From positions 1,736,001 through 1,800,000 of the forward strand of contig NZ_CP121208.1 of NCBI RefSeq assembly GCF_029625435.1: a stretch of DNA of 64,000 nt. Reading direction: 5' to 3'. Made by a program: the position numbers and the translations under genes. Every line of letters starts with the position of its first letter. Position 1 is the first letter of the stretch. Below are positions 1 to 64,000 of the stretch, piece after piece. The stretch is from Arcanobacterium canis (lineage in GTDB: Bacteria; Actinomycetota; Actinomycetes; Actinomycetales; Actinomycetaceae). Below the pieces are notes generated by a model. The model had not been told where the DNA came from. It ran no database searches and saw only the letters and a program-made list of their open reading frames with translations.

Positions 1-1
1 C

Positions 2-763
2 GACCGCGTTTACTGCTTCGACAAAGGCAAGATCGCCCTCACCGCAACCGGCGAAGAGTTCTACGCTACCTCGGATGAGGAGCGCAAACAGCTTGGGCTG
101 CGATCCCTAGTGACTGTGCCTATGCCACAACTTCCGCAACCGGCAGGAGATGGGCTTGAGATTGACAACCTCACCTTCGCCTACCGCCACGGAAACACAG
201 TCCTCAATATTAACCACGTGTTGTTTCCGGCAGGGAAAATCACGGCACTCCTTGGCCCGTGCGGTTCAGGGAAATCAACTCTGGCACGCATTGTTTGCGG
301 ACTAGAAAAAGCCAAACATGCATCCATCACACTCGGCGGACAAAAATTCACCAGCCGCGACGCCTACCTTGTGATGCAAGACCCTACCCGACAGTTGTTC
401 TCAGATACCGTCATCGACGAAGTCACGCTCGGCACGACCAAAGCCGAAAAGCAACACATCGATGCCCACGCGATCCTTGAAGAACTCGACCTTGCCGACC
501 ACGAGGCTGATCATCCCCAAGCACTCTCTGGCGGGCAACGTCAACGTCTGGTTATTGCTACAGCACTGGCTGCGAACAAGAAAGTTTACATCTTCGACGA
601 GCCCACATCCGGTGTTGGCTACAAGCACCTTGTCGCGATTTCCCGAGTAATGCGTAAACTCGCTGACACCGGTGCCGTCGTCATCGTCATCACCCACGAT
701 GCCGAACTCGTTACCGAGGTCGCCGATCATAGCGTCCGCCTCGATCAAATCAACGCCTGCTAA
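2..763 (+). CDS. ABC transporter ATP-binding protein, 3' part (tandem-ATPase, ECF/CbiO type)
   Basis: The reading frame is open to the left edge, so the gene is truncated at its 5' end. The first 35 or so visible residues look like the end of one ATPase domain. A second complete domain follows, with Walker A GPCGSGKST, signature LSGGQRQR, Walker B VYIFDEPTSG and switch histidine in VITHDAE. Two ATPase domains in one chain are typical of energy-coupling-factor importers for vitamins or metals, in which the ATPase powers a separate transmembrane T component and a substrate-binding S component. Those partners would lie left of the window. A GTG at 110 could open a shorter protein but would sit mid-chain. 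The substrate cannot be told. Confidence 0.85.
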   Translation, partial: DRVYCFDKGKIALTATGEEFYATSDEERKQLGLRSLVTVPMPQLPQPAGDGLEIDNLTFAYRHGNTVLNINHVLFPAGKITALLGPCGSGKSTLARIVCGLEKAKHASITLGGQKFTSRDAYLVMQDPTRQLFSDTVIDEVTLGTTKAEKQHIDAHAILEELDLADHEADHPQALSGGQRQRLVIATALAANKKVYIFDEPTSGVGYKHLVAISRVMRKLADTGAVVIVITHDAELVTEVADHSVRLDQINAC

Positions 764-939
764 CGCAAACGCTCGCTCAACCGAAAGGGAGGAAAGCGTT
801 TCGAGGATTAACTCTGTGAGTGTTTCGTACTCTTGAGCAGTAGACGGACTTGCTTCAAGTTCGTGTTGGACAGTCCTGAAGTGCTTGATCGGTGTGGACT
901 CATTTCGCGGGCGCAGCAAACTTCCAGCCCAAGAACCTT

Positions 940-1048
940 CGTTCTTACAGATGTAGATTGGAGCGCACTCATCGACCACGCCATCGTAGGCGAGGACGGG
1001 ATCCGGTTCATTTTCAGAACCGGGAAAGAAATCACGGTCAAGCTTTGA
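940..1048 (+). pseudogene. remnant of a large serine recombinase, C-terminal tail
   Basis: The last 34 codons before the TGA at 1046-1048 read LTDVDWSALIDHAIVGEDG followed by IRFIFRTGKEI. This resembles the extreme C-terminus of phage/transposon-type large serine recombinases (pattern W..L(V/I)DH..V....IRF.F..G.EI). Upstream, up to the ABC gene stop at 763, no frame continues the similarity, so I see only a scrap of about 110 bases. It fills most of the 333-base gap between the two ABC systems. The family assignment is from memory of the motif only. Confidence 0.4.
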
Positions 1049-1096
1049 AAAGAACGCAGGGCGCTAACATTGAATGCAAAATTGCACTCTAAAAAC

Positions 1097-1726
1097 TTAG
1101 AATTCTTTACCTGCCATGATCTTTCGACTTATCCATAGGGATACTGCGGTCAGTACGATCGTCACGGTCAGTAGTATTCCTGCGCTGGTGAGCGGAGGCA
1201 GGGTTAAGGCTTTTGCTACCCATTCGAAGATTGCTTGTTTGTTGGAACCAACAAAGGATGATCCAGCGAATACCACGATGAATACGGCGACCAGAAAAAG
1301 CTTGGCTTTTTCCGGACCAAATTTGTAAAACAGCGGTAGCTGAATAATGGTCAACAGCAGAGTAACCGCAAAGGCAAAGCTGGCCACCAAAACAGTATTT
1401 TTCCAAGGCATCTCAACCATTAAATAGGCAAGAACACCTGTAACTGCGAAAGCCACTACCCCAAGAGCGAGTGTAATCAGAAAATTTAGATTAACGAGCT
1501 CGTTTCTACTGATAGGTCCGGCAAGAATCGTTCGGTGCACTTTGGATTCGGCATCACGAGCAAAGGTGGCCGTAAAATAAAGCATCCCAATCATGCCAAA
1601 AATAAACGGAAAGATAATCAACTGGTTTGCATAAATTCCCACAGCGCTGATCGCAACGAGCACCAAACCTAAAACAGCTATATATGTACGATTGGCAATA
1701 AGGTCTTTATAAAATGCAGCTCTCAC
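1097..1726 (-). CDS. ABC-2 type transporter permease, 209 aa
   Basis: A small polytopic membrane protein with about six hydrophobic segments, for example residues 15-37, 40-58, 85-108 and 112-135. It has the start MRAAFYKDLIANRTY typical of ABC-2 family permeases of the bacitracin/YtrC-like kind. It is the membrane partner of the ATPase encoded just upstream, with a 4-base stop/start overlap that implies translational coupling. With the GntR gene it forms a three-gene operon. Such exporters usually handle antimicrobial peptides or lipids, but the substrate is not visible in the sequence. Confidence 0.8.
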   Translation of the reverse strand: MRAAFYKDLIANRTYIAVLGLVLVAISAVGIYANQLIIFPFIFGMIGMLYFTATFARDAESKVHRTILAGPISRNELVNLNFLITLALGVVAFAVTGVLAYLMVEMPWKNTVLVASFAFAVTLLLTIIQLPLFYKFGPEKAKLFLVAVFIVVFAGSSFVGSNKQAIFEWVAKALTLPPLTSAGILLTVTIVLTAVSLWISRKIMAGKEF

Positions 1727-2568
1727 TGATCTTCTCCTTTAATCGTATAGACCATAATGTCCTCAATCGTCGGTCTAGCAGCTTGCACACCAGCAGGAAC
1801 TGCCCCGGTGCGGAGGATTACTTCTTGACCAAAATCATGACGACGGCGCCCTAATACTTGCGTGGAATCAAGCTGATTTGCTTGCTCATTGGTCAACGCT
1901 ACGATTCGCCAAGAATCTAAGAGCTCATCTTTTTGTTCCATGAACTTCAACTTGCCTTCGCGGATGAAAGCCACGTAGTCAGCGGCCTTTTCAATATCGG
2001 AAACGATGTGAGACGAAAACAGAATCGAGTGAGTCGGATCTTCGATAAATTCGAGCATAATATCAAGCACCTCATCACGAATCACCGGATCCAAACCACT
2101 GGTAGCCTCATCAAAAATCAGCAAATCCGCCGCATGGGAAAGTGCCATCGCTAGCCCCAGCTTCATCCGCATTCCTCGAGAGAGTTCACCAACTTGCTTA
2201 GATGAAGCGAGATGAAAACGCTGCTGGTAACTAGCGTATGTTTGCGCATCCCAACTCTTGTACAGGCGCTTGCCGAACTCGCCAGCATTCTTAACAGTAA
2301 AACTATCTGGCAGGCTAATATCGTCAAATACCACCCCCACTCGTTCATGCGCTTGTGGGTGGTCTGCACCTGCAGGCTGCCCCAAAAGGTTTATTGTCCC
2401 GGCATCGGGGTGGGCAAGACCTAAAATCAAACGCAGCGTCGTGGATTTACCGGCACCGTTCTCGCCCACGAAACCCACAATTGCCCCCTGGGGAACTTCA
2501 AGATTAAGCGGGCCGAGCGTGAATCCCGGATACTTTTTCACTAGTCCGTTGATTTCAATCGCATTCAT
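1723..2568 (-). CDS. ABC transporter ATP-binding protein, 281 aa
   Basis: A single ATPase domain with Walker A GENGAGKST (about residue 37), signature LSRGMRMKL, Walker B LLIFDEATSGLDP and switch histidine in LFSSHIVSDIE. The degenerate signature (LSRGM rather than LSGGQ) is typical of ABC-2 exporter ATPases such as the YtrB/BcrA group. It energises the adjacent permease. Its start overlaps the end of the regulator gene by 14 bases and its end overlaps the permease start by 4 bases, so the three are one transcription unit. C-terminal to the ATPase core is a short extension of about 70 residues of the accessory type. Confidence 0.88.
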   Translation of the reverse strand: MNAIEINGLVKKYPGFTLGPLNLEVPQGAIVGFVGENGAGKSTTLRLILGLAHPDAGTINLLGQPAGADHPQAHERVGVVFDDISLPDSFTVKNAGEFGKRLYKSWDAQTYASYQQRFHLASSKQVGELSRGMRMKLGLAMALSHAADLLIFDEATSGLDPVIRDEVLDIMLEFIEDPTHSILFSSHIVSDIEKAADYVAFIREGKLKFMEQKDELLDSWRIVALTNEQANQLDSTQVLGRRRHDFGQEVILRTGAVPAGVQAARPTIEDIMVYTIKGEDQ

Positions 2569-2938
2569 CGGATCCTCCTAATAAATCAATCAGCTCTTTC
2601 AGATCAGAAACAGACAAGCCAGCAACCCGAGCGGAGGCGAGGGCGGATTTCAAATAGTCTTCGACTTTTTTGCGCTGCTCTTCTTTGAGCAATTCAGTGT
2701 TTTTAGAAGCGACGAAGCTACCTCGCCCCTGTACGGAATCAATGAAACCCTCTAGCTCTAGCTCGTCATAGGCGCGCTTGGTAGTAATCACCGACACGCG
2801 AAGCTGTGATGCCAAACGCCGGATCGACGGCAGCTTGTCGCCAGGCGCTACCTGATCGTTGATTATTGCCGCCTTGAGCTGATTCTTAATCTGAGCGTAA
2901 ATCGGATCAGAACTTGCATTACTAACGATGATATCCAC
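2555..2938 (-). CDS. GntR family transcriptional regulator (YtrA subfamily), 127 aa
   Basis: A short regulator: a winged helix of the GntR type (residues about 10-75, with PIYAQI, GDKLPSIRRLASQLRVS and VQGRGSFVA) and a short C-terminal helix for dimerisation. There is no ligand domain. This build and its place at the head of an ABC-2 exporter operon define the YtrA group, which represses its own operon. I start at the GTG at 2936-2938, since the A/G-rich run just upstream gives a ribosome site. A GTG six bases earlier is possible but lacks spacing. A perfect palindrome overlaps its promoter. Confidence 0.85.
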   Translation of the reverse strand: MDIIVSNASSDPIYAQIKNQLKAAIINDQVAPGDKLPSIRRLASQLRVSVITTKRAYDELELEGFIDSVQGRGSFVASKNTELLKEEQRKKVEDYLKSALASARVAGLSVSDLKELIDLLGGSDECD

Positions 2939-2946
2939 GAACACCC

Positions 2947-2977
2947 CCTAGTGTTTATAGTGTACATGAACACTAGG
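2947..2977. promoter_or_regulatory. operator and promoter of the GntR-ABC operon
   Basis: Perfect 9-base arms CCTAGTGTT (2947-2955) and AACACTAGG (2969-2977) are separated by 13 bases, immediately upstream of the regulator start. On the minus strand the spacer and left arm carry TATAAA, with TTCATC 17 bases earlier, so a repressor bound here would cover the -10 region. YtrA-type regulators typically bind such spaced dyads in front of their own gene. Confidence 0.75.
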
Positions 2978-3163
2978 ATGAATTAAGTAGAACACTCCAC
3001 ATTCAGAGAAACATTTCAACACCATTGCGCTCAACAGGAAAAAGGCAGGGTCAGTAGTATTTCCGCAGGTCAGGGAAAACGCGCTATACACTCGCTAACG
3101 TTTTGACCCCCTTGGGGTGTACTCGCTAACGCAAACGCCTACTTATCATTTTCGACGTCATAG

Positions 3164-3237
3164 TGGAGCGGGCGACGGGAATCGAACCCGCCTCTGCAGC
3201 TTGGGAAGCTGCCATTCTACCGATGAACTACGCCCGC
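3164..3237 (-). tRNA. tRNA-Gly (anticodon CCC)
   Basis: On the minus strand the cloverleaf closes fully: acceptor GCGGGCG with CGCCCGC, anticodon stem GCAGC/GCTGC around the loop TTCCCAA, and the T arm GGCGGGTTCGATTCCCGTC. The anticodon is CCC, reading GGG. The 3' CCA is encoded (TGG at 3164-3166 on the plus strand). Confidence 0.95.
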
Positions 3238-3258
3238 ACGAGCGCTCAGCACCATAAG

Positions 3259-3287
3259 ATTCTATCTATTCGCACGCCGTCGGGCAA
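3259..3287 (-). promoter_or_regulatory. promoter of tRNA-Gly
   Basis: On the minus strand TTGCCC (3282-3287) and TAGAAT (3259-3264) are separated by exactly 17 bases, and transcription would begin about 15 bases before the mature tRNA. Confidence 0.6.
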
Positions 3288-3605
3288 CTGTTGTTCTCCC
3301 CCAATGTTTTACAGCCCCCCCCACACCAATCCAAAACAGCCGACATGACGAACTTCTCATACATTACGCGACAACCTATGATATTTTTCAGTAGTACGCC
3401 TGGAGAACTATAAGCTCCTAGCAGGAAAAACGGATCACGAATACACAAGAAGGCGATAACGCCAGCGAAATATTCGCTACTGAGAACGCTTGGTCCATCG
3501 GCTTTCCGAACAGGAAAGAACCGCGTCGCCTCATTATTTTTCAATGGCAGACGCAAGAGAAAGTTTCCTTTCAGGGAGCTCCCCTATTTTGAGAAGAGGT
3601 GTTGA
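3288..3605. other. intergenic region before gltS, no gene seen
   Basis: About 320 bases between the tRNA-Gly promoter and gltS. It contains a run of cytosines near 3317 but no frame with believable coding character on either strand and no recognisable riboswitch. The gltS ribosome site (GAAGAGGTG, about 3593-3601) is at its right end. Confidence 0.5.
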
Positions 3606-4826
3606 ATGACGATCGAATTTACAATGGTTCAGTCGATTGGTTTCGCGGTTGTACTGTTGCTCATTGGCCGTTTTTTGCGTAGCCACATTAGCTTTCTTGA
3701 GCGTTTCGCGATCCCGTCGCCAGTGATCGGCGGCTTTCTTTTCGCGCTAATCAATCTCGTTTTCCACTACACGCAGTGGGTAACCATCACTTTCGATTCA
3801 ACGCTACAGAGCTTCTTTATGATTCTGTTCTTCACGTCTATCGGCTTTGGTGCAAGCCCCATGGTCCTCAAGAAGGCCGGCCCGAAGGTTGCCATTTTCC
3901 TTTCTGTCGCCGTCGGCTTGGTGATCTTGCAGAATCTCGTTGCTCTCGGACTGGCTCCGGTTCTCCACGTTCCTGGACCGATCGCGTTGATGACAGGCTC
4001 GACGTCGATGACCGGCGGGCACGGAACCTCTGCCGGTATCGCACCTCTTGTCGAGGCAGCTGGTCTCAAAGGTGCAGAATCCGTTGCTTATACCGCAGCA
4101 ACATTTGGGCTTGTGGTTGGATCGCTTATCGGTGGTCCGATCGCTGCACGCCTCATCCGTTCGAAGAATCTCGCCGATATTCATGACAAGGACAAGAAGG
4201 ATTATTCCTTCCTGCGTGAAACAATGCATCCCCTTGATACTGAGCGTATGACCACCGGCTTCATCTGGCTCCTCGTTGCGATGTTCGCAGGTTCCTACAT
4301 CACGGATGCCATCAACCACGTTATTCAGGGCTGGACCGCGATGGCACAGTTCCCGGCATATCTTGGCCCGATGATCTTCGGCGTCTTGGCACGTTGGCTC
4401 TCTGATCGTCGTTACGCCCGCAAGGGTGGTGTGGAAATCGTTGCACACCAGGAAATCGAAGTCATCGGAAACGTCTCTCTCAGCCTGTTCCTTGCAATGG
4501 CTTTGATGAGCGTCAAGCTATGGGATCTCGGTTCACTTGCCCTCCCACTGGTTGCTCTGCTTGCGGCACAGACCATTCTCGCATTCCTCTATGTGCGTTT
4601 TGTTACCTTCAAGGCGATGGGGTCCACCTACGACGCCGCTGTACTACTTGCTGGACATGCGGGCTTTGGCATGGGCGCAACACCAAACGGTGTAGCCAAC
4701 ATGGAGTCAGTGACACGCAAATTCGGGCCTTCACCGACAGCCTTCTTTGTCTTGCCGGTAGTGGGCGGAATGTTCATCGACTTTTTTAACGTCTTTATCA
4801 TCACCATATTCTTGACCTTAGTGTGA
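3606..4826 (+). CDS. gltS: sodium/glutamate symporter
   Basis: A 406-residue membrane protein of the ESS family that imports glutamate with sodium. It shows the hallmark glycine-rich re-entrant segments in both halves: TGSTSMTGGHGTSAG near residue 125 and AGHAGFGMGATPNGVANM near residue 350. These form the transport path in GltS. Ten or so membrane segments are evident, and the length matches the family (about 400). ATG follows GAAGAGGTGTTGA. It is a single gene, convergent with the surface-protein genes and separated from them by a strong hairpin. Confidence 0.93.
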   Translation: MTIEFTMVQSIGFAVVLLLIGRFLRSHISFLERFAIPSPVIGGFLFALINLVFHYTQWVTITFDSTLQSFFMILFFTSIGFGASPMVLKKAGPKVAIFLSVAVGLVILQNLVALGLAPVLHVPGPIALMTGSTSMTGGHGTSAGIAPLVEAAGLKGAESVAYTAATFGLVVGSLIGGPIAARLIRSKNLADIHDKDKKDYSFLRETMHPLDTERMTTGFIWLLVAMFAGSYITDAINHVIQGWTAMAQFPAYLGPMIFGVLARWLSDRRYARKGGVEIVAHQEIEVIGNVSLSLFLAMALMSVKLWDLGSLALPLVALLAAQTILAFLYVRFVTFKAMGSTYDAAVLLAGHAGFGMGATPNGVANMESVTRKFGPSPTAFFVLPVVGGMFIDFFNVFIITIFLTLV

Positions 4827-4892
4827 TGGATGCATTTTTGGGTTTTTACTCAACGTCGGCAACTTAAGAGTCATCAGTATCTGAGCATTCTC

Positions 4893-4937
4893 ATAGAGGC
4901 GGTGAGCAATTCATTTTGAACTGCTCACCGCCTCTAT
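4893..4937. terminator. bidirectional terminator hairpin between gltS and the surface-protein operon
   Basis: Perfect 16-base arms (4893-4908 and 4922-4937, ATAGAGGCGGTGAGCA and its complement) are separated by a 13-base loop in the convergent gap. No long T tract follows on either side. Confidence 0.75.
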
Positions 4938-4991
4938 CAATGTCGAGATTTCTTTCCTCACCAGAGATAAGAAATCTGGGCGCAAAAGAAG

Positions 4992-7900
4992 CTACTGACG
5001 ACGCTGTAACTTATTAGCGAAAATTCCTCCCGCAAATCCTCCTACAGCACACAAAACGCACAAGGCCACAATCAAATACGGCCAATATGAAGCGCTATTT
5101 TGTCCACCACCGTCATGAGAATCCGGTGCGTTTGCATTAACTGAATCTGCTGGCTGCACATCTCCTGTTGCCTTGTCATCAGAAGCTGAGAATGATGATT
5201 CGGGGGACGCATCAGGAGAAACCGTCTCTTGTGAAGAAGGGCTTGCATCCCTTGCAGTACTGGAACCATCCGCCCCATTGCTGGCACCGCTCTTGCCTGA
5301 AGTACTACGATTACCAGCCGCGCCATTCGCACTAGCTGCGACATTCGCCGCACCGGCGTCGTTCACAGATCCTGCAAAAGCGGATGTTACAGGCAGAAGA
5401 TTATTTTTCTGCTGAACAAACATTGACTTTGCTTTCGCTGAAGCACTTTTTTGCTGGGCCTTCCCCGCTTTTTGGTGGTTTTGAGTTGTTTGCGCAAACT
5501 TCGCAGTTTGCGCCTGCGCAGCAGAGCTACTAGGCGACCCTTTTCTTCCAACAACTGGATCGGAAGGCGTTCTTCCGCTGTGCGAAATCCGGTTAAGCTT
5601 TGCTACGAGGGCGTCAATGCTCAATTTCTTTCCAGTTGACGCCAACACTGTGGAATCTGCATTGTGATCGACGGACGAAGCCTGATCTTTGCCTGATTTT
5701 CCTGGTTTGTCTGATTTGCTTGATCCAGTATCCTGCGAGGCTGCTTTGCTGGCTACTTCGGCTTGATGTATCGCATCATCACCCACCAAGAACGTCACTG
5801 CCAAAACAGCCTCACGCTGCGTCCCATCAGACAGGTGCAATACGTACACTAAGTCCGCGGTGTAAATTCCGGGCTTAGTGAAGTACATTGCCTCGTGATC
5901 GTGAGTTGGATAAGGATAGCTAATGAACGATTTTTCGTCTTGCGAATCGAGCTTTTTCACGAAGCCGTCTTGCAGACCAAAGTTTCCGGTAAACATTTTC
6001 CCTGGTCCGGAGAAATTGCGCAGTTTCACCGTCACGCCATCAGAGGAAAGTAAACGGTAATCAACTTTTTCAGTCGAGAACCCCACCCAGGGCACGCCGT
6101 CTTCTTGCGATTCGGGCAGCACCCATACGCCCTCAGGGTATGCCTTGGCGTATTCCTCATAGCCAGGTGCATCTGCAGGAATTGTTCTTTTAGTCTTTTC
6201 AGGCACCGCAAAAGCAAAAGTTCCTGATTGACGCGCGATGACATTTGCCGGATCCGAACCATCGTTTGCAAAAACTCGCAGATCTTTTCCGTCGAATGCG
6301 GCAGCCTGATCAATATGACCGTGACGAATAATGTGGAGATTTGCTAAATCTTGAGTGGCAGCGCCCTTCGGGGCTTTCCCGCCCTGCGCATTTTCCCCTT
6401 CCAAATTTTCTCCGCCCGTAGCGGTGCCGCTGTTTCCAGCATCAGGTTTCTCTGATGAAGGCTCTTGCGGAAGTTTAATATCTGCGCACTGTCCAGGCGT
6501 ATCACGTTCACAAATCATGCGCTGCAACTGGTAAATCGTTACATCCCCGACGGCGAAATAGAAATCGCGCCCAGAGTACGATTTATTCCCGGCTTTAGCG
6601 TAAGCTTCCAAATCCATTTTCACATGGTAAAAACCTGGCTGAGTGAAAATATGAGCCAGTTCTAGCCGTCCACTTTTATTGAAAAGTGTGCGAACCGGAT
6701 CTGTCGCTGTATCAAAAAGCTGAGTAAATTGACCGTTTTCAACCGAGCCTAGAATATATCGACCGTTCTTTGGTCCTTCAAAGACAGCCTTGGATAAAAT
6801 AACCGGCTGGTCAAGCTTATCAATCTCCATTGCTGTGGTATCCAGTGTCAAAGAACCATTAGGATCTTTAGCTCCAAGCACCCAGCGCACCCCATCATCC
6901 GTGTTTTCTCGCCTCGAATCAGGGACAAGAAATACCGGATCGTTCTTGAATACGGAACCATCTGAAGCGCTGATGGTCAGTTGCGTTTTTTGAATTTGCT
7001 TTCCGTTTTGCTCAACCGTAGCAAATTCACCTTTCATGGCAAGGGCGTCAGGTTTTTGCGGTGTTGGAAGCCAACGCGGATTTCGCACAATATCAAGCAT
7101 CTGCTTTTCAGCTAGCTCAGGCGTGAGCTTGTCGGCGTCTTTTGCCACATCAGATCCATTATTTTTCTGTGGCTCGGTGTCCGGGGTTTTCCCTGCGGTG
7201 TTGCCTGCATTAGTGGCAGGAGCCTTTGTCCCCGTCGGGATTTTAATTGGATTCACACCTGTAGTTGTGCCTTGCGGCAGTCCTACTTCTTCATCTGAGC
7301 CAACGAGCCACGTAATTCGCGCCTCGGGTGAAGTAACTTCAGTATTTGGAGCCTGGGTCGGCGTGTAAGCCGCTTTCAATCCAACGTTGTAGACGCCTGC
7401 TTTGGTAAAAGTCCAGTTCCAGTGACCGTGGAAGCCTTGTTCAATACGCAGCACTTTATTTGGCTCCGTCGAATCCAAACCACGCTTTACCGCACCGCCT
7501 CCTTCAGTACGCCACACGTGAACGTTACCTGGACCGTTATCTGCAGCGATAGAAATACGAATCTCGTTCAAACGGATACCTGTTGGCTGTGCAAGCTCGT
7601 GTTCGGTATCAAAGGCTCCCACACCTGCCCAAACTGGACGCCAATTATCAATTTGTTCCTGGGGAGCATTCCACACAATATCTCCAGCTTTTCCAAGGAA
7701 AGAGTAGGCTGGATTGGTTGGAATTTGATACCGCGAAACTTCTTTTCCATCAGATACTCGTGCATCTGGAGCTAAGCGGACACAAACCGTTGAGGAATCA
7801 GGGACCACATAGCTTCCATCAACCACTGTCATCGCAAGGTTTCCACCAATTTTCGTAGCGTAAGCTGCATCGACGTGTGAATGATGCAAGAGTTTCTTTC

Positions 7901-8198
7901 CCGCACACACATGAGGAACCATGCCCGCACTGTCAGCAATTGCACCGGCCAGCGCGGCGGGCGAGTTGGCAGGAACCCTCAAGTTTGCTGGAACCATATC
8001 GCCGTATCCCGGGGTTCCTACTTTGTGTTCTGGCGTGTGTTGTTCACTTTCCCCGACGCCGGTACCAGAGGTTGTCGCCGCTTGTGCAATTTGGCACGGT
8101 ACGAGGAGCGAAGCACTCAACGCTAGTGCGCTACCCATGACAGTAAATAAAGATGTGACTTTGGTGCCACTGTGGAGAATATCTTTCACGCTACGCAT
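4992..8198 (-). CDS. surface-anchored repeat protein, 1068 aa
   Basis: A secreted protein: a signal peptide (hydrophobic TVMGSALALSASLLV, cleavage likely after QIAQA), a very large exported region, and a C-terminal membrane helix (SYWPYLIVALCVLCAVGGF) ending in KLQRRQ. No LPXTG motif is present. The exported part holds at least three repeats ending in H.(N/E)...F(T)(K/Q)(A/P)G.Y, for example HWNWTFTKAGVYNV, HIFTQPGFYHVKM and HEAMYFTKPGIYTADL. This is the actinobacterial ABC-transporter-associated repeat (choice-of-anchor M group). Proline/serine-rich linkers join the repeats, and a Ser/Ala-rich stalk precedes the anchor. I chose the ATG at 8196-8198, with AAGGTGG seven bases upstream, over the adjacent TTG. 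It follows the 655-residue paralogue by 59 bases in one operon. Histidine-rich repeats and the Zur/Fur-like site upstream suggest metal acquisition (inference). Confidence 0.82.
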   Translation of the reverse strand: MRSVKDILHSGTKVTSLFTVMGSALALSASLLVPCQIAQAATTSGTGVGESEQHTPEHKVGTPGYGDMVPANLRVPANSPAALAGAIADSAGMVPHVCAGKKLLHHSHVDAAYATKIGGNLAMTVVDGSYVVPDSSTVCVRLAPDARVSDGKEVSRYQIPTNPAYSFLGKAGDIVWNAPQEQIDNWRPVWAGVGAFDTEHELAQPTGIRLNEIRISIAADNGPGNVHVWRTEGGGAVKRGLDSTEPNKVLRIEQGFHGHWNWTFTKAGVYNVGLKAAYTPTQAPNTEVTSPEARITWLVGSDEEVGLPQGTTTGVNPIKIPTGTKAPATNAGNTAGKTPDTEPQKNNGSDVAKDADKLTPELAEKQMLDIVRNPRWLPTPQKPDALAMKGEFATVEQNGKQIQKTQLTISASDGSVFKNDPVFLVPDSRRENTDDGVRWVLGAKDPNGSLTLDTTAMEIDKLDQPVILSKAVFEGPKNGRYILGSVENGQFTQLFDTATDPVRTLFNKSGRLELAHIFTQPGFYHVKMDLEAYAKAGNKSYSGRDFYFAVGDVTIYQLQRMICERDTPGQCADIKLPQEPSSEKPDAGNSGTATGGENLEGENAQGGKAPKGAATQDLANLHIIRHGHIDQAAAFDGKDLRVFANDGSDPANVIARQSGTFAFAVPEKTKRTIPADAPGYEEYAKAYPEGVWVLPESQEDGVPWVGFSTEKVDYRLLSSDGVTVKLRNFSGPGKMFTGNFGLQDGFVKKLDSQDEKSFISYPYPTHDHEAMYFTKPGIYTADLVYVLHLSDGTQREAVLAVTFLVGDDAIHQAEVASKAASQDTGSSKSDKPGKSGKDQASSVDHNADSTVLASTGKKLSIDALVAKLNRISHSGRTPSDPVVGRKGSPSSSAAQAQTAKFAQTTQNHQKAGKAQQKSASAKAKSMFVQQKNNLLPVTSAFAGSVNDAGAANVAASANGAAGNRSTSGKSGASNGADGSSTARDASPSSQETVSPDASPESSFSASDDKATGDVQPADSVNANAPDSHDGGGQNSASYWPYLIVALCVLCAVGGFAGGIFANKLQRRQ

Positions 8199-8257
8199 CA
8201 ACTGTCCACCTTTTCTGAATGTTCTTTTGTTTCATTATCTGCAACTATGCCGTCCAA

Positions 8258-10225
8258 TTAATCTATTTGTTGTGAAGTTTGTTCTGGCAACGTTCCCGGA
8301 TTTGACGATGCCGCGCGAACTGGATTTTCTCCTGCTGGTGTTGAGGGATCTAAGCCCGAACCTGCCGTACTTTGCTCCGCTTGCTCCGCTGAACGCCGCG
8401 AATATAAACGCCATCTCAGAAGAACAAACGCCACGCCAATCAGCAGCACGATAACAACGATCGCAATGAGCGGGGTCACCGTTGCCCCTGTTTGCACAAG
8501 TTTGCCATTGGCAGCAAGTGCCGAAAGTTGTGCGGCACTGAGATCACAGAGTTCACCGTTTGGTGTACGTCCTTCATACCGCACCGTTTGGGTGAAGGCC
8601 GGGGAGTTCGACTCAATAACTGAGCCTGTAGCGTTAAACCATCGTCTGCCGATTTCCCCAAAGTTTCCAGATTCAAATACTGCAACATCTCCTGGCCCAG
8701 TGACATTTTGCAGTTGCCACGTCACTTCGCCAGTCGTGTATTTCACGAGGTCTGGATGCATCGTATTTGCGCCCACCCAGGGTACGCCGCTCACTTGTGC
8801 CGAGGAAATTACCCATATTGGTTGTCCTGCTTTTGCAACAAATTCAATACCCTTAGGGGCTTGTGTGCGTGCAGCATTACCGACACCAAAAACAAGGGTT
8901 GAAGGATCAACCCACCGCGCTGGTTGTGTTCGATCGTCTTTCACAAGCATACGGATTGCGTTTGCAGAAGCTGTAGTTCCAATATCGAAATGTCCTGAAT
9001 TTGCATTCCCACTGCCACCGACGTTGAAGGTCAAAGTTCCCGTTGTACGAACAGAGGAACCCGAGCGAAGTTTCGCACTTTGTGCGATCTGCACTTTGTA
9101 TGTGCCAGGTTTTGTGAAAACCCAATTGGGATGCACATGAGTATTTTGCCTGATCACATGTGAACCATATGAAACAGAAGTTCTTTGAGTTTGCGTTTTG
9201 GCTGGTACATTAACAGTGATCGGGGTTGGAATACATTCTTCGACCAGTTGAGTAACGATACCAGCCGGACTCGACGGGTGGCTCTTTGCTCCTGCGTTAC
9301 CTAAAGACGAAGAACTGCCAAGAGTGGGCGCGGATTCTCGTGTTTTTGTCACATTTTTGTTGATATCAGTTATCTTCACTACGGGGTTTGCCCCGACAAC
9401 ACCAGCGTGTAACTTTGCGAGTTGCTCAGCATTTTTCTGCGCGACAGGGTAGGGATCAGTATCCACTGCAAACGTTAATGTGGCAGGCTCACTTACCATT
9501 TTCCCAGAAGCAGTTTCAATTTCTGCTTCAAAAGTAATTCGGTATACCCCTTTTTTCGAGAAAAGCCAGTTTGCGTGCTGATGTGCTGGCTCATTTTGTG
9601 TGATGATGGATCCCTTAGCGAGTTTCCAATCATCTGCAAGTTTCTTCATTGAGCCGAATTCGCCATTGCTCCATAAGAATACAGGTGATGGTGCATCGAT
9701 CTGGGTGACCCGATACTTAATCATTTGTGGCTTGAGTCGCGCGATTGCTAATGAATCCCAGCCTGGCCACAGAATATTTGTATTTCCGTTAATGCTTTCA
9801 GGTAAGTAATATCCTGAACTTTTAATTTGTGGCAATTTCATTGTCGCACTGGTGTATTGAGCGTGGTCAACGAAGAAAACCATTCGAGCGGGATTGTGAT
9901 ATGTGGGTGCTCCTGGCGTGGAAACATCTTCTTTTGTCACGATAGAGATTCCGTCGCCGTTTTCTACCACAGAAAGCGCATCGGTATGTCCCGCACGTAA
10001 AATTGCGATGTTTTCTTCGATGTTTTGTTTTGCATCTGCTTGTTTGGCCTCTGCACCAATCTTTGTCGATTGTGTAGCAACAGGGCGTTGTTCAGCCTGA
10101 GCGGTGGATGCCCAAGGTGTAATCACCAGCACCAACCCCATCAAAAGGGCGCATAATATACGCCACTCAATGTTCAACCATCGCCTCGATTTTTTCAAAG
10201 CATGGCCGGATTTTTGAAACTGCAC
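8258..10225 (-). CDS. surface-anchored repeat protein, 655 aa (paralogue of the next gene)
   Basis: Same architecture as its neighbour but shorter: signal peptide (ILCALLMGLVLVITPW, cleavage near STAQA), two clear repeats ending HANWLFSKKGVYRITF and HPNWVFTKPGTYKVQI, a further related block around TGEVTWQLQNVTGPGD, then a membrane helix (VTPLIAIVVIVLLIGVAFVLL) and a basic tail. The block VTGPGDVAVFESGNFG parallels the neighbour's LRNFSGPGKMFTGNFG, so the two arose by duplication. GTG 10223-10225 has AAGGAG at a good distance. It is the first gene of the pair. Family knowledge places such proteins beside zinc/manganese-type ABC importers, but no such importer lies in the window. Confidence 0.82.
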   Translation of the reverse strand: MQFQKSGHALKKSRRWLNIEWRILCALLMGLVLVITPWASTAQAEQRPVATQSTKIGAEAKQADAKQNIEENIAILRAGHTDALSVVENGDGISIVTKEDVSTPGAPTYHNPARMVFFVDHAQYTSATMKLPQIKSSGYYLPESINGNTNILWPGWDSLAIARLKPQMIKYRVTQIDAPSPVFLWSNGEFGSMKKLADDWKLAKGSIITQNEPAHQHANWLFSKKGVYRITFEAEIETASGKMVSEPATLTFAVDTDPYPVAQKNAEQLAKLHAGVVGANPVVKITDINKNVTKTRESAPTLGSSSSLGNAGAKSHPSSPAGIVTQLVEECIPTPITVNVPAKTQTQRTSVSYGSHVIRQNTHVHPNWVFTKPGTYKVQIAQSAKLRSGSSVRTTGTLTFNVGGSGNANSGHFDIGTTASANAIRMLVKDDRTQPARWVDPSTLVFGVGNAARTQAPKGIEFVAKAGQPIWVISSAQVSGVPWVGANTMHPDLVKYTTGEVTWQLQNVTGPGDVAVFESGNFGEIGRRWFNATGSVIESNSPAFTQTVRYEGRTPNGELCDLSAAQLSALAANGKLVQTGATVTPLIAIVVIVLLIGVAFVLLRWRLYSRRSAEQAEQSTAGSGLDPSTPAGENPVRAASSNPGTLPEQTSQQID

Positions 10226-10270
10226 ACGTGCTCCTTATTCACCTGAATCGTATAGATATATGTATAGGTT

Positions 10271-10293
10271 AAATAATAATCATTATCGCATTT
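10271..10293. promoter_or_regulatory. Zur/Fur-like palindrome upstream of the surface-protein pair
   Basis: ATAATCATTAT (10276-10286) is an 11-base dyad inside an A/T-rich run. On the minus strand it reads GATAATGATTATTATT, which resembles actinobacterial Zur boxes (GATAATGATT core). It lies 46-68 bases before the start codon, just ahead of a TATACA-type -10 region near 10260, so a metal-bound repressor there would block transcription. The match is by eye. Confidence 0.45.
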
Positions 10294-10472
10294 CGGGTGA
10301 AACTCAGGAAATTAGGCAAACATAATCAGATTTCAATGAAATATGAGTAAGAATGAAAACGTGCGTTAAATTTTCATATTGGCCGTCTATATATTTATTA
10401 AGCGCAAGAAAGAAAATCTGAGTCAGTAAAGCGTGTTTTGAGGCTTATAGGCTAAGATGTGTTGGTTTTGGT

Positions 10473-10780
10473 TTAGTAGGTTTCGTACCAGGTGCTGTTG
10501 TGGTAGAAGTCGGTCCAGTTCACTGCGGTGCCCCCATTGCTCGATGTGTTCTTAGGGGCTGGCTTGGTGGTTGGCGCGTTCGAATAGGTGAGCCTACCAG
10601 GCCACGCGTTGTGCCTGCTTTGGCGACATGCCGACCTAAGACGTGTATCTTGGAACAGGCAATCAAAAAGACAAGTTTGTGTGAGAGGGAGATCCCGTCT
10701 ACAAGCACAACGTAATGGATCTCGTTGATGAGCGAGGATGTTGGCCAAAGCTGCCAAAACTGTTGGCTACGCCACCGCAA
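10473..10780 (-). pseudogene. decayed transposase (IS1249-like), fragment
   Basis: In one minus-strand frame (about 10580-10745) the peptide INEIHYVVLVDGISLSHK and then KLVFLIACSKIHVLGRHV resembles the DDE core of IS1249-type transposases, including the first catalytic Asp in VDGI. A different frame supplies the apparent C-terminus (NWTDFYHNSTWYETY, stop at 10473). No single frame spans both, so frameshifts or a deletion have killed the gene. No terminal inverted repeats could be found. The family is named from motif memory. Confidence 0.5.
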
Positions 10781-10844
10781 CGTACGAGCCTTAGCTCCAT
10801 CTGGCCCATAAGCCGAAATGACATTCCATTTATTCAGGACAGAA

Positions 10845-10885
10845 AAAGGTGGCAGTACATAGCAAAGCCATGTACTGCCACCTTT
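10845..10885 (-). terminator. rho-independent terminator of the csbD-like gene
   Basis: Perfect 16-base arms (10845-10860 and 10870-10885) with a 9-base loop. On the minus strand the stem runs straight into TTTTTCT. It lies 11 bases after the stop codon of the CsbD gene. Confidence 0.85.
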
Positions 10886-10896
10886 ATTACGAGAGC

Positions 10897-11130
10897 TTAC
10901 TTTTCTCCAAAGATCTTATCCTTCACGCGCTGTGCGCCTTCTTTCACTGTGGCAGCAGCTTCCTCAAGCTTGTCCTGCGAATCAGCAAGAAATTCCTTGA
11001 TTTTACCTTCGCCCTGATCAGCTTTTCCTTCGGCTGCCAGATCCTTATCGTCAGTGAGGTTGCCGAGAGCCTCTTTCGCCTTACCACCAAGCTCTGTTGC
11101 TTTTGCGTCAGCCTTTTCTTCGAATCCCAT
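10897..11130 (-). CDS. CsbD family stress protein, 77 aa
   Basis: A small, highly charged, helical protein beginning MGFEEKADAKATELGGKAKE and continuing with GNLTDDKDLAAEGKADQGEGK, the typical CsbD core. CsbD proteins are abundant cytoplasmic stress-response proteins in many bacteria (sigma-B dependent in Bacillus), and their biochemical role is not settled. It is monocistronic with its own strong terminator. A good ribosome site (GGAGGAACC) precedes the ATG. Confidence 0.88.
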   Translation of the reverse strand: MGFEEKADAKATELGGKAKEALGNLTDDKDLAAEGKADQGEGKIKEFLADSQDKLEEAAATVKEGAQRVKDKIFGEK

Positions 11131-11226
11131 GGTTCCTCCATTCGGTTGCTGTCACTTCCAGCCTACGGTCCGAAGGTGATACATGCATCAAGGTTCGCGT
11201 TAAGAGCAATTTGTGGATCTCTGCCA

Positions 11227-12708
11227 CTACAGGGCGTCAATATCAACGCCACGAGTCTCGCGCGCGAAAAGATAAACTGCTCCCCCGATAATCAACACAC
11301 AAGCAAAAATTAAAAATGCCGGAACGACAGCTGCCCGTAATTCGGCTCCACTCGCCTGGCCAACACCAATGAGTCCGCCGAAGAGCAATGGCCCCACTAC
11401 TTTCGCCGTCGCGCCAAGACCATAACTCAAACCAAGCCCAGTGCCACGGACTGCGGTAGGAAACTGTTCAGCACCGAATACATTAAGAATTCCGAACGCT
11501 CCGTCTCCAAACAGCATCGCGATGATGATTCCTGCTGTGAACCACCACCATGCGGCGGGCGCGGTGGACGTAGCCGCACCCGCCGCAAGAGCGCACCCAC
11601 ATCCGCCGAGGAAACCGAAACTCATCATCACGGCCCGCCGTCCGATACGATCAGCGAGCCATGCAGCAGACAAGCGCCCGCACAGATCACCCAATGACAA
11701 AAGCATGAAAATGAGGGCGACTGAATGCACGTCCCGTCCGAACCCCTCGTGGAGCACTGTCTGACCCCATGACTGGATTGTGAAAGAGCCGAGAATGAAA
11801 CAGAATGTGCCGACCGAGACAATGAGGACTTGCCGACCGTGGAAACGCCACAGCTGCGCGTACGGGCCAGCATAAACGGGGCCATTGGAGTTCTCCAAGG
11901 AGTCTGTCTGTTGTCCTGCGTTCACAGGGAGATGGACTCCTGAGCCAACAGACTGAACCAGTCGATCATCACGATTTCCTGAGTGAAGGACGGAACCATG
12001 TTCCACGTGAAACGGAATATCGGGCATGAAAGCCCATTTCAACGCCCGCTGCGCCTCTCCATAACGCCCCTGCGAGATAAGGAACTTAGGCGACTCCGGA
12101 ACAAGCAGTAACCACACTAAAAGAAAAATTGGAAAGCCGCCAACTGCCAGCATAAGCCGCCAGTTGTCACCCGCAGCTGCCTGAAGAACCCCGCCAAGAA
12201 ACAAACCTGCTGGGATAAAAACTGAGCTTAATCCTGCCAATATGCCACGACGTCGGGACGGCACGAATTCGGCAACGTAGGGAATCGACACAATATTCAA
12301 TCCGCCCACTCCTGCACCAACTGCGATACGTAACACTGCAAGGAGAGCCCAGCCACGGTGAGGAACAAAGATCGAAAGAATGGTGAAGAATGAAAGTAGG
12401 CTAATACACCACGCCATACAGCGACGTCGCCCGAGAGAATCCGCAAGCCTGCCCCATAAAATTGCACCAAGCACCGTACCTAGGCCAGAGCACGCGAGGA
12501 TAATACCCGCCTGAAAACCGTTGAGACTCCATTCACGACTCAACAACGCAACCACAAAGCCGATAAGAAACATATCGAAAAACTCAGCGATATTCGCAAT
12601 GATCACTAAAGCAATCAAGCTCAGTTGATTTCGATGGAGGCGGGTGTTGTCGAAGGACGTATTCATGAGCGTTTGTGCATTTTGTGTGGGTGTGGGTGTG
12701 GCCCCCAC
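11227..12708 (-). CDS. MFS transporter (sugar/metabolite porter type), 493 aa
   Basis: Twelve predicted membrane helices with the MFS loop signatures GRLADSLGRRRCM (between helices 2 and 3) and ADRIGRRAVM (between 8 and 9), plus the PESPKFL motif after helix 6 that is typical of sugar-porter/SV2-like members. An unusually long loop of about 70 residues separates the halves. The start is problematic. The GTG at 12706-12708 has AGGAGG (12714-12719) upstream, but both lie in the hairpin that ends the rRNA operon. The ATG at 12664-12666 (MNTSFDNTR) has no ribosome site and could serve a leaderless transcript. The substrate is unknown. Confidence 0.8.
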   Translation of the reverse strand: MGATPTPTQNAQTLMNTSFDNTRLHRNQLSLIALVIIANIAEFFDMFLIGFVVALLSREWSLNGFQAGIILACSGLGTVLGAILWGRLADSLGRRRCMAWCISLLSFFTILSIFVPHRGWALLAVLRIAVGAGVGGLNIVSIPYVAEFVPSRRRGILAGLSSVFIPAGLFLGGVLQAAAGDNWRLMLAVGGFPIFLLVWLLLVPESPKFLISQGRYGEAQRALKWAFMPDIPFHVEHGSVLHSGNRDDRLVQSVGSGVHLPVNAGQQTDSLENSNGPVYAGPYAQLWRFHGRQVLIVSVGTFCFILGSFTIQSWGQTVLHEGFGRDVHSVALIFMLLSLGDLCGRLSAAWLADRIGRRAVMMSFGFLGGCGCALAAGAATSTAPAAWWWFTAGIIIAMLFGDGAFGILNVFGAEQFPTAVRGTGLGLSYGLGATAKVVGPLLFGGLIGVGQASGAELRAAVVPAFLIFACVLIIGGAVYLFARETRGVDIDAL

Positions 12709-12766
12709 CCAAACCTCCTGGTCCTGTTACCAGGACTAGGAAATGGTTTGTGTGGGGGCCACACCC
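12694..12766 (-). terminator. large hairpin after 5S rRNA, overlapping the MFS start
   Basis: Outer arms 12694-12715 and 12745-12766 pair over 22 bases with one mismatch. Nested arms 12716-12722 and 12729-12735 (TCCTGGT/ACCAGGA) extend the stem. It starts about 11 bases after the 5S gene, so it is most simply the rRNA operon terminator. It also buries the AGGAGG and GTG of the next gene. Confidence 0.7.
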
Positions 12767-12776
12767 TGAAGTTTAA

Positions 12777-12895
12777 TGACGGCAGTGTCTTACTCTCCCA
12801 CACCCTCACGAGTGCAGTACCATCAGCGCTGGTAGGCTTAGCTTCCGGGTTCGGAATGGGACCGGGCGGATCCCTACCGCTATCGCCACCGTCAA
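12777..12895 (-). rRNA. rrf: 5S ribosomal RNA
   Basis: On the minus strand it begins TTTGACGGTGGCGATAGCG and ends near ACTGCCGTCA, with the conserved core GGTTCGGAATGGGACCGGGC on the plus strand. Ends are estimated to within a few bases. Confidence 0.93.
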
Positions 12896-12986
12896 AACAC
12901 GCGGACTAACACCACCACACACCCCCAAGAGTGTGTGTGTCTGGTGGTCCAGAATTGTATAGAAGACGCGAGAATCAATTATTAAC

Positions 12987-16077
<3,091 letters not shown>

Positions 16078-16290
16078 AAACCAAAAGATGCTCGCGTCCA
16101 CTATACAATTCTCAACCACCACACCAACACCACAACAACAACCACCAACACGGCAATCATCATCACAGGCAGCACAGGTGTTACCCCAGAACCCAACAGC
16201 ATGCCAGCTTCCCATTCCACTAGAAAACCCAACCCCCACAAAAACATGAAGGCTCTCCCCAAACATCAACAAAAACAGGAAGAAAAGGCT

Positions 16291-17818
<1,528 letters not shown>

Positions 17819-18196
17819 ACAAAAACCAAAACCACAAAACAAATGCGGCCCCAATCAATAATCCAGAAAGCCCAAACAGGCCCCAAAAAACCAGACAAAC
17901 TGGCATAAAAAACAGCCCAACCAAACCCACAAAAGGCCCAGCCAGACCAAACAAAAACCAACCCAAACCAAACACACAAAATGCTCAATCCAGGCCAGAC
18001 ATAAAAAGCTGACACACTATTGAGATCTCAAACAACACACTCACCCCCGACAACCAGCCCCACAAACAAGACCAGCCCCCGAAGAAGCAACCAAGCCAGC
18101 CTACCACAAACCCCAGAAACCAGTCAAACCAGAAACCAGAACCCGCCAGAAAACCAGCACCACCAGAAACCCACACGCTCCCGGCGACAGGTAAAT
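17819..18196 (-). ncRNA. rRNA operon leader with antitermination/processing signals
   Basis: No genes lie here. The minus-strand transcript is G/U-rich and contains, at 18009-18046, GTTGTTTGAGATCTCAATAG followed by TGTGTCAGC. This matches the conserved actinobacterial rRNA leader block (boxB-like hairpin TTGAGATCTCAA and a boxA-like tract) used for antitermination and 16S processing. The wider C/A-rich stretch on the plus strand (to about 18370) carries only low-complexity CCA/CAC runs, and frames in it are not genes. Confidence 0.65.
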
Positions 18197-18225
18197 ACTC
18201 TAGACCCCCACACACCCCACGTCAA
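18197..18225 (-). promoter_or_regulatory. main rRNA promoter
   Basis: On the minus strand TTGACG (18220-18225) and TAGAGT (18197-18202) are separated by exactly 17 bases, which is near consensus. It lies about 370 bases upstream of the mature 16S, as usual in actinobacteria. Confidence 0.8.
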
Positions 18226-18496
18226 AACAAAACAACGTGACCCACCCCACCACCACCCAAAACCCCCACCACACCAACAAAAAACCCACCAGAGACCCAC
18301 CACACACACCCACCACTTGACACCACACACCACCCCACCCAACACCCACAAAACCCCACCACACAAACAAAAACCCAGGCCACAACCCAGGTTTTTGCCT
18401 GACCTCCAGAAAGATATTTTTATCAGCGCAGTGTCACGCTGAGATGACCATTGATTAGTGCAGTGACAATAGATTTGGGGTGGTAGCAGATAGACG

Positions 18497-18529
18497 AAGG
18501 TGGGGCCGGCTCAGAGCCGGCCCCACCTT
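18497..18529. terminator. terminator after ybdD
   Basis: Near-perfect arms (18497-18512 and 18514-18529, AAGGTGGGGCCGGCTC and complement) lie 4 bases past the ybdD stop. A TTTT run follows only on the plus strand. It separates the cstA operon from the rRNA promoter. Confidence 0.75.
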
Positions 18530-18533
18530 TTGC

Positions 18534-18737
18534 TTAGCAGCAGCGCGCTTGGACGTTGTTCTCGTCCCAGTCCGCGCGATCCCGCCAGAATTCACGTTTC
18601 GTCATCGGAGGATGGTCAGGATGACACCGCGCATGACGTTCGAGGTAGCGGTCGTAAGCCGCCTCACCCGTAAAGGAGCGCCACATGTAGCCTATTTTCT
18701 TTAACCCCTCACGGAGTCTTGGCAATGCTTCACCCAT
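18534..18737 (-). CDS. YbdD/YjiX family protein, 67 aa
   Basis: A small protein with the family core SFTGEAAYDRYLERH...HP..PPMTKREFWRDR and the C-terminal pair CC. Proteins of this family are nearly always encoded beside cstA and are thought to assist the transporter, but their mechanism is not known. I use the ATG at 18735-18737, which has GAGGAAGG upstream. It follows the cstA stop by 38 bases in the same operon and ends just before a strong hairpin. Confidence 0.85.
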   Translation of the reverse strand: MGEALPRLREGLKKIGYMWRSFTGEAAYDRYLERHARCHPDHPPMTKREFWRDRADWDENNVQARCC

Positions 18738-18775
18738 CACTTCACCTTCCTCTTGACGAAACAGTAGCACTGATA

Positions 18776-21157
18776 TCAGTGGCCGTGCGGCTTCTTGATG
18801 CCAGGAATCAGATCCGGATCGCCAACCACTGCGTACTCAGCCTCGATCTTCTTCTCAAGCTTCGATGCCACGAGCTGAGTCGGAGCGAAGAAGTTCGACT
18901 CTTGGAACGGATCCTCAGAGTTGGTGAAGCGCTTGGTTGAGATGGTCTTCCAGACGCGGATCGCTGCACACACCACAACGAAGCCAACAGCGAGGACGAA
19001 TACGATCGACAACGTGCCCTGGATGAAGGTGTTGCGAATAACAGCCTCAGTATCCTCGATAGCCTTCGGATCGGTCAGCGTCGGCAGAAGGGCACGTGCC
19101 TGGCGCCACTGCTCCCAGTAGCCAATCTTCGCGTCGGTGGAGAAGATCTTCTCGAACGAAGCCGCGAAGGTCACCACGAGGTCGAAGAGGAACGGAATCA
19201 GCGGAATCCAGATGTACTTCACGAAGCCCTTGCGTGCCACCACAACGACACAGATCAGGAGCGCGAGAGCAGCGATCAACTGGTTCGCAATACCGAAGAG
19301 TGGGTAGAGAGTCTGGATGCCACCACGCGGATCCGTGACACCCATCAGGAGCAACGAGCCCCACGAAGCGACCACGACGGCGGTGGAGAACCATGCGCCG
19401 AACTTCCAGTTAGGATCGTGGAACTTCGGCCAGATTCCACCCAAAGCTTCCGAGACCTGGAAGCGTGCCACACGGGTCACGGCGTCCACAGCCGAGAGAA
19501 TGAAGAGAGCCTCGAACATAATTGCGAAGTGGTACCAGAAACCCATCATCGCAGTGCCGCCACCGACCTTGTGGAGGATGTTCGACATTGCGACGGCGAG
19601 GGTTGGCGCACCACCTGTACGCGAGACGACGTGCGGTTCGCCGACGTCCTGGGCAACCTGCTTGAGGGCTGCAGCACCTTCAACAGTCATCTCGTTGCCG
19701 TCCTTGTCGAAGGTGTGCCACACTGGGTTGATCTTCTCACCCTTGGTGGTGGTCACGCCGAGGTTATGAACAGCGACGTTCGTGATTTCTTCACGGTTCG
19801 CCTTCGTCTTATCGCCGTCGGGAGTGTACTGCTGGACGACGGCGGTGCCGGCCAGCTTATCGACAGTGCTTGCGGAGGTGTTCATGCCAAAGTAGATGCC
19901 CTGGTTGAGCGACGCTGCAGCAGCGAGAGCCATGATTGCCACGAAGGATTCCATGAGCATTCCGCCGTAACCGATCATGCGGGCCTGGGATTCCTTCTGA
20001 ATCATCTTCGGGGTGGTTCCTGACGACACGGTTGCGTGCATACCCGACAGAGCGCCACAAGCGATCGTAATGAAGAGGAACGGGAAGAGCGTTCCAGCAA
20101 ACACTGGTCCATCAGTGTTGGTGGCAAACTCAGTCACGGCCGGCATTTCGAGGGTGGGGCGAACCCACACAATACCGAGAGCGAGGATGGCAATGGTGCC
20201 AACCTTCATGAAGGTTGAGAGGTAGTCACGCGGGGTCAGGAGAACCCACACAGGAAGAACTGCGGCAAAGAAGCCGTAGATCACCATGACAATCACGAGG
20301 GTGGTCGGTGACACGTGCAGGTATGCACCCAGCGACGACTCTGCGACGTAACGTCCACCAATAATGCAGATCACCAAGCCGATGCAGCCAGCGATCGACA
20401 CTTCGGTGATTCGACCCGGCGAAATGTAACGCAGCCACAGACCCATGCAGATCGCGAGCGGGATGGTCATGCCGACGGAGAAGACACCCCAGGGGGACTC
20501 TGCGAGGGCATTGACACACACCATCGCGAGAACGGCGAGGACGATCATGAGCATGACCAGAACGGCGACAGTTGCAACTGCGCCACCGATCTTGCCGATT
20601 TCATCCTGAGCCATCTTGCCGAGCGAGCGGCCGCCACGGCGCATGGAGAAGAAGAGGACCAGCATGTCCTGAACAGCACCGGCGACGAGCACACCGAAGA
20701 TGATCCACAAAGTACCCGGCAGGTAACCCATCTGAGCTGCGAGAACGGGGCCGACAAGCGGGCCAGCGCCTGCAATTGCAGCGAAGTGGTGGCCGTAAAG
20801 AACCACGCGATTAGTGGGGTCATAATCGCGACCGTTGTTGATTCGCTCAGCCGGTGTGGCGTTGCGATCATCCGGGATCATGATCTTCTTTTGGATATAA
20901 AGGGCGTAGAAGCGGTAACCGATCATATAGGTACAGATCGACGTGATCACGAACCAGATCGAGTTCACCTCTTCTCCACGAATAATTGCGAGCATTGCCC
21001 AGCCCGTAGCACCAAGAAGGGAGATGGCCACCCAGAGGGCGATCTTGGCGGGAGTCCACTTGTTGTGGGGCTTCACGCCGACGGGAACGCCTTCCTTATT
21101 ACGGATGACGTACTTCTCTTCTTCCGGTGTGTAGGTGGGAACTTCAGTTGTTGACAC
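18776..21157 (-). CDS. cstA: carbon starvation protein A, peptide/pyruvate transporter
   Basis: A large polytopic membrane protein of 793 residues with the CstA signature VLYGHHFAAIAGAGPLVGPV near residue 110 and the later conserved CGALSGMHATVSSGTTPKM. CstA family members import peptides or pyruvate under carbon limitation. The GTG at 21155-21157 has GGAGG six bases upstream, so the longer frame reaching 21232 is not the start. A hydrophilic insert of about 110 residues (about 445-560) sits in the second half, as in longer members of the family. It is followed by ybdD. A CRP-like site lies about 165 bases upstream. Confidence 0.93.
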   Translation of the reverse strand: MSTTEVPTYTPEEEKYVIRNKEGVPVGVKPHNKWTPAKIALWVAISLLGATGWAMLAIIRGEEVNSIWFVITSICTYMIGYRFYALYIQKKIMIPDDRNATPAERINNGRDYDPTNRVVLYGHHFAAIAGAGPLVGPVLAAQMGYLPGTLWIIFGVLVAGAVQDMLVLFFSMRRGGRSLGKMAQDEIGKIGGAVATVAVLVMLMIVLAVLAMVCVNALAESPWGVFSVGMTIPLAICMGLWLRYISPGRITEVSIAGCIGLVICIIGGRYVAESSLGAYLHVSPTTLVIVMVIYGFFAAVLPVWVLLTPRDYLSTFMKVGTIAILALGIVWVRPTLEMPAVTEFATNTDGPVFAGTLFPFLFITIACGALSGMHATVSSGTTPKMIQKESQARMIGYGGMLMESFVAIMALAAAASLNQGIYFGMNTSASTVDKLAGTAVVQQYTPDGDKTKANREEITNVAVHNLGVTTTKGEKINPVWHTFDKDGNEMTVEGAAALKQVAQDVGEPHVVSRTGGAPTLAVAMSNILHKVGGGTAMMGFWYHFAIMFEALFILSAVDAVTRVARFQVSEALGGIWPKFHDPNWKFGAWFSTAVVVASWGSLLLMGVTDPRGGIQTLYPLFGIANQLIAALALLICVVVVARKGFVKYIWIPLIPFLFDLVVTFAASFEKIFSTDAKIGYWEQWRQARALLPTLTDPKAIEDTEAVIRNTFIQGTLSIVFVLAVGFVVVCAAIRVWKTISTKRFTNSEDPFQESNFFAPTQLVASKLEKKIEAEYAVVGDPDLIPGIKKPHGH

Positions 21158-21318
21158 GGGTTCCTCCGATCCACATTGATCGCGCGGGATTGCGCTTATG
21201 GGCGCGCATTCCGGTTCCCAACTTGGGGACATTAACCGGAGGAAAACGCGTCCACCTCGAACGCATCCATACTAGGCATGTGGCCCAACTGACATTCAAC
21301 ACAGATAGACAACAAGGT

Positions 21319-21334
21319 GGTGACATCGGTCACG
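21319..21334. promoter_or_regulatory. CRP/GlxR-like site upstream of cstA
   Basis: GGTGACATCGGTCACG fits the half-sites of TGTGA-N6-TCACA with one mismatch in each arm. It lies in the 393-base gap before cstA. cstA is under CRP control in enteric bacteria, and GlxR plays the equivalent role in corynebacteria, so the placement makes sense. The rest of the gap (21340-21550) has an A/T-rich imperfect dyad near 21345-21375 and no gene. Confidence 0.45.
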
Positions 21335-21550
21335 TTGCACGTTTTTTCTTTTCTTTTCTTTAAAGAAAAAGTAAAAAACCCCAGCGTTACACTATTTTTA
21401 CAAAGTTTTCTCAACCTTTGCGTGACCGAGCCGCTCACCGACATCGGTCGAAAAATCTACGCAAAATGTACGGGGAGACGGTGTCCCACTTGTGAAGCAC
21501 AAAGCTGTCACATGTTGGCGACACCGCCCCCCGTCAATTCCTCTACACTC

Positions 21551-24451
21551 CTACGCCGCAGTTGGAGCGAGGGCCTCGTCTGCAGGAAGACCGGCTCGTC
21601 GAGAAAGGCGGACTTTCGAAGCGAACAATGAAATTCCAAATGCCACTACCGTCCACAACACAAGAACCAGCACCGTGCGACCCACAATGCCATCCACTCC
21701 CGAACCAGCAATCATGGAACGGAATGCGAGCTGCGTATCACTCATCGGCAGGAGCGGATGTACCCACCGGAAGAATGCCGGAGCAGTTTCGATAGGGAAG
21801 GTGGCACCCATCGTGGTGATTTGCAGACACAACAACACAATTGACAGGAAACGTCCACGGAAAGCAAAAGCTGCCACACACGCCTGATTCACCGCCATGA
21901 AACAGATCGATGACAAGATCGCCAACGCCGTCAGGCCGGCAATATTGACTGCATGGAGCTCGCCCATCCAGTTGACGATCACCATCATCAGTGTCGCTTG
22001 AACAATCGCAATCAAAGTAGCAGTCACAGCCGGCCGCATGACAGCAGCAACCCATCGCTTCGGCCCCATATCCTTATCCAAGGCAGGAAGCACAAGGAAG
22101 AGGGCGATTGTGCCGATCCACAGCGCCAGCGACATGAACATCGGGGTGAAGCCCGCGCCGTCATTGGCAACACTGTGCGAACGGATCGGATCAACCTTGA
22201 CAATACTTGACGCGGTATCCGCGACAGTGTTGCGCTCGGTCTGTGTCAGATCGGGGATCTTCGAGACCCCTTGCGACAGTCCATCAGCAAGTTTCGTTGA
22301 TCCATTGCTGATTTGTGATGCACCAGATTGAGCTTTATTCGCCCCCTCGGCGAGCGTGGAGGCGCCGTTAGCGGCGTCCGACGTTCCCCGAGCTAAAGCT
22401 CCGACGCCGTTCGCAAGTTCCGTAGCTGAACCAGCAGCACGCGCTGACCCCGACTTCAACTTCTCCAAACCGCTTGAGAGCGTACCCGCACCTGAGTTCA
22501 GACGCGAAGCCCCCTCCCTGAGAACGCCGACACCTTCCTTGAGAACAGGCATTGTTCCATTGAGCTGCCCCAGGCCACCGTGGAGTTGGTCGGCACCTGA
22601 ACGCAATTCACCAGATTTATTTGTCAGCTCAGACACGCCGAGGCGCAGAGCATTCAACGCACCCGCAAGGGTCGTTTGATCAGTCGAGCGAAAATCTCCA
22701 ACAGAATCTGCAATCTGCTGGACTCCCCCACCCAACTTGGCAGCTCCAAACGCAAGCTGGTCAGCACCAGCGGATAGCTTCTTTACGCCGTCGCCCGCAG
22801 CTGTAGCACCGGCAGAGAGCTTGTTTGCACCTTGTTCCAGAGCAGATGCACCTATACCCGCTTGCGTAATCCCCACTTGGAGTTTCTTGGCACCAGCAAG
22901 CAACTCATCAATACCCTCAGTGAGTGCGCCCAGTTGGCTCATTCCCTTCCCAGCTTCAGCAAGTCCTTGGGCAAGCTGAGTTGAGCCGGTTCGAAGTTCC
23001 CCACTCTTCGCTGCAAGTTGCGAAACGCCAGCACACACTGGACTCTTGTCCGCAGTTAACTGGCAAAGCTTTGCAAGTTTATCGACACCACCGGCGTAGT
23101 CGTTCACGCCCTTTTGTAAAGTAGCGCTCCCGTGAACTGCTTGGGCGAGCTTCGAGGTATCGATGCCGTGAACACCTGCTGAGAGTTTTTCTACCCCTGC
23201 AACCAAAGCATCGCTTCCCTTAGCAAGAGTCTCTTCACCGTCACCGTTAATACCAGCCGAAAGTTTTTGAGAACCCTCCGCAAGACTTTGCGCACCCCCA
23301 GCAAGAGTTTGCGGACCATCCACTAAAGAAGCCGAAAGTTGCCCAATCCCTGCTTGAAGGGCTGCGATACCACCCGCCAAAGATTTTGACGCAGAAGAAG
23401 GATCCGACGCGGAAAAATCATTTGCAGTTCCGATACCTGCCTTGAGCCGGGAAAGCGCTTGAGGTAACGACGGTTTATCCCCTCCGACAATCGAGTTGTT
23501 ATAGATCTTTAACACCCCCACGCCAACGCGGCTTACACCGTCGGTATAGGTATGCACGCCACTAGCAAGAGCATGGGATCCATCGGCTAATTTCCCAACG
23601 CCAGAGGCGAGTTCGCTCGTTTTCCCGTTCAATTTGCCAGTACCGGTTGTGAGTTGCCCGGCTCCATCAGCAAGTTGCGATGCACCACGCGACGCTTGCA
23701 CGATACCGCCGTCCAGCTTGTCTACACCGACAGCGAGCTGCGCGGAACCGTCTGCCGCTTTCTTCGTACCGTTGCGCAATACTGTCAACCCATTTTCGAG
23801 CTTGACGGAGCCACGAGCAAGATCGCCAACCCCGACGGTGAGGCGCCCAGCGCCGTCGGCAAGTGTGGAAGCCCCCTTGCTCGCATCCGCCATGCCACCA
23901 CGGATTTCATCAATGCTGAGCAGGACGCGTCCTAGAATTCGGTTCGCACCTCGAGCGTTGATACGCTCAGTCATCTGAGAGGCAACAGACTTAGCCAACG
24001 TTCCAGCCAAATAATTCACACCGTCGTCGGTCACGAGACGCAGCTGCTGACGAGAGGCCGTCGCCAGGTCTTTTCCACCCACACGCGCAACCTCACGCGT
24101 GAATCCCGATGGAATGTAGAGGATAGCTCGCACACCTTCACGTGTCATTTCACGTTCAGCGTCAGCCTTACTCATCTTTTTCCAGGTGAATCCCACTTCT
24201 TCACCCGCTTTGGGCTCAATGAGTGCTTGGGTGAGTTCCTTACCGAGATCCAGCTCCTCACTCTTTCCCGTGATGAGTGTAGCGGTGTAGGGGTGGTCTT
24301 CATTCACGACCGCAGCCACGATCTTGTCAAGACGATGAGTAGGGTTTTGGTACGTCATCGTCAGCAATCCTGCGTAAAGTAGCGGAATCACAAAAACCGC
24401 GATCAACACAATCGCTGTGGCCAAACGAGGCCCCTTCATCCGGGTCATCAT
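21551..24451 (-). CDS. YhgE/Pip-type membrane protein with long apolar-repeat ectodomain, 966 aa
   Basis: An N-terminal membrane helix (ATAIVLIAVFVIPLLYAGLL) is followed by a YhgE/Pip domain (MTYQNPTHRLDKIVAAVVNED). Then about 550 residues of short tandem repeats of the pattern LA.G...L..G...L..G form an extended helical or coiled region. The C-terminus has five or six membrane helices of ABC-2 type. The family includes the phage-infection protein Pip and type VII secretion-linked proteins. They sit in the membrane with an exposed stalk, and their general function is unclear. ATG with AGGAG 11 bases upstream. It is divergent from a TetR regulator with two operator-like dyads between, so TetR probably represses it. 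Confidence 0.85.
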   Translation of the reverse strand: MMTRMKGPRLATAIVLIAVFVIPLLYAGLLTMTYQNPTHRLDKIVAAVVNEDHPYTATLITGKSEELDLGKELTQALIEPKAGEEVGFTWKKMSKADAEREMTREGVRAILYIPSGFTREVARVGGKDLATASRQQLRLVTDDGVNYLAGTLAKSVASQMTERINARGANRILGRVLLSIDEIRGGMADASKGASTLADGAGRLTVGVGDLARGSVKLENGLTVLRNGTKKAADGSAQLAVGVDKLDGGIVQASRGASQLADGAGQLTTGTGKLNGKTSELASGVGKLADGSHALASGVHTYTDGVSRVGVGVLKIYNNSIVGGDKPSLPQALSRLKAGIGTANDFSASDPSSASKSLAGGIAALQAGIGQLSASLVDGPQTLAGGAQSLAEGSQKLSAGINGDGEETLAKGSDALVAGVEKLSAGVHGIDTSKLAQAVHGSATLQKGVNDYAGGVDKLAKLCQLTADKSPVCAGVSQLAAKSGELRTGSTQLAQGLAEAGKGMSQLGALTEGIDELLAGAKKLQVGITQAGIGASALEQGANKLSAGATAAGDGVKKLSAGADQLAFGAAKLGGGVQQIADSVGDFRSTDQTTLAGALNALRLGVSELTNKSGELRSGADQLHGGLGQLNGTMPVLKEGVGVLREGASRLNSGAGTLSSGLEKLKSGSARAAGSATELANGVGALARGTSDAANGASTLAEGANKAQSGASQISNGSTKLADGLSQGVSKIPDLTQTERNTVADTASSIVKVDPIRSHSVANDGAGFTPMFMSLALWIGTIALFLVLPALDKDMGPKRWVAAVMRPAVTATLIAIVQATLMMVIVNWMGELHAVNIAGLTALAILSSICFMAVNQACVAAFAFRGRFLSIVLLCLQITTMGATFPIETAPAFFRWVHPLLPMSDTQLAFRSMIAGSGVDGIVGRTVLVLVLWTVVAFGISLFASKVRLSRRAGLPADEALAPTAA

Positions 24452-24489
24452 GAGTGAATTTCTCCTAGTTTCGATTAACTAGCAAACAC

Positions 24490-24531
24490 GATACGCCCCT
24501 GTATCCAATCGTTTCAATACACCTATGTATC
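24490..24531. promoter_or_regulatory. tandem TetR operators between the YhgE gene and tetR
   Basis: Two related 16-base dyads: GATACGCCCCTGTATC (24490-24505) and AATACACCTATGTATC (24516-24531). Both fit (G/A)ATAC-N6-GTATC and their centres are 26 bases apart, which puts two dimers on nearly the same face of DNA. They lie midway between the divergent starts. Confidence 0.7.
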
Positions 24532-24632
24532 AAGTGATGGGATAGACTTTGCTCCCGGGGGTGATCTGACCTCACCCCGGCGTTGCAGCGCGCATATTGC
24601 CCCGACGTCAGGAAATACATGAAGGAGACAAG

Positions 24633-25331
24633 GTGGCCGAATCTGCCAGAAAAAGTGCAATGGAGCGGCTTCTCGAGGGCACACTATCTGAGCGGCGCCT
24701 CCACACTCGAATGCGTCTACTCAAAGCCGGTGAAGAATTGATCGCTTCTCACGGGATACTTGGCACCTCAGTAGGCGACATCACGAAAAAGGCCGGATTT
24801 ACGCGTGGAGCGTTCTATTCCAACTTCCGCGACATGGATCATTTCGTTCAGACCCTGGCAAGTGAGCAGTGGGAACGTATTCTTCATGCGCTTTCCGATG
24901 CTTTCGACTCCCCGGCGCACACCCACACCGGATCACACGCCGACGACGCCGAAACGCTGGCTCGCCTGGCAGAACTCGGCCAACGTATCGTCGAGGCGAT
25001 CCCGCTAACTCGGGAAACGTCGCTCCTTCTGACAGAGTTTTCAACCTATCTGGCACGTTCAGAAAATAAGGACACCCCGCTTCGAGCAGGCGCAGACACT
25101 TTTGCTCGACAACTCGCTGAGGTCATTGATACTCGACTGGCAGCAATTGGCCGACGAACGACACTGTCAACTGCCGATACCGTCCAAGTTATTTTGGCGA
25201 TGGCTGAACGCTCGATCACCCAAGCGCTGACGCGTGGGAAATCGAACTACACGGAACTCCTTGTGCGAACGCTTCCTGAAATTTTGGTTCGGCTCACCCA
25301 GCCGAGTGCCGAGCAATCGCCTCAGCAATAA
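24633..25331 (+). CDS. TetR family transcriptional regulator, 232 aa
   Basis: An N-terminal TetR helix-turn-helix (RMRLLKAGEELIASHGILGT and then VGDITKKAGFTRGAFYSNF) is followed by an all-helical ligand/dimer domain. I start at the GTG at 24633, which has AAGGAG six bases upstream. The frame continues back to 24597 but without a ribosome site. The last 38 bases overlap the end of the esterase gene on the other strand. Its position opposite the YhgE-type gene, with two dyads between, marks it as a local repressor (inference). The inducer is unknown. Confidence 0.88.
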   Translation: MAESARKSAMERLLEGTLSERRLHTRMRLLKAGEELIASHGILGTSVGDITKKAGFTRGAFYSNFRDMDHFVQTLASEQWERILHALSDAFDSPAHTHTGSHADDAETLARLAELGQRIVEAIPLTRETSLLLTEFSTYLARSENKDTPLRAGADTFARQLAEVIDTRLAAIGRRTTLSTADTVQVILAMAERSITQALTRGKSNYTELLVRTLPEILVRLTQPSAEQSPQQ

Positions 25332-26298
25332 ATGGCCTGAGCGACTCCTTGACGCGCTCCCACGAGCGCGTACCAAGTCCAGCAAGCCACCCGTGGAATG
25401 TGCCAGGAAAGGCATGCAACTGAACGTTTGCCCCGGCGTCGGCGAGAGACAGATACCAAGCGATTCCTTCGTCACGCAGGGTATCGACCGGATTAACAGC
25501 GATCCACACCGGAGGAAATTCCTCGCTCACCTGCGTCACTTCTGGCTCAATGACACTGCGATCACAAAGAGAACCGAAATACGCGTCCCAAGAGAATTGG
25601 GCAGCCTGAGCACTCCACGTCACGGCATCAGCGTATGTGTTAAAAGACGGTGTATCCATGCGCGGGCTCAGACACGGCTCAAGTGCAATCACGCCCGCGA
25701 GTGTACTCAATTCCTCCTCACTTAACCGAGCAAGAAGCTGACGAATCATGCCAGAACCAGCTGAGTCGCCGTAGAGGATAATCGGCACATCAGGCCATTC
25801 ACCACGCACATATCGCAACGTCGCCACTGTGTCCTCAAGTCCTGCGGGGTGAGGATAATCGGGAGCGAGCGCGTAATCAGGCGCCGCAGTCACAAGTGTT
25901 TTTTCGCCGTCAGGCCACAGATCGTCACCAAATTCCTTGATGAGTTCGCAGCATCGCTCGTCCTCAAATTTTGCGCGACCTGCCACATACCCGCCACCAT
26001 GGATCACAAATAAGACTGCACCGGGGGCAACGCCCTGACGCGTGATCACACGCAATTCAACTTCGCGTCCCGTCGGTTGGGAGTCGTGAGGTTCGCCGAC
26101 GGCTGGCGGAAGCGTCATGCTGGGCACAGCACGTTGCTCACGGCTAAAGCCGTGGGGCATCGTCGGTTCAACATAGGCGGCTTCACTCGCCTTCCGCCAA
26201 GCACGAATGTCAGAGTTGACCGACGGCGGATTCGCTTCCACAAGCGCCACTAATTCGCGATCCAGATACGGTTTCGCCTGGCCAGCAATGTTCATCAT
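25294..26298 (-). CDS. alpha/beta hydrolase, HSL-type esterase, 334 aa
   Basis: It has the oxyanion motif HGGGYVAG (about residue 100), the nucleophile elbow GDSAGSG (about residue 178), a likely acid in NPVDTLRDEG and the histidine in FPGTFHGW. This is the hormone-sensitive-lipase (family IV) arrangement. No signal peptide is seen, so it acts in the cytoplasm. It follows nanE by 47 bases on the same strand and is probably the last gene of the sialic-acid operon. A role in removing O-acetyl groups from imported sialic acids is attractive but inferred from position only. Its 3' end overlaps tetR by 38 bases. Confidence 0.82.
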   Translation of the reverse strand: MMNIAGQAKPYLDRELVALVEANPPSVNSDIRAWRKASEAAYVEPTMPHGFSREQRAVPSMTLPPAVGEPHDSQPTGREVELRVITRQGVAPGAVLFVIHGGGYVAGRAKFEDERCCELIKEFGDDLWPDGEKTLVTAAPDYALAPDYPHPAGLEDTVATLRYVRGEWPDVPIILYGDSAGSGMIRQLLARLSEEELSTLAGVIALEPCLSPRMDTPSFNTYADAVTWSAQAAQFSWDAYFGSLCDRSVIEPEVTQVSEEFPPVWIAVNPVDTLRDEGIAWYLSLADAGANVQLHAFPGTFHGWLAGLGTRSWERVKESLRPFIAEAIARHSAG

Positions 26299-26345
26299 CT
26301 TGCTTCTCCCCTCAGATACGCTGAAACTGCACCGCGCCGGTGATA

Positions 26346-27023
26346 TTAACGATTTTCTACGGCGTTAACAAACCACTGTGTGATCGACGTAGGATGCGTA
26401 ATCCCTGTTCCGACGACGACGGCGAAGGCACCGGCCTCCATAACCGCCGCAGCGTCGGCAGGCGTGTGTACACGACCCTCGCACAACACGGGTACCTCAG
26501 GGAACGCCTCAACCATTTGGCGCAAAAGCTCAAAATCTGGCCCATGAGACTTCTCGCGTTCGCCTGTATAACCAGCCAAAGTCGTGGAAATAATGTCGGA
26601 ACCAGCTTCAACCGCCATGACTGCATCGTCGAAGGAACCACAGTCGGCCATCACCAGTGTGCCGTCATCGTGAAGAGCAGCGACGGTTTCGCCGTATGTG
26701 CGACCATCGGGACGCGGGCGGCGGGTAGCGTCAATCGCGACGATATCGGAACCGGCAAGGCGGCAGGCGCGCGCGTGATGAAGTGTCGGAGTGATGAAAA
26801 CGCCGTCGTGCCCTTCTTTCCACAGTCCGATGACGGGAATTTCTACGCGACCTTTAATCGCTGAAATATCGGCAAGACCCTGGCATCGAATCGCCGCAGC
26901 ACCGCCGATTTCGGCAGCACGGGCAATCTGAGCCATCGTTTCCGGATTGCGCATGGGCTCACCCGGGTATGCCTGGACGGACACAACAAGTTTGCCTCGA
27001 AGCTGTTCAATAAGCGGATTCAT
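26346..27023 (-). CDS. nanE: N-acetylmannosamine-6-phosphate 2-epimerase
   Basis: A 225-residue TIM-barrel protein with the NanE-specific start LRGKLVVSVQAYPGEPM, followed by GGAAAIRCQG, IPVIGLWKE, IVAIDATRRPRPDG, MADCGSFDDA and VLCEGRVHTP. It converts ManNAc-6-P to GlcNAc-6-P, the step that links sialic acid breakdown to amino-sugar metabolism. The length is standard. It lies 51 bases downstream of the kinase gene. Confidence 0.95.
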   Translation of the reverse strand: MNPLIEQLRGKLVVSVQAYPGEPMRNPETMAQIARAAEIGGAAAIRCQGLADISAIKGRVEIPVIGLWKEGHDGVFITPTLHHARACRLAGSDIVAIDATRRPRPDGRTYGETVAALHDDGTLVMADCGSFDDAVMAVEAGSDIISTTLAGYTGEREKSHGPDFELLRQMVEAFPEVPVLCEGRVHTPADAAAVMEAGAFAVVVGTGITHPTSITQWFVNAVENR

Positions 27024-27074
27024 GATTCCTCGATTCTGGCCAAAGACCGGCGATTATTGTTGACGGAAGAAGTG

Positions 27075-28061
27075 CTAGAGCGAATGATGGTCACGCGATC
27101 TGGCAATGAAGTTGTGATACGCACCCAGGAGTGGCGCATCGTCGCCAAGTTCACCGCCGACAATGGGAACGCATGAAACCCCGTCCATCGCCCCAGCGGC
27201 ATACCCGGCGCGAAGGCTATCCCACCATTCCTCACCATTTTTGTTTGCCACAGAACCTGACACGACGATGATGTTCGGATCGATGCAGTTCGCCAGGGAG
27301 GATAGAACCTCGCCGACGGCGTAGGCAGACTCAGTGAAGCAAGAGCGAGCAAGTTCATCACCGGCGTCGGCGCGCATACGCAACTGAGCACCGTCGGCAA
27401 CCTTTTCGACGTCGGAGCGTTGGTTGTACCAGGCGGCAAGTCCTGAGCCTGAAGCGAAGGCTTCCAGATGTCCACTGCGCCCGCACGAGCAGGGCACACC
27501 CGCGCCGAAGTGATGGTGGACGTGTCCGAAATGCCCTGCAAGATTGTGAGCACCGAAACTGATCTCGCCATTGTCGATCACTGCTCCGCCGATGCCGGTG
27601 CCAACGGCAATCGAGGCGACAATGCCGCAGCCTCGACCTGCACCCATCGTTGCTTCACCTAAACCGTGAGCGTGAACGTCGTTGATAATCCAGACAGGAA
27701 CACCCGTGGCATGGCGGAGAAGACCACCGAGTGGCGTACCGCTCCATCCAGGCAAAGTGTCAGTGGCCGAAATGATCGCGCCTGTTTCTGGATCGACAAC
27801 ACCCGCACTAGCGATAGCTACACCAACACACGAATGCTCGACAACCAGCGATTGCGTCAGTTCGACGAGGCGACGCGCCAGATCTGCTCCGCCTTTGGGA
27901 GCCTCCGTTGGCATGACGCCTCGGGCAACAGTGGTCAGGTCCGAGCGGGTGAGGGGAGCATGAGAGGAATCAGGGTGCGAGTGTGAATGAGCGAATACCG
28001 CCCAGCCAACTTTTGTCCCGCCGATGTCGAGCGCGAGTACCCGCCCGTTAATCTGACTCAT
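27075..28061 (-). CDS. nanK: ROK family kinase, probable N-acetylmannosamine kinase
   Basis: 328 residues with an N-terminal phosphate-binding loop (ALDIGGTKVGW), the catalytic aspartate in IINDVHAHGLGE (about residue 118), the GTGIGGAV loop and the ROK zinc motif CSCGRSGHLEAF (about residues 183-194). ROK proteins are sugar kinases or repressors. With no DNA-binding domain and with nanE and the lyase as neighbours, this one should phosphorylate ManNAc. It is preceded by an intercistronic hairpin. Confidence 0.88.
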   Translation of the reverse strand: MSQINGRVLALDIGGTKVGWAVFAHSHSHPDSSHAPLTRSDLTTVARGVMPTEAPKGGADLARRLVELTQSLVVEHSCVGVAIASAGVVDPETGAIISATDTLPGWSGTPLGGLLRHATGVPVWIINDVHAHGLGEATMGAGRGCGIVASIAVGTGIGGAVIDNGEISFGAHNLAGHFGHVHHHFGAGVPCSCGRSGHLEAFASGSGLAAWYNQRSDVEKVADGAQLRMRADAGDELARSCFTESAYAVGEVLSSLANCIDPNIIVVSGSVANKNGEEWWDSLRAGYAAGAMDGVSCVPIVGGELGDDAPLLGAYHNFIARSRDHHSL

Positions 28062-28086
28062 CTTTGCTATCCCCCTTGTGTGTGAT

Positions 28087-28118
28087 GTGTGGGGGTGGAC
28101 TCACGCCCACCCCCACAC
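28087..28118. terminator. intercistronic hairpin between nanA and nanK
   Basis: Perfect 12-base arms GTGTGGGGGTGG (28087-28098) and its complement (28107-28118) enclose an 8-base loop in the 64-base gap. There is no T tract, so it is more likely a partial attenuator or an mRNA-stability element than a full stop. Confidence 0.6.
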
Positions 28119-28125
28119 GAACGAA

Positions 28126-29040
28126 TCACGCAAGCAATCCTGCTTCGCGGAGCTTTGCCGATACCCATTCGTAGTTCTCGCCTTCGAGTGGGAGAACCGG
28201 GGTAGGCATTTCGTTGGTTTCAAAAACGCCCAGTGCCTTCAGGGCAGCCTTGAAAGCGCCAACACCTGCTCCGAAACCTGCCACGCCCTTGACGAACACC
28301 ATCGTCATCAGGTCAGCAAGACGATCCTGCTCAGCCTTGACGGTGGGCCAATCGCCTGCCTGGGCGGCCTTCCACATACGCACGTAACCATCAGGATCGA
28401 CGTTTGCCAGGCCCGGAACCGAGCCGTCAGCACCGCCAAGCAGCGCGCCGTCAACCACGACCTCGTGACCAGTGAGCAGCTGGAGCGGATGCCCGGCAGC
28501 TTCGTTCATGCGAACGAGCCAACGGAAGGAAACATCATCGCCCGAAGAGTCCTTCACGCCCGAAAGGATCCCCTCAGAGGCCAGGCGCATGATGAACTGC
28601 GGGGAAAGCTTCCAGTGTACGCACACCGGGATGTCGTAGGCCCAGATCGGCAGGTCAGTTGCCTCGTGGAGTGCCTTGAAATGACGGTAGACGTCTTCTT
28701 CACCCTGGAGCACGTAGAACGGAGCGGTGGCAACGATACCATCGACGCCGAACTTCTCAGCCTGCTTAATGTGCTCGATCACGCGCTCAGTTTCAGTGTC
28801 GATGACACCGGCAAGAACCGGAACACGGCCAGCGACAATGCGCGTCGCCTCGCGCAGAATTTCCTCACGGCGAGCCGACGTCGAGAACGCGACCTCACCT
28901 GTGGAACCCAACACGAACAGGCCGTCGATTCCCGCCTCGATCATGCGATTGATGGAACGCTCGAGTGAAACAACATCGAGTTTTGTGTTCTTGAGCGGAA
29001 TTGCCAGCGGAGGTACAACGCCGCTGATTGGCTTTGTCAT
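28126..29040 (-). CDS. nanA: DapA-family aldolase, probable N-acetylneuraminate lyase
   Basis: 304 residues, TIM-barrel class I aldolase. Motifs are the GSTGE loop that binds the ketoacid carboxylate (about residue 46), the tyrosine in WAYDIPVC (about residue 139) and the Schiff-base lysine in GVKDSSGDD (about residue 167). Cleavage would yield ManNAc and pyruvate. The KDSSG surround is closer to DapA-like members than to classical lyases, so the specificity rests on context: nanK and nanE downstream and the importer upstream. It lies 12 bases after the ATPase gene. Confidence 0.82.
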   Translation of the reverse strand: MTKPISGVVPPLAIPLKNTKLDVVSLERSINRMIEAGIDGLFVLGSTGEVAFSTSARREEILREATRIVAGRVPVLAGVIDTETERVIEHIKQAEKFGVDGIVATAPFYVLQGEEDVYRHFKALHEATDLPIWAYDIPVCVHWKLSPQFIMRLASEGILSGVKDSSGDDVSFRWLVRMNEAAGHPLQLLTGHEVVVDGALLGGADGSVPGLANVDPDGYVRMWKAAQAGDWPTVKAEQDRLADLMTMVFVKGVAGFGAGVGAFKAALKALGVFETNEMPTPVLPLEGENYEWVSAKLREAGLLA

Positions 29041-29052
29041 TGCTCTTTCTCC

Positions 29053-29853
29053 TTAAAGAGTGGGGTGAAGTAGCGACGGGGCTGCACCAAGGAGCTTCTT
29101 GGTGTAGTCGTCTTGGGGGTTGGCGAGGAGCTCGTGAGCGGGCCCCTCCTCCACGATCTGACCGTGGTTCATCACCGCAATACGATCCGAGATGTACCGA
29201 ACAGTCTGAATATCGTGCGAGATAAAGACCATCGCAAGGCCCAGCTCCTTCTTCAAGTCCATTAGAAGGTTGAGAATCTGGGCGCGAACCGACACATCGA
29301 GTGCCGAGGTCGGCTCGTCAGCGATGATTGCCTTCGGTTCGAGCGCAAGTGCGCGAGCAATTGCTACGCGCTGGCGCTGTCCACCGGAAAGTTGACCCGG
29401 AAGCGCATCCAGTGCCGACGTCGGCAATCCGACGACGGAAATCAACTCTCGTACGCGAGCAGCGCGTGACGTTTCGTCACCAATACCGTGTACACGCAAC
29501 GGGTCAGCGAGCTGGTCAGATACTGTCATACGCGGATTGAGGGCAGTGGCGGGATCTTGGAAGACGACGGAGATGACGCGGCCGATCTTACGACGGTCTG
29601 CAGCACTTCGTTTCGTCACCTCCTCGCCGTTGAAGAACACTTGGCCTGAAGTTGCCGGCTGAAGACCGATCATCACGTTGGCCATTGTGGACTTACCAGA
29701 ACCCGATTCGCCCACGATACCAACGGTCTGACCAGGCATCACCTGGATATTGACGCCGCGCACAGCGCGAACCTTGTTGGGGTGGAAAATCGAGCCTGTA
29801 CGCGTCCGGAATGTCACTTCCACATTGCGTAAATCAATGATTGGAGTGGTCAT
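29053..29853 (-). CDS. ABC transporter ATP-binding protein (DppF/OppF type), 266 aa
   Basis: Walker A GESGSGKST, signature LSGGQRQRVAIARAL, Walker B AIIADEPTSALD and switch histidine FISHDIQTV, ending with the peptide/nickel-family C-terminal segment ANPQDDYTKKLLGA. It is the second ATPase of the sialic-acid importer and should pair with the ATPase half of the fusion protein encoded upstream, with which it overlaps by 4 bases (ATGA). Confidence 0.9.
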   Translation of the reverse strand: MTTPIIDLRNVEVTFRTRTGSIFHPNKVRAVRGVNIQVMPGQTVGIVGESGSGKSTMANVMIGLQPATSGQVFFNGEEVTKRSAADRRKIGRVISVVFQDPATALNPRMTVSDQLADPLRVHGIGDETSRAARVRELISVVGLPTSALDALPGQLSGGQRQRVAIARALALEPKAIIADEPTSALDVSVRAQILNLLMDLKKELGLAMVFISHDIQTVRYISDRIAVMNHGQIVEEGPAHELLANPQDDYTKKLLGAAPSLLHPTL

Positions 29854-31928
29854 CGTGCGTCCTCCATTTCGTTGGCTGCCAACGTTGCTGCGACAGCGGC
29901 GTCGGCATTATCGGTCACCCCAGGCTTCGGCGGGATTGCCGCATAGACGTGGTGGCTACCCACCTGAGTGAGGACTGGGCGAATATCTTCACCGTAGCCC
30001 GGGTGCGACGAACGCGGAGCGAAACGGTCGCCGTCGGGGAAGTCCTTCGGGCTCGGCACAGTGCCAGGCACTTGGTGCAAGCGGCCAGAACCGGCCTCAA
30101 TCGACAGCACAGCACCGAGAAGACCGCGGGTGTACTCGTGTGTCGGGTGAATAAGCAACTCCGACGTCGGCGCCTGCTCCACTACCTGGCCTGCATACAT
30201 CACCGTGATCTTGTGGGCGACCTCTGCAACCAACGCGAGATCGTGGGAAACGAAGACCATGGCAAAGCCGAGCTTCTCGCGCAGTGAGTTGAGCAGCTCA
30301 ACCACCTGCTTCTGGACAGTCACATCGAGAGCCGTTGTGGGCTCGTCGGCGATGATGAGCTTCGGATCGCGGGTCAGTGCCATTGCGATGAGCACGCGCT
30401 GACGTTGTCCTCCAGAAAGCTCGTGTGGGTATGACTCAAGCGTTCGCTTGGGGTCCAGGCCCACCAGTTCCAGGAGCTCCTCTGCCGAGCGAGTTCCTCC
30501 ACGCGACGTGAGCTGCTTCATCTGAGTTTTGATCAGCATGGCCGGATTAAGCGAAGACAAGGCGTCCTGGTAAATCATGGCCAGTTCGTTACCCAAGAGC
30601 TTCTGACGCTCGTCTGGCTTCATCTTGAGCAAGTCCTTGCCCTGGTAAAGAATTTCGCCCTCAAACTTCGCACGCGGATCAATCAGACCCATGATGGTCA
30701 GAGCGGTGATCGACTTGCCACATCCAGATTCACCCACAAGGCCCATCGTCTCGTTCGGCGAAACCGAAAACGACACGTTATCGACGACGGCGACATCACC
30801 GTGACGCGGGAACCGGATCGACAGGTTCTTCACCTCAAGCAGCGGAGTCTTGTTTGGATCGTATTGGAAGCGATCAGTGCGCCGGGATTCTATTGCAGCG
30901 AGTTGGTCCAGTCGCGATTGGAGCGAGGCGCCTTGCGCTTCGTATGCCTTGCGCGGGTCAAGGAGAAGACGGTCAGCTTCGCGGTCGGAATTCTTTGATA
31001 CGAGTTCCACCGCTACCGACGACGGCGAGGCCACCATTGCATCGGTGATACCTTCAGACAAAATGTTGAGGCAGAGCACAGTAATCATGATCAGCACGCC
31101 GGGGAAGAAGGCCGTCCACCAGTAGCCCAGGAGGACCGAGAGGTTCGAGGAGGCTTCGGACAAAACGTTGCCCCAGGTTGGAACCATGGTGGCCTGCAGG
31201 CCAGAGCCAATGAACGTCAAGGATGCTTCCAAGATGATCGCATCTGCAACGAGGACCGTTGCGAACACAAGAACCGGAGCGGCGGTGTTACGAGCCACAT
31301 GGCGCACAAGGATCCACGGAGCGCGCGCACCAGCCACAACAACTGCACGCACGTAGTCTTCACCATATGCCGACATCACGTTTGCGCGAACGATACGTGC
31401 CAGCTGCGGTATGTAGACGAAAGCGATCGAGCAGATAATCACCGTCACCAAGCCCCAGACATTCTTTGCATCGAAGATGCGTGAGAAAACAAGGACGGTC
31501 ACAGCAGCCATTGCGATTCCCGGCACAGCCATGATGATGTCAAGGATTCGCATAATCACTTCGGAAATCGACTTGCGCACAACTGCCGCAATCGAGCCGA
31601 TGATCGTACCGATGATAAGAGCGATGAGCATGGCGAAGATGCCGATCGCGAAGGAGTAGATTCCACCGTTGAGGATACGGGAGAACACATCACGCCCAGC
31701 GTGATCGGTTCCAAACCAGAATTGGCCCGACGGCGGCTGCCACTTTTGGCCAACAGGAGTTGCCGGATCGTAAGGAGAAATCGGGAAAAGGTAGGCAATC
31801 ACGGAGATCGTTGCGACGATTGCGAGCACAACCATCGAGATACGAGCGCCAAGCGACATATTCGAAATACGCAAGAAACGCGTGTTCTTTGCCGTTACCT
31901 TGTCAAGCTTGTCTTTTTTGGTCATCAT
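29850..31928 (-). CDS. ABC transporter permease-ATPase fusion (DppC-DppD type), 692 aa
   Basis: The N-terminal 300 residues are a DppC-type permease: six helices, with the coupling motif EDYVRAVVVAGARAPWILVRHV near residue 195 and LEASLTFIGSG. A linker of about 65 residues (ADRLLLDPRKAYEAQGASL region) joins it to a complete ATPase with Walker A GESGCGKS (near residue 400), signature LSGGQRQRV and Walker B LIIADEPTTALD, followed by the family C-terminal oligopeptide-transporter tail. In most bacteria these are two genes. Here a single polypeptide supplies one membrane half and one motor half, with the DppB-type permease 6 bases upstream and the second ATPase overlapping downstream. The import substrate is inferred as sialic acid from the operon. 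Confidence 0.9.
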   Translation of the reverse strand: MMTKKDKLDKVTAKNTRFLRISNMSLGARISMVVLAIVATISVIAYLFPISPYDPATPVGQKWQPPSGQFWFGTDHAGRDVFSRILNGGIYSFAIGIFAMLIALIIGTIIGSIAAVVRKSISEVIMRILDIIMAVPGIAMAAVTVLVFSRIFDAKNVWGLVTVIICSIAFVYIPQLARIVRANVMSAYGEDYVRAVVVAGARAPWILVRHVARNTAAPVLVFATVLVADAIILEASLTFIGSGLQATMVPTWGNVLSEASSNLSVLLGYWWTAFFPGVLIMITVLCLNILSEGITDAMVASPSSVAVELVSKNSDREADRLLLDPRKAYEAQGASLQSRLDQLAAIESRRTDRFQYDPNKTPLLEVKNLSIRFPRHGDVAVVDNVSFSVSPNETMGLVGESGCGKSITALTIMGLIDPRAKFEGEILYQGKDLLKMKPDERQKLLGNELAMIYQDALSSLNPAMLIKTQMKQLTSRGGTRSAEELLELVGLDPKRTLESYPHELSGGQRQRVLIAMALTRDPKLIIADEPTTALDVTVQKQVVELLNSLREKLGFAMVFVSHDLALVAEVAHKITVMYAGQVVEQAPTSELLIHPTHEYTRGLLGAVLSIEAGSGRLHQVPGTVPSPKDFPDGDRFAPRSSHPGYGEDIRPVLTQVGSHHVYAAIPPKPGVTDNADAAVAATLAANEMEDAR

Positions 31929-31934
31929 TTTCCC

Positions 31935-32885
31935 TCACACCGACCTAATACGCGGGTTAATGAGCAGATAGAGCACGTCCACAATCACGTTCACCACGAT
32001 GAACGACACTGCAACCACAAGAGCTCCACCCTGAACCAGGCTCACCCAGTTTTGTTGGATGCCCTTGATCAGGAGCTGGCCCATTCCGTTAATTCCGAAG
32101 ATGATCTCAATGACCACGGCACCACCCATGAGGTAGCCAACTCGCAAGCCGAGAACCGTGACCGGCGTAATCAGTGCGTTACGCAGAACGTTGCGGGAAA
32201 TCACCACAGCCTTAGGGATTCCGGCGCCCAATGCAGTACGCACATAATCGCGGTCGAGTTCCTCCACCATCGAGGTTCGGACAACTCGGGTCATTTGACC
32301 GATCACTGGAACCGCGAGCGCAACTGATGGCAAGAGCAATCGCTGGAACCAACCACTAAAATCAACCGACATTGCCGGTAGAGCGCCCGAAACAGGCAGG
32401 GTGCCGACAAAGGCAATGACGAGCAATGCTGCAAGCCAGAATGACGGGGTACCAATAAAGATCACCGACAACACACGAATGAGTTGATCGGGCCAACGAT
32501 CACGGTACAGAGCAGCAAGGACTCCGAGCGGGAAGGCAAAGAGCACAGCGATGATCAGACCGAGGAAGGTCAGCTGCAATGTGACGGGAAGTGCCTGGGC
32601 AACCCAGTCAGAAACGTGGTTTGCTCCGCCGACGCCATAGGTTCCAAGATCACCCTGCACCATTCCCGCGAGGTAGCGGAAGTACTGCACGAAGAACGGA
32701 TCATTGAGACCGTTGGCATTTCGGTATGCCTCAAGAGCATCCGGGGTCGCCGTCTCACCAAGTGCCGAGTAAGCAGGATCAATCGGTGACAGAGACATGA
32801 TGAAGAAGACAAGGAACGACACACCGACCACCATGATCGGAAAGGCCAAGATGCGCCGCCCTAAAAGCCTGAGAAGGTTATTCAC
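31935..32885 (-). CDS. ABC transporter permease (DppB type), 316 aa
   Basis: Six membrane helices with the binding-protein-dependent permease loop RDYVRTALGAGIPKAVVISRNVLRNA (about residues 210-236) and the typical start LGRRILAFPIMVVGVSFLVF. It is one membrane subunit of the importer. The other is the N-terminal half of the fusion. A strong hairpin separates it from the binding-protein gene. Confidence 0.92.
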   Translation of the reverse strand: MNNLLRLLGRRILAFPIMVVGVSFLVFFIMSLSPIDPAYSALGETATPDALEAYRNANGLNDPFFVQYFRYLAGMVQGDLGTYGVGGANHVSDWVAQALPVTLQLTFLGLIIAVLFAFPLGVLAALYRDRWPDQLIRVLSVIFIGTPSFWLAALLVIAFVGTLPVSGALPAMSVDFSGWFQRLLLPSVALAVPVIGQMTRVVRTSMVEELDRDYVRTALGAGIPKAVVISRNVLRNALITPVTVLGLRVGYLMGGAVVIEIIFGINGMGQLLIKGIQQNWVSLVQGGALVVAVSFIVVNVIVDVLYLLINPRIRSV

Positions 32886-32917
32886 TTAATTACTCCTTGA
32901 CCGCAGGAGGGACATGG

Positions 32918-32949
32918 CCGAGGGGCGGGCAGGATGGCCCGCCCCTCGG
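32918..32949. terminator. attenuator hairpin between binding-protein and permease genes
   Basis: Perfect 13-base GC-rich arms CCGAGGGGCGGGC (32918-32930) and complement (32937-32949) with a 6-base loop. Its place after the first gene fits partial termination or mRNA protection, giving excess binding protein over membrane parts. Confidence 0.7.
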
Positions 32950-32968
32950 GCTCACATGGTATTGCGGC

Positions 32969-34531
32969 TTACTTAAGGCCGACGCCGATGGTCTGCAGAC
33001 CAGTTGCTGCAATCGGCTTGAAACCGGTGATCTTTCCTTCGTTCCATGCGGTGAGCATGTTGCGGTGGAAGAGCGGGTAGGTCACTGCCTGTTCAGAGAG
33101 CAGATCCTGGGCTTCGCCCCACTTGGCCTTGGCGTCATCGCCAGTGGCTTCGTTTGCGGCCTTGATGATCTCCTGGAGCTTGCCCCACGAGGCAGGATCT
33201 GATTGCTTCCAGTGCGAACGCTTCTGAGTCCAGACATTGTCTGCATTCCACCATTCGATGATGATGCCAGGATCGACGCCAAATACCGACGGATCGCCGG
33301 GTGCAAGGACAACATCATAGGTGGGGTTGTCGATATCGGTGACGTTTGCGTAAACATCGGCGGATGCCATGGTCTTCACGGCAACCTTGACACCAATAGC
33401 CTCAAGATCCTGCTTGATTTGCGGGATGAGGTTGGTGACCCACGGATGATCTGTTGTGGTCAGGGTGATGGAGAGATCCTTCACGCCATTCTTTGCCAGA
33501 AGTTCCTTTGCCTTGTTGGCATCGTAGTTGAACTGAACCTTGGCCTTCTTGTACGAGGGGTTTGCCTCCGGCAGGAAGGAGGTAGCCGGCTTTGCCTGGC
33601 CGTCCATCGCTGTGTCAACAAGCTTCTGGGTGTCGATTGCGTAGTGGAGAGCCTGACGCACTTCCGCCTTATCGAACGGAGCCTTGGCGGTGTTGAACAT
33701 CAGGAACGGGTTGCCATAACCCGGAACTGCTTCAACCTTCCAGCCGGCGCCTTCGAGCTGTGCCTTTGCCGACGCCGGAACTGCTTCCATCGCGTCGATG
33801 GTGCCGCCGACCGCAGCTGAGAGGCGTGCCGAATCATCCTTGAGGGCCTGGTACTTGAGCTCTCCAACGGTTGCCTTCTTGTCGCCGTTGTAGTTCGGGT
33901 TTGGAACGAGCTTCACTTCGGTGGGGGTGACCGAGTCGTACATGTACGGGCCAGTTCCCACTGGCTTCGCCTTCAGCGCATCTTCATCGGATCCGTCCGG
34001 AACAACCTTGACTGAGACGAAACGAGCCTTGATGTTCTCGAAGGGGTACTTGAGCTTGACGGTGATGGTCTTGTCATCCTTGGCGTTGACCGAATCAACG
34101 AAACCGAAGAACTGCTTGTAGATTGACTTATCTGCAGTTGCGCGCTTGTACGAGGAGATCACATCCTTCGAGGTGACATCCTTGCCGTCAGAGAACTTTG
34201 CACCGTCACGCAGCGTGATCTCGTACTCGGTGTCGGACACCTTCTTCGGATCTCCAGCCGCAAGAGCTGCGCGCGTGGAGTAATCGGACATGTCGAATTC
34301 GTACAGTCCTTCAAGCACTGACCAGTTCACACCCATGGCGAGAGCAGAGGTGGTAATTGGTCCGTAATCAGTGGTCTCGTATGCGGCGCCGACAGTGATG
34401 GCACCGGTTGCCTTGCCGTCGGAACCTGCTGTTGAGCCACTCTTCGAGGTGCCGCCGCCACAGGCTGACAGCGCGAGTGCCGTTGCTGCAAGAACGGCGG
34501 AAGCCTGAGCCATACGCTTTGTGATACGCAT
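32969..34531 (-). CDS. sialic-acid ABC transporter substrate-binding lipoprotein (peptide/nickel family), 520 aa
   Basis: Signal peptide with lipobox (VLAATALALSAC, Cys about residue 25), then a family 5 extracellular solute-binding fold (IKARFVSVKVVPDGSDEDA, KPVGTGPYMYDS, FDKAEVRQALHYAIDTQKLV). The lipid-anchored protein captures the ligand outside the membrane. I start at the ATG at 34529-34531, with GAGGAAAAGAAACC upstream. It is the first gene of the minus-strand operon and is divergent from the GntR regulator. Confidence 0.9.
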   Translation of the reverse strand: MRITKRMAQASAVLAATALALSACGGGTSKSGSTAGSDGKATGAITVGAAYETTDYGPITTSALAMGVNWSVLEGLYEFDMSDYSTRAALAAGDPKKVSDTEYEITLRDGAKFSDGKDVTSKDVISSYKRATADKSIYKQFFGFVDSVNAKDDKTITVKLKYPFENIKARFVSVKVVPDGSDEDALKAKPVGTGPYMYDSVTPTEVKLVPNPNYNGDKKATVGELKYQALKDDSARLSAAVGGTIDAMEAVPASAKAQLEGAGWKVEAVPGYGNPFLMFNTAKAPFDKAEVRQALHYAIDTQKLVDTAMDGQAKPATSFLPEANPSYKKAKVQFNYDANKAKELLAKNGVKDLSITLTTTDHPWVTNLIPQIKQDLEAIGVKVAVKTMASADVYANVTDIDNPTYDVVLAPGDPSVFGVDPGIIIEWWNADNVWTQKRSHWKQSDPASWGKLQEIIKAANEATGDDAKAKWGEAQDLLSEQAVTYPLFHRNMLTAWNEGKITGFKPIAATGLQTIGVGLK

Positions 34532-34556
34532 AGGTTTCTTTTCCTCTCCATTGAGT

Positions 34557-34596
34557 CTGACGGAGACATCCTCCATCACGTATACTCAGCGTATGT
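34557..34596. promoter_or_regulatory. nanR-like promoter and candidate operator
   Basis: On the plus strand CTGACG (34557-34562) and TATACT (34581-34586) are 18 bases apart, and the -10 ends 7 bases before the ATG at 34593, so the regulator mRNA should be leaderless. The overlapping CGTATACTCAGCGTATG (34579-34595) contains two GTAT(A/G) units. It resembles the sequence at 36481-36496 and may be the regulator's site. Confidence 0.5.
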
Positions 34597-35378
34597 TGTC
34601 TGACAAATCTTTGCAAGCTAGGATCGATGCAATTTCGACCACGTCCTCAGAACGCAACGCACAGCAGACCTCATCTCAGAATCGGTCAACGGCGACTATG
34701 GATTCCATCAAGGCCTACATCTTGTCCCATCGTCTCCAACCAGGGGATCCCCTCCCCACCGAAGCTGAGCTGTGTGGCTACCTCGGCGTCTCGCGTTCTT
34801 CTGTGCGCGAGGCCCTCAGGAAACTTGAGGCGCTCGACATCATCGGGGTGCGGCAAGGCTGCGGCACCTTCGTCGGCGAAATGTCGCTTCAGCCCCTGGT
34901 GAACACACTCGTTCTACGTAACGCGCTCGAAAATACCGACACTGAACGCGGACGCAACGCACTGTCCGACGTCGTGGCGACTAGGCGCGCACTCGATCGT
35001 GGGATTGCGTCTGATCTTGTGCAGGCGCTGGCTGGTACACACAACCCTGAACTCCACGACATCGTCGTCAAAATGGAAGAGAAAGCAACGAAAGGTGAGC
35101 GTTATCTTGACGAAGATATCGCCTTCCACTCGACTCTCATCGAAACCGTGGGTAATGAGCTACTTTCCCAGCTGACGTCTGCAATGTGGCTGGTACATCA
35201 AGCGATTATTCCTCAGCTCTCCACTCCGTCGAGTCCAGAGCTTCTTCACACGGCACGCGCTCATGCGATCATGCTTGAGGCAGCCGAGGCAGGAGACGTC
35301 AATGCGTATCTCGAAGCACTCGAGGCACATTACGCTCCACTTCAGGAACTCGTTGAAGAGGATCTTCCGCACGCCTAG
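34593..35378 (+). CDS. GntR family regulator, FadR/FCD subfamily (NanR-like), 261 aa
   Basis: An N-terminal extension of about 35 residues precedes the winged helix (IKAYILSHRLQPGDPLPTEA, LGVSRSSVREALRKLEALD, VRQGCGTFVG). A helical FCD ligand domain follows with its metal-binding residues (DEDIAFHSTLIETVGN, AHAIMLEAAEAGD, EAHY). FCD regulators sense organic acids, and E. coli NanR, of this subfamily, responds to sialic acid. Its divergent placement against the sialic-acid operon makes it the probable local repressor. Start ATG 34593 sits 7 bases after a -10 box. The symbol is not assigned because specificity is inferred. Confidence 0.88.
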   Translation: MLSDKSLQARIDAISTTSSERNAQQTSSQNRSTATMDSIKAYILSHRLQPGDPLPTEAELCGYLGVSRSSVREALRKLEALDIIGVRQGCGTFVGEMSLQPLVNTLVLRNALENTDTERGRNALSDVVATRRALDRGIASDLVQALAGTHNPELHDIVVKMEEKATKGERYLDEDIAFHSTLIETVGNELLSQLTSAMWLVHQAIIPQLSTPSSPELLHTARAHAIMLEAAEAGDVNAYLEALEAHYAPLQELVEEDLPHA

Positions 35379-35383
35379 GAGGG

Positions 35384-35402
35384 CGCCGGTTTAGAACCGG
35401 CG
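35384..35402. terminator. shared hairpin between nanR-like gene and sialidase-like gene
   Basis: Arms CGCCGGTT (35384-35391) and AACCGGCG (35395-35402) with a 3-base loop lie in the 12-base gap between the converging genes and use the last codons of the sialidase-like gene. Confidence 0.55.
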
Positions 35403-36428
35403 TCCGTCCTCGTCCGTCATTCTCATGCGGGTATGCCAGATTTCTCCTTCGCGCTCGAATACCACGACACAATCATTACCGATCCATACGGCATCGCAGT
35501 AACCGAAGGCACCTGGTGAAAAACGGGTCAGAACCTGTGAGTGCCATTGCGCGTGGCCAGGTGAAACCCTGACCACCTCGCCGTTTTCGCGCGCTTGAGT
35601 CGAACCGGGATGGATGAAGAGATCGCCGAGTTGCTTCGCGTTGCAGCCAGGATCAGCAAGCCGAAGCTCTTGAGGAGCCGTGAAATTCACGCCGTTGTGT
35701 GAACGCGCCATAAAACGCACACCTGAGCCGCGACCAACGAAACCTTGAACTCGGAAATTCGCCCATACTTCGCCGTCAACGACAGCCAGCGTACACTCGT
35801 CAAGCAGTGCCGCATCGGCCATGATTGGCGAACTGACCTGGACAATTTCTGTGCCGACGAAGTGAACGATCAGTATGCCAGTGCGCTCACCCCACCGGCA
35901 CACGTAGGGAACAAGCACCTTGCCATCGAATTCGATTGTTGAGCCGGAGGTTGCAAACACGGCGTCCGCGCCGGTTTCGCCATAAAGTTCGGCGGAAATA
36001 TTTCGGTGTGCAAGGTTGTGCAGGTTCTGCCCAAATGCCACCCATGGCTGCAGCTGTTCGCCTCCGCTCACGGATTCGAAATATCCCACCGACGTCGTCG
36101 TGCCGTAAGCGACGAAGAGACCAGCCGACGTTGCACAGATACACGAATCTGACGCAATCGGAACGGGCATGTCGAGCCGCGTCGGCGCAGACCATGTGTC
36201 AGTTGTGCATGGCGAGGTCATATGAGCAATCCAGTTTGGATTCGGAAGGTCTGAGGCGAGAGTCGTGCCAATGAAATCTGCGCCTGAGCCGCTTGACGGG
36301 GCAGGTCGGACATCGAATAGGAGATGGACAGTTCCCTGGTGAACAGCAAGGGCAGGGATGCGCAATTCCCCTACCCCCTGCCACGGCGCGGCAATGACAT
36401 GCGGCTCCTGGATAAGTTCAAATTCCAC
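35391..36428 (-). CDS. intracellular sialidase-like protein (GH33/BNR fold), 345 aa
   Basis: It has no signal peptide. Near the start is ELRIPALAV (Arg about residue 23), the RIP motif that supplies the first catalytic arginine of sialidases. Later come FRVQGFVGRGSGVRFMARSH (second arginine region followed by a degenerate Asp-box, SHNGVNF) and FGYCDAVWIGNDCVVVFERE, which matches the sialidase block that holds the catalytic tyrosine. Canonical S-x-D-x-G-x-x-W boxes are poorly kept and the protein is short for GH33. It may therefore act on imported sialosides in the cytoplasm or be a derived non-hydrolase. GTG start with AAGGGA upstream. It lies next to the sialic-acid operon. Confidence 0.72.
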   Translation of the reverse strand: MEFELIQEPHVIAAPWQGVGELRIPALAVHQGTVHLLFDVRPAPSSGSGADFIGTTLASDLPNPNWIAHMTSPCTTDTWSAPTRLDMPVPIASDSCICATSAGLFVAYGTTTSVGYFESVSGGEQLQPWVAFGQNLHNLAHRNISAELYGETGADAVFATSGSTIEFDGKVLVPYVCRWGERTGILIVHFVGTEIVQVSSPIMADAALLDECTLAVVDGEVWANFRVQGFVGRGSGVRFMARSHNGVNFTAPQELRLADPGCNAKQLGDLFIHPGSTQARENGEVVRVSPGHAQWHSQVLTRFSPGAFGYCDAVWIGNDCVVVFEREGEIWHTRMRMTDEDGRRF

Positions 36429-36480
36429 CTTCGGTTCCCTTCACTTCACAAAAATTGTCGGCACGGAAAACTACGTGCGT

Positions 36481-36496
36481 CCGTATATGCATACGG
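36481..36496. promoter_or_regulatory. palindrome upstream of the sialidase-like gene
   Basis: CCGTATATGCATACGG (arms CCGTAT/ATACGG, 4-base spacer) is followed by GGTATG. It lies 53 bases before the sialidase-like start and shares the CGTATA core with the regulator's own promoter, so it may be a second site for the NanR-like protein. Confidence 0.45.
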
Positions 36497-36516
36497 TATG
36501 CGCCATTGGGGCGCGT

Positions 36517-37800
36517 TTATTCAATCGAATGGTGTCTATTCCACAGAGATGCGAGGGCATAGGCTCCACCTGACGCCACAAAAGCCAACGGAACAATCCA
36601 GAGTAGCGCACCCGCAAGTTCCCATGCCATGACCGCGCCGAAGATCCACCCATTTTGGACAATGCCAAGCACTGCAGCACCGAAAATCAGTGCCACCGGC
36701 GCAGCAGGAATACCGCAGGCGATTGCAATGGCCGCACCGACGCCAGCGCCAACAGCAAGCGAGGGCGTAAGCACACCACCGTCGGCGCCAGAGCCAAGCA
36801 GGATCGACGTCGCAATCATTTTCGCCGCAGCCAAGCCAAGAAACAACCAGATCGTGCCTACTCCCGTATAGCCGTCTTGCACAATATCCATGCCATTACC
36901 AGCAATCTGAGGGAACGGGTAAGCCAGGCAAGCGGCAACAAGCGAGGCAACTGCGATCGTTACCGGCAGACGCCACGTGGGCGGCGGACGGAATTTCTTG
37001 CACGCCTGAACGCATATTTGGAAAACAACACCAATTGCTGCGCACGTGGGCACCGCCAGAAGAGCAAAGATGACATACACCCACGAAAATTCCAGATCAG
37101 GGAAGCGGTAAATCGTCCCTGACCCGACAACCGGACGTGCCACCAACATCGAGATCACACACATCGCGCCTGCGCCTGCCAATGACTTCAGGCTCAGGCG
37201 ATGCAAAAGCAGTTCGAGAGTAAAAACCACTCCGGCGATGGGCACGTTATAGACCGCGCACAATCCCGCACCCGCCGCGCACGCAAGAGCGAGCTGTGAA
37301 TCGGCGTCGGACATTCCCACTAGACGCGAGAGTTGTTCAGTTGCTGCACTTGAGGCTTGTCGAGGCGCGGCTTCACGACCAATGGGCGCACCTGTGGCAA
37401 CAACCAAAATTTGGGTGAAGGCATCGGCGACTGGCCGCCAAAACCCCATCGAGCGCCCTGTGGCCAACGCTGAATCGACGGTGATCACCGGCCCCCGACG
37501 GCGAAGCGTCCACCAGGCGCAACCAGCCAGTGTTCCCCCGACGACGGGGACAAGGAGACGTCGGTACAACGGCGCCCCATCGACGTCGCCGGAAATCGTT
37601 CCCGCGTGAACACCAAACGCAAAACCTTGCACGAAGTGGAGCACTAACGTCATCAGGGCGGCGAAAAGACCGGCAGCAACACCGCCGAGCACAATGACAA
37701 ATGCCCAGCGCGCAGCGCGGCTTCGCAAAGTTAAGGAAAGGCTCACACGAAAACCATACGTTCCCTGTACCGAAAGTGGAAAGAAATAGCGTAGGCTCAT
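36517..37800 (-). CDS. ClC family chloride channel/transporter, 427 aa
   Basis: A polytopic membrane protein with the ClC selectivity segments: GREAAPRQASSAATEQLS (about residue 140, a variant of the GxEGP motif that keeps the gating glutamate but replaces the next glycine) and SGADGGVLTPSLAVGAGVGA (the GxFxP region). It lacks C-terminal CBS domains. Members exchange chloride for protons or let chloride pass. The start is uncertain: only 28 bases separate the ATG at 37800 from the divergent permease gene, and a GTG at 37746 (VSLSLTLRSRAARW) is a reasonable alternative. Confidence 0.85.
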   Translation of the reverse strand: MSLRYFFPLSVQGTYGFRVSLSLTLRSRAARWAFVIVLGGVAAGLFAALMTLVLHFVQGFAFGVHAGTISGDVDGAPLYRRLLVPVVGGTLAGCAWWTLRRRGPVITVDSALATGRSMGFWRPVADAFTQILVVATGAPIGREAAPRQASSAATEQLSRLVGMSDADSQLALACAAGAGLCAVYNVPIAGVVFTLELLLHRLSLKSLAGAGAMCVISMLVARPVVGSGTIYRFPDLEFSWVYVIFALLAVPTCAAIGVVFQICVQACKKFRPPPTWRLPVTIAVASLVAACLAYPFPQIAGNGMDIVQDGYTGVGTIWLFLGLAAAKMIATSILLGSGADGGVLTPSLAVGAGVGAAIAIACGIPAAPVALIFGAAVLGIVQNGWIFGAVMAWELAGALLWIVPLAFVASGGAYALASLWNRHHSIE

Positions 37801-37828
37801 CGCGGTATATCACCTGGAAGGAGCAACC

Positions 37829-39268
37829 ATGGCCGACGAATCGAATGAGCTCAAGCGTGGGCTTGAAGCGCGCCACCTCAATATGATCGCCATCGGCGGA
37901 GCAATCGGCACAGGTTTGCTCGTCGCCTCAGGCGCAACGATTTCTCAGGCGGGGCCGGGTGGCGCCCTCGTTGCCTATGTAGCAATCGGATTCATGGTTT
38001 ACCTACTGATGCAGTCGCTGGGCGAAATGGCAACCTACTTGCCGGTATCAGGGTCATTCGGAGAGTACGCCGGCAGATTTGTGTCGCGCTCCTTTGGCTT
38101 CGCTAATGGCTGGAACTACTGGTTTAACTGGGCGATCACCTTAGCTGCAGAACTCGTAGCCGCTGCGATCGTGATGCAATATTGGTTCCCAAGCGTCCCT
38201 GGCTGGGTATGGTCGGGAGCATTTCTCGCAATACTCTTTATCGTCAACGCGGTGTCAGTTCGCGGGTACGGCGAGAGCGAATTCTGGCTCGCGGCCATCA
38301 AAGTGACCACCGTGATCGTCTTCCTCGTGCTGGGCGTCCTGATGATTTTCGGTGTCATGGGAGGGAAAAGCCCCGGATTTTCAAACTGGACAGCCGGAGA
38401 CGCGCCTTTCGCTGGTGGGTTCACCTCGATCCTTGCTGTGTTCATGATCGCCGGATTCTCCTTCCAGGGAACCGAAATGCTGGGCATCGCCGCAGGTGAA
38501 ACCAAGGACCCGGAGAAGAACGTCCCCAAGGCAATCAAATCTGTGTTCTGGCGTATCTTGCTTTTCTACGTCTTTGCGATTGCTGTGATTGGCTTCCTGG
38601 TGCCACACACCGATCCCACACTTCTGAACCCTAATGGCGACGTAACACTCTCGCCGTTCACTCTAGTTTTCTCGCGAGCAGGCATCGCTGCTGCAGCAGC
38701 GATCATGAACGCGGTGATTTTGACTGCCGTGCTTTCCGCTGGAAATTCGGGTTTGTATGTTTCCACACGAATGCTCTATGCGCTCGCTGAGGCGGGCCAA
38801 GCGCCAAAGATTTTCACGCGTGTGAACTCCCGCGGCGTGCCGATGCCCGCCTTGCTTGCAACCACCGCTGTGGGTGCGATCGGCTTTGTCCTCTCCCTGG
38901 TCGGCAACGGGGTGGCGTACACCTGGTTGGTTAACGCCTCCGGGCTTGCCGGCTTCATCACGTGGATGGGAATTGCGTGGAGCCACTACAAGTTCCGTCG
39001 CGCTTTCGTTGCGCAAGGACACGACGTCAGCGAGCTTCCTTTCCGCGCGCGCTGGTTCCCTTTCGGACCGATCGTTGCACTGGTGATGTGTGCAGTGGTG
39101 ATCGTTGGGCAAAACGTCGAGGCCCTTACGGGACACTCGTCGTTCTACGTGCTGCTGTCCTCCTATATCGGGCTTCCGTTGTTCCTCGGCCTGTGGTGGG
39201 GGCACAAGATCGTCACCCGTTCTCCGGCAATTCAGCCTGCCGACGCTGATCTGTCACGTCACCACTGA
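37829..39268 (+). CDS. amino acid permease (APC superfamily, AroP/LysP-like), 479 aa
   Basis: It begins with the amino-acid-transporter signature RGLEARHLNMIAIGGAIGTG, followed by the SGATISQAGPGGALVAY loop, and has 12 helices. The helix-8 region and GTEMLGIAAGETKDPEKNVP (about residue 210) match basic, aromatic or GABA permeases of the AAT family, which import amino acids with protons. GGAAGGAG lies six bases before the ATG. Exact substrate cannot be read from sequence. It is divergent from the ClC gene. Confidence 0.9.
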   Translation: MADESNELKRGLEARHLNMIAIGGAIGTGLLVASGATISQAGPGGALVAYVAIGFMVYLLMQSLGEMATYLPVSGSFGEYAGRFVSRSFGFANGWNYWFNWAITLAAELVAAAIVMQYWFPSVPGWVWSGAFLAILFIVNAVSVRGYGESEFWLAAIKVTTVIVFLVLGVLMIFGVMGGKSPGFSNWTAGDAPFAGGFTSILAVFMIAGFSFQGTEMLGIAAGETKDPEKNVPKAIKSVFWRILLFYVFAIAVIGFLVPHTDPTLLNPNGDVTLSPFTLVFSRAGIAAAAAIMNAVILTAVLSAGNSGLYVSTRMLYALAEAGQAPKIFTRVNSRGVPMPALLATTAVGAIGFVLSLVGNGVAYTWLVNASGLAGFITWMGIAWSHYKFRRAFVAQGHDVSELPFRARWFPFGPIVALVMCAVVIVGQNVEALTGHSSFYVLLSSYIGLPLFLGLWWGHKIVTRSPAIQPADADLSRHH

Positions 39269-39622
39269 GTTATCGTTTTCGTGTTGTCTTTGTTTGCGCG
39301 TTCACAATCTTCGACTGGATCTGACATCAGGGTGGACATTGGGTGCGCCGGAATGCTGACATCGCTCTGCGCCTGATGCGATTCACACTCGTCCCGCATC
39401 AACGTATGTCCGCGTTCGGTCTCTTCAACGCATGTGATATCCTTTCGTTCTCAATGACTCAGATTGATTACCCGCACTCACCGCCTACGCATGAGTATTG
39501 GAATCGATTATTACGCCTGGGGTGAAGAATGACAGAAAAAATCCCCTGCAGGTGGATATCGCGTCTCATGCGCGTAGAGTGTGCATAGTCGAGCACCCAC
39601 CTGGGTGCGAAAGGAGAATCTC
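39269..39622. other. intergenic region before the GlsB-type gene, no gene seen
   Basis: About 350 bases without convincing coding sequence on either strand. The right end has a TAGAGT box near 39575 and the AAAGGAGAATCTC ribosome site of the next gene. Confidence 0.45.
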
Positions 39623-39886
39623 ATGGGAAACATTATTGGCACGATTATTTTTGGTGCAGTGATTGGTGTTCTCGCACGCTTCTTTAAGAAGGGCGATGAA
39701 GGCATTGGCGCTCTGTGGACCGTCTTGCTCGGCATCGTTGGTGTGGTTGTTGGAAACCTGCTTCTGTCCGCTTTCGGTTACCCCGCTAACACCCCGGGCA
39801 TCGACTGGATCCGCTGGGTCGTATGCACGATTGCTGCAATGCTTGCTATCGGCGCATATCTCGGCATCACCGGTCGGAAGAACTGA
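39623..39886 (+). CDS. GlsB/YeaQ/YmgE family stress membrane protein, 87 aa
   Basis: A small three-helix membrane protein beginning MGNIIGTIIFGAVIGVLARF, with the glycine-rich helices of the transglycosylase-associated (GlsB/YeaQ/YmgE) family and the pattern GALWTVLLGIVGVVVGNLL. Members are general-stress proteins of unknown mechanism. ATG 39623 follows AAAGGAGAATCTC, so earlier in-frame starts are rejected. It is monocistronic and ends before a strong terminator. Confidence 0.9.
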   Translation: MGNIIGTIIFGAVIGVLARFFKKGDEGIGALWTVLLGIVGVVVGNLLLSAFGYPANTPGIDWIRWVVCTIAAMLAIGAYLGITGRKN

Positions 39887-39902
39887 CACATCTGTTCTGT
39901 TG

Positions 39903-39944
39903 AGTTCGGGCGCCTCCAATGGAGGCGCCCGAACTTTCTATTTT
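39903..39944 (+). terminator. rho-independent terminator of the GlsB-type gene
   Basis: Perfect 16-base arms (39903-39918 and 39920-39935) with a minimal loop are followed by TTCTATTTT. Confidence 0.85.
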
Positions 39945-39995
39945 CACAAACTTCTCTTCTCACAAATGCAACACCACATCTGGCAGAGAATACGG

Positions 39996-40100
39996 GAAGG
40001 GCCGAAGGCTTCGCCTTCGGCCCTTCTATCGCGATTACCGAGGTCACTACTCTCGGCAAGAACCGATTGGGCGGCCATCCACGCATTTGGCCGCCCAATC
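39996..40100. repeat. two further strong hairpins in a 390-base gene-free stretch
   Basis: Arms 39996-40009/40013-40026 (14 bases closing on a CTTCG-type tip) and 40065-40076/40089-40100 (12 bases GATTGGGCGGCC and complement). With the GlsB terminator they make three stacked hairpins in 200 bases. No gene is apparent between 39936 and 40327. Confidence 0.6.
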
Positions 40101-40327
40101 AGAAACGGTAAGGCTACTTGACGGGGCACAACTCCCTTTCACATTTACCGCTATTCACTTGTCCGCTAAGCGGATCATCCAGGAGGAGAAAACTCGACTC
40201 CTTCGCGATATGACCAGTATGGACAACGAACCTTGGAATAGAACTCTTCAATACTGGGAATTTTCTGTTAGTTCAACATTCTCCCTTTTCTCATCATGAG
40301 TGAAAAATTGTGCTCACTATGAGTCAA

Positions 40328-42718
40328 TCAGAAGGAAATTCGACCATTTTCGTCCCGATCGAAGAACGGCGTCTTTTTCCACATCACAGGAGTGATGCCC
40401 ACAGAGCGCGCCACAATCCACCACAAGATTTCAATCAACACGGCGCCCAGAATTCCAAATGCCGCACCAGTAAACATCATTGCTGTGTTGGAGGAATCTA
40501 ATGAGAAGAACCACTGAGCCGGCCCCCAGAAGAAGAACACACTGTATCCAACCAACGGCAAGACGATGAGCGTCACTTTCCACCATGTCCATGGACGAGC
40601 GACACAGGCAAGCACCCACGTCGAGGCAATGATGAGCGCGAGGAGAGCTGCTGTTGATTCTTTGATGTGATTTTCTGGCACATTCCACCCGCCTGAGGTC
40701 ACGAGGTAGGTAGTAAATGACACCGCGCCAACAATAAATCCAGCCGGGAGGGCAAACCGGATCGTCCTCTTCACAAAGCCATCGCGCGCGCGCGAGTTAT
40801 TTGGCGGAAGCGAGAGGATGAAGGCCGGGATACCAATTGTGAACCATCCGGTGATCGACACATGGATCGGCATAAACGGGTACGGAACTTGTGCAAGCAC
40901 TACGAGAATCGCCAGCATTGCTGAATAGATTGTCTTTGTCAGGAAGAGATTTGCGACGCGTTCAATATTGCCAATGACACGACGCCCCTCTGCGACGACG
41001 TATGGCAGCGTCGCGAACTTATCATCCAGAAGCACGATCTTAGCCACAGAACGTGTTGCCGAGGCTCCTGATCCCATCGCAACGCCAATGTCGGCATCCT
41101 TGAGGGCGAGAACATCGTTGACACCATCGCCGGTCATCGCCACAGTATGTCCCCGAGATTGGAGGGCTTTGACCATCGCCTGCTTTTGATCTGGACGCAC
41201 ACGACCAAAGACGCGATTTTCGTTGACAACCTCCGTGAATTCGTCGTCCGCGATCTCTCGTGCGTCCACTGTTATCCCTGCGTCATATCCCAGACGCGAG
41301 GTCACAGCACCCACTGAACGTGCATTGTCTCCGGAAATCACCTTCACTTCGACATCTTGCCGAGCGAAGTAGTCGAGGGTGTCACCGGCGTCGGGACGAA
41401 TCTTCTGCACGAAGGTGATCAAAGCGACTGGCTGAAGATTGCCCGGCGCATTCTCAGACGTTACTGACACAGATGCACGTCCAACGAGAAGCACACGCAA
41501 GCCGGTATCGCCGAGTTCAGTTGCACGGGCTTCCACATCAGTTCCAGGCGCTAAGACATCAGGAGCACCCATTACCCAGTGTTCTCCATTTGCAAAGCTC
41601 ACGCCGCTCCACTTTTTGGCAGAGGTAAAGGGCTGACGCTCAGCGACCGCCCACAGCGATGTTGGCGTTCCCAACTCGTCAGCAACTGCCTTCATGGTGA
41701 CATTAGGATCAGGATCCGATGCGGCAAGCTGAGCAAGTCCCTCACGTGCCGTCGTTTCATCAATCTGCCCAACGATTTCAAAATCACCGAACTCAAGGGT
41801 GTTTTGCGTCAATGTGCCTGTTTTATCAGCGCAGACAACATCGACTCGCGCCAATCCCTCGATCGCAGGCAATTCCTGCACCAAACACTTGCGCATTCCC
41901 AGTCGGATCACTCCAAGCGCAAATGCCGTAGTCGTGATCAGCACTAGTCCTTCCGGAACCATCGGAACCAGCGCTCCAGCAATACGCAACACCACATCGG
42001 AGTAGTTGTGAGACCCCGGCTGACGAATCTGTGAGATCACGATGAGAATCCCCACCGGGATCAACACCCAGGTGATGATCTTCAGAATTTGATTGATCCC
42101 TGCCTGGAGTTGGGACTTTGCGAGGGAATACTTCGATGCCTCAGCGGTAAGTTTCGCCGCATAGGAATCCGAGCCAACTTTCGTCACGACGTAATCGCCA
42201 GATCCTGAAACCACGAAACTGCCGGACATGACAGTATCGCCCGGACCTTTATGTACCGGATCTGATTCTCCCGTGAGCATCGACTCATCAACGTCGAGGT
42301 ATTGCGACTCGCACACTTCGCCATCGACCACGATCTGAGCTCCGGCACCGATGTGCAGAACGTCATCCAGAACAATTTCACTTTGCTCAACCTCAACGAG
42401 CTTGCCGTCTCGCCAGGCTTGGGGACGTTCTTCACCAAGAATGGAAAGCTCCGAAAGGGTTTTACGTGCGCGCAGCTCTTGGATAATGCCAACCACAGAG
42501 TTGACCACGATCAGGCCACCGAAAGTCGCCTGGATCCAGTGTCCGGTGGTGAGAACGATAACGAACAACACTCCGAGGATTGCGTTGATCCTGGTAAAAA
42601 CGTTTGTCCGGATAATATCCCACGTCGTTTTTCCAGCACTCGGCGGCAGTATGTTGCGCCGCCCGTCCGCTAGACGCTCATCCACTTCAGCCTTACTCAG
42701 ACCTAATACAGTCTTCAT
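40328..42718 (-). CDS. P-type cation-transporting ATPase (CtpE-like), 796 aa
   Basis: All P-type ATPase hallmarks are present: the actuator motif MLTGESDPV, the phosphorylated aspartate in CADKTGTLTQN (about residue 295) and the hinge MTGDGVNDVLALKDADIGVAMGSG, with about ten membrane helices. The length and the sequence around SGASATRSVAKIVLLDDKF match the actinobacterial CtpE group, a calcium transporter in mycobacteria. There is no N-terminal metal-binding CxxC domain, so copper is unlikely. ATG 42716-42718 is preceded by AAAGGGAG, and earlier in-frame starts are not supported. Confidence 0.88.
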   Translation of the reverse strand: MKTVLGLSKAEVDERLADGRRNILPPSAGKTTWDIIRTNVFTRINAILGVLFVIVLTTGHWIQATFGGLIVVNSVVGIIQELRARKTLSELSILGEERPQAWRDGKLVEVEQSEIVLDDVLHIGAGAQIVVDGEVCESQYLDVDESMLTGESDPVHKGPGDTVMSGSFVVSGSGDYVVTKVGSDSYAAKLTAEASKYSLAKSQLQAGINQILKIITWVLIPVGILIVISQIRQPGSHNYSDVVLRIAGALVPMVPEGLVLITTTAFALGVIRLGMRKCLVQELPAIEGLARVDVVCADKTGTLTQNTLEFGDFEIVGQIDETTAREGLAQLAASDPDPNVTMKAVADELGTPTSLWAVAERQPFTSAKKWSGVSFANGEHWVMGAPDVLAPGTDVEARATELGDTGLRVLLVGRASVSVTSENAPGNLQPVALITFVQKIRPDAGDTLDYFARQDVEVKVISGDNARSVGAVTSRLGYDAGITVDAREIADDEFTEVVNENRVFGRVRPDQKQAMVKALQSRGHTVAMTGDGVNDVLALKDADIGVAMGSGASATRSVAKIVLLDDKFATLPYVVAEGRRVIGNIERVANLFLTKTIYSAMLAILVVLAQVPYPFMPIHVSITGWFTIGIPAFILSLPPNNSRARDGFVKRTIRFALPAGFIVGAVSFTTYLVTSGGWNVPENHIKESTAALLALIIASTWVLACVARPWTWWKVTLIVLPLVGYSVFFFWGPAQWFFSLDSSNTAMMFTGAAFGILGAVLIEILWWIVARSVGITPVMWKKTPFFDRDENGRISF

Positions 42719-42914
42719 ACACTCCCTTTCGTCTTCCACTCACCCTACCGCGTGGCTCTGACAAAAAATCTCAGCCACAAGTCGGATTTCTCAAATCGCG
42801 TCATTTCGCTGGTCAATTCAGCCACGAATCGCCGAGCAATTTGGGCGGATGCGTATGCGCCCAGATAGTATTGGCTTGGCACAATTCCAACTACATGAAA
42901 AGAAGTGTTCACAG

Positions 42915-43397
42915 ATGAAGAAGATTTTTGCGGCCGCTTGCGTGTCGCTGATCGCTTTAGCCGGTTGCTCGTCCACCCCGACGGCGAGCACTTCCAGTGC
43001 TCCAGCTGACGATGCAGTCAAACTCGATGGCACCTACAACTCGGTTGAAGATCTCCACAAGGCCGTCGTTGATGCCGGCTACAAGTGTGATGCCTACTCC
43101 AACAAGCAAAAGCAAAAGGACGAATCCGGCAAAGAAGTCGAGATGGAGATCGGCTACAACAAGGCGACGTGCAACGGTATGGACATCCTGACTGTGACGG
43201 CGAACCGCGGTTCAAACTCTGCCGATGTTCACCTTGCTCAGGAAGCAACACCGAAGGGTGAGAAGATCTATTTCCTGACCGGCGATAACTGGAACGTGCG
43301 CGGCGAAAAAGCTGATCTGGAAAAAATCGCTCAGAAAATGAAGGGTGAAATCCAGGAAGTCGAAGGTGCCATGTCACCTGAGCCTGCAGCGAAGTAA
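42915..43397 (+). CDS. putative lipoprotein, 160 aa
   Basis: MKKIFAAACVSLIALAGC is a lipoprotein signal peptide with lipobox LAGC, followed by a Ser/Thr/Ala spacer and a compact domain of about 125 residues with one cysteine pair (YKCDAYSN and KATCNGMD). I do not recognise the family. The protein should be lipid-anchored on the outer face of the membrane. Start ATG 42915 is chosen by the signal peptide. It is a single gene with its own terminator and is divergent from the P-type ATPase. Confidence 0.8.
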   Translation: MKKIFAAACVSLIALAGCSSTPTASTSSAPADDAVKLDGTYNSVEDLHKAVVDAGYKCDAYSNKQKQKDESGKEVEMEIGYNKATCNGMDILTVTANRGSNSADVHLAQEATPKGEKIYFLTGDNWNVRGEKADLEKIAQKMKGEIQEVEGAMSPEPAAK

Positions 43398-43420
43398 CTC
43401 GCTCACTCACATCACACCCA

Positions 43421-43470
43421 AAGGTTTTCCCTGGACTCTTACTTTTCGTTAAGAGGCCAGGGAAAACCTT
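43421..43470. terminator. terminator of the lipoprotein gene
   Basis: Perfect 14-base arms (43421-43434 and 43457-43470) enclose a nested CTCTT/AAGAG stem (43436-43440/43451-43455). No T tract follows on the plus strand. Confidence 0.75.
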
Positions 43471-43556
43471 GTTACGAACCTCAAGAGATGAACCGATACC
43501 CGTTCGCGTAGTCTGAGATAAGTGGCACGCCGTACTACCCTCGTACGCACCTCACC

Positions 43557-43641
43557 GTTTTCGTTGTCATGCATTGGTCATGCAAAACTGTAGAACAAAA
43601 CCCCTGATTACCACTTTTCGTTAGTATTTCAGGGGTTTTTG
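43557..43641 (-). repeat. tRNA-Ser 3'-flank repeat, copy A
   Basis: Starting directly after the CCA of tRNA-Ser(CGA), about 85 bases are nearly the same as the sequence after tRNA-Ser(UGA) at 52933-53014. The first half is a terminator-like hairpin (AACCCCTGA ... TCAGGGGTT). The second half contains TGCATGAC twice (TGCATGACCAATGCATGACA). The two copies are in opposite orientation in the window. Confidence 0.85.
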
Positions 43642-43732
43642 TGGCGGTGACGGTGGGATTTGAACCCACGGTACGGGGTTACCGTACACAGCATTTCGAG
43701 TGCTGCACCTTCGGCCGCTCGGACACGTCACC
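43642..43732 (-). tRNA. tRNA-Ser (anticodon CGA)
   Basis: On the minus strand acceptor GGTGACG pairs with CGTCACC. The anticodon loop CTCGAAA gives CGA (codon UCG). A long class II variable arm (TGTACGGTAACCCCGTACC) and T arm GTGGGTTCAAATCCCAC follow. CCA is encoded (43642-43644). Confidence 0.95.
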
Positions 43733-43742
43733 TCGGCAACCA

Positions 43743-43771
43743 ATAGTACGTCCATTTACACATTCGAGCAA
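43743..43771 (-). promoter_or_regulatory. promoter of tRNA-Ser(CGA)
   Basis: On the minus strand TTGCTC (43766-43771) and TACTAT (43743-43748) are separated by 17 bases, 10 bases before the tRNA. Confidence 0.6.
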
Positions 43772-43813
43772 AGCGACACACTGTAACGCACGCCACGCAA
43801 CGATTATCGGTGG

Positions 43814-44311
43814 TCACCCACGCATGTCTTGTCTCAATCGCATATCTTGTCTCAATTTCACGAACCACTTAGTGAGCTGAGACGTTACTTCTTCCTGTTC
43901 GATCCCACCGATCACTTCGATGGGTGCCCCCAGCCTGGCATCTCGAAGTACATCGCGTATTGATCCAGCTGCACCAGCTTTTTCTTCCCATGCACCGAAG
44001 ACCACTCGTGACATACGTGCATTCACAATCGCCCCCGCACACATGGTGCATGGTTCAAGTGTGACAACCAAGGTACACCCGCTGAGATTCCACCCGCCGA
44101 TAGCACGCCCAGCTTCACGCATGGCATTGATTTCAGCGTGGCCTACAGGATCAGCATCGCGTTCACGGGTATTAAAACCTCGGCCAATCACCTCACCCGT
44201 CGGCGAAATGACAAGAGCACCAACGGGAACATCGCCAACCTGCCCGGCACAATTAGCCAAGTCCACAGCTTCGCGCATCCAAACGCGCTCAATCTCATAC
44301 ATATCACCCAT
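43814..44311 (-). CDS. tadA: tRNA-specific adenosine deaminase
   Basis: A cytidine-deaminase fold with the zinc/catalytic motif GHAEINAM (about residues 57-64) and LEPCTMCAGAI (about residues 88-98). TadA converts A34 to inosine in tRNA-Arg(ACG), and such a tRNA lies at 57327. At 165 residues it is normal in length. The C-terminus is odd: LRQDMRLRQDMRG, from an 18-base tandem duplication just before the stop. Start ATG 44311, or an ATG three codons later, divergent from upp. Confidence 0.92.
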   Translation of the reverse strand: MGDMYEIERVWMREAVDLANCAGQVGDVPVGALVISPTGEVIGRGFNTRERDADPVGHAEINAMREAGRAIGGWNLSGCTLVVTLEPCTMCAGAIVNARMSRVVFGAWEEKAGAAGSIRDVLRDARLGAPIEVIGGIEQEEVTSQLTKWFVKLRQDMRLRQDMRG

Positions 44312-44355
44312 CGTATTGAAGCGCCCTGCGCCTGCGCACGCGGTAAATTTGAGAC

Positions 44356-44994
44356 ATGGAAATTAATGTCATTGAGCACCCTCTTGTCTCACATAAGCTG
44401 ACCGTGTTGCGCGATAAGGAAACTCCTTCGCCAATCTTCCGCCAGATCGTGGAAGAAATCATCATGTTGCTGTCCTACGAATCCACCCGCGATGTCCTGG
44501 TGGAGCCTATCGAGATCGACACGCCGGTTGCTCACATGACTGGTTCCGCTCTCACCACGCCCGGCCCAATCGTCGTGCCGATTCTGCGTGCTGGTCTGGG
44601 TATGCTCGAAGGCATGACTCGTCTGATGCCGACTGCCGAAGTCGGCTTCCTGGGCATGAAACGTGACGAAACCACCTACGAAGCTGTCACCTACGCTAAC
44701 CGCCTGCCAGATGATCTCTCAGGCCGCCAGTGCTTCGTCCTCGACCCAATGCTTGCCACTGGACACACGCTGATCGCAGCGATCGATTACCTTCTTGAGC
44801 GCGGCGCCCGCGACGTCACCGCCATCTGCATTCTCGCAGCTCCAGAGGGCTTAAAGGCAGTGGAAGACCACCTCGCTGACCGCGCCGATGTGCGCATCGT
44901 TCTGGCAGCGGTTGACGAAAAGCTCAACGAGCACGGTTACATCGTCCCCGGCCTGGGTGACGCCGGAGATCGTCTTTACGGCGTGGTTGACTGA
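44356..44994 (+). CDS. upp: uracil phosphoribosyltransferase
   Basis: 212 residues, with the PRPP loop [11 protein letters not shown] (about residues 127-137, one change from the usual DPMLATGGT) and the C-terminal uracil-binding [12 protein letters not shown]. It makes UMP from uracil and PRPP in pyrimidine salvage. ATG 44356 is 8 bases after TAAATT, so the transcript may start at or near the start codon. tadA is divergent 44 bases away, as often seen in actinobacteria. Confidence 0.95.
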
Positions 44995-45104
44995 TTTTCG
45001 CCGACGTCGGGCCAGCAGTACCTCGCGTACACCAGACTTGCTAGTCTTGGGCGCGAATAGACTGGCAATGTCAGTCGGAACAACTTTCAATTACAAGGAG
45101 AGAC

Positions 45105-45965
45105 ATGGGAAAGAAGAGCCGTCGCGATCGCGAAAAGGCACCGAAGAAGAAGCGCGTACAGTTTGTTGATCGTCCTTTTGAAGGTCTCGATTTTGAGGCA
45201 CGCCTGGTTGCGATGCGCGAAATCGTGCCAGCAGCAACCCTGCGCGTGAAACTCAACGAGAACCACGGCGGCGAAGAAGCATTGATCGTCTCGGTGCTCC
45301 CAGGTATGGCTTCGGCGGCGCGCCGCGAGGACGGCGTGGCAATGGCTGCAGCTCAAACCGTCATGAGCTCAGGAGACGCCTCCCTCGATATCGCTGATCG
45401 CCTGCTCGCCGCGCTCGAACTTAAGCCAGGCGAAACTGCGGCCGCATCGGAGCTCCCTGACGCCGATGGCGAACGCCTCGCCGACGTCCTCGACCTCACC
45501 TTTGATGCAGAATTCACCACGTACCCCAATTTCGCATTCTGGGTTTCCGCCGACGAGCTGGCAAAGCCAGATGTCAAGGCGGCAGTGGAAGAGACCGCTG
45601 GCCAGATGGTTCCAACCGTCGAAGTCGAAGGTTTCGAAGGCGCATTCTGGTGCCGTATGCAGCGCGAATTCGTGCGCTGGGTTCGCCCAGAAGCTGAAGC
45701 AGAGATGCTCGACGCTCTCGCTCGTCTCCAGGCCGCACGTGAGCTAAATTTCGACGGCGCTGTTTTCAAGGGCGCATTCCGTTCCTCTGGTCTGCTCACG
45801 CCCGTGTGGGAACTTGAGCGCGGAACCGAAGCTGACGAGCTCGTCGGCCCGCTGGGTGACTTCACAGCCAAACTTGATGCCGCTCTTGCCCAGACTGCTC
45901 CGCTGACACCGGAAGAGCGTCGCGCGCGCAGCGGAATTGTGTCGCGTCAGCTCACTCTTCGCTGA
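45105..45965 (+). CDS. DUF5926 family protein, 286 aa
   Basis: A very basic N-terminus (MGKKSRRDREKAPKKKRVQF) followed by VDRPFEGLDFEARLVAMREI and PAATLRVKL, as in the actinobacterial DUF5926 family. It is cytoplasmic with no membrane segment or signal peptide, and its function is unknown. AAGGAGAGAC precedes the ATG. It ends before a perfect 11-base hairpin. The conserved C-terminal part holds FVRWVRPEAEAEMLDALARL. Confidence 0.8.
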   Translation: MGKKSRRDREKAPKKKRVQFVDRPFEGLDFEARLVAMREIVPAATLRVKLNENHGGEEALIVSVLPGMASAARREDGVAMAAAQTVMSSGDASLDIADRLLAALELKPGETAAASELPDADGERLADVLDLTFDAEFTTYPNFAFWVSADELAKPDVKAAVEETAGQMVPTVEVEGFEGAFWCRMQREFVRWVRPEAEAEMLDALARLQAARELNFDGAVFKGAFRSSGLLTPVWELERGTEADELVGPLGDFTAKLDAALAQTAPLTPEERRARSGIVSRQLTLR

Positions 45966-45978
45966 GCGCCATTTTTCG

Positions 45979-46013
45979 CCGACGCCGGTGCGCCTGACGC
46001 GTACCGGCGTCGG
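45979..46013. terminator. terminator after the DUF5926 gene
   Basis: Arms CCGACGCCGGT (45979-45989) and ACCGGCGTCGG (46003-46013), followed by TTCGTTTTG. Confidence 0.7.
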
Positions 46014-46166
46014 TTCGTTTTGTGCGGCATAGTTCTCTTTCACAATGTCGCTGAGCACCATTCCCCCTTCAAAGTACGCTCAGGGTGGACACGGCTGAAC
46101 GTACAATGACGTAGCTAGGTCTAAAGACCGTATAGAATGGGCGCAATGTTCCATAAGGGAGGTACC

Positions 46167-46964
46167 GTGAGCGAACAGTCCCCAGAGCGTGAAGCTCCAA
46201 TCCATGTTGCCGTCATTATCCCGGCGAAGGACGAAGCGGAGCGCATCGGTGCAACGGTTCGTGCCGCACGGGCCATTCCAGGCGTAGATATGGTGATCGT
46301 GGTTGATGACGGATCAAGCGACGACACCCAAGGAGTTGCACGCGCAGCAGGAGCTTCCGCGATCCGCCATAGCGTCAATCGTGGCAAGGCTGCAGCAATG
46401 GAAACAGGCGCCTCCGTCGTCGCAATGCGCGACGCCGACGGCTCGATTCCACGCGCACTGTTGTTTATCGACGCCGATTTGGGTGATTCTGCGATAGAGA
46501 CAGCACCCCTCATCGAACCTGTGCTGAATGGGAAAGTTGACTGCACAATTGCCTATCTTCCACCACAAGAAGGTGCTGGCGGGCACGGCTTCGTCACCGG
46601 TGCTGGACGCAAAGCCATTGAAAAAGCCACCGGGTGGGTCCCGCGCGCCCCATTATCTGGACAGAGGTGCATTACTCGCGAAGCTTTCGAGTCAGTTCGC
46701 CCTCTCGCCCACGGGTGGGGAGTGGAAGTGGGGATGACAATCGATCTCCTCGTCGGCGGATTCACAGTTCAAGAAGTTCCTTGCAACCTGCGCCATCGCG
46801 CCACTGCGAACGATCTCGCTGGCCAGTTGCACCGAGCATCACAATATAAGGATGTTCTCCGCGCAGTAGCTGTACGTAAGGCGAAGCGTCAGCGAGTCCC
46901 GGCTGATGCCCGCGGCCCGAAAACGCAAGATTGTGCTCCGTACAACGCTTTCGGTCGCTACTAA
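46167..46964 (+). CDS. glycosyltransferase family 2 protein, 265 aa
   Basis: A GT-A fold nucleotide-sugar transferase beginning with VAVIIPAKDEAERIG and VIVVDDGSSDDT, with the metal-binding DAD in LLFIDADLGD and an acceptor region near VEVGMTIDLL. It has no membrane helices. GTG 46167 is preceded by AAGGGAGGTACC. It converges with a membrane protein that has an alkaline-phosphatase-like ectodomain, with a 4-base overlap of the two stops. The pair suggests envelope polymer work, but the donor and acceptor are not identifiable. Confidence 0.87.
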   Translation: MSEQSPEREAPIHVAVIIPAKDEAERIGATVRAARAIPGVDMVIVVDDGSSDDTQGVARAAGASAIRHSVNRGKAAAMETGASVVAMRDADGSIPRALLFIDADLGDSAIETAPLIEPVLNGKVDCTIAYLPPQEGAGGHGFVTGAGRKAIEKATGWVPRAPLSGQRCITREAFESVRPLAHGWGVEVGMTIDLLVGGFTVQEVPCNLRHRATANDLAGQLHRASQYKDVLRAVAVRKAKRQRVPADARGPKTQDCAPYNAFGRY

Positions 46965-49183
46965 TTTCTGACAAAGGCCTCGCGGTCTACTATTTTCTCA
47001 TCGGTACATTGCTGGGCACTTTGCTGCCCTCGGGCTACTGAGAGAAGTGGCACTGCCACAAATATCGCCGCCATGGGCAGGACGAGCCCGGAATCATTGA
47101 GAGCAAAACCCACCACAGCCAGAGCAACAATCGCAATTGCCGCTTGAGTAAACAGATCATATTCGCTGCAATCTCGATGCCAACCAGCACGTATCTGCCG
47201 TGCCATATACCAGGCACCTCCGGCCATCATGAGTGAGACGAGAACCCAGACAAAAACTGGCACTGAAATAAAAAGGAATCCAAGTTTCCGACCAATCGCA
47301 GCAAAGGCATCGCCCGTGACAACTAGTTCAAAGAATTTTCCGAGATGAGTACGTGACGCTGGCGGGCGTAACCAGTCCAGGAAGGCAGCGGCAAGAGTGA
47401 TTGAAGCGGCACCAGCGAGAATTGCAATAAACGTGCGCAGACGGACTGTTTTTCCCATCGTCATTAAAGTCAGAAGAGAAAATGCCACAACTAGGGCAGG
47501 AACCCCTCCAAAGTCTGCTCCAATGGATGATGAGCCATCGATTACGGTAGCGATGATTCCACAGGCCACCACTGCCATGACACTGAACGCCTTCATCTGC
47601 GCTGTCACAAAGATATGGACAGCCATCATTGCAAGCACAATCGTGGACACAGCAAAAACAGTAAATGGCGCGTTCGACAGGCCGTAAAACCGTCCACCCG
47701 ACTGAGGTTGGTCGCCCAGAACTGACGGAGAATGAAGAACCGAACCGAAAATCGCATCCACACCGATCGTCGTCGCCATCACCAGCGCGACAATGCCAGC
47801 TCCCCCAAAGATGTCGGTACCGCGTCGGCACGCGTAGTGGGACATGCTCTGTGCCAACACACCGATGGCACAGGCAATCGTACACACGCCGACAACGAAC
47901 GCCAGCGCTGGCACATCTACCCGCCACCAAGGCACACAGTTAATCAGGAAAGAAGCCGTGGGAAGGGAAGCAACACTCAGAAGTGTTCCTTGGAGCCACT
48001 GCGGCATGGTCTGGGCACGTTCCGAACCAGCACGCACCCGCCATCGCCACAGTAAGGTAAACGAAACACACGCGGACAGCGCCCAGAGCGCATAAAAGAC
48101 ACCCACAACCGAGCGCGTAAGCGCGCCTTTCTTTTCAGCGTCGATGAGGTAGGCGCGGCGGTCATCGACCGCAGGACGTTGCGACTTCCACACTTGCGAG
48201 CCGACGAAGTTGTTGATCACCGACGGTTTCCCATCGACGGCGTTCACAATCGTTGGGACGACGTCGGTCAGCTGCAATAATCCTGGCTGGCGAGTGGACC
48301 ACGAGTTTGCAAAACTTCCCTCCGTTGCACCGATCCGCGCATGTCCATACGCAAAAACATGCCCGCGCGCACGCGATCCCGTGTCTCCGGGCGCGATGAG
48401 CATCACTCGAGCTGAACCTGCCGCGTCTACGAGTTCGCCGAAAGCACGATCCACCTCACGCAATATTTGGTGATCAGGTTCCCCGTTCTCACCTCCGCCA
48501 AAAACAATACGAAGCTTTGCCAGAAAACCAGCATCAGCATGAGGTAACCCCACTGGCCCGAGATCGGCGAACACAACGTCTGCACCGGCCATCCCCTCAT
48601 CAGCGTAAATTTGAGCGGCAGAACGCGATCCGAGTGCGAACGCAGGAGCGCTGGGGGAACCACTTGCTGTTGCGGTAACGATTGCTCCGCCACGACCGAT
48701 CGCCGCGACCTTCTTCCCTTCAAGTACACGTGACATCAGGCCAAATTTCGGACGAAATGGGTTAGCATCATTCGCTTCCCGAAGCGTGTCCCATTGTGCC
48801 TGAGAAAGAGGTTTTCCCGAGTGTGACGGCGTACTGACAGTTTCACAGGCCGGGGCCTGAGAAATCTGGCCTGTATTCAATGTGAGCCAACCGGCGTCGG
48901 GACACGCAGTTTCTTCCAGGCGCACAACAATCAGATTCGCCACTGCAGCACGTCGTGTGAATGCGTCGATATTCGGGGTATCCGCCCCAACCTGATCCCA
49001 GCGAAGTCCCGGGATTCCCACGACAAGCAGTTGTCCTGAATCAGAAAAGTTTTCGCGCGTTGAGTCGAATTGTTCCTTGGCAATAGGCAGAACGAAGACC
49101 CCACCGAGCGCCACGACGAGGGCAATCACCACCGCGATTGCACGCATTCGTGTACCGCGGCGAGAAGAGATGTGTGCGCTCAA
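46961..49183 (-). CDS. polytopic membrane protein with alkaline-phosphatase-like N-terminal domain, about 740 aa
   Basis: One N-terminal helix (AIAVVIALVVALGGVFVLPI), then an extracellular domain of about 330 residues reminiscent of alkaline-phosphatase/sulfatase folds (LLVVGIPGLRWDQVGADTPN, VVPTIVNAVDGKPS), then about ten membrane helices. Classical metal ligands are not obvious, so activity is doubtful. I chose the TTG at 49181-49183, which overlaps the TGA of the upstream lipid-kinase-like gene. An ATG at 49147 (MRAIAVV) is the alternative. It lies in one operon with the DAGK-type gene. The function is unknown. Confidence 0.7.
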   Translation of the reverse strand: MSAHISSRRGTRMRAIAVVIALVVALGGVFVLPIAKEQFDSTRENFSDSGQLLVVGIPGLRWDQVGADTPNIDAFTRRAAVANLIVVRLEETACPDAGWLTLNTGQISQAPACETVSTPSHSGKPLSQAQWDTLREANDANPFRPKFGLMSRVLEGKKVAAIGRGGAIVTATASGSPSAPAFALGSRSAAQIYADEGMAGADVVFADLGPVGLPHADAGFLAKLRIVFGGGENGEPDHQILREVDRAFGELVDAAGSARVMLIAPGDTGSRARGHVFAYGHARIGATEGSFANSWSTRQPGLLQLTDVVPTIVNAVDGKPSVINNFVGSQVWKSQRPAVDDRRAYLIDAEKKGALTRSVVGVFYALWALSACVSFTLLWRWRVRAGSERAQTMPQWLQGTLLSVASLPTASFLINCVPWWRVDVPALAFVVGVCTIACAIGVLAQSMSHYACRRGTDIFGGAGIVALVMATTIGVDAIFGSVLHSPSVLGDQPQSGGRFYGLSNAPFTVFAVSTIVLAMMAVHIFVTAQMKAFSVMAVVACGIIATVIDGSSSIGADFGGVPALVVAFSLLTLMTMGKTVRLRTFIAILAGAASITLAAAFLDWLRPPASRTHLGKFFELVVTGDAFAAIGRKLGFLFISVPVFVWVLVSLMMAGGAWYMARQIRAGWHRDCSEYDLFTQAAIAIVALAVVGFALNDSGLVLPMAAIFVAVPLLSVARGQQSAQQCTDEKIVDREAFVRN

Positions 49184-50337
49184 TTTCCTACCCGCACTCG
49201 CAACGCCCCCGGATCGATCCTGGCGCAAACTTGGCGTGCATAGCCATAGGCATCTCCGTCAGCCTGAATTGGCTGGAAGGTATGGGTCTGTAGGGAAACT
49301 TCACGAACACGATGCATATCCATCGAGCCAATCTGTCCCGAAAGCGTTTTATTTTTCGGAGCGCGCATACCTGTCCCGAGTTTGCCTGCAAGGGCAGCCC
49401 AGCCAAAAATTCCTCCGCGCGTGTCGAGCACAGCCAACTCTAGCCAGCCATCGTCGGGCTTCGCGTCTGGGGCAAGAACGAGTCCGCCTGTGATCTCTCC
49501 ACAGTTGAGAAACATCACCGAACGTGCGTCCGTTTCAACCACGGCCGTATCGTCACCTGCGCCAACACGGAGCGTAACCTGCATTTTCTTCGCAAATGCG
49601 GCAGGGATCGCGGCCTTCACGTATGCAAGCCAACCAATTTGATCCTTGAGCTGGGAAGACGTTCCTCCCATAATTTCTGCATCGAACCCCACGCCCGCAA
49701 TCACAAGGAATGGATAGTCTCCAGGCTTGGCTAGTTCACCAGTGGTGTGGTCTCGCCTCAAGGCTGCTTGAAGTTCGCCGCCAACGTCGTCCTGTTCCGG
49801 CACAATCATGTGTCCGAGATCGAGAGCGCGATCACGCCCGGTCAACGCGATAACCGCCATGTCACGCTCGGAATCGAGAGGGAGATTGAGATTTCGGGCA
49901 AGAAGATTCCCTGTTCCCAGCGGGAAAAGACCCATTGGTACGCCGGTTCCTGCCAATGCAGCACCGACCTCCGTGACAGTCCCGTCGCCTCCGGCTGCGA
50001 TCACGACGCTCGCACCCATTTCTAGCGCCTGTTTGGTTTGCCCTGTGCCCGTGTCATCCTCAGTAGTCGCCAACCACACTGGCTCAGGTAGCGAAGCATC
50101 CGCAGCAACGCGCGCAAGCGTTTGCTTCAAATAAGCAAAATCGGCGTTTTTCGTGGGGTTGTACACCACCACGGGCGGCCCATCGAGAGGGTCGTGCGGG
50201 CCTGAAGTCGGAGTATGGCGACCGCGTGAGAGCTGCTTCTTAAATGCCGCTAGGGCAGCTTGATTTCTCCACGCAGTAAGCAACGCAAATACCGCCACAC
50301 CAAGCGCAATAAGTCCAATAACGATGCTCCACGTCAT
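49180..50337 (-). CDS. diacylglycerol kinase family (YegS/LCB5-like) lipid kinase, 385 aa
   Basis: One N-terminal membrane helix (SIVIGLIALGVAVFALL) followed by the DAGK catalytic domain with VVYNPTKN, IAAGGDGTVTEV (nucleotide loop, about residue 130) and LFPLGTGNLLARN. The C-terminal part has the conserved ITGGLVLAPDAKPDDGWLEL. Such enzymes phosphorylate diacylglycerol or related lipids at the inner membrane. I start at ATG 50335-50337. It is the first gene of a two-gene operon, divergent from serS. Confidence 0.87.
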   Translation of the reverse strand: MTWSIVIGLIALGVAVFALLTAWRNQAALAAFKKQLSRGRHTPTSGPHDPLDGPPVVVYNPTKNADFAYLKQTLARVAADASLPEPVWLATTEDDTGTGQTKQALEMGASVVIAAGGDGTVTEVGAALAGTGVPMGLFPLGTGNLLARNLNLPLDSERDMAVIALTGRDRALDLGHMIVPEQDDVGGELQAALRRDHTTGELAKPGDYPFLVIAGVGFDAEIMGGTSSQLKDQIGWLAYVKAAIPAAFAKKMQVTLRVGAGDDTAVVETDARSVMFLNCGEITGGLVLAPDAKPDDGWLELAVLDTRGGIFGWAALAGKLGTGMRAPKNKTLSGQIGSMDMHRVREVSLQTHTFQPIQADGDAYGYARQVCARIDPGALRVRVGN

Positions 50338-50504
50338 ACACTCTAGAGTACCGCTGAGATGTGTGACGGTCACGTTCTGAACGCCCCGACGTGGGGTATT
50401 GAGTCATCTCGACGTCGGCAGAGCTGTCCTCGCGGCGCAGTTGCGGTACGTTCGTCGTCGGCGCGGGTAGGCGAACACACGTGAAAGAGCCTATTCTTGT
50501 ATTC

Positions 50505-51782
50505 ATGATCGACATCCGAATCCTGCGCGAAAATCCTGAAGTAGTCCGCGAGTCCCAGCGTCGCCGCCGAGCGAGCGAAGCAGTTGTTGACGCGGCCATT
50601 GCGGCTGATGAAAACCGACGCTCGGCACTCGCCTCGTTTGAAGAGGCGCGTGCGCAACAAAAGCTGGTATCAAAATCAGTGGGCAAGGCATCACCGGAAG
50701 AGCGACCCGCAGTCCTTGCACGAGCAAAGGAACTTTCGGGCAAGGTCAAGGAACTTGAAGCCGCGGCGAACAAGGCTGATACCGATTTCAACGCCGCGAT
50801 GTACGCCATCCCGAACCTGGTGGAGGCAAACGTTCCCGAAGGCGGCGAAGACGACTACGAAGTGGTTAAACACGTTGGTCAAATCCGCGATTTCGCCGCT
50901 GAAGGCTTCGAACCCAAGGACCATCTCGACGTCGCTGAAGGTATCGATGCACTGGATATGGAGCGTGGAACTAAGGTCGGCGGCTCTCGTTTCTACTACC
51001 TCAAGGGTGTGGGCGCGCGCCTCGAACTCGCTCTCCTGACGATGGCGGCAGATCAGGCGCAAGCTGCCGGATTCACGATGCTCACCACCCCGACACTCGT
51101 CAAGCCTGAAATCATGGCTGGCACCGGCTTCCTCGGTGCCCACTCCGATGAGATTTACTATCTCCCTGCTGACGATCTGTACCTCACCGGTACGTCTGAG
51201 GTTGCGCTGGCTGGCTACCACAAGGACGAGATCATTGATCTATCTTCCGGTCCGTTGCGTTATATCGGGTGGTCCTCGTGTTACCGTCGCGAAGCAGGCT
51301 CCTACGGACGCGATACCCGCGGAATCATCCGCGTACACCAGTTCAACAAGGTGGAGATGTTCTCCTTCATCGATCCAGCCGACGCTGCCGAAGAGCATGA
51401 GCGCTTCCTCGGTTGGGAAGAAGAAATGCTGGCAAAGGTTGAACTCCCCTACCGTGTTATCAACACTGCAGCAGGAGATCTCGGGTCTTCAGCTGCAAAG
51501 AAGTTTGACTGCGAGGCCTGGCTCCCTACCCAGAACCGCTTCATGGAAGTGACATCAACATCGAACTGCACCACCTTCCAGGCGCGTCGTCTCAACATCC
51601 GTCAAAAGGTCGAAGGTAAGAACGCTCCTGTTGCCACGCTCAATGGCACACTCGCAACGACGCGTTGGCTCGTCGCACTGTTCGAAAACCACCAGCAAGC
51701 TGATGGCACGTTCGTGATTCCGCAAGCGTTGCGTCCTTACATGGGTGGCCGCGAAGTAATCGAGCCGGTGGGTCGGGTGTAG
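50505..51782 (+). CDS. serS: seryl-tRNA synthetase
   Basis: 425 residues with the N-terminal coiled-coil arm that grips the long variable arm of tRNA-Ser (about residues 30-100), class II motif 2 ([20 protein letters not shown]) and motif 3 ([20 protein letters not shown]). It charges tRNA-Ser, and three tRNA-Ser genes lie within 8 kb. ATG 50505 ([10 protein letters not shown]) is the family start. A TATTCT box ends 7 bases before it, suggesting a leaderless transcript. Its stop overlaps the next start by one base. Confidence 0.96.
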
Positions 51783-52723
51783 TGGCAGGACGTCGCGAAC
51801 CCGTCGGCCCGTTGCCCACAACCCCGTGGCGCGAGGCTCTCGAGGCGGCCCAGCTCCCCAAAGCTGGCCCGGATTTGATGGTTGCCCTCGATATTGACGG
51901 CACGATCATCCATCACGATACGTCACTCTCGCCGCGTGTGTCTGATGCCATCCGCGCACACCTCGATGCTGGAACCCACATTATGGTGGCGACTGGCCGC
52001 TCGGTGGGTGCAGCTGACATTGTGATGGAGCCGCTGGGGATGGATCGTGGTTTTGCGGTGCTCTCCAATGGCTCAGTTGTGACAGCGGTCGGAACTGACT
52101 CAGCTGCTCTCGGTAGTATCGATCTGTCCGCACTTGAACAAGTCCCCAACGAGTACCGCCTAGCGACAACCCCTATGCATTTTTGGCGCACCCACACCTT
52201 CGACGCCAGCAATGAGATGCGGCTGATTTCTGCCAATATCCCAGGAGCGATTATCGCGTTGGAGACTGTGGGCGGGCCGATCCGCCTCACTGAGGAATTT
52301 CCGAACGGAGAACTCGCCGGAGTCACTGAAGTGACATCCCTGGAGGATTTGCTGGCTCACCCCATCACCAGTCGTCTGACCGTTCGCGTCCCAGAGATGA
52401 GCGCGGGCGATTTACTCGCGCGCGTTGAAAGCATCGGTATTACCGGCGTCGAGTATGCCGTGGGATGGTCAGCTTGGATGGATATTACGCCGGCTGGAGT
52501 ATCGAAAGCCTCGGGACTCGAAGATGTTCGTCAAGCACTCGGAATTCCGCGTGCTCATACGCTCACGATGGGCGATTCTGGAAACGATTGCGAGATGCTC
52601 GAATGGGGTGGACTCGGAATCGCGATGGGGAATTCTTCCGATTATGTGCGTTCACATGCGAACACAATCGGCGAATCGGTTGATGATGATGGTGTAGCGC
52701 AGGTCCTTGAGCGGCTTCTGTAA
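51782..52723 (+). CDS. HAD family hydrolase, Cof/IIB type, 313 aa
   Basis: HAD motif I VALDIDGTII (about residue 40), motif II MVATGRS and motif IV TMGDSGNDCEML with GIAMGNSSDYV, in the order of the Cof subfamily with a type IIB cap. Substrates of this group are usually sugar phosphates or phosphorylated cofactors. GTG at 51782 shares one base with the serS stop, so translation is coupled. The N-terminal 30 residues (RREPVGPLPTTPWREA) are extra for the family. Confidence 0.88.
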   Translation: MAGRREPVGPLPTTPWREALEAAQLPKAGPDLMVALDIDGTIIHHDTSLSPRVSDAIRAHLDAGTHIMVATGRSVGAADIVMEPLGMDRGFAVLSNGSVVTAVGTDSAALGSIDLSALEQVPNEYRLATTPMHFWRTHTFDASNEMRLISANIPGAIIALETVGGPIRLTEEFPNGELAGVTEVTSLEDLLAHPITSRLTVRVPEMSAGDLLARVESIGITGVEYAVGWSAWMDITPAGVSKASGLEDVRQALGIPRAHTLTMGDSGNDCEMLEWGGLGIAMGNSSDYVRSHANTIGESVDDDGVAQVLERLL

Positions 52724-52841
52724 GCCGCAGCAACCTCTCGCAGACAACGCAGGAAGGTATTTTTGCGTGCCAGTTTCCAAATAGAAGGAATTTTCCTCTA
52801 CACTAGGGGAGTCGGCTCGTGCGTATGTGCGTTTCGGCAAA

Positions 52842-52932
52842 GGAGAGTTGTCAGAGCGGCCGAATGAGACGGTCTTGAAAACCGTTATGTAGTGATCCTG
52901 CATCGGGGGTTCGAATCCCCCACTCTCCGCCA
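52842..52932 (+). tRNA. tRNA-Ser (anticodon UGA)
   Basis: Acceptor GGAGAG with CTCTCC, anticodon loop CTTGAAA giving UGA, a long variable arm and T arm GGGGGTTCGAATCCCCC. CCA is encoded (52930-52932). It is 118 bases downstream of the serS-HAD operon. Confidence 0.95.
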
Positions 52933-53014
52933 CTAAAACCCCTGAAATACCAACGAAAACGGTAATCAGGGGTTTGTTTCACAGTTTTGCATGACCAATG
53001 CATGACAACGAAAG
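52933..53014 (+). repeat. tRNA-Ser 3'-flank repeat, copy B
   Basis: About 82 bases directly after the CCA match copy A (43557-43641, opposite strand) with only about seven differences, including the terminator-like dyad and the doubled TGCATGAC. Similarity stops a few bases further on, before the methionine-synthase-like gene. Confidence 0.85.
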
Positions 53015-53062
53015 TGGTTGTTACTTCTTCCCTATTACTGATCACTTGCCATGAGGCGATTC

Positions 53063-54265
53063 TCAACACAGCTCTTCCGACGCAATTTTGGCACCTTCAA
53101 CGAGCGCTTCCAACTTGGCCCACGCAATTTGCGAATGTAAGCGCCCACCCAAACCACAGTCCGTGGACGCGATGACGTTTTCCGGGCCGACAAGTTCTGC
53201 ATAACGAATAATCCGGTCCGCGACAAGGCGAGGATGCTCGACGGCGTTGGTCGAATGAGACACCACGCCTGGATAAATCACGGCCCCCGCAGGAAGCTCA
53301 CGATTTTCGAAAACTCGCCATTCATGCCCGTGACGCGGAGAGGAGGCCTCAAAGGAAAAACCACCCACCTTCGCTTCAAAAATCACGTCAGCAATGTCGT
53401 CGAAGGGAACGTCTGTCACGTGTGGCCCATGCCAAGAACCCCAGCAAAGATGCAGACGTGTACGCTCCCTTGGTAACCCTTCAATAGCCGAGTTAATCGC
53501 CGCAATACGGATTCCGAGCCAATCACGGAAGTCATCGATGCTCGGCTCCGGGTTGATTTGGTCCCATGCCTCAGCGAGGTCTGGAGCATCAATTTGAACG
53601 GTCAGACCGGCATCAGTAATGATCTTGTATTCCTGCGACATCGCATCCGCACATGCGTACACTAACTCAGCGTCGCTGGCATAGTATTCGTTCTTCAACC
53701 GTGCTGCCGAACCTGGAGAAAGCGCGGCAATGAAACCGTCATTAGCTCCAGTGGCGTCCATTGCCGAGCGCAGCAAGTCCACGTCGTTGTGGGTTTGCTC
53801 CTGGCCGACGTAAGTCACCGGCCCAGTAATTTTTGGGTTGCCTACGCGCGCTCGACCCGCAAAAATACCCGAATCAGGATCTGCGTAGGCTTCAGAAAAT
53901 AGGTGCCGATCGCGTCGATCTGCGAATGACGTGAGTTCGATATGCCCGGGAGTCGAGCGTATCACTTCCTGAGATGCCCAACGATCTTCGTCGGTCATTG
54001 TCAGCCCACCGAGCCTACTAAAGGAATAGTTCCACCAGGCTCCATAATCGACGGCTCCAGAAGTGATGTGACCGTATTCACCCTCGTTGACGACGTCGAT
54101 ACCCAGCTCAACTTGTCGGCGGACAACGTCGTGAGCACTGGTCCGCAAAATATCGAAAAACTCTGTCTCAGTGATGGAATTTTGCGCGCGCCTCGCATTT
54201 GCATTAAGTAGCTGCGGTGTTCGTGGCAATGAGCCGACGTGGGTAGTGCGAATTTTGTTGACCAT
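53063..54265 (-). CDS. cobalamin-independent methionine synthase II family protein, 400 aa
   Basis: It starts MVNKIRTTHVGSLPRTPQLL, the typical opening of this family, and carries the MetE C-terminal barrel motifs: LHLCWGSWHGPHVTDVP, GGFSFEASSPRHGHEW and STDCGLGGRLHSQIAWAK, where the cysteine is a zinc ligand. It lacks the N-terminal half of true MetE, so it may act with other methyl donors or be a related methyltransferase. GGGAG precedes the ATG. No SAM or B12 riboswitch is apparent upstream. Confidence 0.85.
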   Translation of the reverse strand: MVNKIRTTHVGSLPRTPQLLNANARRAQNSITETEFFDILRTSAHDVVRRQVELGIDVVNEGEYGHITSGAVDYGAWWNYSFSRLGGLTMTDEDRWASQEVIRSTPGHIELTSFADRRDRHLFSEAYADPDSGIFAGRARVGNPKITGPVTYVGQEQTHNDVDLLRSAMDATGANDGFIAALSPGSAARLKNEYYASDAELVYACADAMSQEYKIITDAGLTVQIDAPDLAEAWDQINPEPSIDDFRDWLGIRIAAINSAIEGLPRERTRLHLCWGSWHGPHVTDVPFDDIADVIFEAKVGGFSFEASSPRHGHEWRVFENRELPAGAVIYPGVVSHSTNAVEHPRLVADRIIRYAELVGPENVIASTDCGLGGRLHSQIAWAKLEALVEGAKIASEELC

Positions 54266-54463
54266 CGTGGCTCTCCCTTACTTTTCGCTGTATTACGCGG
54301 CACAGGTGGTTTACTGTCAGCATAGTACGTCTCGACGGCGGTCTCGGCAGTAATGCGCTGAATTTTTGCGGGAAAATTGTTCCCCTCACCGCTCTCCACA
54401 AAGGGCTGTGGCCATTTCTGCGTGTGAGGTTCACGTGTTCTGCAATTCTCGGCCACTTTAGGT

Positions 54464-54493
54464 TTGGCGCTTTGAGTCAATACCCGTTATTCT
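54464..54493 (+). promoter_or_regulatory. promoter of tRNA-Ser(GCU)
   Basis: TTGGCG (54464-54469) and TATTCT (54488-54493) are 18 bases apart, 10 bases before the tRNA. Confidence 0.55.
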
Positions 54494-54503
54494 AGGGGAG
54501 TCT

Positions 54504-54595
54504 GGAGATGTGGCAGAGTGGTCGATCGCGCACCCCTGCTAAGGGTGTAAGGGTCTTAAAGCCCTTCGAGGGTTCAAATCCCTCCATCTCCGCCA
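54504..54595 (+). tRNA. tRNA-Ser (anticodon GCU)
   Basis: Acceptor GGAGATG with CATCTCC, anticodon stem CACCC/GGGTG around CTGCTAA (GCU), a long variable arm and T arm GAGGGTTCAAATCCCTC. CCA is encoded. Its last 19 bases plus one more are duplicated at 56203-56222. Confidence 0.95.
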
Positions 54596-54596
54596 T
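54577..54596 (+). repeat. attL-like direct repeat (tRNA end)
   Basis: Twenty bases at the tRNA-Ser(GCU) 3' end, matching 56203-56222 at 19 of 20 positions. This copy keeps the tRNA functional. Confidence 0.85.
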
Positions 54597-54599
54597 TGT

Positions 54600-54642
54600 G
54601 ATGTCTCGCGACATAGTTCATATGTCGCGGGGCATCTTTTTT
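54600..54642 (+). terminator. terminator after tRNA-Ser(GCU)
   Basis: Arms 54600-54615 and 54621-54636 (16 bases with wobble pairs) are followed by TTTTTTG. It lies inside the element, so it arrived with the insertion. Confidence 0.85.
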
Positions 54643-54711
54643 GTTTTTGGTGTTGGTATGTCTCGCGTGATCGTTCAGGTTTTTTGGGTTGGTGGGCTAA
54701 TGCTCAAAACT

Positions 54712-54867
54712 CAGGACGCTTCAATATGGCCAGGCCGAAGCAACCACCGCTGATCTCATGGCCCGCGCAGGCCACACCATCCAAAGACCGTGCAGATTTA
54801 TCAGCATGTGACGCTTGTTAGGGATAGTGAGCTCGCACAAAAATACTCCACACCAATTAAGTGTTAA
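54712..54867 (+). pseudogene. tyrosine integrase remnant, C-terminal end
   Basis: In one frame the peptide QAEATTADLMARAGHTI is present. After an apparent single-base loss, the next frame continues PKTVQIYQHVTLVRDSELAQ and ends at TAA 54865-54867. Together these are the C-terminal RxxR/GH...Y block of phage-type integrases, including GHT and the catalytic tyrosine in IYQHV. The N-terminal four fifths are missing. Confidence 0.75.
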
Positions 54868-54901
54868 TACCTATTGACACTTATGTGGGTTTGGCTATTA
54901 T
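54859..54901 (+). promoter_or_regulatory. hicAB promoter and operator
   Basis: TTGACA (54874-54879) and TATTAT (54896-54901) are 16 bases apart, close to consensus. The -10 ends 6 bases before the hicA ATG, so the mRNA is leaderless. AAGTGT (54859-54864) and ACACTT (54877-54882) form a dyad across the -35 that could bind HicB. Confidence 0.75.
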
Positions 54902-54907
54902 TGAGCT

Positions 54908-55108
54908 ATGACAAAGCCAATGACCTACAAAAAGCTCACAAAACTTTTAAAAAATGCGGGCTTCACCTCACGCCAAGGAAAAGGCGACCACGAGGTCTGG
55001 TCTAACGGAACGCTCACAATCACTATCACACAAACCCGCGAAATATCGCCAGGAATCACAAGAAAAGCTTTAAAAATAATCAACGAAGCACAGAGAGGGG
55101 AGCAATGA
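54908..55108 (+). CDS. hicA: HicA toxin, mRNA interferase, 66 aa
   Basis: A small dsRNA-binding-fold protein with the HicA core YKKLTKLLKNAGF and the catalytic histidine in GKGDHEVW (about residue 28). HicA cleaves mRNA when not neutralised by HicB. The length is typical. Its stop overlaps the antitoxin start by 4 bases (ATGA). It sits inside the remnant element, where such pairs often survive because losing them is costly. Confidence 0.88.
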   Translation: MTKPMTYKKLTKLLKNAGFTSRQGKGDHEVWSNGTLTITITQTREISPGITRKALKIINEAQRGEQ

Positions 55109-55485
55109 CTCGGGCACTCACGATCACGGCCAAGCACTGGCAAGGAGGCTGGGAACTCTGGCACGGTCAAGAGCCGTGGACACAGGTACGCACGCTAGAG
55201 AAAGCCCACCAGCAGGTCATCGACTACCTTGACACTATTGACGAAACAGTTGACCATTCCAGCTGGGATATTCGTATTGTTCCCGAAATTGCACACCAGC
55301 GCGAGGTACAGCAAGCATCACAGGCTGCACGCGCGGCACAGGAGGCACAGGAGCAAGCGTCGAGAGCTTCCCGCCAGGCCGTGCGCACACTCAAGGCGGA
55401 AGGCTTGTCTCATACTGATATCGGCTATCTCCTTGGGGTGACTCGCGCCCGTGTCTCCCAGCTAGCACAAGACACCGCGGCATAA
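55105..55485 (+). CDS. hicB: HicB-type antitoxin with C-terminal HTH, 126 aa
   Basis: An N-terminal partial RNase-H-like domain (TITAKHWQGGWELWHGQEPW, as in actinobacterial HicB) is followed by a Gln/Ala-rich helix (residues about 65-95, QQASQAARAAQEAQEQASRA) and a helix-turn-helix (LSHTDIGYLLGVTRARVSQL). It should bind HicA and repress the promoter. Its final 24 bases overlap the converging HTH gene. Confidence 0.85.
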   Translation: MTRALTITAKHWQGGWELWHGQEPWTQVRTLEKAHQQVIDYLDTIDETVDHSSWDIRIVPEIAHQREVQQASQAARAAQEAQEQASRASRQAVRTLKAEGLSHTDIGYLLGVTRARVSQLAQDTAA

Positions 55486-55746
55486 AACGCCGTCGCCTTT
55501 CCGTCCTATACCTGCGCAAGAATTTGTATATAAGCAGAAATCACCCACACTGGTAGATCGAGTTCGGCGGCTAATCTGCCACTGATCAACCGTCTCCGGT
55601 AGCCAACCATGGGTAGGGGAATTTCCCTCGCCGATAATCGCATCCGGAGACGCGAGGCGTTTTTCGATTTGGTATTTACGAATGGTCGAATACGCGACGC
55701 CAATACGCTTCGCATACCCGCGCAGGGAGAGGTAGCGAGTAGTCAT
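55462..55746 (-). CDS. excisionase-like HTH protein, 94 aa, possibly frameshifted at the end
   Basis: MTTRYLSLRGYAKRIGVAYSTIRKYQIE is a MerR/excisionase-like helix-turn-helix, followed by LASPDAIIGEGNSPTHGWLPETVDQW, as in small element-encoded regulators. The usual ending (a PGRG-type motif) is absent. Instead a low-quality tail with four cysteines runs into the hicB end on the other strand, so a frameshift after about residue 60 is likely. The start directly abuts the stop of the 47-residue gene upstream. Confidence 0.65.
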   Translation of the reverse strand: MTTRYLSLRGYAKRIGVAYSTIRKYQIEKRLASPDAIIGEGNSPTHGWLPETVDQWQISRRTRSTSVGDFCLYTNSCAGIGRKGDGVLCRGVLC

Positions 55747-55890
55747 TCAGCGATCCTTTCGAAGGGTCAGAAGAGTGATTGCGTAGATAATCAGAGCGAT
55801 ACCGAGAGCACTTTTACCCAGGGTATTAAGCCGTGGAGCAATGATGATTGTCGCGAGGATGATAAGGATATTGATTGGTAATTTTTTCAC
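55747..55890 (-). CDS. small membrane protein, 47 aa
   Basis: GTG 55888-55890 opens a 47-codon frame with two hydrophobic segments (INILIILATIIIAP and SALGIALIIYAITLLTL) separated by a short polar turn, ending in RKDR. Its TGA is followed at once by the ATG of the HTH gene (TGAATG), so the pair is co-translated. Position and composition support a real gene. The family is unknown. Confidence 0.55.
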   Translation of the reverse strand: MKKLPINILIILATIIIAPRLNTLGKSALGIALIIYAITLLTLRKDR

Positions 55891-55900
55891 GTTTCTTTTG

Positions 55901-56074
55901 CTAGGATGTAGGGGAGGTACCCCGAAGTGTTCGGGGTACCTGTGGAAGAAGTTTGTTATTTTTCTTCTTCTTTTTCTTTTTGGTGGGGGTCGTGTTGCTC
56001 TTTATGGTTCCGATTCCAACAAGGATTGTTCCGATCCCTACCAAAATGTTTCCTACACCTATTTGCATGTTCAT
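55901..56074 (-). CDS. hypothetical small protein with lysine run, 57 aa
   Basis: ATG 56072-56074 follows AAAGAG. The peptide starts MNMQIGVGNILVGIGTILVG, with ILVGIGT duplicated in tandem, then a run of seven lysines and a basic tail. A 12-base perfect hairpin (55915-55926/55930-55941) lies inside its last codons, which is unusual for coding DNA, so the tail or the whole gene may be an artefact. It is the first of three minus-strand frames in the element. Confidence 0.35.
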   Translation of the reverse strand: MNMQIGVGNILVGIGTILVGIGTIKSNTTPTKKKKKKKNNKLLPQVPRTLRGTSPTS

Positions 56075-56202
56075 CTCTTTACGGGAATTAACTTCACCTT
56101 CATAGGAAATAAAAGTTAAGTCGTAAACCAAGGTTGTTGTCCGTTCGCCTATTTTCAGGGCACTGAGCACACATAACAGCAGGTCAAAACGTGTTTTTTG
56201 AG

Positions 56203-56222
56203 AATCCCCCCATCTCCGCCAT
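56203..56222 (+). repeat. attR-like direct repeat
   Basis: A copy of the tRNA-Ser(GCU) end (19 of 20 bases) with no tRNA attached, marking the right border of the element. Confidence 0.82.
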
Positions 56223-56264
56223 GTGTTTGCCCCGCCAAATCATCGATTTGGCGGGGCAAACACA
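56222..56264. terminator. strong hairpin beyond attR
   Basis: Perfect 20-base arms (56222-56241 and 56245-56264) with a 3-base loop. It starts at the last base of attR, so it was probably the original tRNA-Ser(GCU) terminator before the insertion. It now ends the DUF1684 gene from the other side. Confidence 0.8.
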
Positions 56265-56277
56265 TTCTGTCAAAGAA

Positions 56278-57171
56278 TCAGTTCTTGTCGCGCTTTGAGC
56301 GGTCTTGCATACGACGCCATGTCATCTGCTCGACACGGCGCTCCCCCGCACGGACAGGACGCGGCCAATCATTTCCACACAACGGCTGAGGGCATGTCCC
56401 CCACGGGGTAAACGCAGCAGGGAAGTTCATCGAGTAATTAAAATCAACCTCCACCTGCGCGCTTCGCTGGCTCAGCGGCTTCTTCCCGGCAATCCATGGC
56501 GATTCCACCGGGACAAAACGCCAATCGGCACTTTCTTCACCATTGGTCGGATCATGGAACGTCAGATGAAAGCCACCTTCAGGAGTCCCTTCAAGCTTGA
56601 AGTGGTGTTCTTCGCCGTCAATCGTGACGCCCAAATCTGCAGTCACTTCATATGGGCTGTGGACATCCTGACGCGCAGTCGCGCGTTCACCACGAATCGG
56701 CTCATCGAGTAATGTGATTGTCGCGGGGTAGATTTCGCGAGTCGTGTAACTCCACGTCGGCACCCCCTCAAAGCGAGTACGCACCGGCGAATCTGCACGA
56801 CGCACGCGGATCGCGTAGCGATTCGAGCGACGAATGATTTCTGCACGCCACAGCGTAGTGTGCAGGCTCATATCGGAACCTTCGTTCTCCAAAACGAAAT
56901 CAACTTCGCCAACCACCGGAACGCCGTCGCGGAACACAGAATCTTTCTCGGTGAAAGTCGCACGCAAGAAATCGCCTTGCTCACCCGACATTACCTGGAA
57001 CATGCCTGGGAAATCGCGGATCGGGGTGGGAACCCAGTCAATCCATTCGTAAGAAATCAGGGTGAGCCAGCCGAACTCTTCGGCAAGCTCACCATTGCGC
57101 TTATCGTGCCAGTTCTGCCATTTTTCTGCTCGAGGATCGCGAAGCGACTCCTCCACATTCATCTCAGTCAT
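56278..57171 (-). CDS. DUF1684 family protein, 297 aa
   Basis: A soluble protein with the DUF1684 C-terminal block QVEVDFNYSMNFPAAFTPWG followed by TCPQPLCGN and RAGE. The N-terminal part (WHDKRNGELAEEFGWLTLIS) is also typical. Family function is not established. No signal peptide is present. It is a single gene, between the att-side hairpin and tRNA-Arg. Confidence 0.85.
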   Translation of the reverse strand: MTEMNVEESLRDPRAEKWQNWHDKRNGELAEEFGWLTLISYEWIDWVPTPIRDFPGMFQVMSGEQGDFLRATFTEKDSVFRDGVPVVGEVDFVLENEGSDMSLHTTLWRAEIIRRSNRYAIRVRRADSPVRTRFEGVPTWSYTTREIYPATITLLDEPIRGERATARQDVHSPYEVTADLGVTIDGEEHHFKLEGTPEGGFHLTFHDPTNGEESADWRFVPVESPWIAGKKPLSQRSAQVEVDFNYSMNFPAAFTPWGTCPQPLCGNDWPRPVRAGERRVEQMTWRRMQDRSKRDKN

Positions 57172-57262
57172 AGCCCCATCTTATCCGCCAGTTCCAGCGC
57201 TCGTCACGCGCTCCTACAGATCATCAAACATGCAAATGAGCGATACGCCACTATTTTCAAAT

Positions 57263-57291
57263 TTGGTTTTCACGCCGAACAGACGTAAACT
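57263..57291 (+). promoter_or_regulatory. promoter of tRNA-Arg(ACG)
   Basis: TTGGTT (57263-57268) and TAAACT (57286-57291) with a 17-base spacer, about 35 bases before the tRNA. Confidence 0.5.
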
Positions 57292-57326
57292 TTTATCCGT
57301 TCGCAGAACAAACGTTTTGAGAATAT

Positions 57327-57399
<73 letters not shown>

Positions 57400-57402
57400 C
57401 TT

Positions 57403-57439
57403 TGGCTCGGTGGTCGATTATTCCTGCCGAGCCATTTTT
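57403..57439 (+). terminator. terminator of tRNA-Arg
   Basis: Arms TGGCTCGG (57403-57410) and CCGAGCCA (57427-57434) with TTTTT directly after. Confidence 0.85.
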
Positions 57440-57483
57440 GCATCTCCTTGAGATCAGCTTGGCACTGTGGGTTTTCAATACTA

Positions 57484-57522
57484 ATGTTTCGGGGCACCTG
57501 CAATATGGGCGCCCCGAAACAT
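57484..57522 (-). terminator. terminator of the 202-residue protein gene
   Basis: Arms 57484-57495 (ATGTTTCGGGGC) and 57511-57522 lie 26 bases past the stop of the minus-strand gene. There is no long T tract. Confidence 0.65.
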
Positions 57523-57547
57523 GAGCGAAAAGACCGAGGTGTTCGAT

Positions 57548-58156
57548 TCACCCACCGATAGCAGTACGCAACGCTTCAACAAAAGCAAAATTCTGAGCTT
57601 GTGACGGACACACAGAACTGAAACCATCAAGCGATTTCTGAGTAATGGCATCCTTGCCACCATCAGCGACTCGACTAATAAATCCATCAAATGTCTTCGC
57701 ATCTTCAAAACCGCGGATGAGAGAAATCGCCTCTAATAAGTCCACAAAATTTTTACTCTCTTCCTCGGAAATTCTTTGTCCATTCGCCGTATCTGCAGTG
57801 ACGAGCGGTGTCACCTTAGCGACGTAGTCTCCGAGATTCTCTTCATTCAGGTCACCCACACTACTGAGTTCCTTAGCACGTGAGATAGTCTGGGCAAATT
57901 TTTCTTGAGTTTCCCCAAGAGCACGCTGAATGTCCTTCACAGCTGACGGGCCAACGAGGTCAAAACTCTTACCGTTGAGCTTCACCGTGTAGTGCCTTGC
58001 GTTCGCATCCACTCCAAGCTGTGTTTGCTCGCTTACTTCGGTTTTCTTCTCAACAACGAGGAACTGTGAACTTCCGCCTCGATACCACACCACTCCTACT
58101 GCGACAGCTACTGCCACAGCGAACGTAAGGATTCCTGTAACAATTTTTTTATTCAT
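57548..58156 (-). CDS. hypothetical membrane-anchored exported protein, 202 aa
   Basis: A short basic start and one membrane helix (IVTGILTFAVAVAVAVGVVWY) anchor an external domain of about 175 residues, mostly helical and acidic, with a single cysteine near the end (VCPSQAQNF). The helix could be an uncleaved signal anchor. I do not recognise the family. AGAGGTGACACC precedes the ATG. A 31-codon gene ends 14 bases upstream and is probably co-transcribed. Confidence 0.72.
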   Translation of the reverse strand: MNKKIVTGILTFAVAVAVAVGVVWYRGGSSQFLVVEKKTEVSEQTQLGVDANARHYTVKLNGKSFDLVGPSAVKDIQRALGETQEKFAQTISRAKELSSVGDLNEENLGDYVAKVTPLVTADTANGQRISEEESKNFVDLLEAISLIRGFEDAKTFDGFISRVADGGKDAITQKSLDGFSSVCPSQAQNFAFVEALRTAIGG

Positions 58157-58170
58157 GGTGTCACCTCTGG

Positions 58171-58266
58171 TTATCGGGATGAATTGTATCGTGAGCAGAA
58201 ATTCATCCGATCAGCCCTAGCCCCTAAAGGTGCAGTCACTGTTAGCGCCATTGCTTGAATAAACAT
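58171..58266 (-). CDS. small gene or leader peptide, 31 aa
   Basis: The ATG at 58264-58266 is preceded by AAGGAGGCGAAG, a perfect ribosome site at ideal spacing and the best in this part of the window. The frame codes MFIQAMALTVTAPLGARADR followed by MNFCSRYNSSR, then TAA. No known leader pattern is evident: it has no run of one amino acid and no attenuator hairpin. It could be a regulatory leader for the 202-residue gene or a true microprotein. Confidence 0.5.
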   Translation of the reverse strand: MFIQAMALTVTAPLGARADRMNFCSRYNSSR

Positions 58267-58700
58267 CTTCGCCTCCTTACGTGGTTTATTCAGCAATATT
58301 TAAGCAAAATTCCCCCTGACTGAAAAGAAAAATATACTCATTCTCTTTATGGAGGGTGAAGTAGGGCATTTCCACCGCTCATAAATCTGCTATCTACTCA
58401 CGCCGTCTCATATTGTGGATGTCTGTTGCCGCATGACAAACAAACATATCGCGCCGACATCGGTGCCCCAGTCTGGAGCGCTGGTTTATCACTCAGCGCC
58501 CCCAAAAAATTATGTTTCACCTGCGCTCACACATAATTTGTCTCTTGACCAGATTTCTTCAACATGACTCTGGCTTCTCTTCTACCCATAAGAAACGAAC
58601 CGTAAGCCCCGTAGTTCGAGTAGCGTCATCTTTTGCGGAAAACAAACACATCTGCGGTGCTCCGGGAAAGGCGATTTTCCTTCAAAACACTTACTCCCCA
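58267..58700. other. intergenic region, no gene seen
   Basis: About 430 A/T-rich bases between the two divergent transcription units. It contains GCGCCGACATCGG near 58451 and an A/T-rich possible promoter (TTCAGT, 16 bases, TAAATA) for the minus-strand small gene. No frame is convincing. Confidence 0.45.
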
Positions 58701-58761
58701 CCACACTTAAACTTCAAACTCAAAGTTCACATGAAATTTTGAAGTTATACTTTAAGTGTGG
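58701..58761. promoter_or_regulatory. large palindromic promoter/operator of the AlbA-type gene
   Basis: Outer arms CCACACTTAAA (58701-58711) and TTTAAGTGTGG (58751-58761) and inner arms AACTTCAA/TTGAAGTT form a 61-base nested dyad. It contains TATACT (58746-58751) and ends on the GTG start itself, so the transcript is leaderless and a bound repressor would cover the promoter completely. Confidence 0.75.
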
Positions 58762-60284
58762 ACATTACCAAGGAGAATTTTGCGTCAGTAATCGAATCAC
58801 TCCGCTTGCGTCAAGGCGATAGTGACTCGATTGAAGTCAAGCGCGCACAAGGGGGACTCCCCTCCGATATGGGACGCACGATTGCAGCATTCGCCAATAT
58901 GCCTGCTGGCGGAACAATCATCTTCGGCATCGACGAAAAATCAGGTTTCACGCTCACGGGGGTCGAAGACCCTGCTTCCCTGGAAGCGGCACTGATCCAG
59001 CACTGCAGATCGCAAGTCAGCCCAGCTCCCCATATCGAAACTCACGTTTTCGACGTCGAAGAAAAGAAGGTTCTTGTTTTCGATGTGCGTCCACTTCCGT
59101 TCCACGAACGCCCGGCCACTTATCAGGGCATCGCTTATTTACGACAATCCGACGGCGAGTATCCCATGCAGCCGTGGGAACTGCGAATGATTGAATCAGA
59201 GAAATTCACTGCTTTAGAATCTCGCCGATTCGACGCCAAAACTGTTTCTGGGACGAGAGCGGACGATCTCGTCCCAGAGCTCGTCGAACGTTACCTTCGC
59301 GTCGTTCGTCGAGATTCTCCCCGGCTAACAAACCGCTCCGATGAGGAGATCTTGCGCCGAACGGGCGTTGTATCGGAAAATGGCCAACTCACTTTAGCGG
59401 GGTTGTACGGGTTGGGGGACTACCCACAAGGCGCATTTCCAGCGCTGACGATCACGGCAGCAGTGCGCCTTAGCGACACAGACGAAGAACGATCAAGGAA
59501 TCTCGTCCACTTCGAAGGGCCGATCCCCGTGCTACTTGACGAACTCATGCTGTGGTGCGAAAGATCTCTCAATCGTATTCAGCGATACAAGCCAAATGGA
59601 AAAATGGAAGATGCCCTCGAGTTGCCTTTGAGCGCGATTCGAGAGCTTGTTGCAAACGCTCTGATTCACCGTGACCTGAGTCCGAATACTCTCGATTTCG
59701 GCAAGAGCATTCAGATTCGACTGCACCCTAATAACTTGATGATTCTCAGCCCCGGTGGCCTGCGCGGGGTGTCAATTGAGCAACTTATGAGCCAATCACA
59801 TGCACAGGCTGCAGTAAACCAGACGCTCTATCAGATAATGCGTAGAATGACGAATCTCGACGGAGAGCGAATTATCGAAGGCGAAGGCGGAGGTGTTCAA
59901 CACGTTTTCGACGTCACGCACAAGCAGGGTTTACGAAAGCCGACGCTGGTCAACTCAGGAACGGAGTTCAAAGCTTTGCTGTGGCGGCCAGATCCTGGTG
60001 AACCACTATTGCCAGCTCCGCGCAAGGAAGCGACGAAGGCAGAAAAAAGACACAAATTGTCTGTGCCTCATCATTCCTCGGAAGCTGGACCGACAAAGAA
60101 TGAGCCACTGATCATCAACCTCTTACGTACGCACGGTGAACTTACGGCTCAACAAATTGCTAAAATTTCTGGGCTGACTTTGGGGCAGTTGTACTACGCT
60201 CTTGCACACGCGCGAGAGGGAGGACGCATCATCATGGAGGGGTCTCAAGGGAAACGATCAACGACCTATCGACTCCCAAATTAA
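58758..60284 (+). CDS. AlbA_2/Schlafen-type ATP-binding protein with C-terminal winged helix, 508 aa
   Basis: The N-terminal AlbA_2 (Schlafen AAA_4) domain has the typical ESIEVK-like opening (DSIEVKRAQGGLPSDMGRTI), AFANMPAGGTIIFGIDE and GIAYLRQSDGEYPM (residues about 20-150). The middle third resembles the HATPase_c_4 module (ELPLSAIRELVANALIHRDL, with the asparagine/histidine of the Bergerat-type box, about residues 290-310). The C-terminus is a winged helix (HGELTAQQIAKISGLTLGQL). Such proteins are often autoregulators or linked to phage defence, and the biochemical role is open. It starts with GTG inside its own operator palindrome, and repeats of that operator also follow the gene. Confidence 0.8.
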   Translation: MDITKENFASVIESLRLRQGDSDSIEVKRAQGGLPSDMGRTIAAFANMPAGGTIIFGIDEKSGFTLTGVEDPASLEAALIQHCRSQVSPAPHIETHVFDVEEKKVLVFDVRPLPFHERPATYQGIAYLRQSDGEYPMQPWELRMIESEKFTALESRRFDAKTVSGTRADDLVPELVERYLRVVRRDSPRLTNRSDEEILRRTGVVSENGQLTLAGLYGLGDYPQGAFPALTITAAVRLSDTDEERSRNLVHFEGPIPVLLDELMLWCERSLNRIQRYKPNGKMEDALELPLSAIRELVANALIHRDLSPNTLDFGKSIQIRLHPNNLMILSPGGLRGVSIEQLMSQSHAQAAVNQTLYQIMRRMTNLDGERIIEGEGGGVQHVFDVTHKQGLRKPTLVNSGTEFKALLWRPDPGEPLLPAPRKEATKAEKRHKLSVPHHSSEAGPTKNEPLIINLLRTHGELTAQQIAKISGLTLGQLYYALAHAREGGRIIMEGSQGKRSTTYRLPN

Positions 60285-60306
60285 GCAGCCCGTACTCATA
60301 TGAAAT

Positions 60307-60386
60307 CCACACTTAAACTTCAAATTCAAAGTTTATATGAGAGTTTAAGTGTGGATTTAAACTTAAAGTATAGACTTAAAGTGTGA
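60307..60386. repeat. downstream copy of the AlbA-gene operator repeat
   Basis: The first 34 bases from 60307 match 58701-58734 at 31 positions (same orientation) and continue into TTTAAGTGTGG (60344-60354). Two further ACTTAAAGT units follow (60361-60384), one beside TATAG. No gene starts here: rlmC ends at 60425 on the other strand. Confidence 0.75.
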
Positions 60387-60424
60387 ATGCCAATGACGAC
60401 GCCGTTGCCTGGCTCACGCACGCT

Positions 60425-61678
60425 TCACGAGACGCGTTCAAGCAACACGATCGTCTCGAAGTGAGCGGTGTGAGGGAACATGTCAAGCACTTGAGCCTTG
60501 ACCACGCTATACGAAGGCATCGCAGCAAGATCTTTTGCCAACGAATTCACATTGCAACTCGAATACAACACTCGTTGCACACCCGAACCCTCAAGCCACT
60601 GTGCAAGCTCACCGATCCCGCGGCGCGGCGGATTGACCACCACCAACTGCGGTAACGACGTCGGCGCAGAACCTTCCTGCGACGCCCACGCCGTCGCATC
60701 AGCGCAGATAAAGCGAACAGCGCCACCCATGCCGATTGCATCAGCTCCAGCGCATCCTGCATCCACCGCTTCTTGAGAAGTCTCCACACCGATCCCGCTA
60801 AAGTCGCGCCCGGAACGCTTTGCGGCACTTGCCAGAGCAAGAAGGAATCCTCCAACGCCGCAATACAGATCCCAGGCCGAGTCCACGTCTCCACACCACT
60901 GAATAGCACGTGAATACAACGCCTCAGCAATATCAGTATTGGTTTGGAAGAACGATTTCGGACGAAGGAAGAGATCCACCGGATACTCATCCCAGGTCTG
61001 GCCTACCCACAAACGCATCGGCAAAGTCGCACGTTCGGAGATGACGATTTCTTCTTCACCCTCAATCACGGCCTTGCGCTCACTTTGGACATTGAGGGAG
61101 AGCACAGCCATATTTGGCATAGCGGCCTCAAGTTCTTTACGCAATTTGAAAAGGATGCCCTGCACTCCTCGTCTACGTGCAACAAAACGAACCATCAGTT
61201 CGCCACTCGGCGCTTCGACAATAATGACGTATTTTAGTGTCCCTCTATTCGTTGCCGGAGAATACGGCTCTAGCCCAGCACGCGTAATAAAAGCTCGGAG
61301 AGTTTCAATTACGGTGCGGATCCCCGCTGATGGCAAGGGACAATCAGCCAGGTCAACGCCGACGCCGTCGGAACCGAGGATGCCGAGCTTGGGCTGGCGC
61401 ACTGAACCCGTCACCACAAGTTTCACTTTATTGCGGAACGCTTCTTTGACGCTTGTGACAGGATCTAGCCACTCTTGGGCATGGATCAAACCACGAGCGC
61501 GCAGGTCCTTGGCAGTCAACTGAGAATCGAGAGGCTGCTCAATCGAGGAACACGAGCGACACAAACCATTTTTATAGTCCTCACAGTCGAGAAGCTGCAT
61601 CGCAGTGCGCTGCGAGAGTTCCACAGCCGGGCGATGGACTGGCCCGCGCGTGAGATTGTGGCGAATTTCTTGGGTCAT
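60425..61678 (-). CDS. rlmC: 23S rRNA (uracil-C5)-methyltransferase, RlmC type
   Basis: 417 residues of the TrmA/RlmCD family. Near the N-terminus CEDYKNGLCRSC supplies iron-sulfur cysteines typical of RlmC. Then the SAM-binding fold (AWDLYCGVGGFLLALA), VVNPPRRGIG, the catalytic cysteine in YSSCNVNSLAKDL and the C-terminal DMFPHTAHFET follow. It methylates a 23S rRNA uridine (U747 in E. coli). The HAD phosphatase gene ends 11 bases upstream, suggesting one transcript. Confidence 0.9.
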   Translation of the reverse strand: MTQEIRHNLTRGPVHRPAVELSQRTAMQLLDCEDYKNGLCRSCSSIEQPLDSQLTAKDLRARGLIHAQEWLDPVTSVKEAFRNKVKLVVTGSVRQPKLGILGSDGVGVDLADCPLPSAGIRTVIETLRAFITRAGLEPYSPATNRGTLKYVIIVEAPSGELMVRFVARRRGVQGILFKLRKELEAAMPNMAVLSLNVQSERKAVIEGEEEIVISERATLPMRLWVGQTWDEYPVDLFLRPKSFFQTNTDIAEALYSRAIQWCGDVDSAWDLYCGVGGFLLALASAAKRSGRDFSGIGVETSQEAVDAGCAGADAIGMGGAVRFICADATAWASQEGSAPTSLPQLVVVNPPRRGIGELAQWLEGSGVQRVLYSSCNVNSLAKDLAAMPSYSVVKAQVLDMFPHTAHFETIVLLERVS

Positions 61679-61689
61679 GAGAAGCGCTA

Positions 61690-62367
61690 TCAGTTGTCGC
61701 GCGCTGTATCGTCGCTCGTCACAGGCACACCGGCGTCACCCTCGGGGAGTGTTCCGTCAGCGAGGAAAGCCTCAAGCACTGGTTTAGCATCGTCGATTCC
61801 GACGAAGTGGTGCGCATTGAAGCCAGCTTGACGTGCCGCTTGAACATTCTCAAGAGTGTCATCAAAGAAAAGAATCTCGCCCGGCTCCGATTCCAAAAGG
61901 TCAGCCGCGATTGCGAAGGCTTCCTTGCGTGGTTTGGCTGCACCGATCACTGCCGAGAAAATACGTGGACGGAACTTTGTCAGCCACGGCTGTTCCTCCC
62001 ACAGCATATTGAGCGTCGCCATCGGCACGTTCGACAGGAGGCCTACCTCAAGGCCTCCAGCAGTAAGCTCCTCAAGCCAAGCAATCATCTCAGTATCTGG
62101 GCGATTCCATGTTTCGTAGTCCGCGCGGGTAAAGCCATCAATATCAGGGAACTGAATACCAAGATCCGTCCCCATTACTTCCAAGTACTCCGGGAAGCCC
62201 CACTTGTTCGCATCCAACGGCTCACGGAGCTCACGATATTTCGCACGGAATTGCTCCGCCGTTACCCCGAATTTGTCAATCTCGACGTACTCTTCAAGAG
62301 CAACTTTCTGTTCCTCGGATTGCACCTGCATGAACAGGCCCCACAGGTCAAACAAAATCTTTCGCAT
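61690..62367 (-). CDS. HAD family phosphatase (HAD-IA type), 225 aa
   Basis: A core HAD fold: motif I is ILFDLWGLFM (the nucleophile Asp is kept but the usual second Asp position is Trp), with the helical cap next, motif II LLSNVP, motif III lysine in GAAKPRKEAF and motif IV ILFFDDTLENV. Members with D-x-(not D) motif I often have phosphonate- or dehalogenase-like chemistry or reduced phosphatase activity. It precedes rlmC in the same direction. The substrate is unknown. Confidence 0.82.
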   Translation of the reverse strand: MRKILFDLWGLFMQVQSEEQKVALEEYVEIDKFGVTAEQFRAKYRELREPLDANKWGFPEYLEVMGTDLGIQFPDIDGFTRADYETWNRPDTEMIAWLEELTAGGLEVGLLSNVPMATLNMLWEEQPWLTKFRPRIFSAVIGAAKPRKEAFAIAADLLESEPGEILFFDDTLENVQAARQAGFNAHHFVGIDDAKPVLEAFLADGTLPEGDAGVPVTSDDTARDN

Positions 62368-62461
62368 GGGATAAGTCTAGCGGGTCAAACTGAAGCGAAC
62401 GAAGGCTGTTGCGCTCTGCGCGTGAACCGATACATTTCTCTACGAAGGGGCAGCGAGGGTT

Positions 62462-62869
62462 TTACTTGCGCCAAAAACTCGTGATGTCAGCTTTCTGAAC
62501 GATCTGGAATTCAATCACACGTCGCAACAATTCCCACGGCACAGGTTCATCCCACCGAAGCCGAACCAAACGAGTCCCGTGAGAGAGACCTGCGGCCTCG
62601 AATTCTTCAGCAAAATGCTCCACACCCTCCCCTTCTGGAGCAAATGCCAGATGCTCCCGAGCAGGAGAAAAGCCGATAATAAACGTGCCGTGGTCAGTAA
62701 ACATTGGCTGGCGCCATGCAAAACGGAATCCGAGTTGCGGAAATTCTTTCTTCACCCATTGAAGAACCTCAAGAGCGCGCTGGCGATTGTCCTCCACGGG
62801 AATTGTGGCAAGCCAGTCAGCAAAAAATTCGTCCAGTGGCTCATCGCCCTGCGCAATGATGGTTGCCAT
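62462..62869 (-). CDS. YdhG/DUF1801-type protein (iron chaperone family), 135 aa
   Basis: A small soluble protein with the DUF1801 pattern: RALEVLQWVKKEFPQLGFRF, then WRQPMFTDHGTFIIGFSP and the C-terminal LLRRVIEFQIVQKADITSFW. Bacillus relatives act as frataxin-like iron chaperones (Fra/YdhG), but many members lack tested function. I start at the ATG at 62867-62869, with AGGAG five bases upstream. It stands alone between the HAD and hrpB genes. Confidence 0.78.
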   Translation of the reverse strand: MATIIAQGDEPLDEFFADWLATIPVEDNRQRALEVLQWVKKEFPQLGFRFAWRQPMFTDHGTFIIGFSPAREHLAFAPEGEGVEHFAEEFEAAGLSHGTRLVRLRWDEPVPWELLRRVIEFQIVQKADITSFWRK

Positions 62870-62969
62870 CAATTCTCCTGTTCACGAAAGGACACTTGTC
62901 TGCGCCGCTCTGATGAGAAATCTTAGCTGATATCGCCACTGCGCCCTAGCGCCGTCGGCCACACAGTGA

Positions 62970-64000
62970 CTATTTACGTGGCTTGGCCCTGCGAGTCGGC
63001 GGCGCTTCAAGCGGATTTTCTGGCCACGGATGGCGTGGGTATCGCCCACGCATCTCAGCTCTGACCTGTTGATACGGCCCAGCCCAAAAAGACGCAAGAT
63101 CGGATGTCACAGCCAAGGGCCGTCCCGCAGGAGAAAGAAGCTCAAGCGTAATAGGAACGGTAGCCTGCCCCGCAATTCGAGGTGTGTCAGTCCATCCGAA
63201 CGCTTCTTGGAGCTTCATCCGAGCCGTTGGGTGAGCTCCTTCGTAGGACACCCGAGCCGAACCCAGCGGAGTGTCGATGCGTTCAGGCGCGAGTTGATCG
63301 AACTTAGTACCTTCCGGCCACGGAATCAATTGACGCAAACCCGCTGCAAGATCTGGATGTGAGACTCCAAAATCTACCCACTGCGCTGCACACTCAGTCA
63401 GCGCATGATCGGACATATCGGGCCACGGATCGCCTAAGCACTCGTGGAGAAATGCGAGTCGAGAACGCAATGCCACTGCGTGTTCACTCCAGTCCAGCGC
63501 ACCGACGCCGCTGCGCTGGATGTGGTCATACCTCGCCTGTCGGGCAATCTGCGCAGAGACAGCAACACTTTTGCGTGAAAGCTCAATCGCGCCGAGGGAG
63601 CGAACTTCCCACGCACGCACTGTCGAACCATCGACTTCAGTTTCAATGCGGGTGCGGCACATTTCCTTGCCAGCTTCGATGGCACATTCAGCGCTGAGGG
63701 GAGCCGCACAATCGATCATGGCGTCGGCTCGACCTTGGCCTCGACGCAGGGCACCGACGGCGAGCCACTCTTGTCCAGCCAGCGGCGAGGGGGTAGGCAA
63801 GACGGCGCCGGTACCGCCAGCGAGGACGTACCCGGAGCCACGACGTCGGGCGATTGACCAGGGGTAGGCGAGGGCGAGGACGCCAGCAACACCTTCGTCA
63901 GCGGAAACGGAATCATTTCTTTCGATGCCAGCGGCCTCGCCGTTGTGAGTACACGAAGCATTCGCAGCAGTTGCCTCCAGACGTCGAACTTCTCGATGAT
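62970..64000 (-). CDS. hrpB: ATP-dependent helicase HrpB, C-terminal part (cut by window end)
   Basis: The frame is open from the right edge of the window. Visible parts are REVRRLEATAAN at the boundary, GVLALAYPWSIARRRGSGYV, then GLRQLIPWPEGTKFDQLAPE, and the C-terminal hallmark VTSDLASFWAGPYQQVRAEM followed by RGRYPRHPWPENP. These are the helicase-associated and HrpB-specific C-terminal domains of DEAH-box HrpB. The motor domains lie beyond the window. A TTG at 63800 is not the start, since the same frame continues upstream with clear HrpB similarity. Confidence 0.9.
   Translation of the reverse strand, partial: HREVRRLEATAANASCTHNGEAAGIERNDSVSADEGVAGVLALAYPWSIARRRGSGYVLAGGTGAVLPTPSPLAGQEWLAVGALRRGQGRADAMIDCAAPLSAECAIEAGKEMCRTRIETEVDGSTVRAWEVRSLGAIELSRKSVAVSAQIARQARYDHIQRSGVGALDWSEHAVALRSRLAFLHECLGDPWPDMSDHALTECAAQWVDFGVSHPDLAAGLRQLIPWPEGTKFDQLAPERIDTPLGSARVSYEGAHPTARMKLQEAFGWTDTPRIAGQATVPITLELLSPAGRPLAVTSDLASFWAGPYQQVRAEMRGRYPRHPWPENPLEAPPTRRAKPRK

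Follow-up and report, generated by a model that had tools for sequence, protein, structure and literature searches.

Proteins that combine a Schlafen domain, a kinase-like domain and a winged helix-turn-helix (wHTH) are widespread and have been linked to defence. Fusions of a Schlafen RNase with a minimal histidine kinase and a wHTH are associated with BREX and anti-phage modules according to the sections of PMC12839542 available to us, which also cite a bioRxiv preprint about bacterial Schlafens. The domain order of these fusions, AlbA_2/Schlafen, HATPase_c_4 and winged helix, is the same as that of the protein described here. However, our gene stands alone, with arrays of short sites on both sides and no adjoining BREX genes, whereas those sections make no mention of arrays. 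Another described relative is TrlG from the temperature restriction locus of Photorhabdus, an AlbA_2 and HATPase_c_4 protein that restricts growth at high temperature and whose loss restores growth (PMC7554251). TrlG shares these domains and a patchy distribution with the present family, but it is encoded in an operon of three genes together with a small regulator that is a distinct protein, and the accessible part of that report does not mention arrays, whereas our gene is single and bracketed. The best structural matches to the modelled protein were 3lmm (Corynebacterium diphtheriae DIP2311; Foldseek 1.3e-22) and then 2kyy (a RecG-related N-domain; 6e-6) and SLFN14; 3lmm and 2kyy are structural-genomics structures, and a literature search for a functional paper on either found none. 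What is new here is a putative self-operator that brackets its own gene in the Schlafen/histidine-kinase-like/wHTH family, and this bracketing touches on the question of how a possibly toxic nuclease stays silent and moves between genomes.

The features of the locus within the window, that is, the whole 64-kb stretch of the Arcanobacterium canis genome that was analysed, are listed in Table 1. The two Pfam domains of the encoded protein were found with E-values of 1.6e-16 and 5.1e-17; PF04326 (SLFN_AlbA_2) reached 61.4 bits against a gathering score of 25.3, and PF13749 (HATPase_c_4) reached 62.1 bits against 26. Residues 449-505 matched wHTH proteins both by profile and by fold, so the AlbA_2/Schlafen protein with a C-terminal winged helix recognised in a preliminary description of this DNA is confirmed by the Pfam, profile and fold matches. 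Residues D21, E26, K28 and E60 are conserved among homologues. The RNase site of Schlafen13 consists of three acidic residues (E205/E210/D248 in rat SLFN13; PMC5862951), and D21, E26 and E60 may be equivalent to this three-carboxylate site. NCBIfam contained no specific family for the protein, and PADLOC returned only partial-domain matches to pAgo-type models and no catalogued defence system. Fish PKZ Z-alpha was among the best fold matches of the modelled winged helix (target-normalised TM 0.78-0.92 over about 60 residues), a likeness that probably reflects generic wHTH similarity.

Table 1. Features of the bracketed AlbA_2 locus (positions in the window)
Feature	Position	Strand	Description
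Upstream operator array (putative)	58701..58761		61-bp imperfect palindrome with perfect 11-bp outer arms CCACACTTAAA/TTTAAGTGTGG; spans promoter and start codon
Possible -10 element	58746..58751	+	TATACT; from sequence, assignment weak
AlbA_2 gene	58758..60284	+	508-aa protein, GTG start; SLFN_AlbA_2, HATPase_c_4 and C-terminal winged helix (Pfam, profile and fold matches)
SLFN_AlbA_2 domain	58821..59168	+	Residues 22-137 (Pfam)
HATPase_c_4 domain	59700..59978	+	Residues 315-407, histidine-kinase/RecG-C-like (Pfam)
C-terminal winged helix	60102..60272	+	About residues 449-505 (structure model, profile and fold matches)
Downstream operator array (putative)	60303..60358		Core palindrome with perfect 17-bp arms, 60303-60319 / 60342-60358
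Two more half-sites	60359..60386		ACTTAAAGT at 60361 and 60374, 13 bases apart; beyond the downstream core palindrome

The upstream array equals its own reverse complement at 42 of 61 positions, a palindrome score matched by 3 of 1000 dinucleotide shuffles, and the GTG start (58758-58760) lies inside its right arm. None of 1000 shuffles scored as high as the downstream palindrome. Positions 60307-60340 are a direct copy of the left 34 bases of the upstream array (31/34; 35/40), and with the two additional half-sites the whole downstream cluster occupies 60303-60386. The local alignment of the two arrays scored 27.5, compared with a shuffle maximum of 15 (0/1000). Thus, the palindrome over the promoter and start codon, the copy of its left half with extra half-sites after the stop, and the repeat-bounded cassette that they form were all recovered as the preliminary description had reported them. 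The downstream cluster is rearranged and richer in half-sites than the upstream array. No recombinase was found between the arrays; the AlbA_2 gene is the only gene there.

These sites are private to the locus. ACTTAAA occurs six times on either strand of the window, always within the two arrays, and the three copies of the exact 11-mer CACACTTAAAC in the whole 1.87-Mb genome are likewise confined to them. When nine genomes of the genus were searched, the inverted pair CACTTAAA-N16-46-TTTAAGTG was found only at the two window arrays and was absent from the eight congeners; therefore, paired sites of this type do not form a wider regulon in these genomes. The window array as such was not found in 98 relatives, apart from one weak 29-bp match (G037, E=0.0075). 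A promoter scan found no sigma-70 consensus pair at the upstream array. Because the start codon lies 7 bases past TATACT, the transcript is likely to be leaderless. Judging from this layout, the gene is probably autoregulated through its private palindromic array over the promoter.

Of 99 genomes, 40 carry homologues, a count that includes the genome of the window, and 79 named homologous loci, nearly all from Actinomycetota, were retrieved. Alignment A2 served as the query for these loci; a broader alignment, A1, had no conserved block. Many homologues carry iterated or palindromic words in their promoters, and these words differ from gene to gene. A locus was taken as bracketed when, among all windows of the locus, the 250 bp after the stop codon shared the most 9-mers with the promoter array. 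This was the case in 22 of 98 homologous loci, compared with 2.06 expected, and in 2 loci when the window was displaced to 500-750 bp downstream; further paralogues contributed four more dual-array loci (L074, L075, L077 and L079). Alignments of upstream with downstream sequence exceeded z=4 in 34 of 107 loci, some of which repeat flanking DNA rather than an operator, compared with 21 of 523 neighbouring ORFs used as controls, whose strongest matches were concentrated in a few loci. The motifs differ between bracketed loci and include CTACTCGAAAA, AACACTCA, CTCTCAACT, ACTTCCCAC and AGAGTGTAAA, among others. Array-gene-array bracketing therefore recurs far above chance, with an unrelated motif at each locus. 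About a quarter of the distant relatives are bracketed, but with entirely different words. The gene and the sites around it therefore appear to form a single unit in evolution and transfer.

Bracketing is nevertheless not a constant property of the family. About 75 of about 100 homologues hold the gene without a detectable downstream copy, so the strict form of the earlier proposal, in which the repeat would always bracket the gene, does not hold, and the downstream array is not needed for basic autoregulation. Other parts of that proposal are supported: the sites are private to the locus, and the arrays of related cassettes are gained and lost with the gene, their empty sites having none. On a tree of 101 proteins with 22 rows scored as bracketed, at least 12 changes were needed, compared with 20 for shuffled labels; the trait is thus partly inherited and has been repeatedly gained or lost.

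We give a probability of roughly one half to the reading in which binding of the winged helix to both arrays shuts down the protein's own leaderless promoter and closes off the cassette at its two ends. The cassette would consist of array, gene and array and would encode a Schlafen-type (AlbA_2) domain, a histidine-kinase-like ATPase and a winged helix. The winged helix would bind the ACACTTAAA-type half-sites in both arrays. At the upstream array it would cover the promoter and start codon and so repress its own gene, while binding of the downstream array as well would seal the 3' side of the unit. The simplest way to do so would be a loop of about 1.6 kb that bridges the arrays, or a shielding of the gene from antisense or neighbouring transcription. 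Looping is our guess from the anatomy. A putative growth-arresting nuclease would thereby be kept silent in foreign surroundings, to be released only when a signal reached the ATPase domain, and the unit would be inherited and transferred with both arrays. In short, we infer that the window gene is a self-silenced, signal-activated nuclease. In loop repressors of the lac and gal type, one repressor acts at two separated operator clusters. The window cassette would be similar in operator layout, but differs in that both clusters flank the single gene of the presumed repressor itself and nothing else.

Two simple accounts of the downstream array were rejected. First, it does not serve as a promoter for the gene that follows. 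That gene in the window is trmA-like (60425-61678) and convergent to the AlbA_2 gene, so the downstream copy is not its promoter, in agreement with the preliminary description; among bracketed loci some downstream neighbours are convergent and others codirectional, and the second array is therefore not a conserved promoter. Second, the repeats are not remnants of tandem gene duplication: in the aligned cases they end where the array ends, ahead of the start codon, and never extend into coding sequence.

The perfect 17-bp arms of the downstream palindrome could also suggest that the repeats act as RNA, with a 3' stem-loop serving as a terminator or stability element and a leader structure at the 5' end. 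We find this hardly credible, because no T-run follows, a terminator scan made no call, the Rfam search gave no match beyond a tRNA, and transcription from a leaderless start would hardly include the upstream copy, which is part of the promoter. Moreover, several bracketed relatives carry direct instead of inverted repeats (L011, ATGACTATGACT; L149/L154, CCTAGGAAGT), and the second array is therefore not an RNA hairpin in those loci.

The position of the extra arrays is also informative. They lie just after the stop codon in about 26 loci and further upstream in only about four. If the downstream array were a decoy that buffers free protein, as the preliminary description also considered, it could sit anywhere, yet nearly all directly follow the stop codon, and a single extra cluster of sites would be a small sink; such titration seems highly unlikely to us, even with the surplus of half-sites downstream in the window and the lack of any gene with the downstream array as its promoter. 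At L076 and L022, the gene is preceded upstream by a tandem pair of array copies, the kind of arrangement that loss of the gene from a neighbouring cassette might leave.

Related cassettes within the genus allow the arrays and the protein to be compared. The proteins of G002 and G008 are 61% identical and their cassettes occupy non-homologous sites, and in both genomes the gene has an array of about 110 bp on either side. On both flanks, G008 has the half-site CGAGTAG, where G002 mostly has CTAGTAG. Arrays within one genome are 88-97% identical, compared with 64-65% for the orthologous arrays of G008 and G002; either gene conversion or selection for binding by a protein that itself changes would give this pattern.

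To separate words from spacers, diverged bracketed loci with recognisable repeated words were used (n=15). An idle downstream copy would be expected to lose its words as fast as its spacers. Words repeated within the array agreed better between the upstream and downstream copies than spacers in 15 of 15 loci, and the pooled identity was 92% for words and 74% for spacers (Wilcoxon P=6e-5), a difference of which a part could arise from non-word columns at alignment ends that overrun the array. Simulated random mutation of the same sequences gave a word-minus-spacer difference of -0.01.

This preferential conservation of half-site words argues against the possibility that the downstream array is a by-product, whereby unequal recombination or cassette insertion duplicates the promoter array, gene conversion homogenises the copies, and only the upstream one works. 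The copies are nearly always direct, and in L028, L030 and L134 they are 95-100% identical, spacers included, as recent duplication or gene conversion would also make them. Long non-operator direct repeats surround the gene in other family members, and the greater likeness of arrays within a genome than between orthologues points the same way. However, a by-product would not readily explain the excess of extra arrays after the stop codon, the retention of the bracket between 61%-identical proteins at different loci, or the rearranged window cluster with more half-sites than its upstream counterpart. We therefore consider a by-product unlikely and retain closure of the cassette by its own protein as the preferred reading.

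Occupied and empty sites were found in the genus for the related cassettes of G002 and G008 at their two sites, A and B, whose flanking genes are present in all nine genomes. In the empty state, the app1-like and gntR genes lie 10-210 bp apart in G000, G001 and G006, and the SprT-like gene and the membrane gene lie 60-140 bp apart (G006, G001) or have an unrelated acetyltransferase-like gene between them; no array is present in any of these. Because relatives without the gene also lack both arrays, the unit gained or lost appears to be array-gene-array. At the window's own locus no clean empty joint was found; G002 keeps the flanking genes with other genes between them. The interval between tRNA-Arg(ACG) and the trmA-like gene holds an AlbA-family gene both in the window genome (tRNA at 57327-57400) and in the congener G005 (L066 5680-5753). 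The two genes lie in opposite orientations and have different arrays, and this double occupancy of one interval suggests an insertion hot spot. REP-like dispersed intergenic palindromes (aaaatctcg...cgagatttt) also occur in G005, some beside the AlbA gene (L066 5890-5965, 8075-8150, 10425-10505).

In G003, which has no homologue of the gene, a solo array with CTACTCG/CGAGTAG half-sites adjoins a tRNA-Gly gene (L176 3697-3801); it is what recombination between direct repeats would leave. The array is that of a related cassette. At L140 (4659-6819) and L145 (4741-6854), a single AlbA-family gene is flanked by an intact tRNA-Met on one side and by a duplicate of the tRNA 3' end on the other; the end repeats measure 92 bp and 29 bp, and the units resemble integrase-less islands of about 2 kb. 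At L140 both arrays lie inside these repeats, and no integrase was seen near either gene.

Such observations might be taken to mean that a minimal mobile element ends in these arrays, which the protein marks or pairs before its own nuclease, or a recombinase supplied in trans, excises or integrates the element. The same cassette with both arrays at different loci, the empty sites without arrays, the gene-less array beside tRNA-Gly and the two genes between duplicated tRNA-Met ends would all fit. Yet the cassette has no recombinase, a search of genomes for the array showed no spread to multiple copies, the bracketed loci share no common target or target-duplication length, no IMG/VR viral contig matched, and the tRNA-end repeats are a mark of ordinary integrases acting on a carrier. 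Mobile ends are thus quite unlikely in our view.

In other members the gene is flanked by repeats of a different kind. At L109, L113, L027, L150 and L156 it lies between direct repeats of flanking DNA of 137-463 bp. Insertion with long target duplication has been described for restriction-modification genes, and these five loci resemble it; that process repeats target DNA, whereas bracketed members repeat the gene's own operator. No recombinase was seen in the single-gene units between tRNA-Met ends or flanking-DNA repeats, so these units probably move in trans or by homologous recombination. At L150 (4336-7090, Bifidobacterium catenulatum) the gene lies between two copies of a 463-bp segment comprising a 40-codon ORF and a terminator; B. 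ruminantium has a single copy (L157 3057-3590) and, about 1.4 kb from it, a bracketed cassette of its own. The insertion at L109 (4760-4896 / 6859-6995) precedes a UvrA-like gene, and its 137-bp duplication includes about the first 36 codons of that gene, so that the intact UvrA-like gene lies downstream and an orphaned 5' fragment upstream.

Should silencing or transfer prove to depend on the downstream array, bracketing would represent a new means of packaging a defence gene so that it insulates itself. With private arrays that drift together with the protein, each family member's DNA word could be read from its own flanks. A far broader and doubtful extension is that minimal gene units bear an address of their own on each end, with a product that reads both arrays and so controls expression as well as mobility or retention, and that this address turns over fast enough to give each lineage a private code.

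Among Bacillota homologues on plasmid and phage records, the promoter array had its best match after the stop codon in 0 of 4 records. The homologues on an L. iners plasmid and on a satellite phage have iterons upstream. A distant homologue in the Streptococcus satellite phage Javan341 (L212 2471-5276) adjoins an integrase and carries upstream iterons composed of TATCTTGAGAT repeats.
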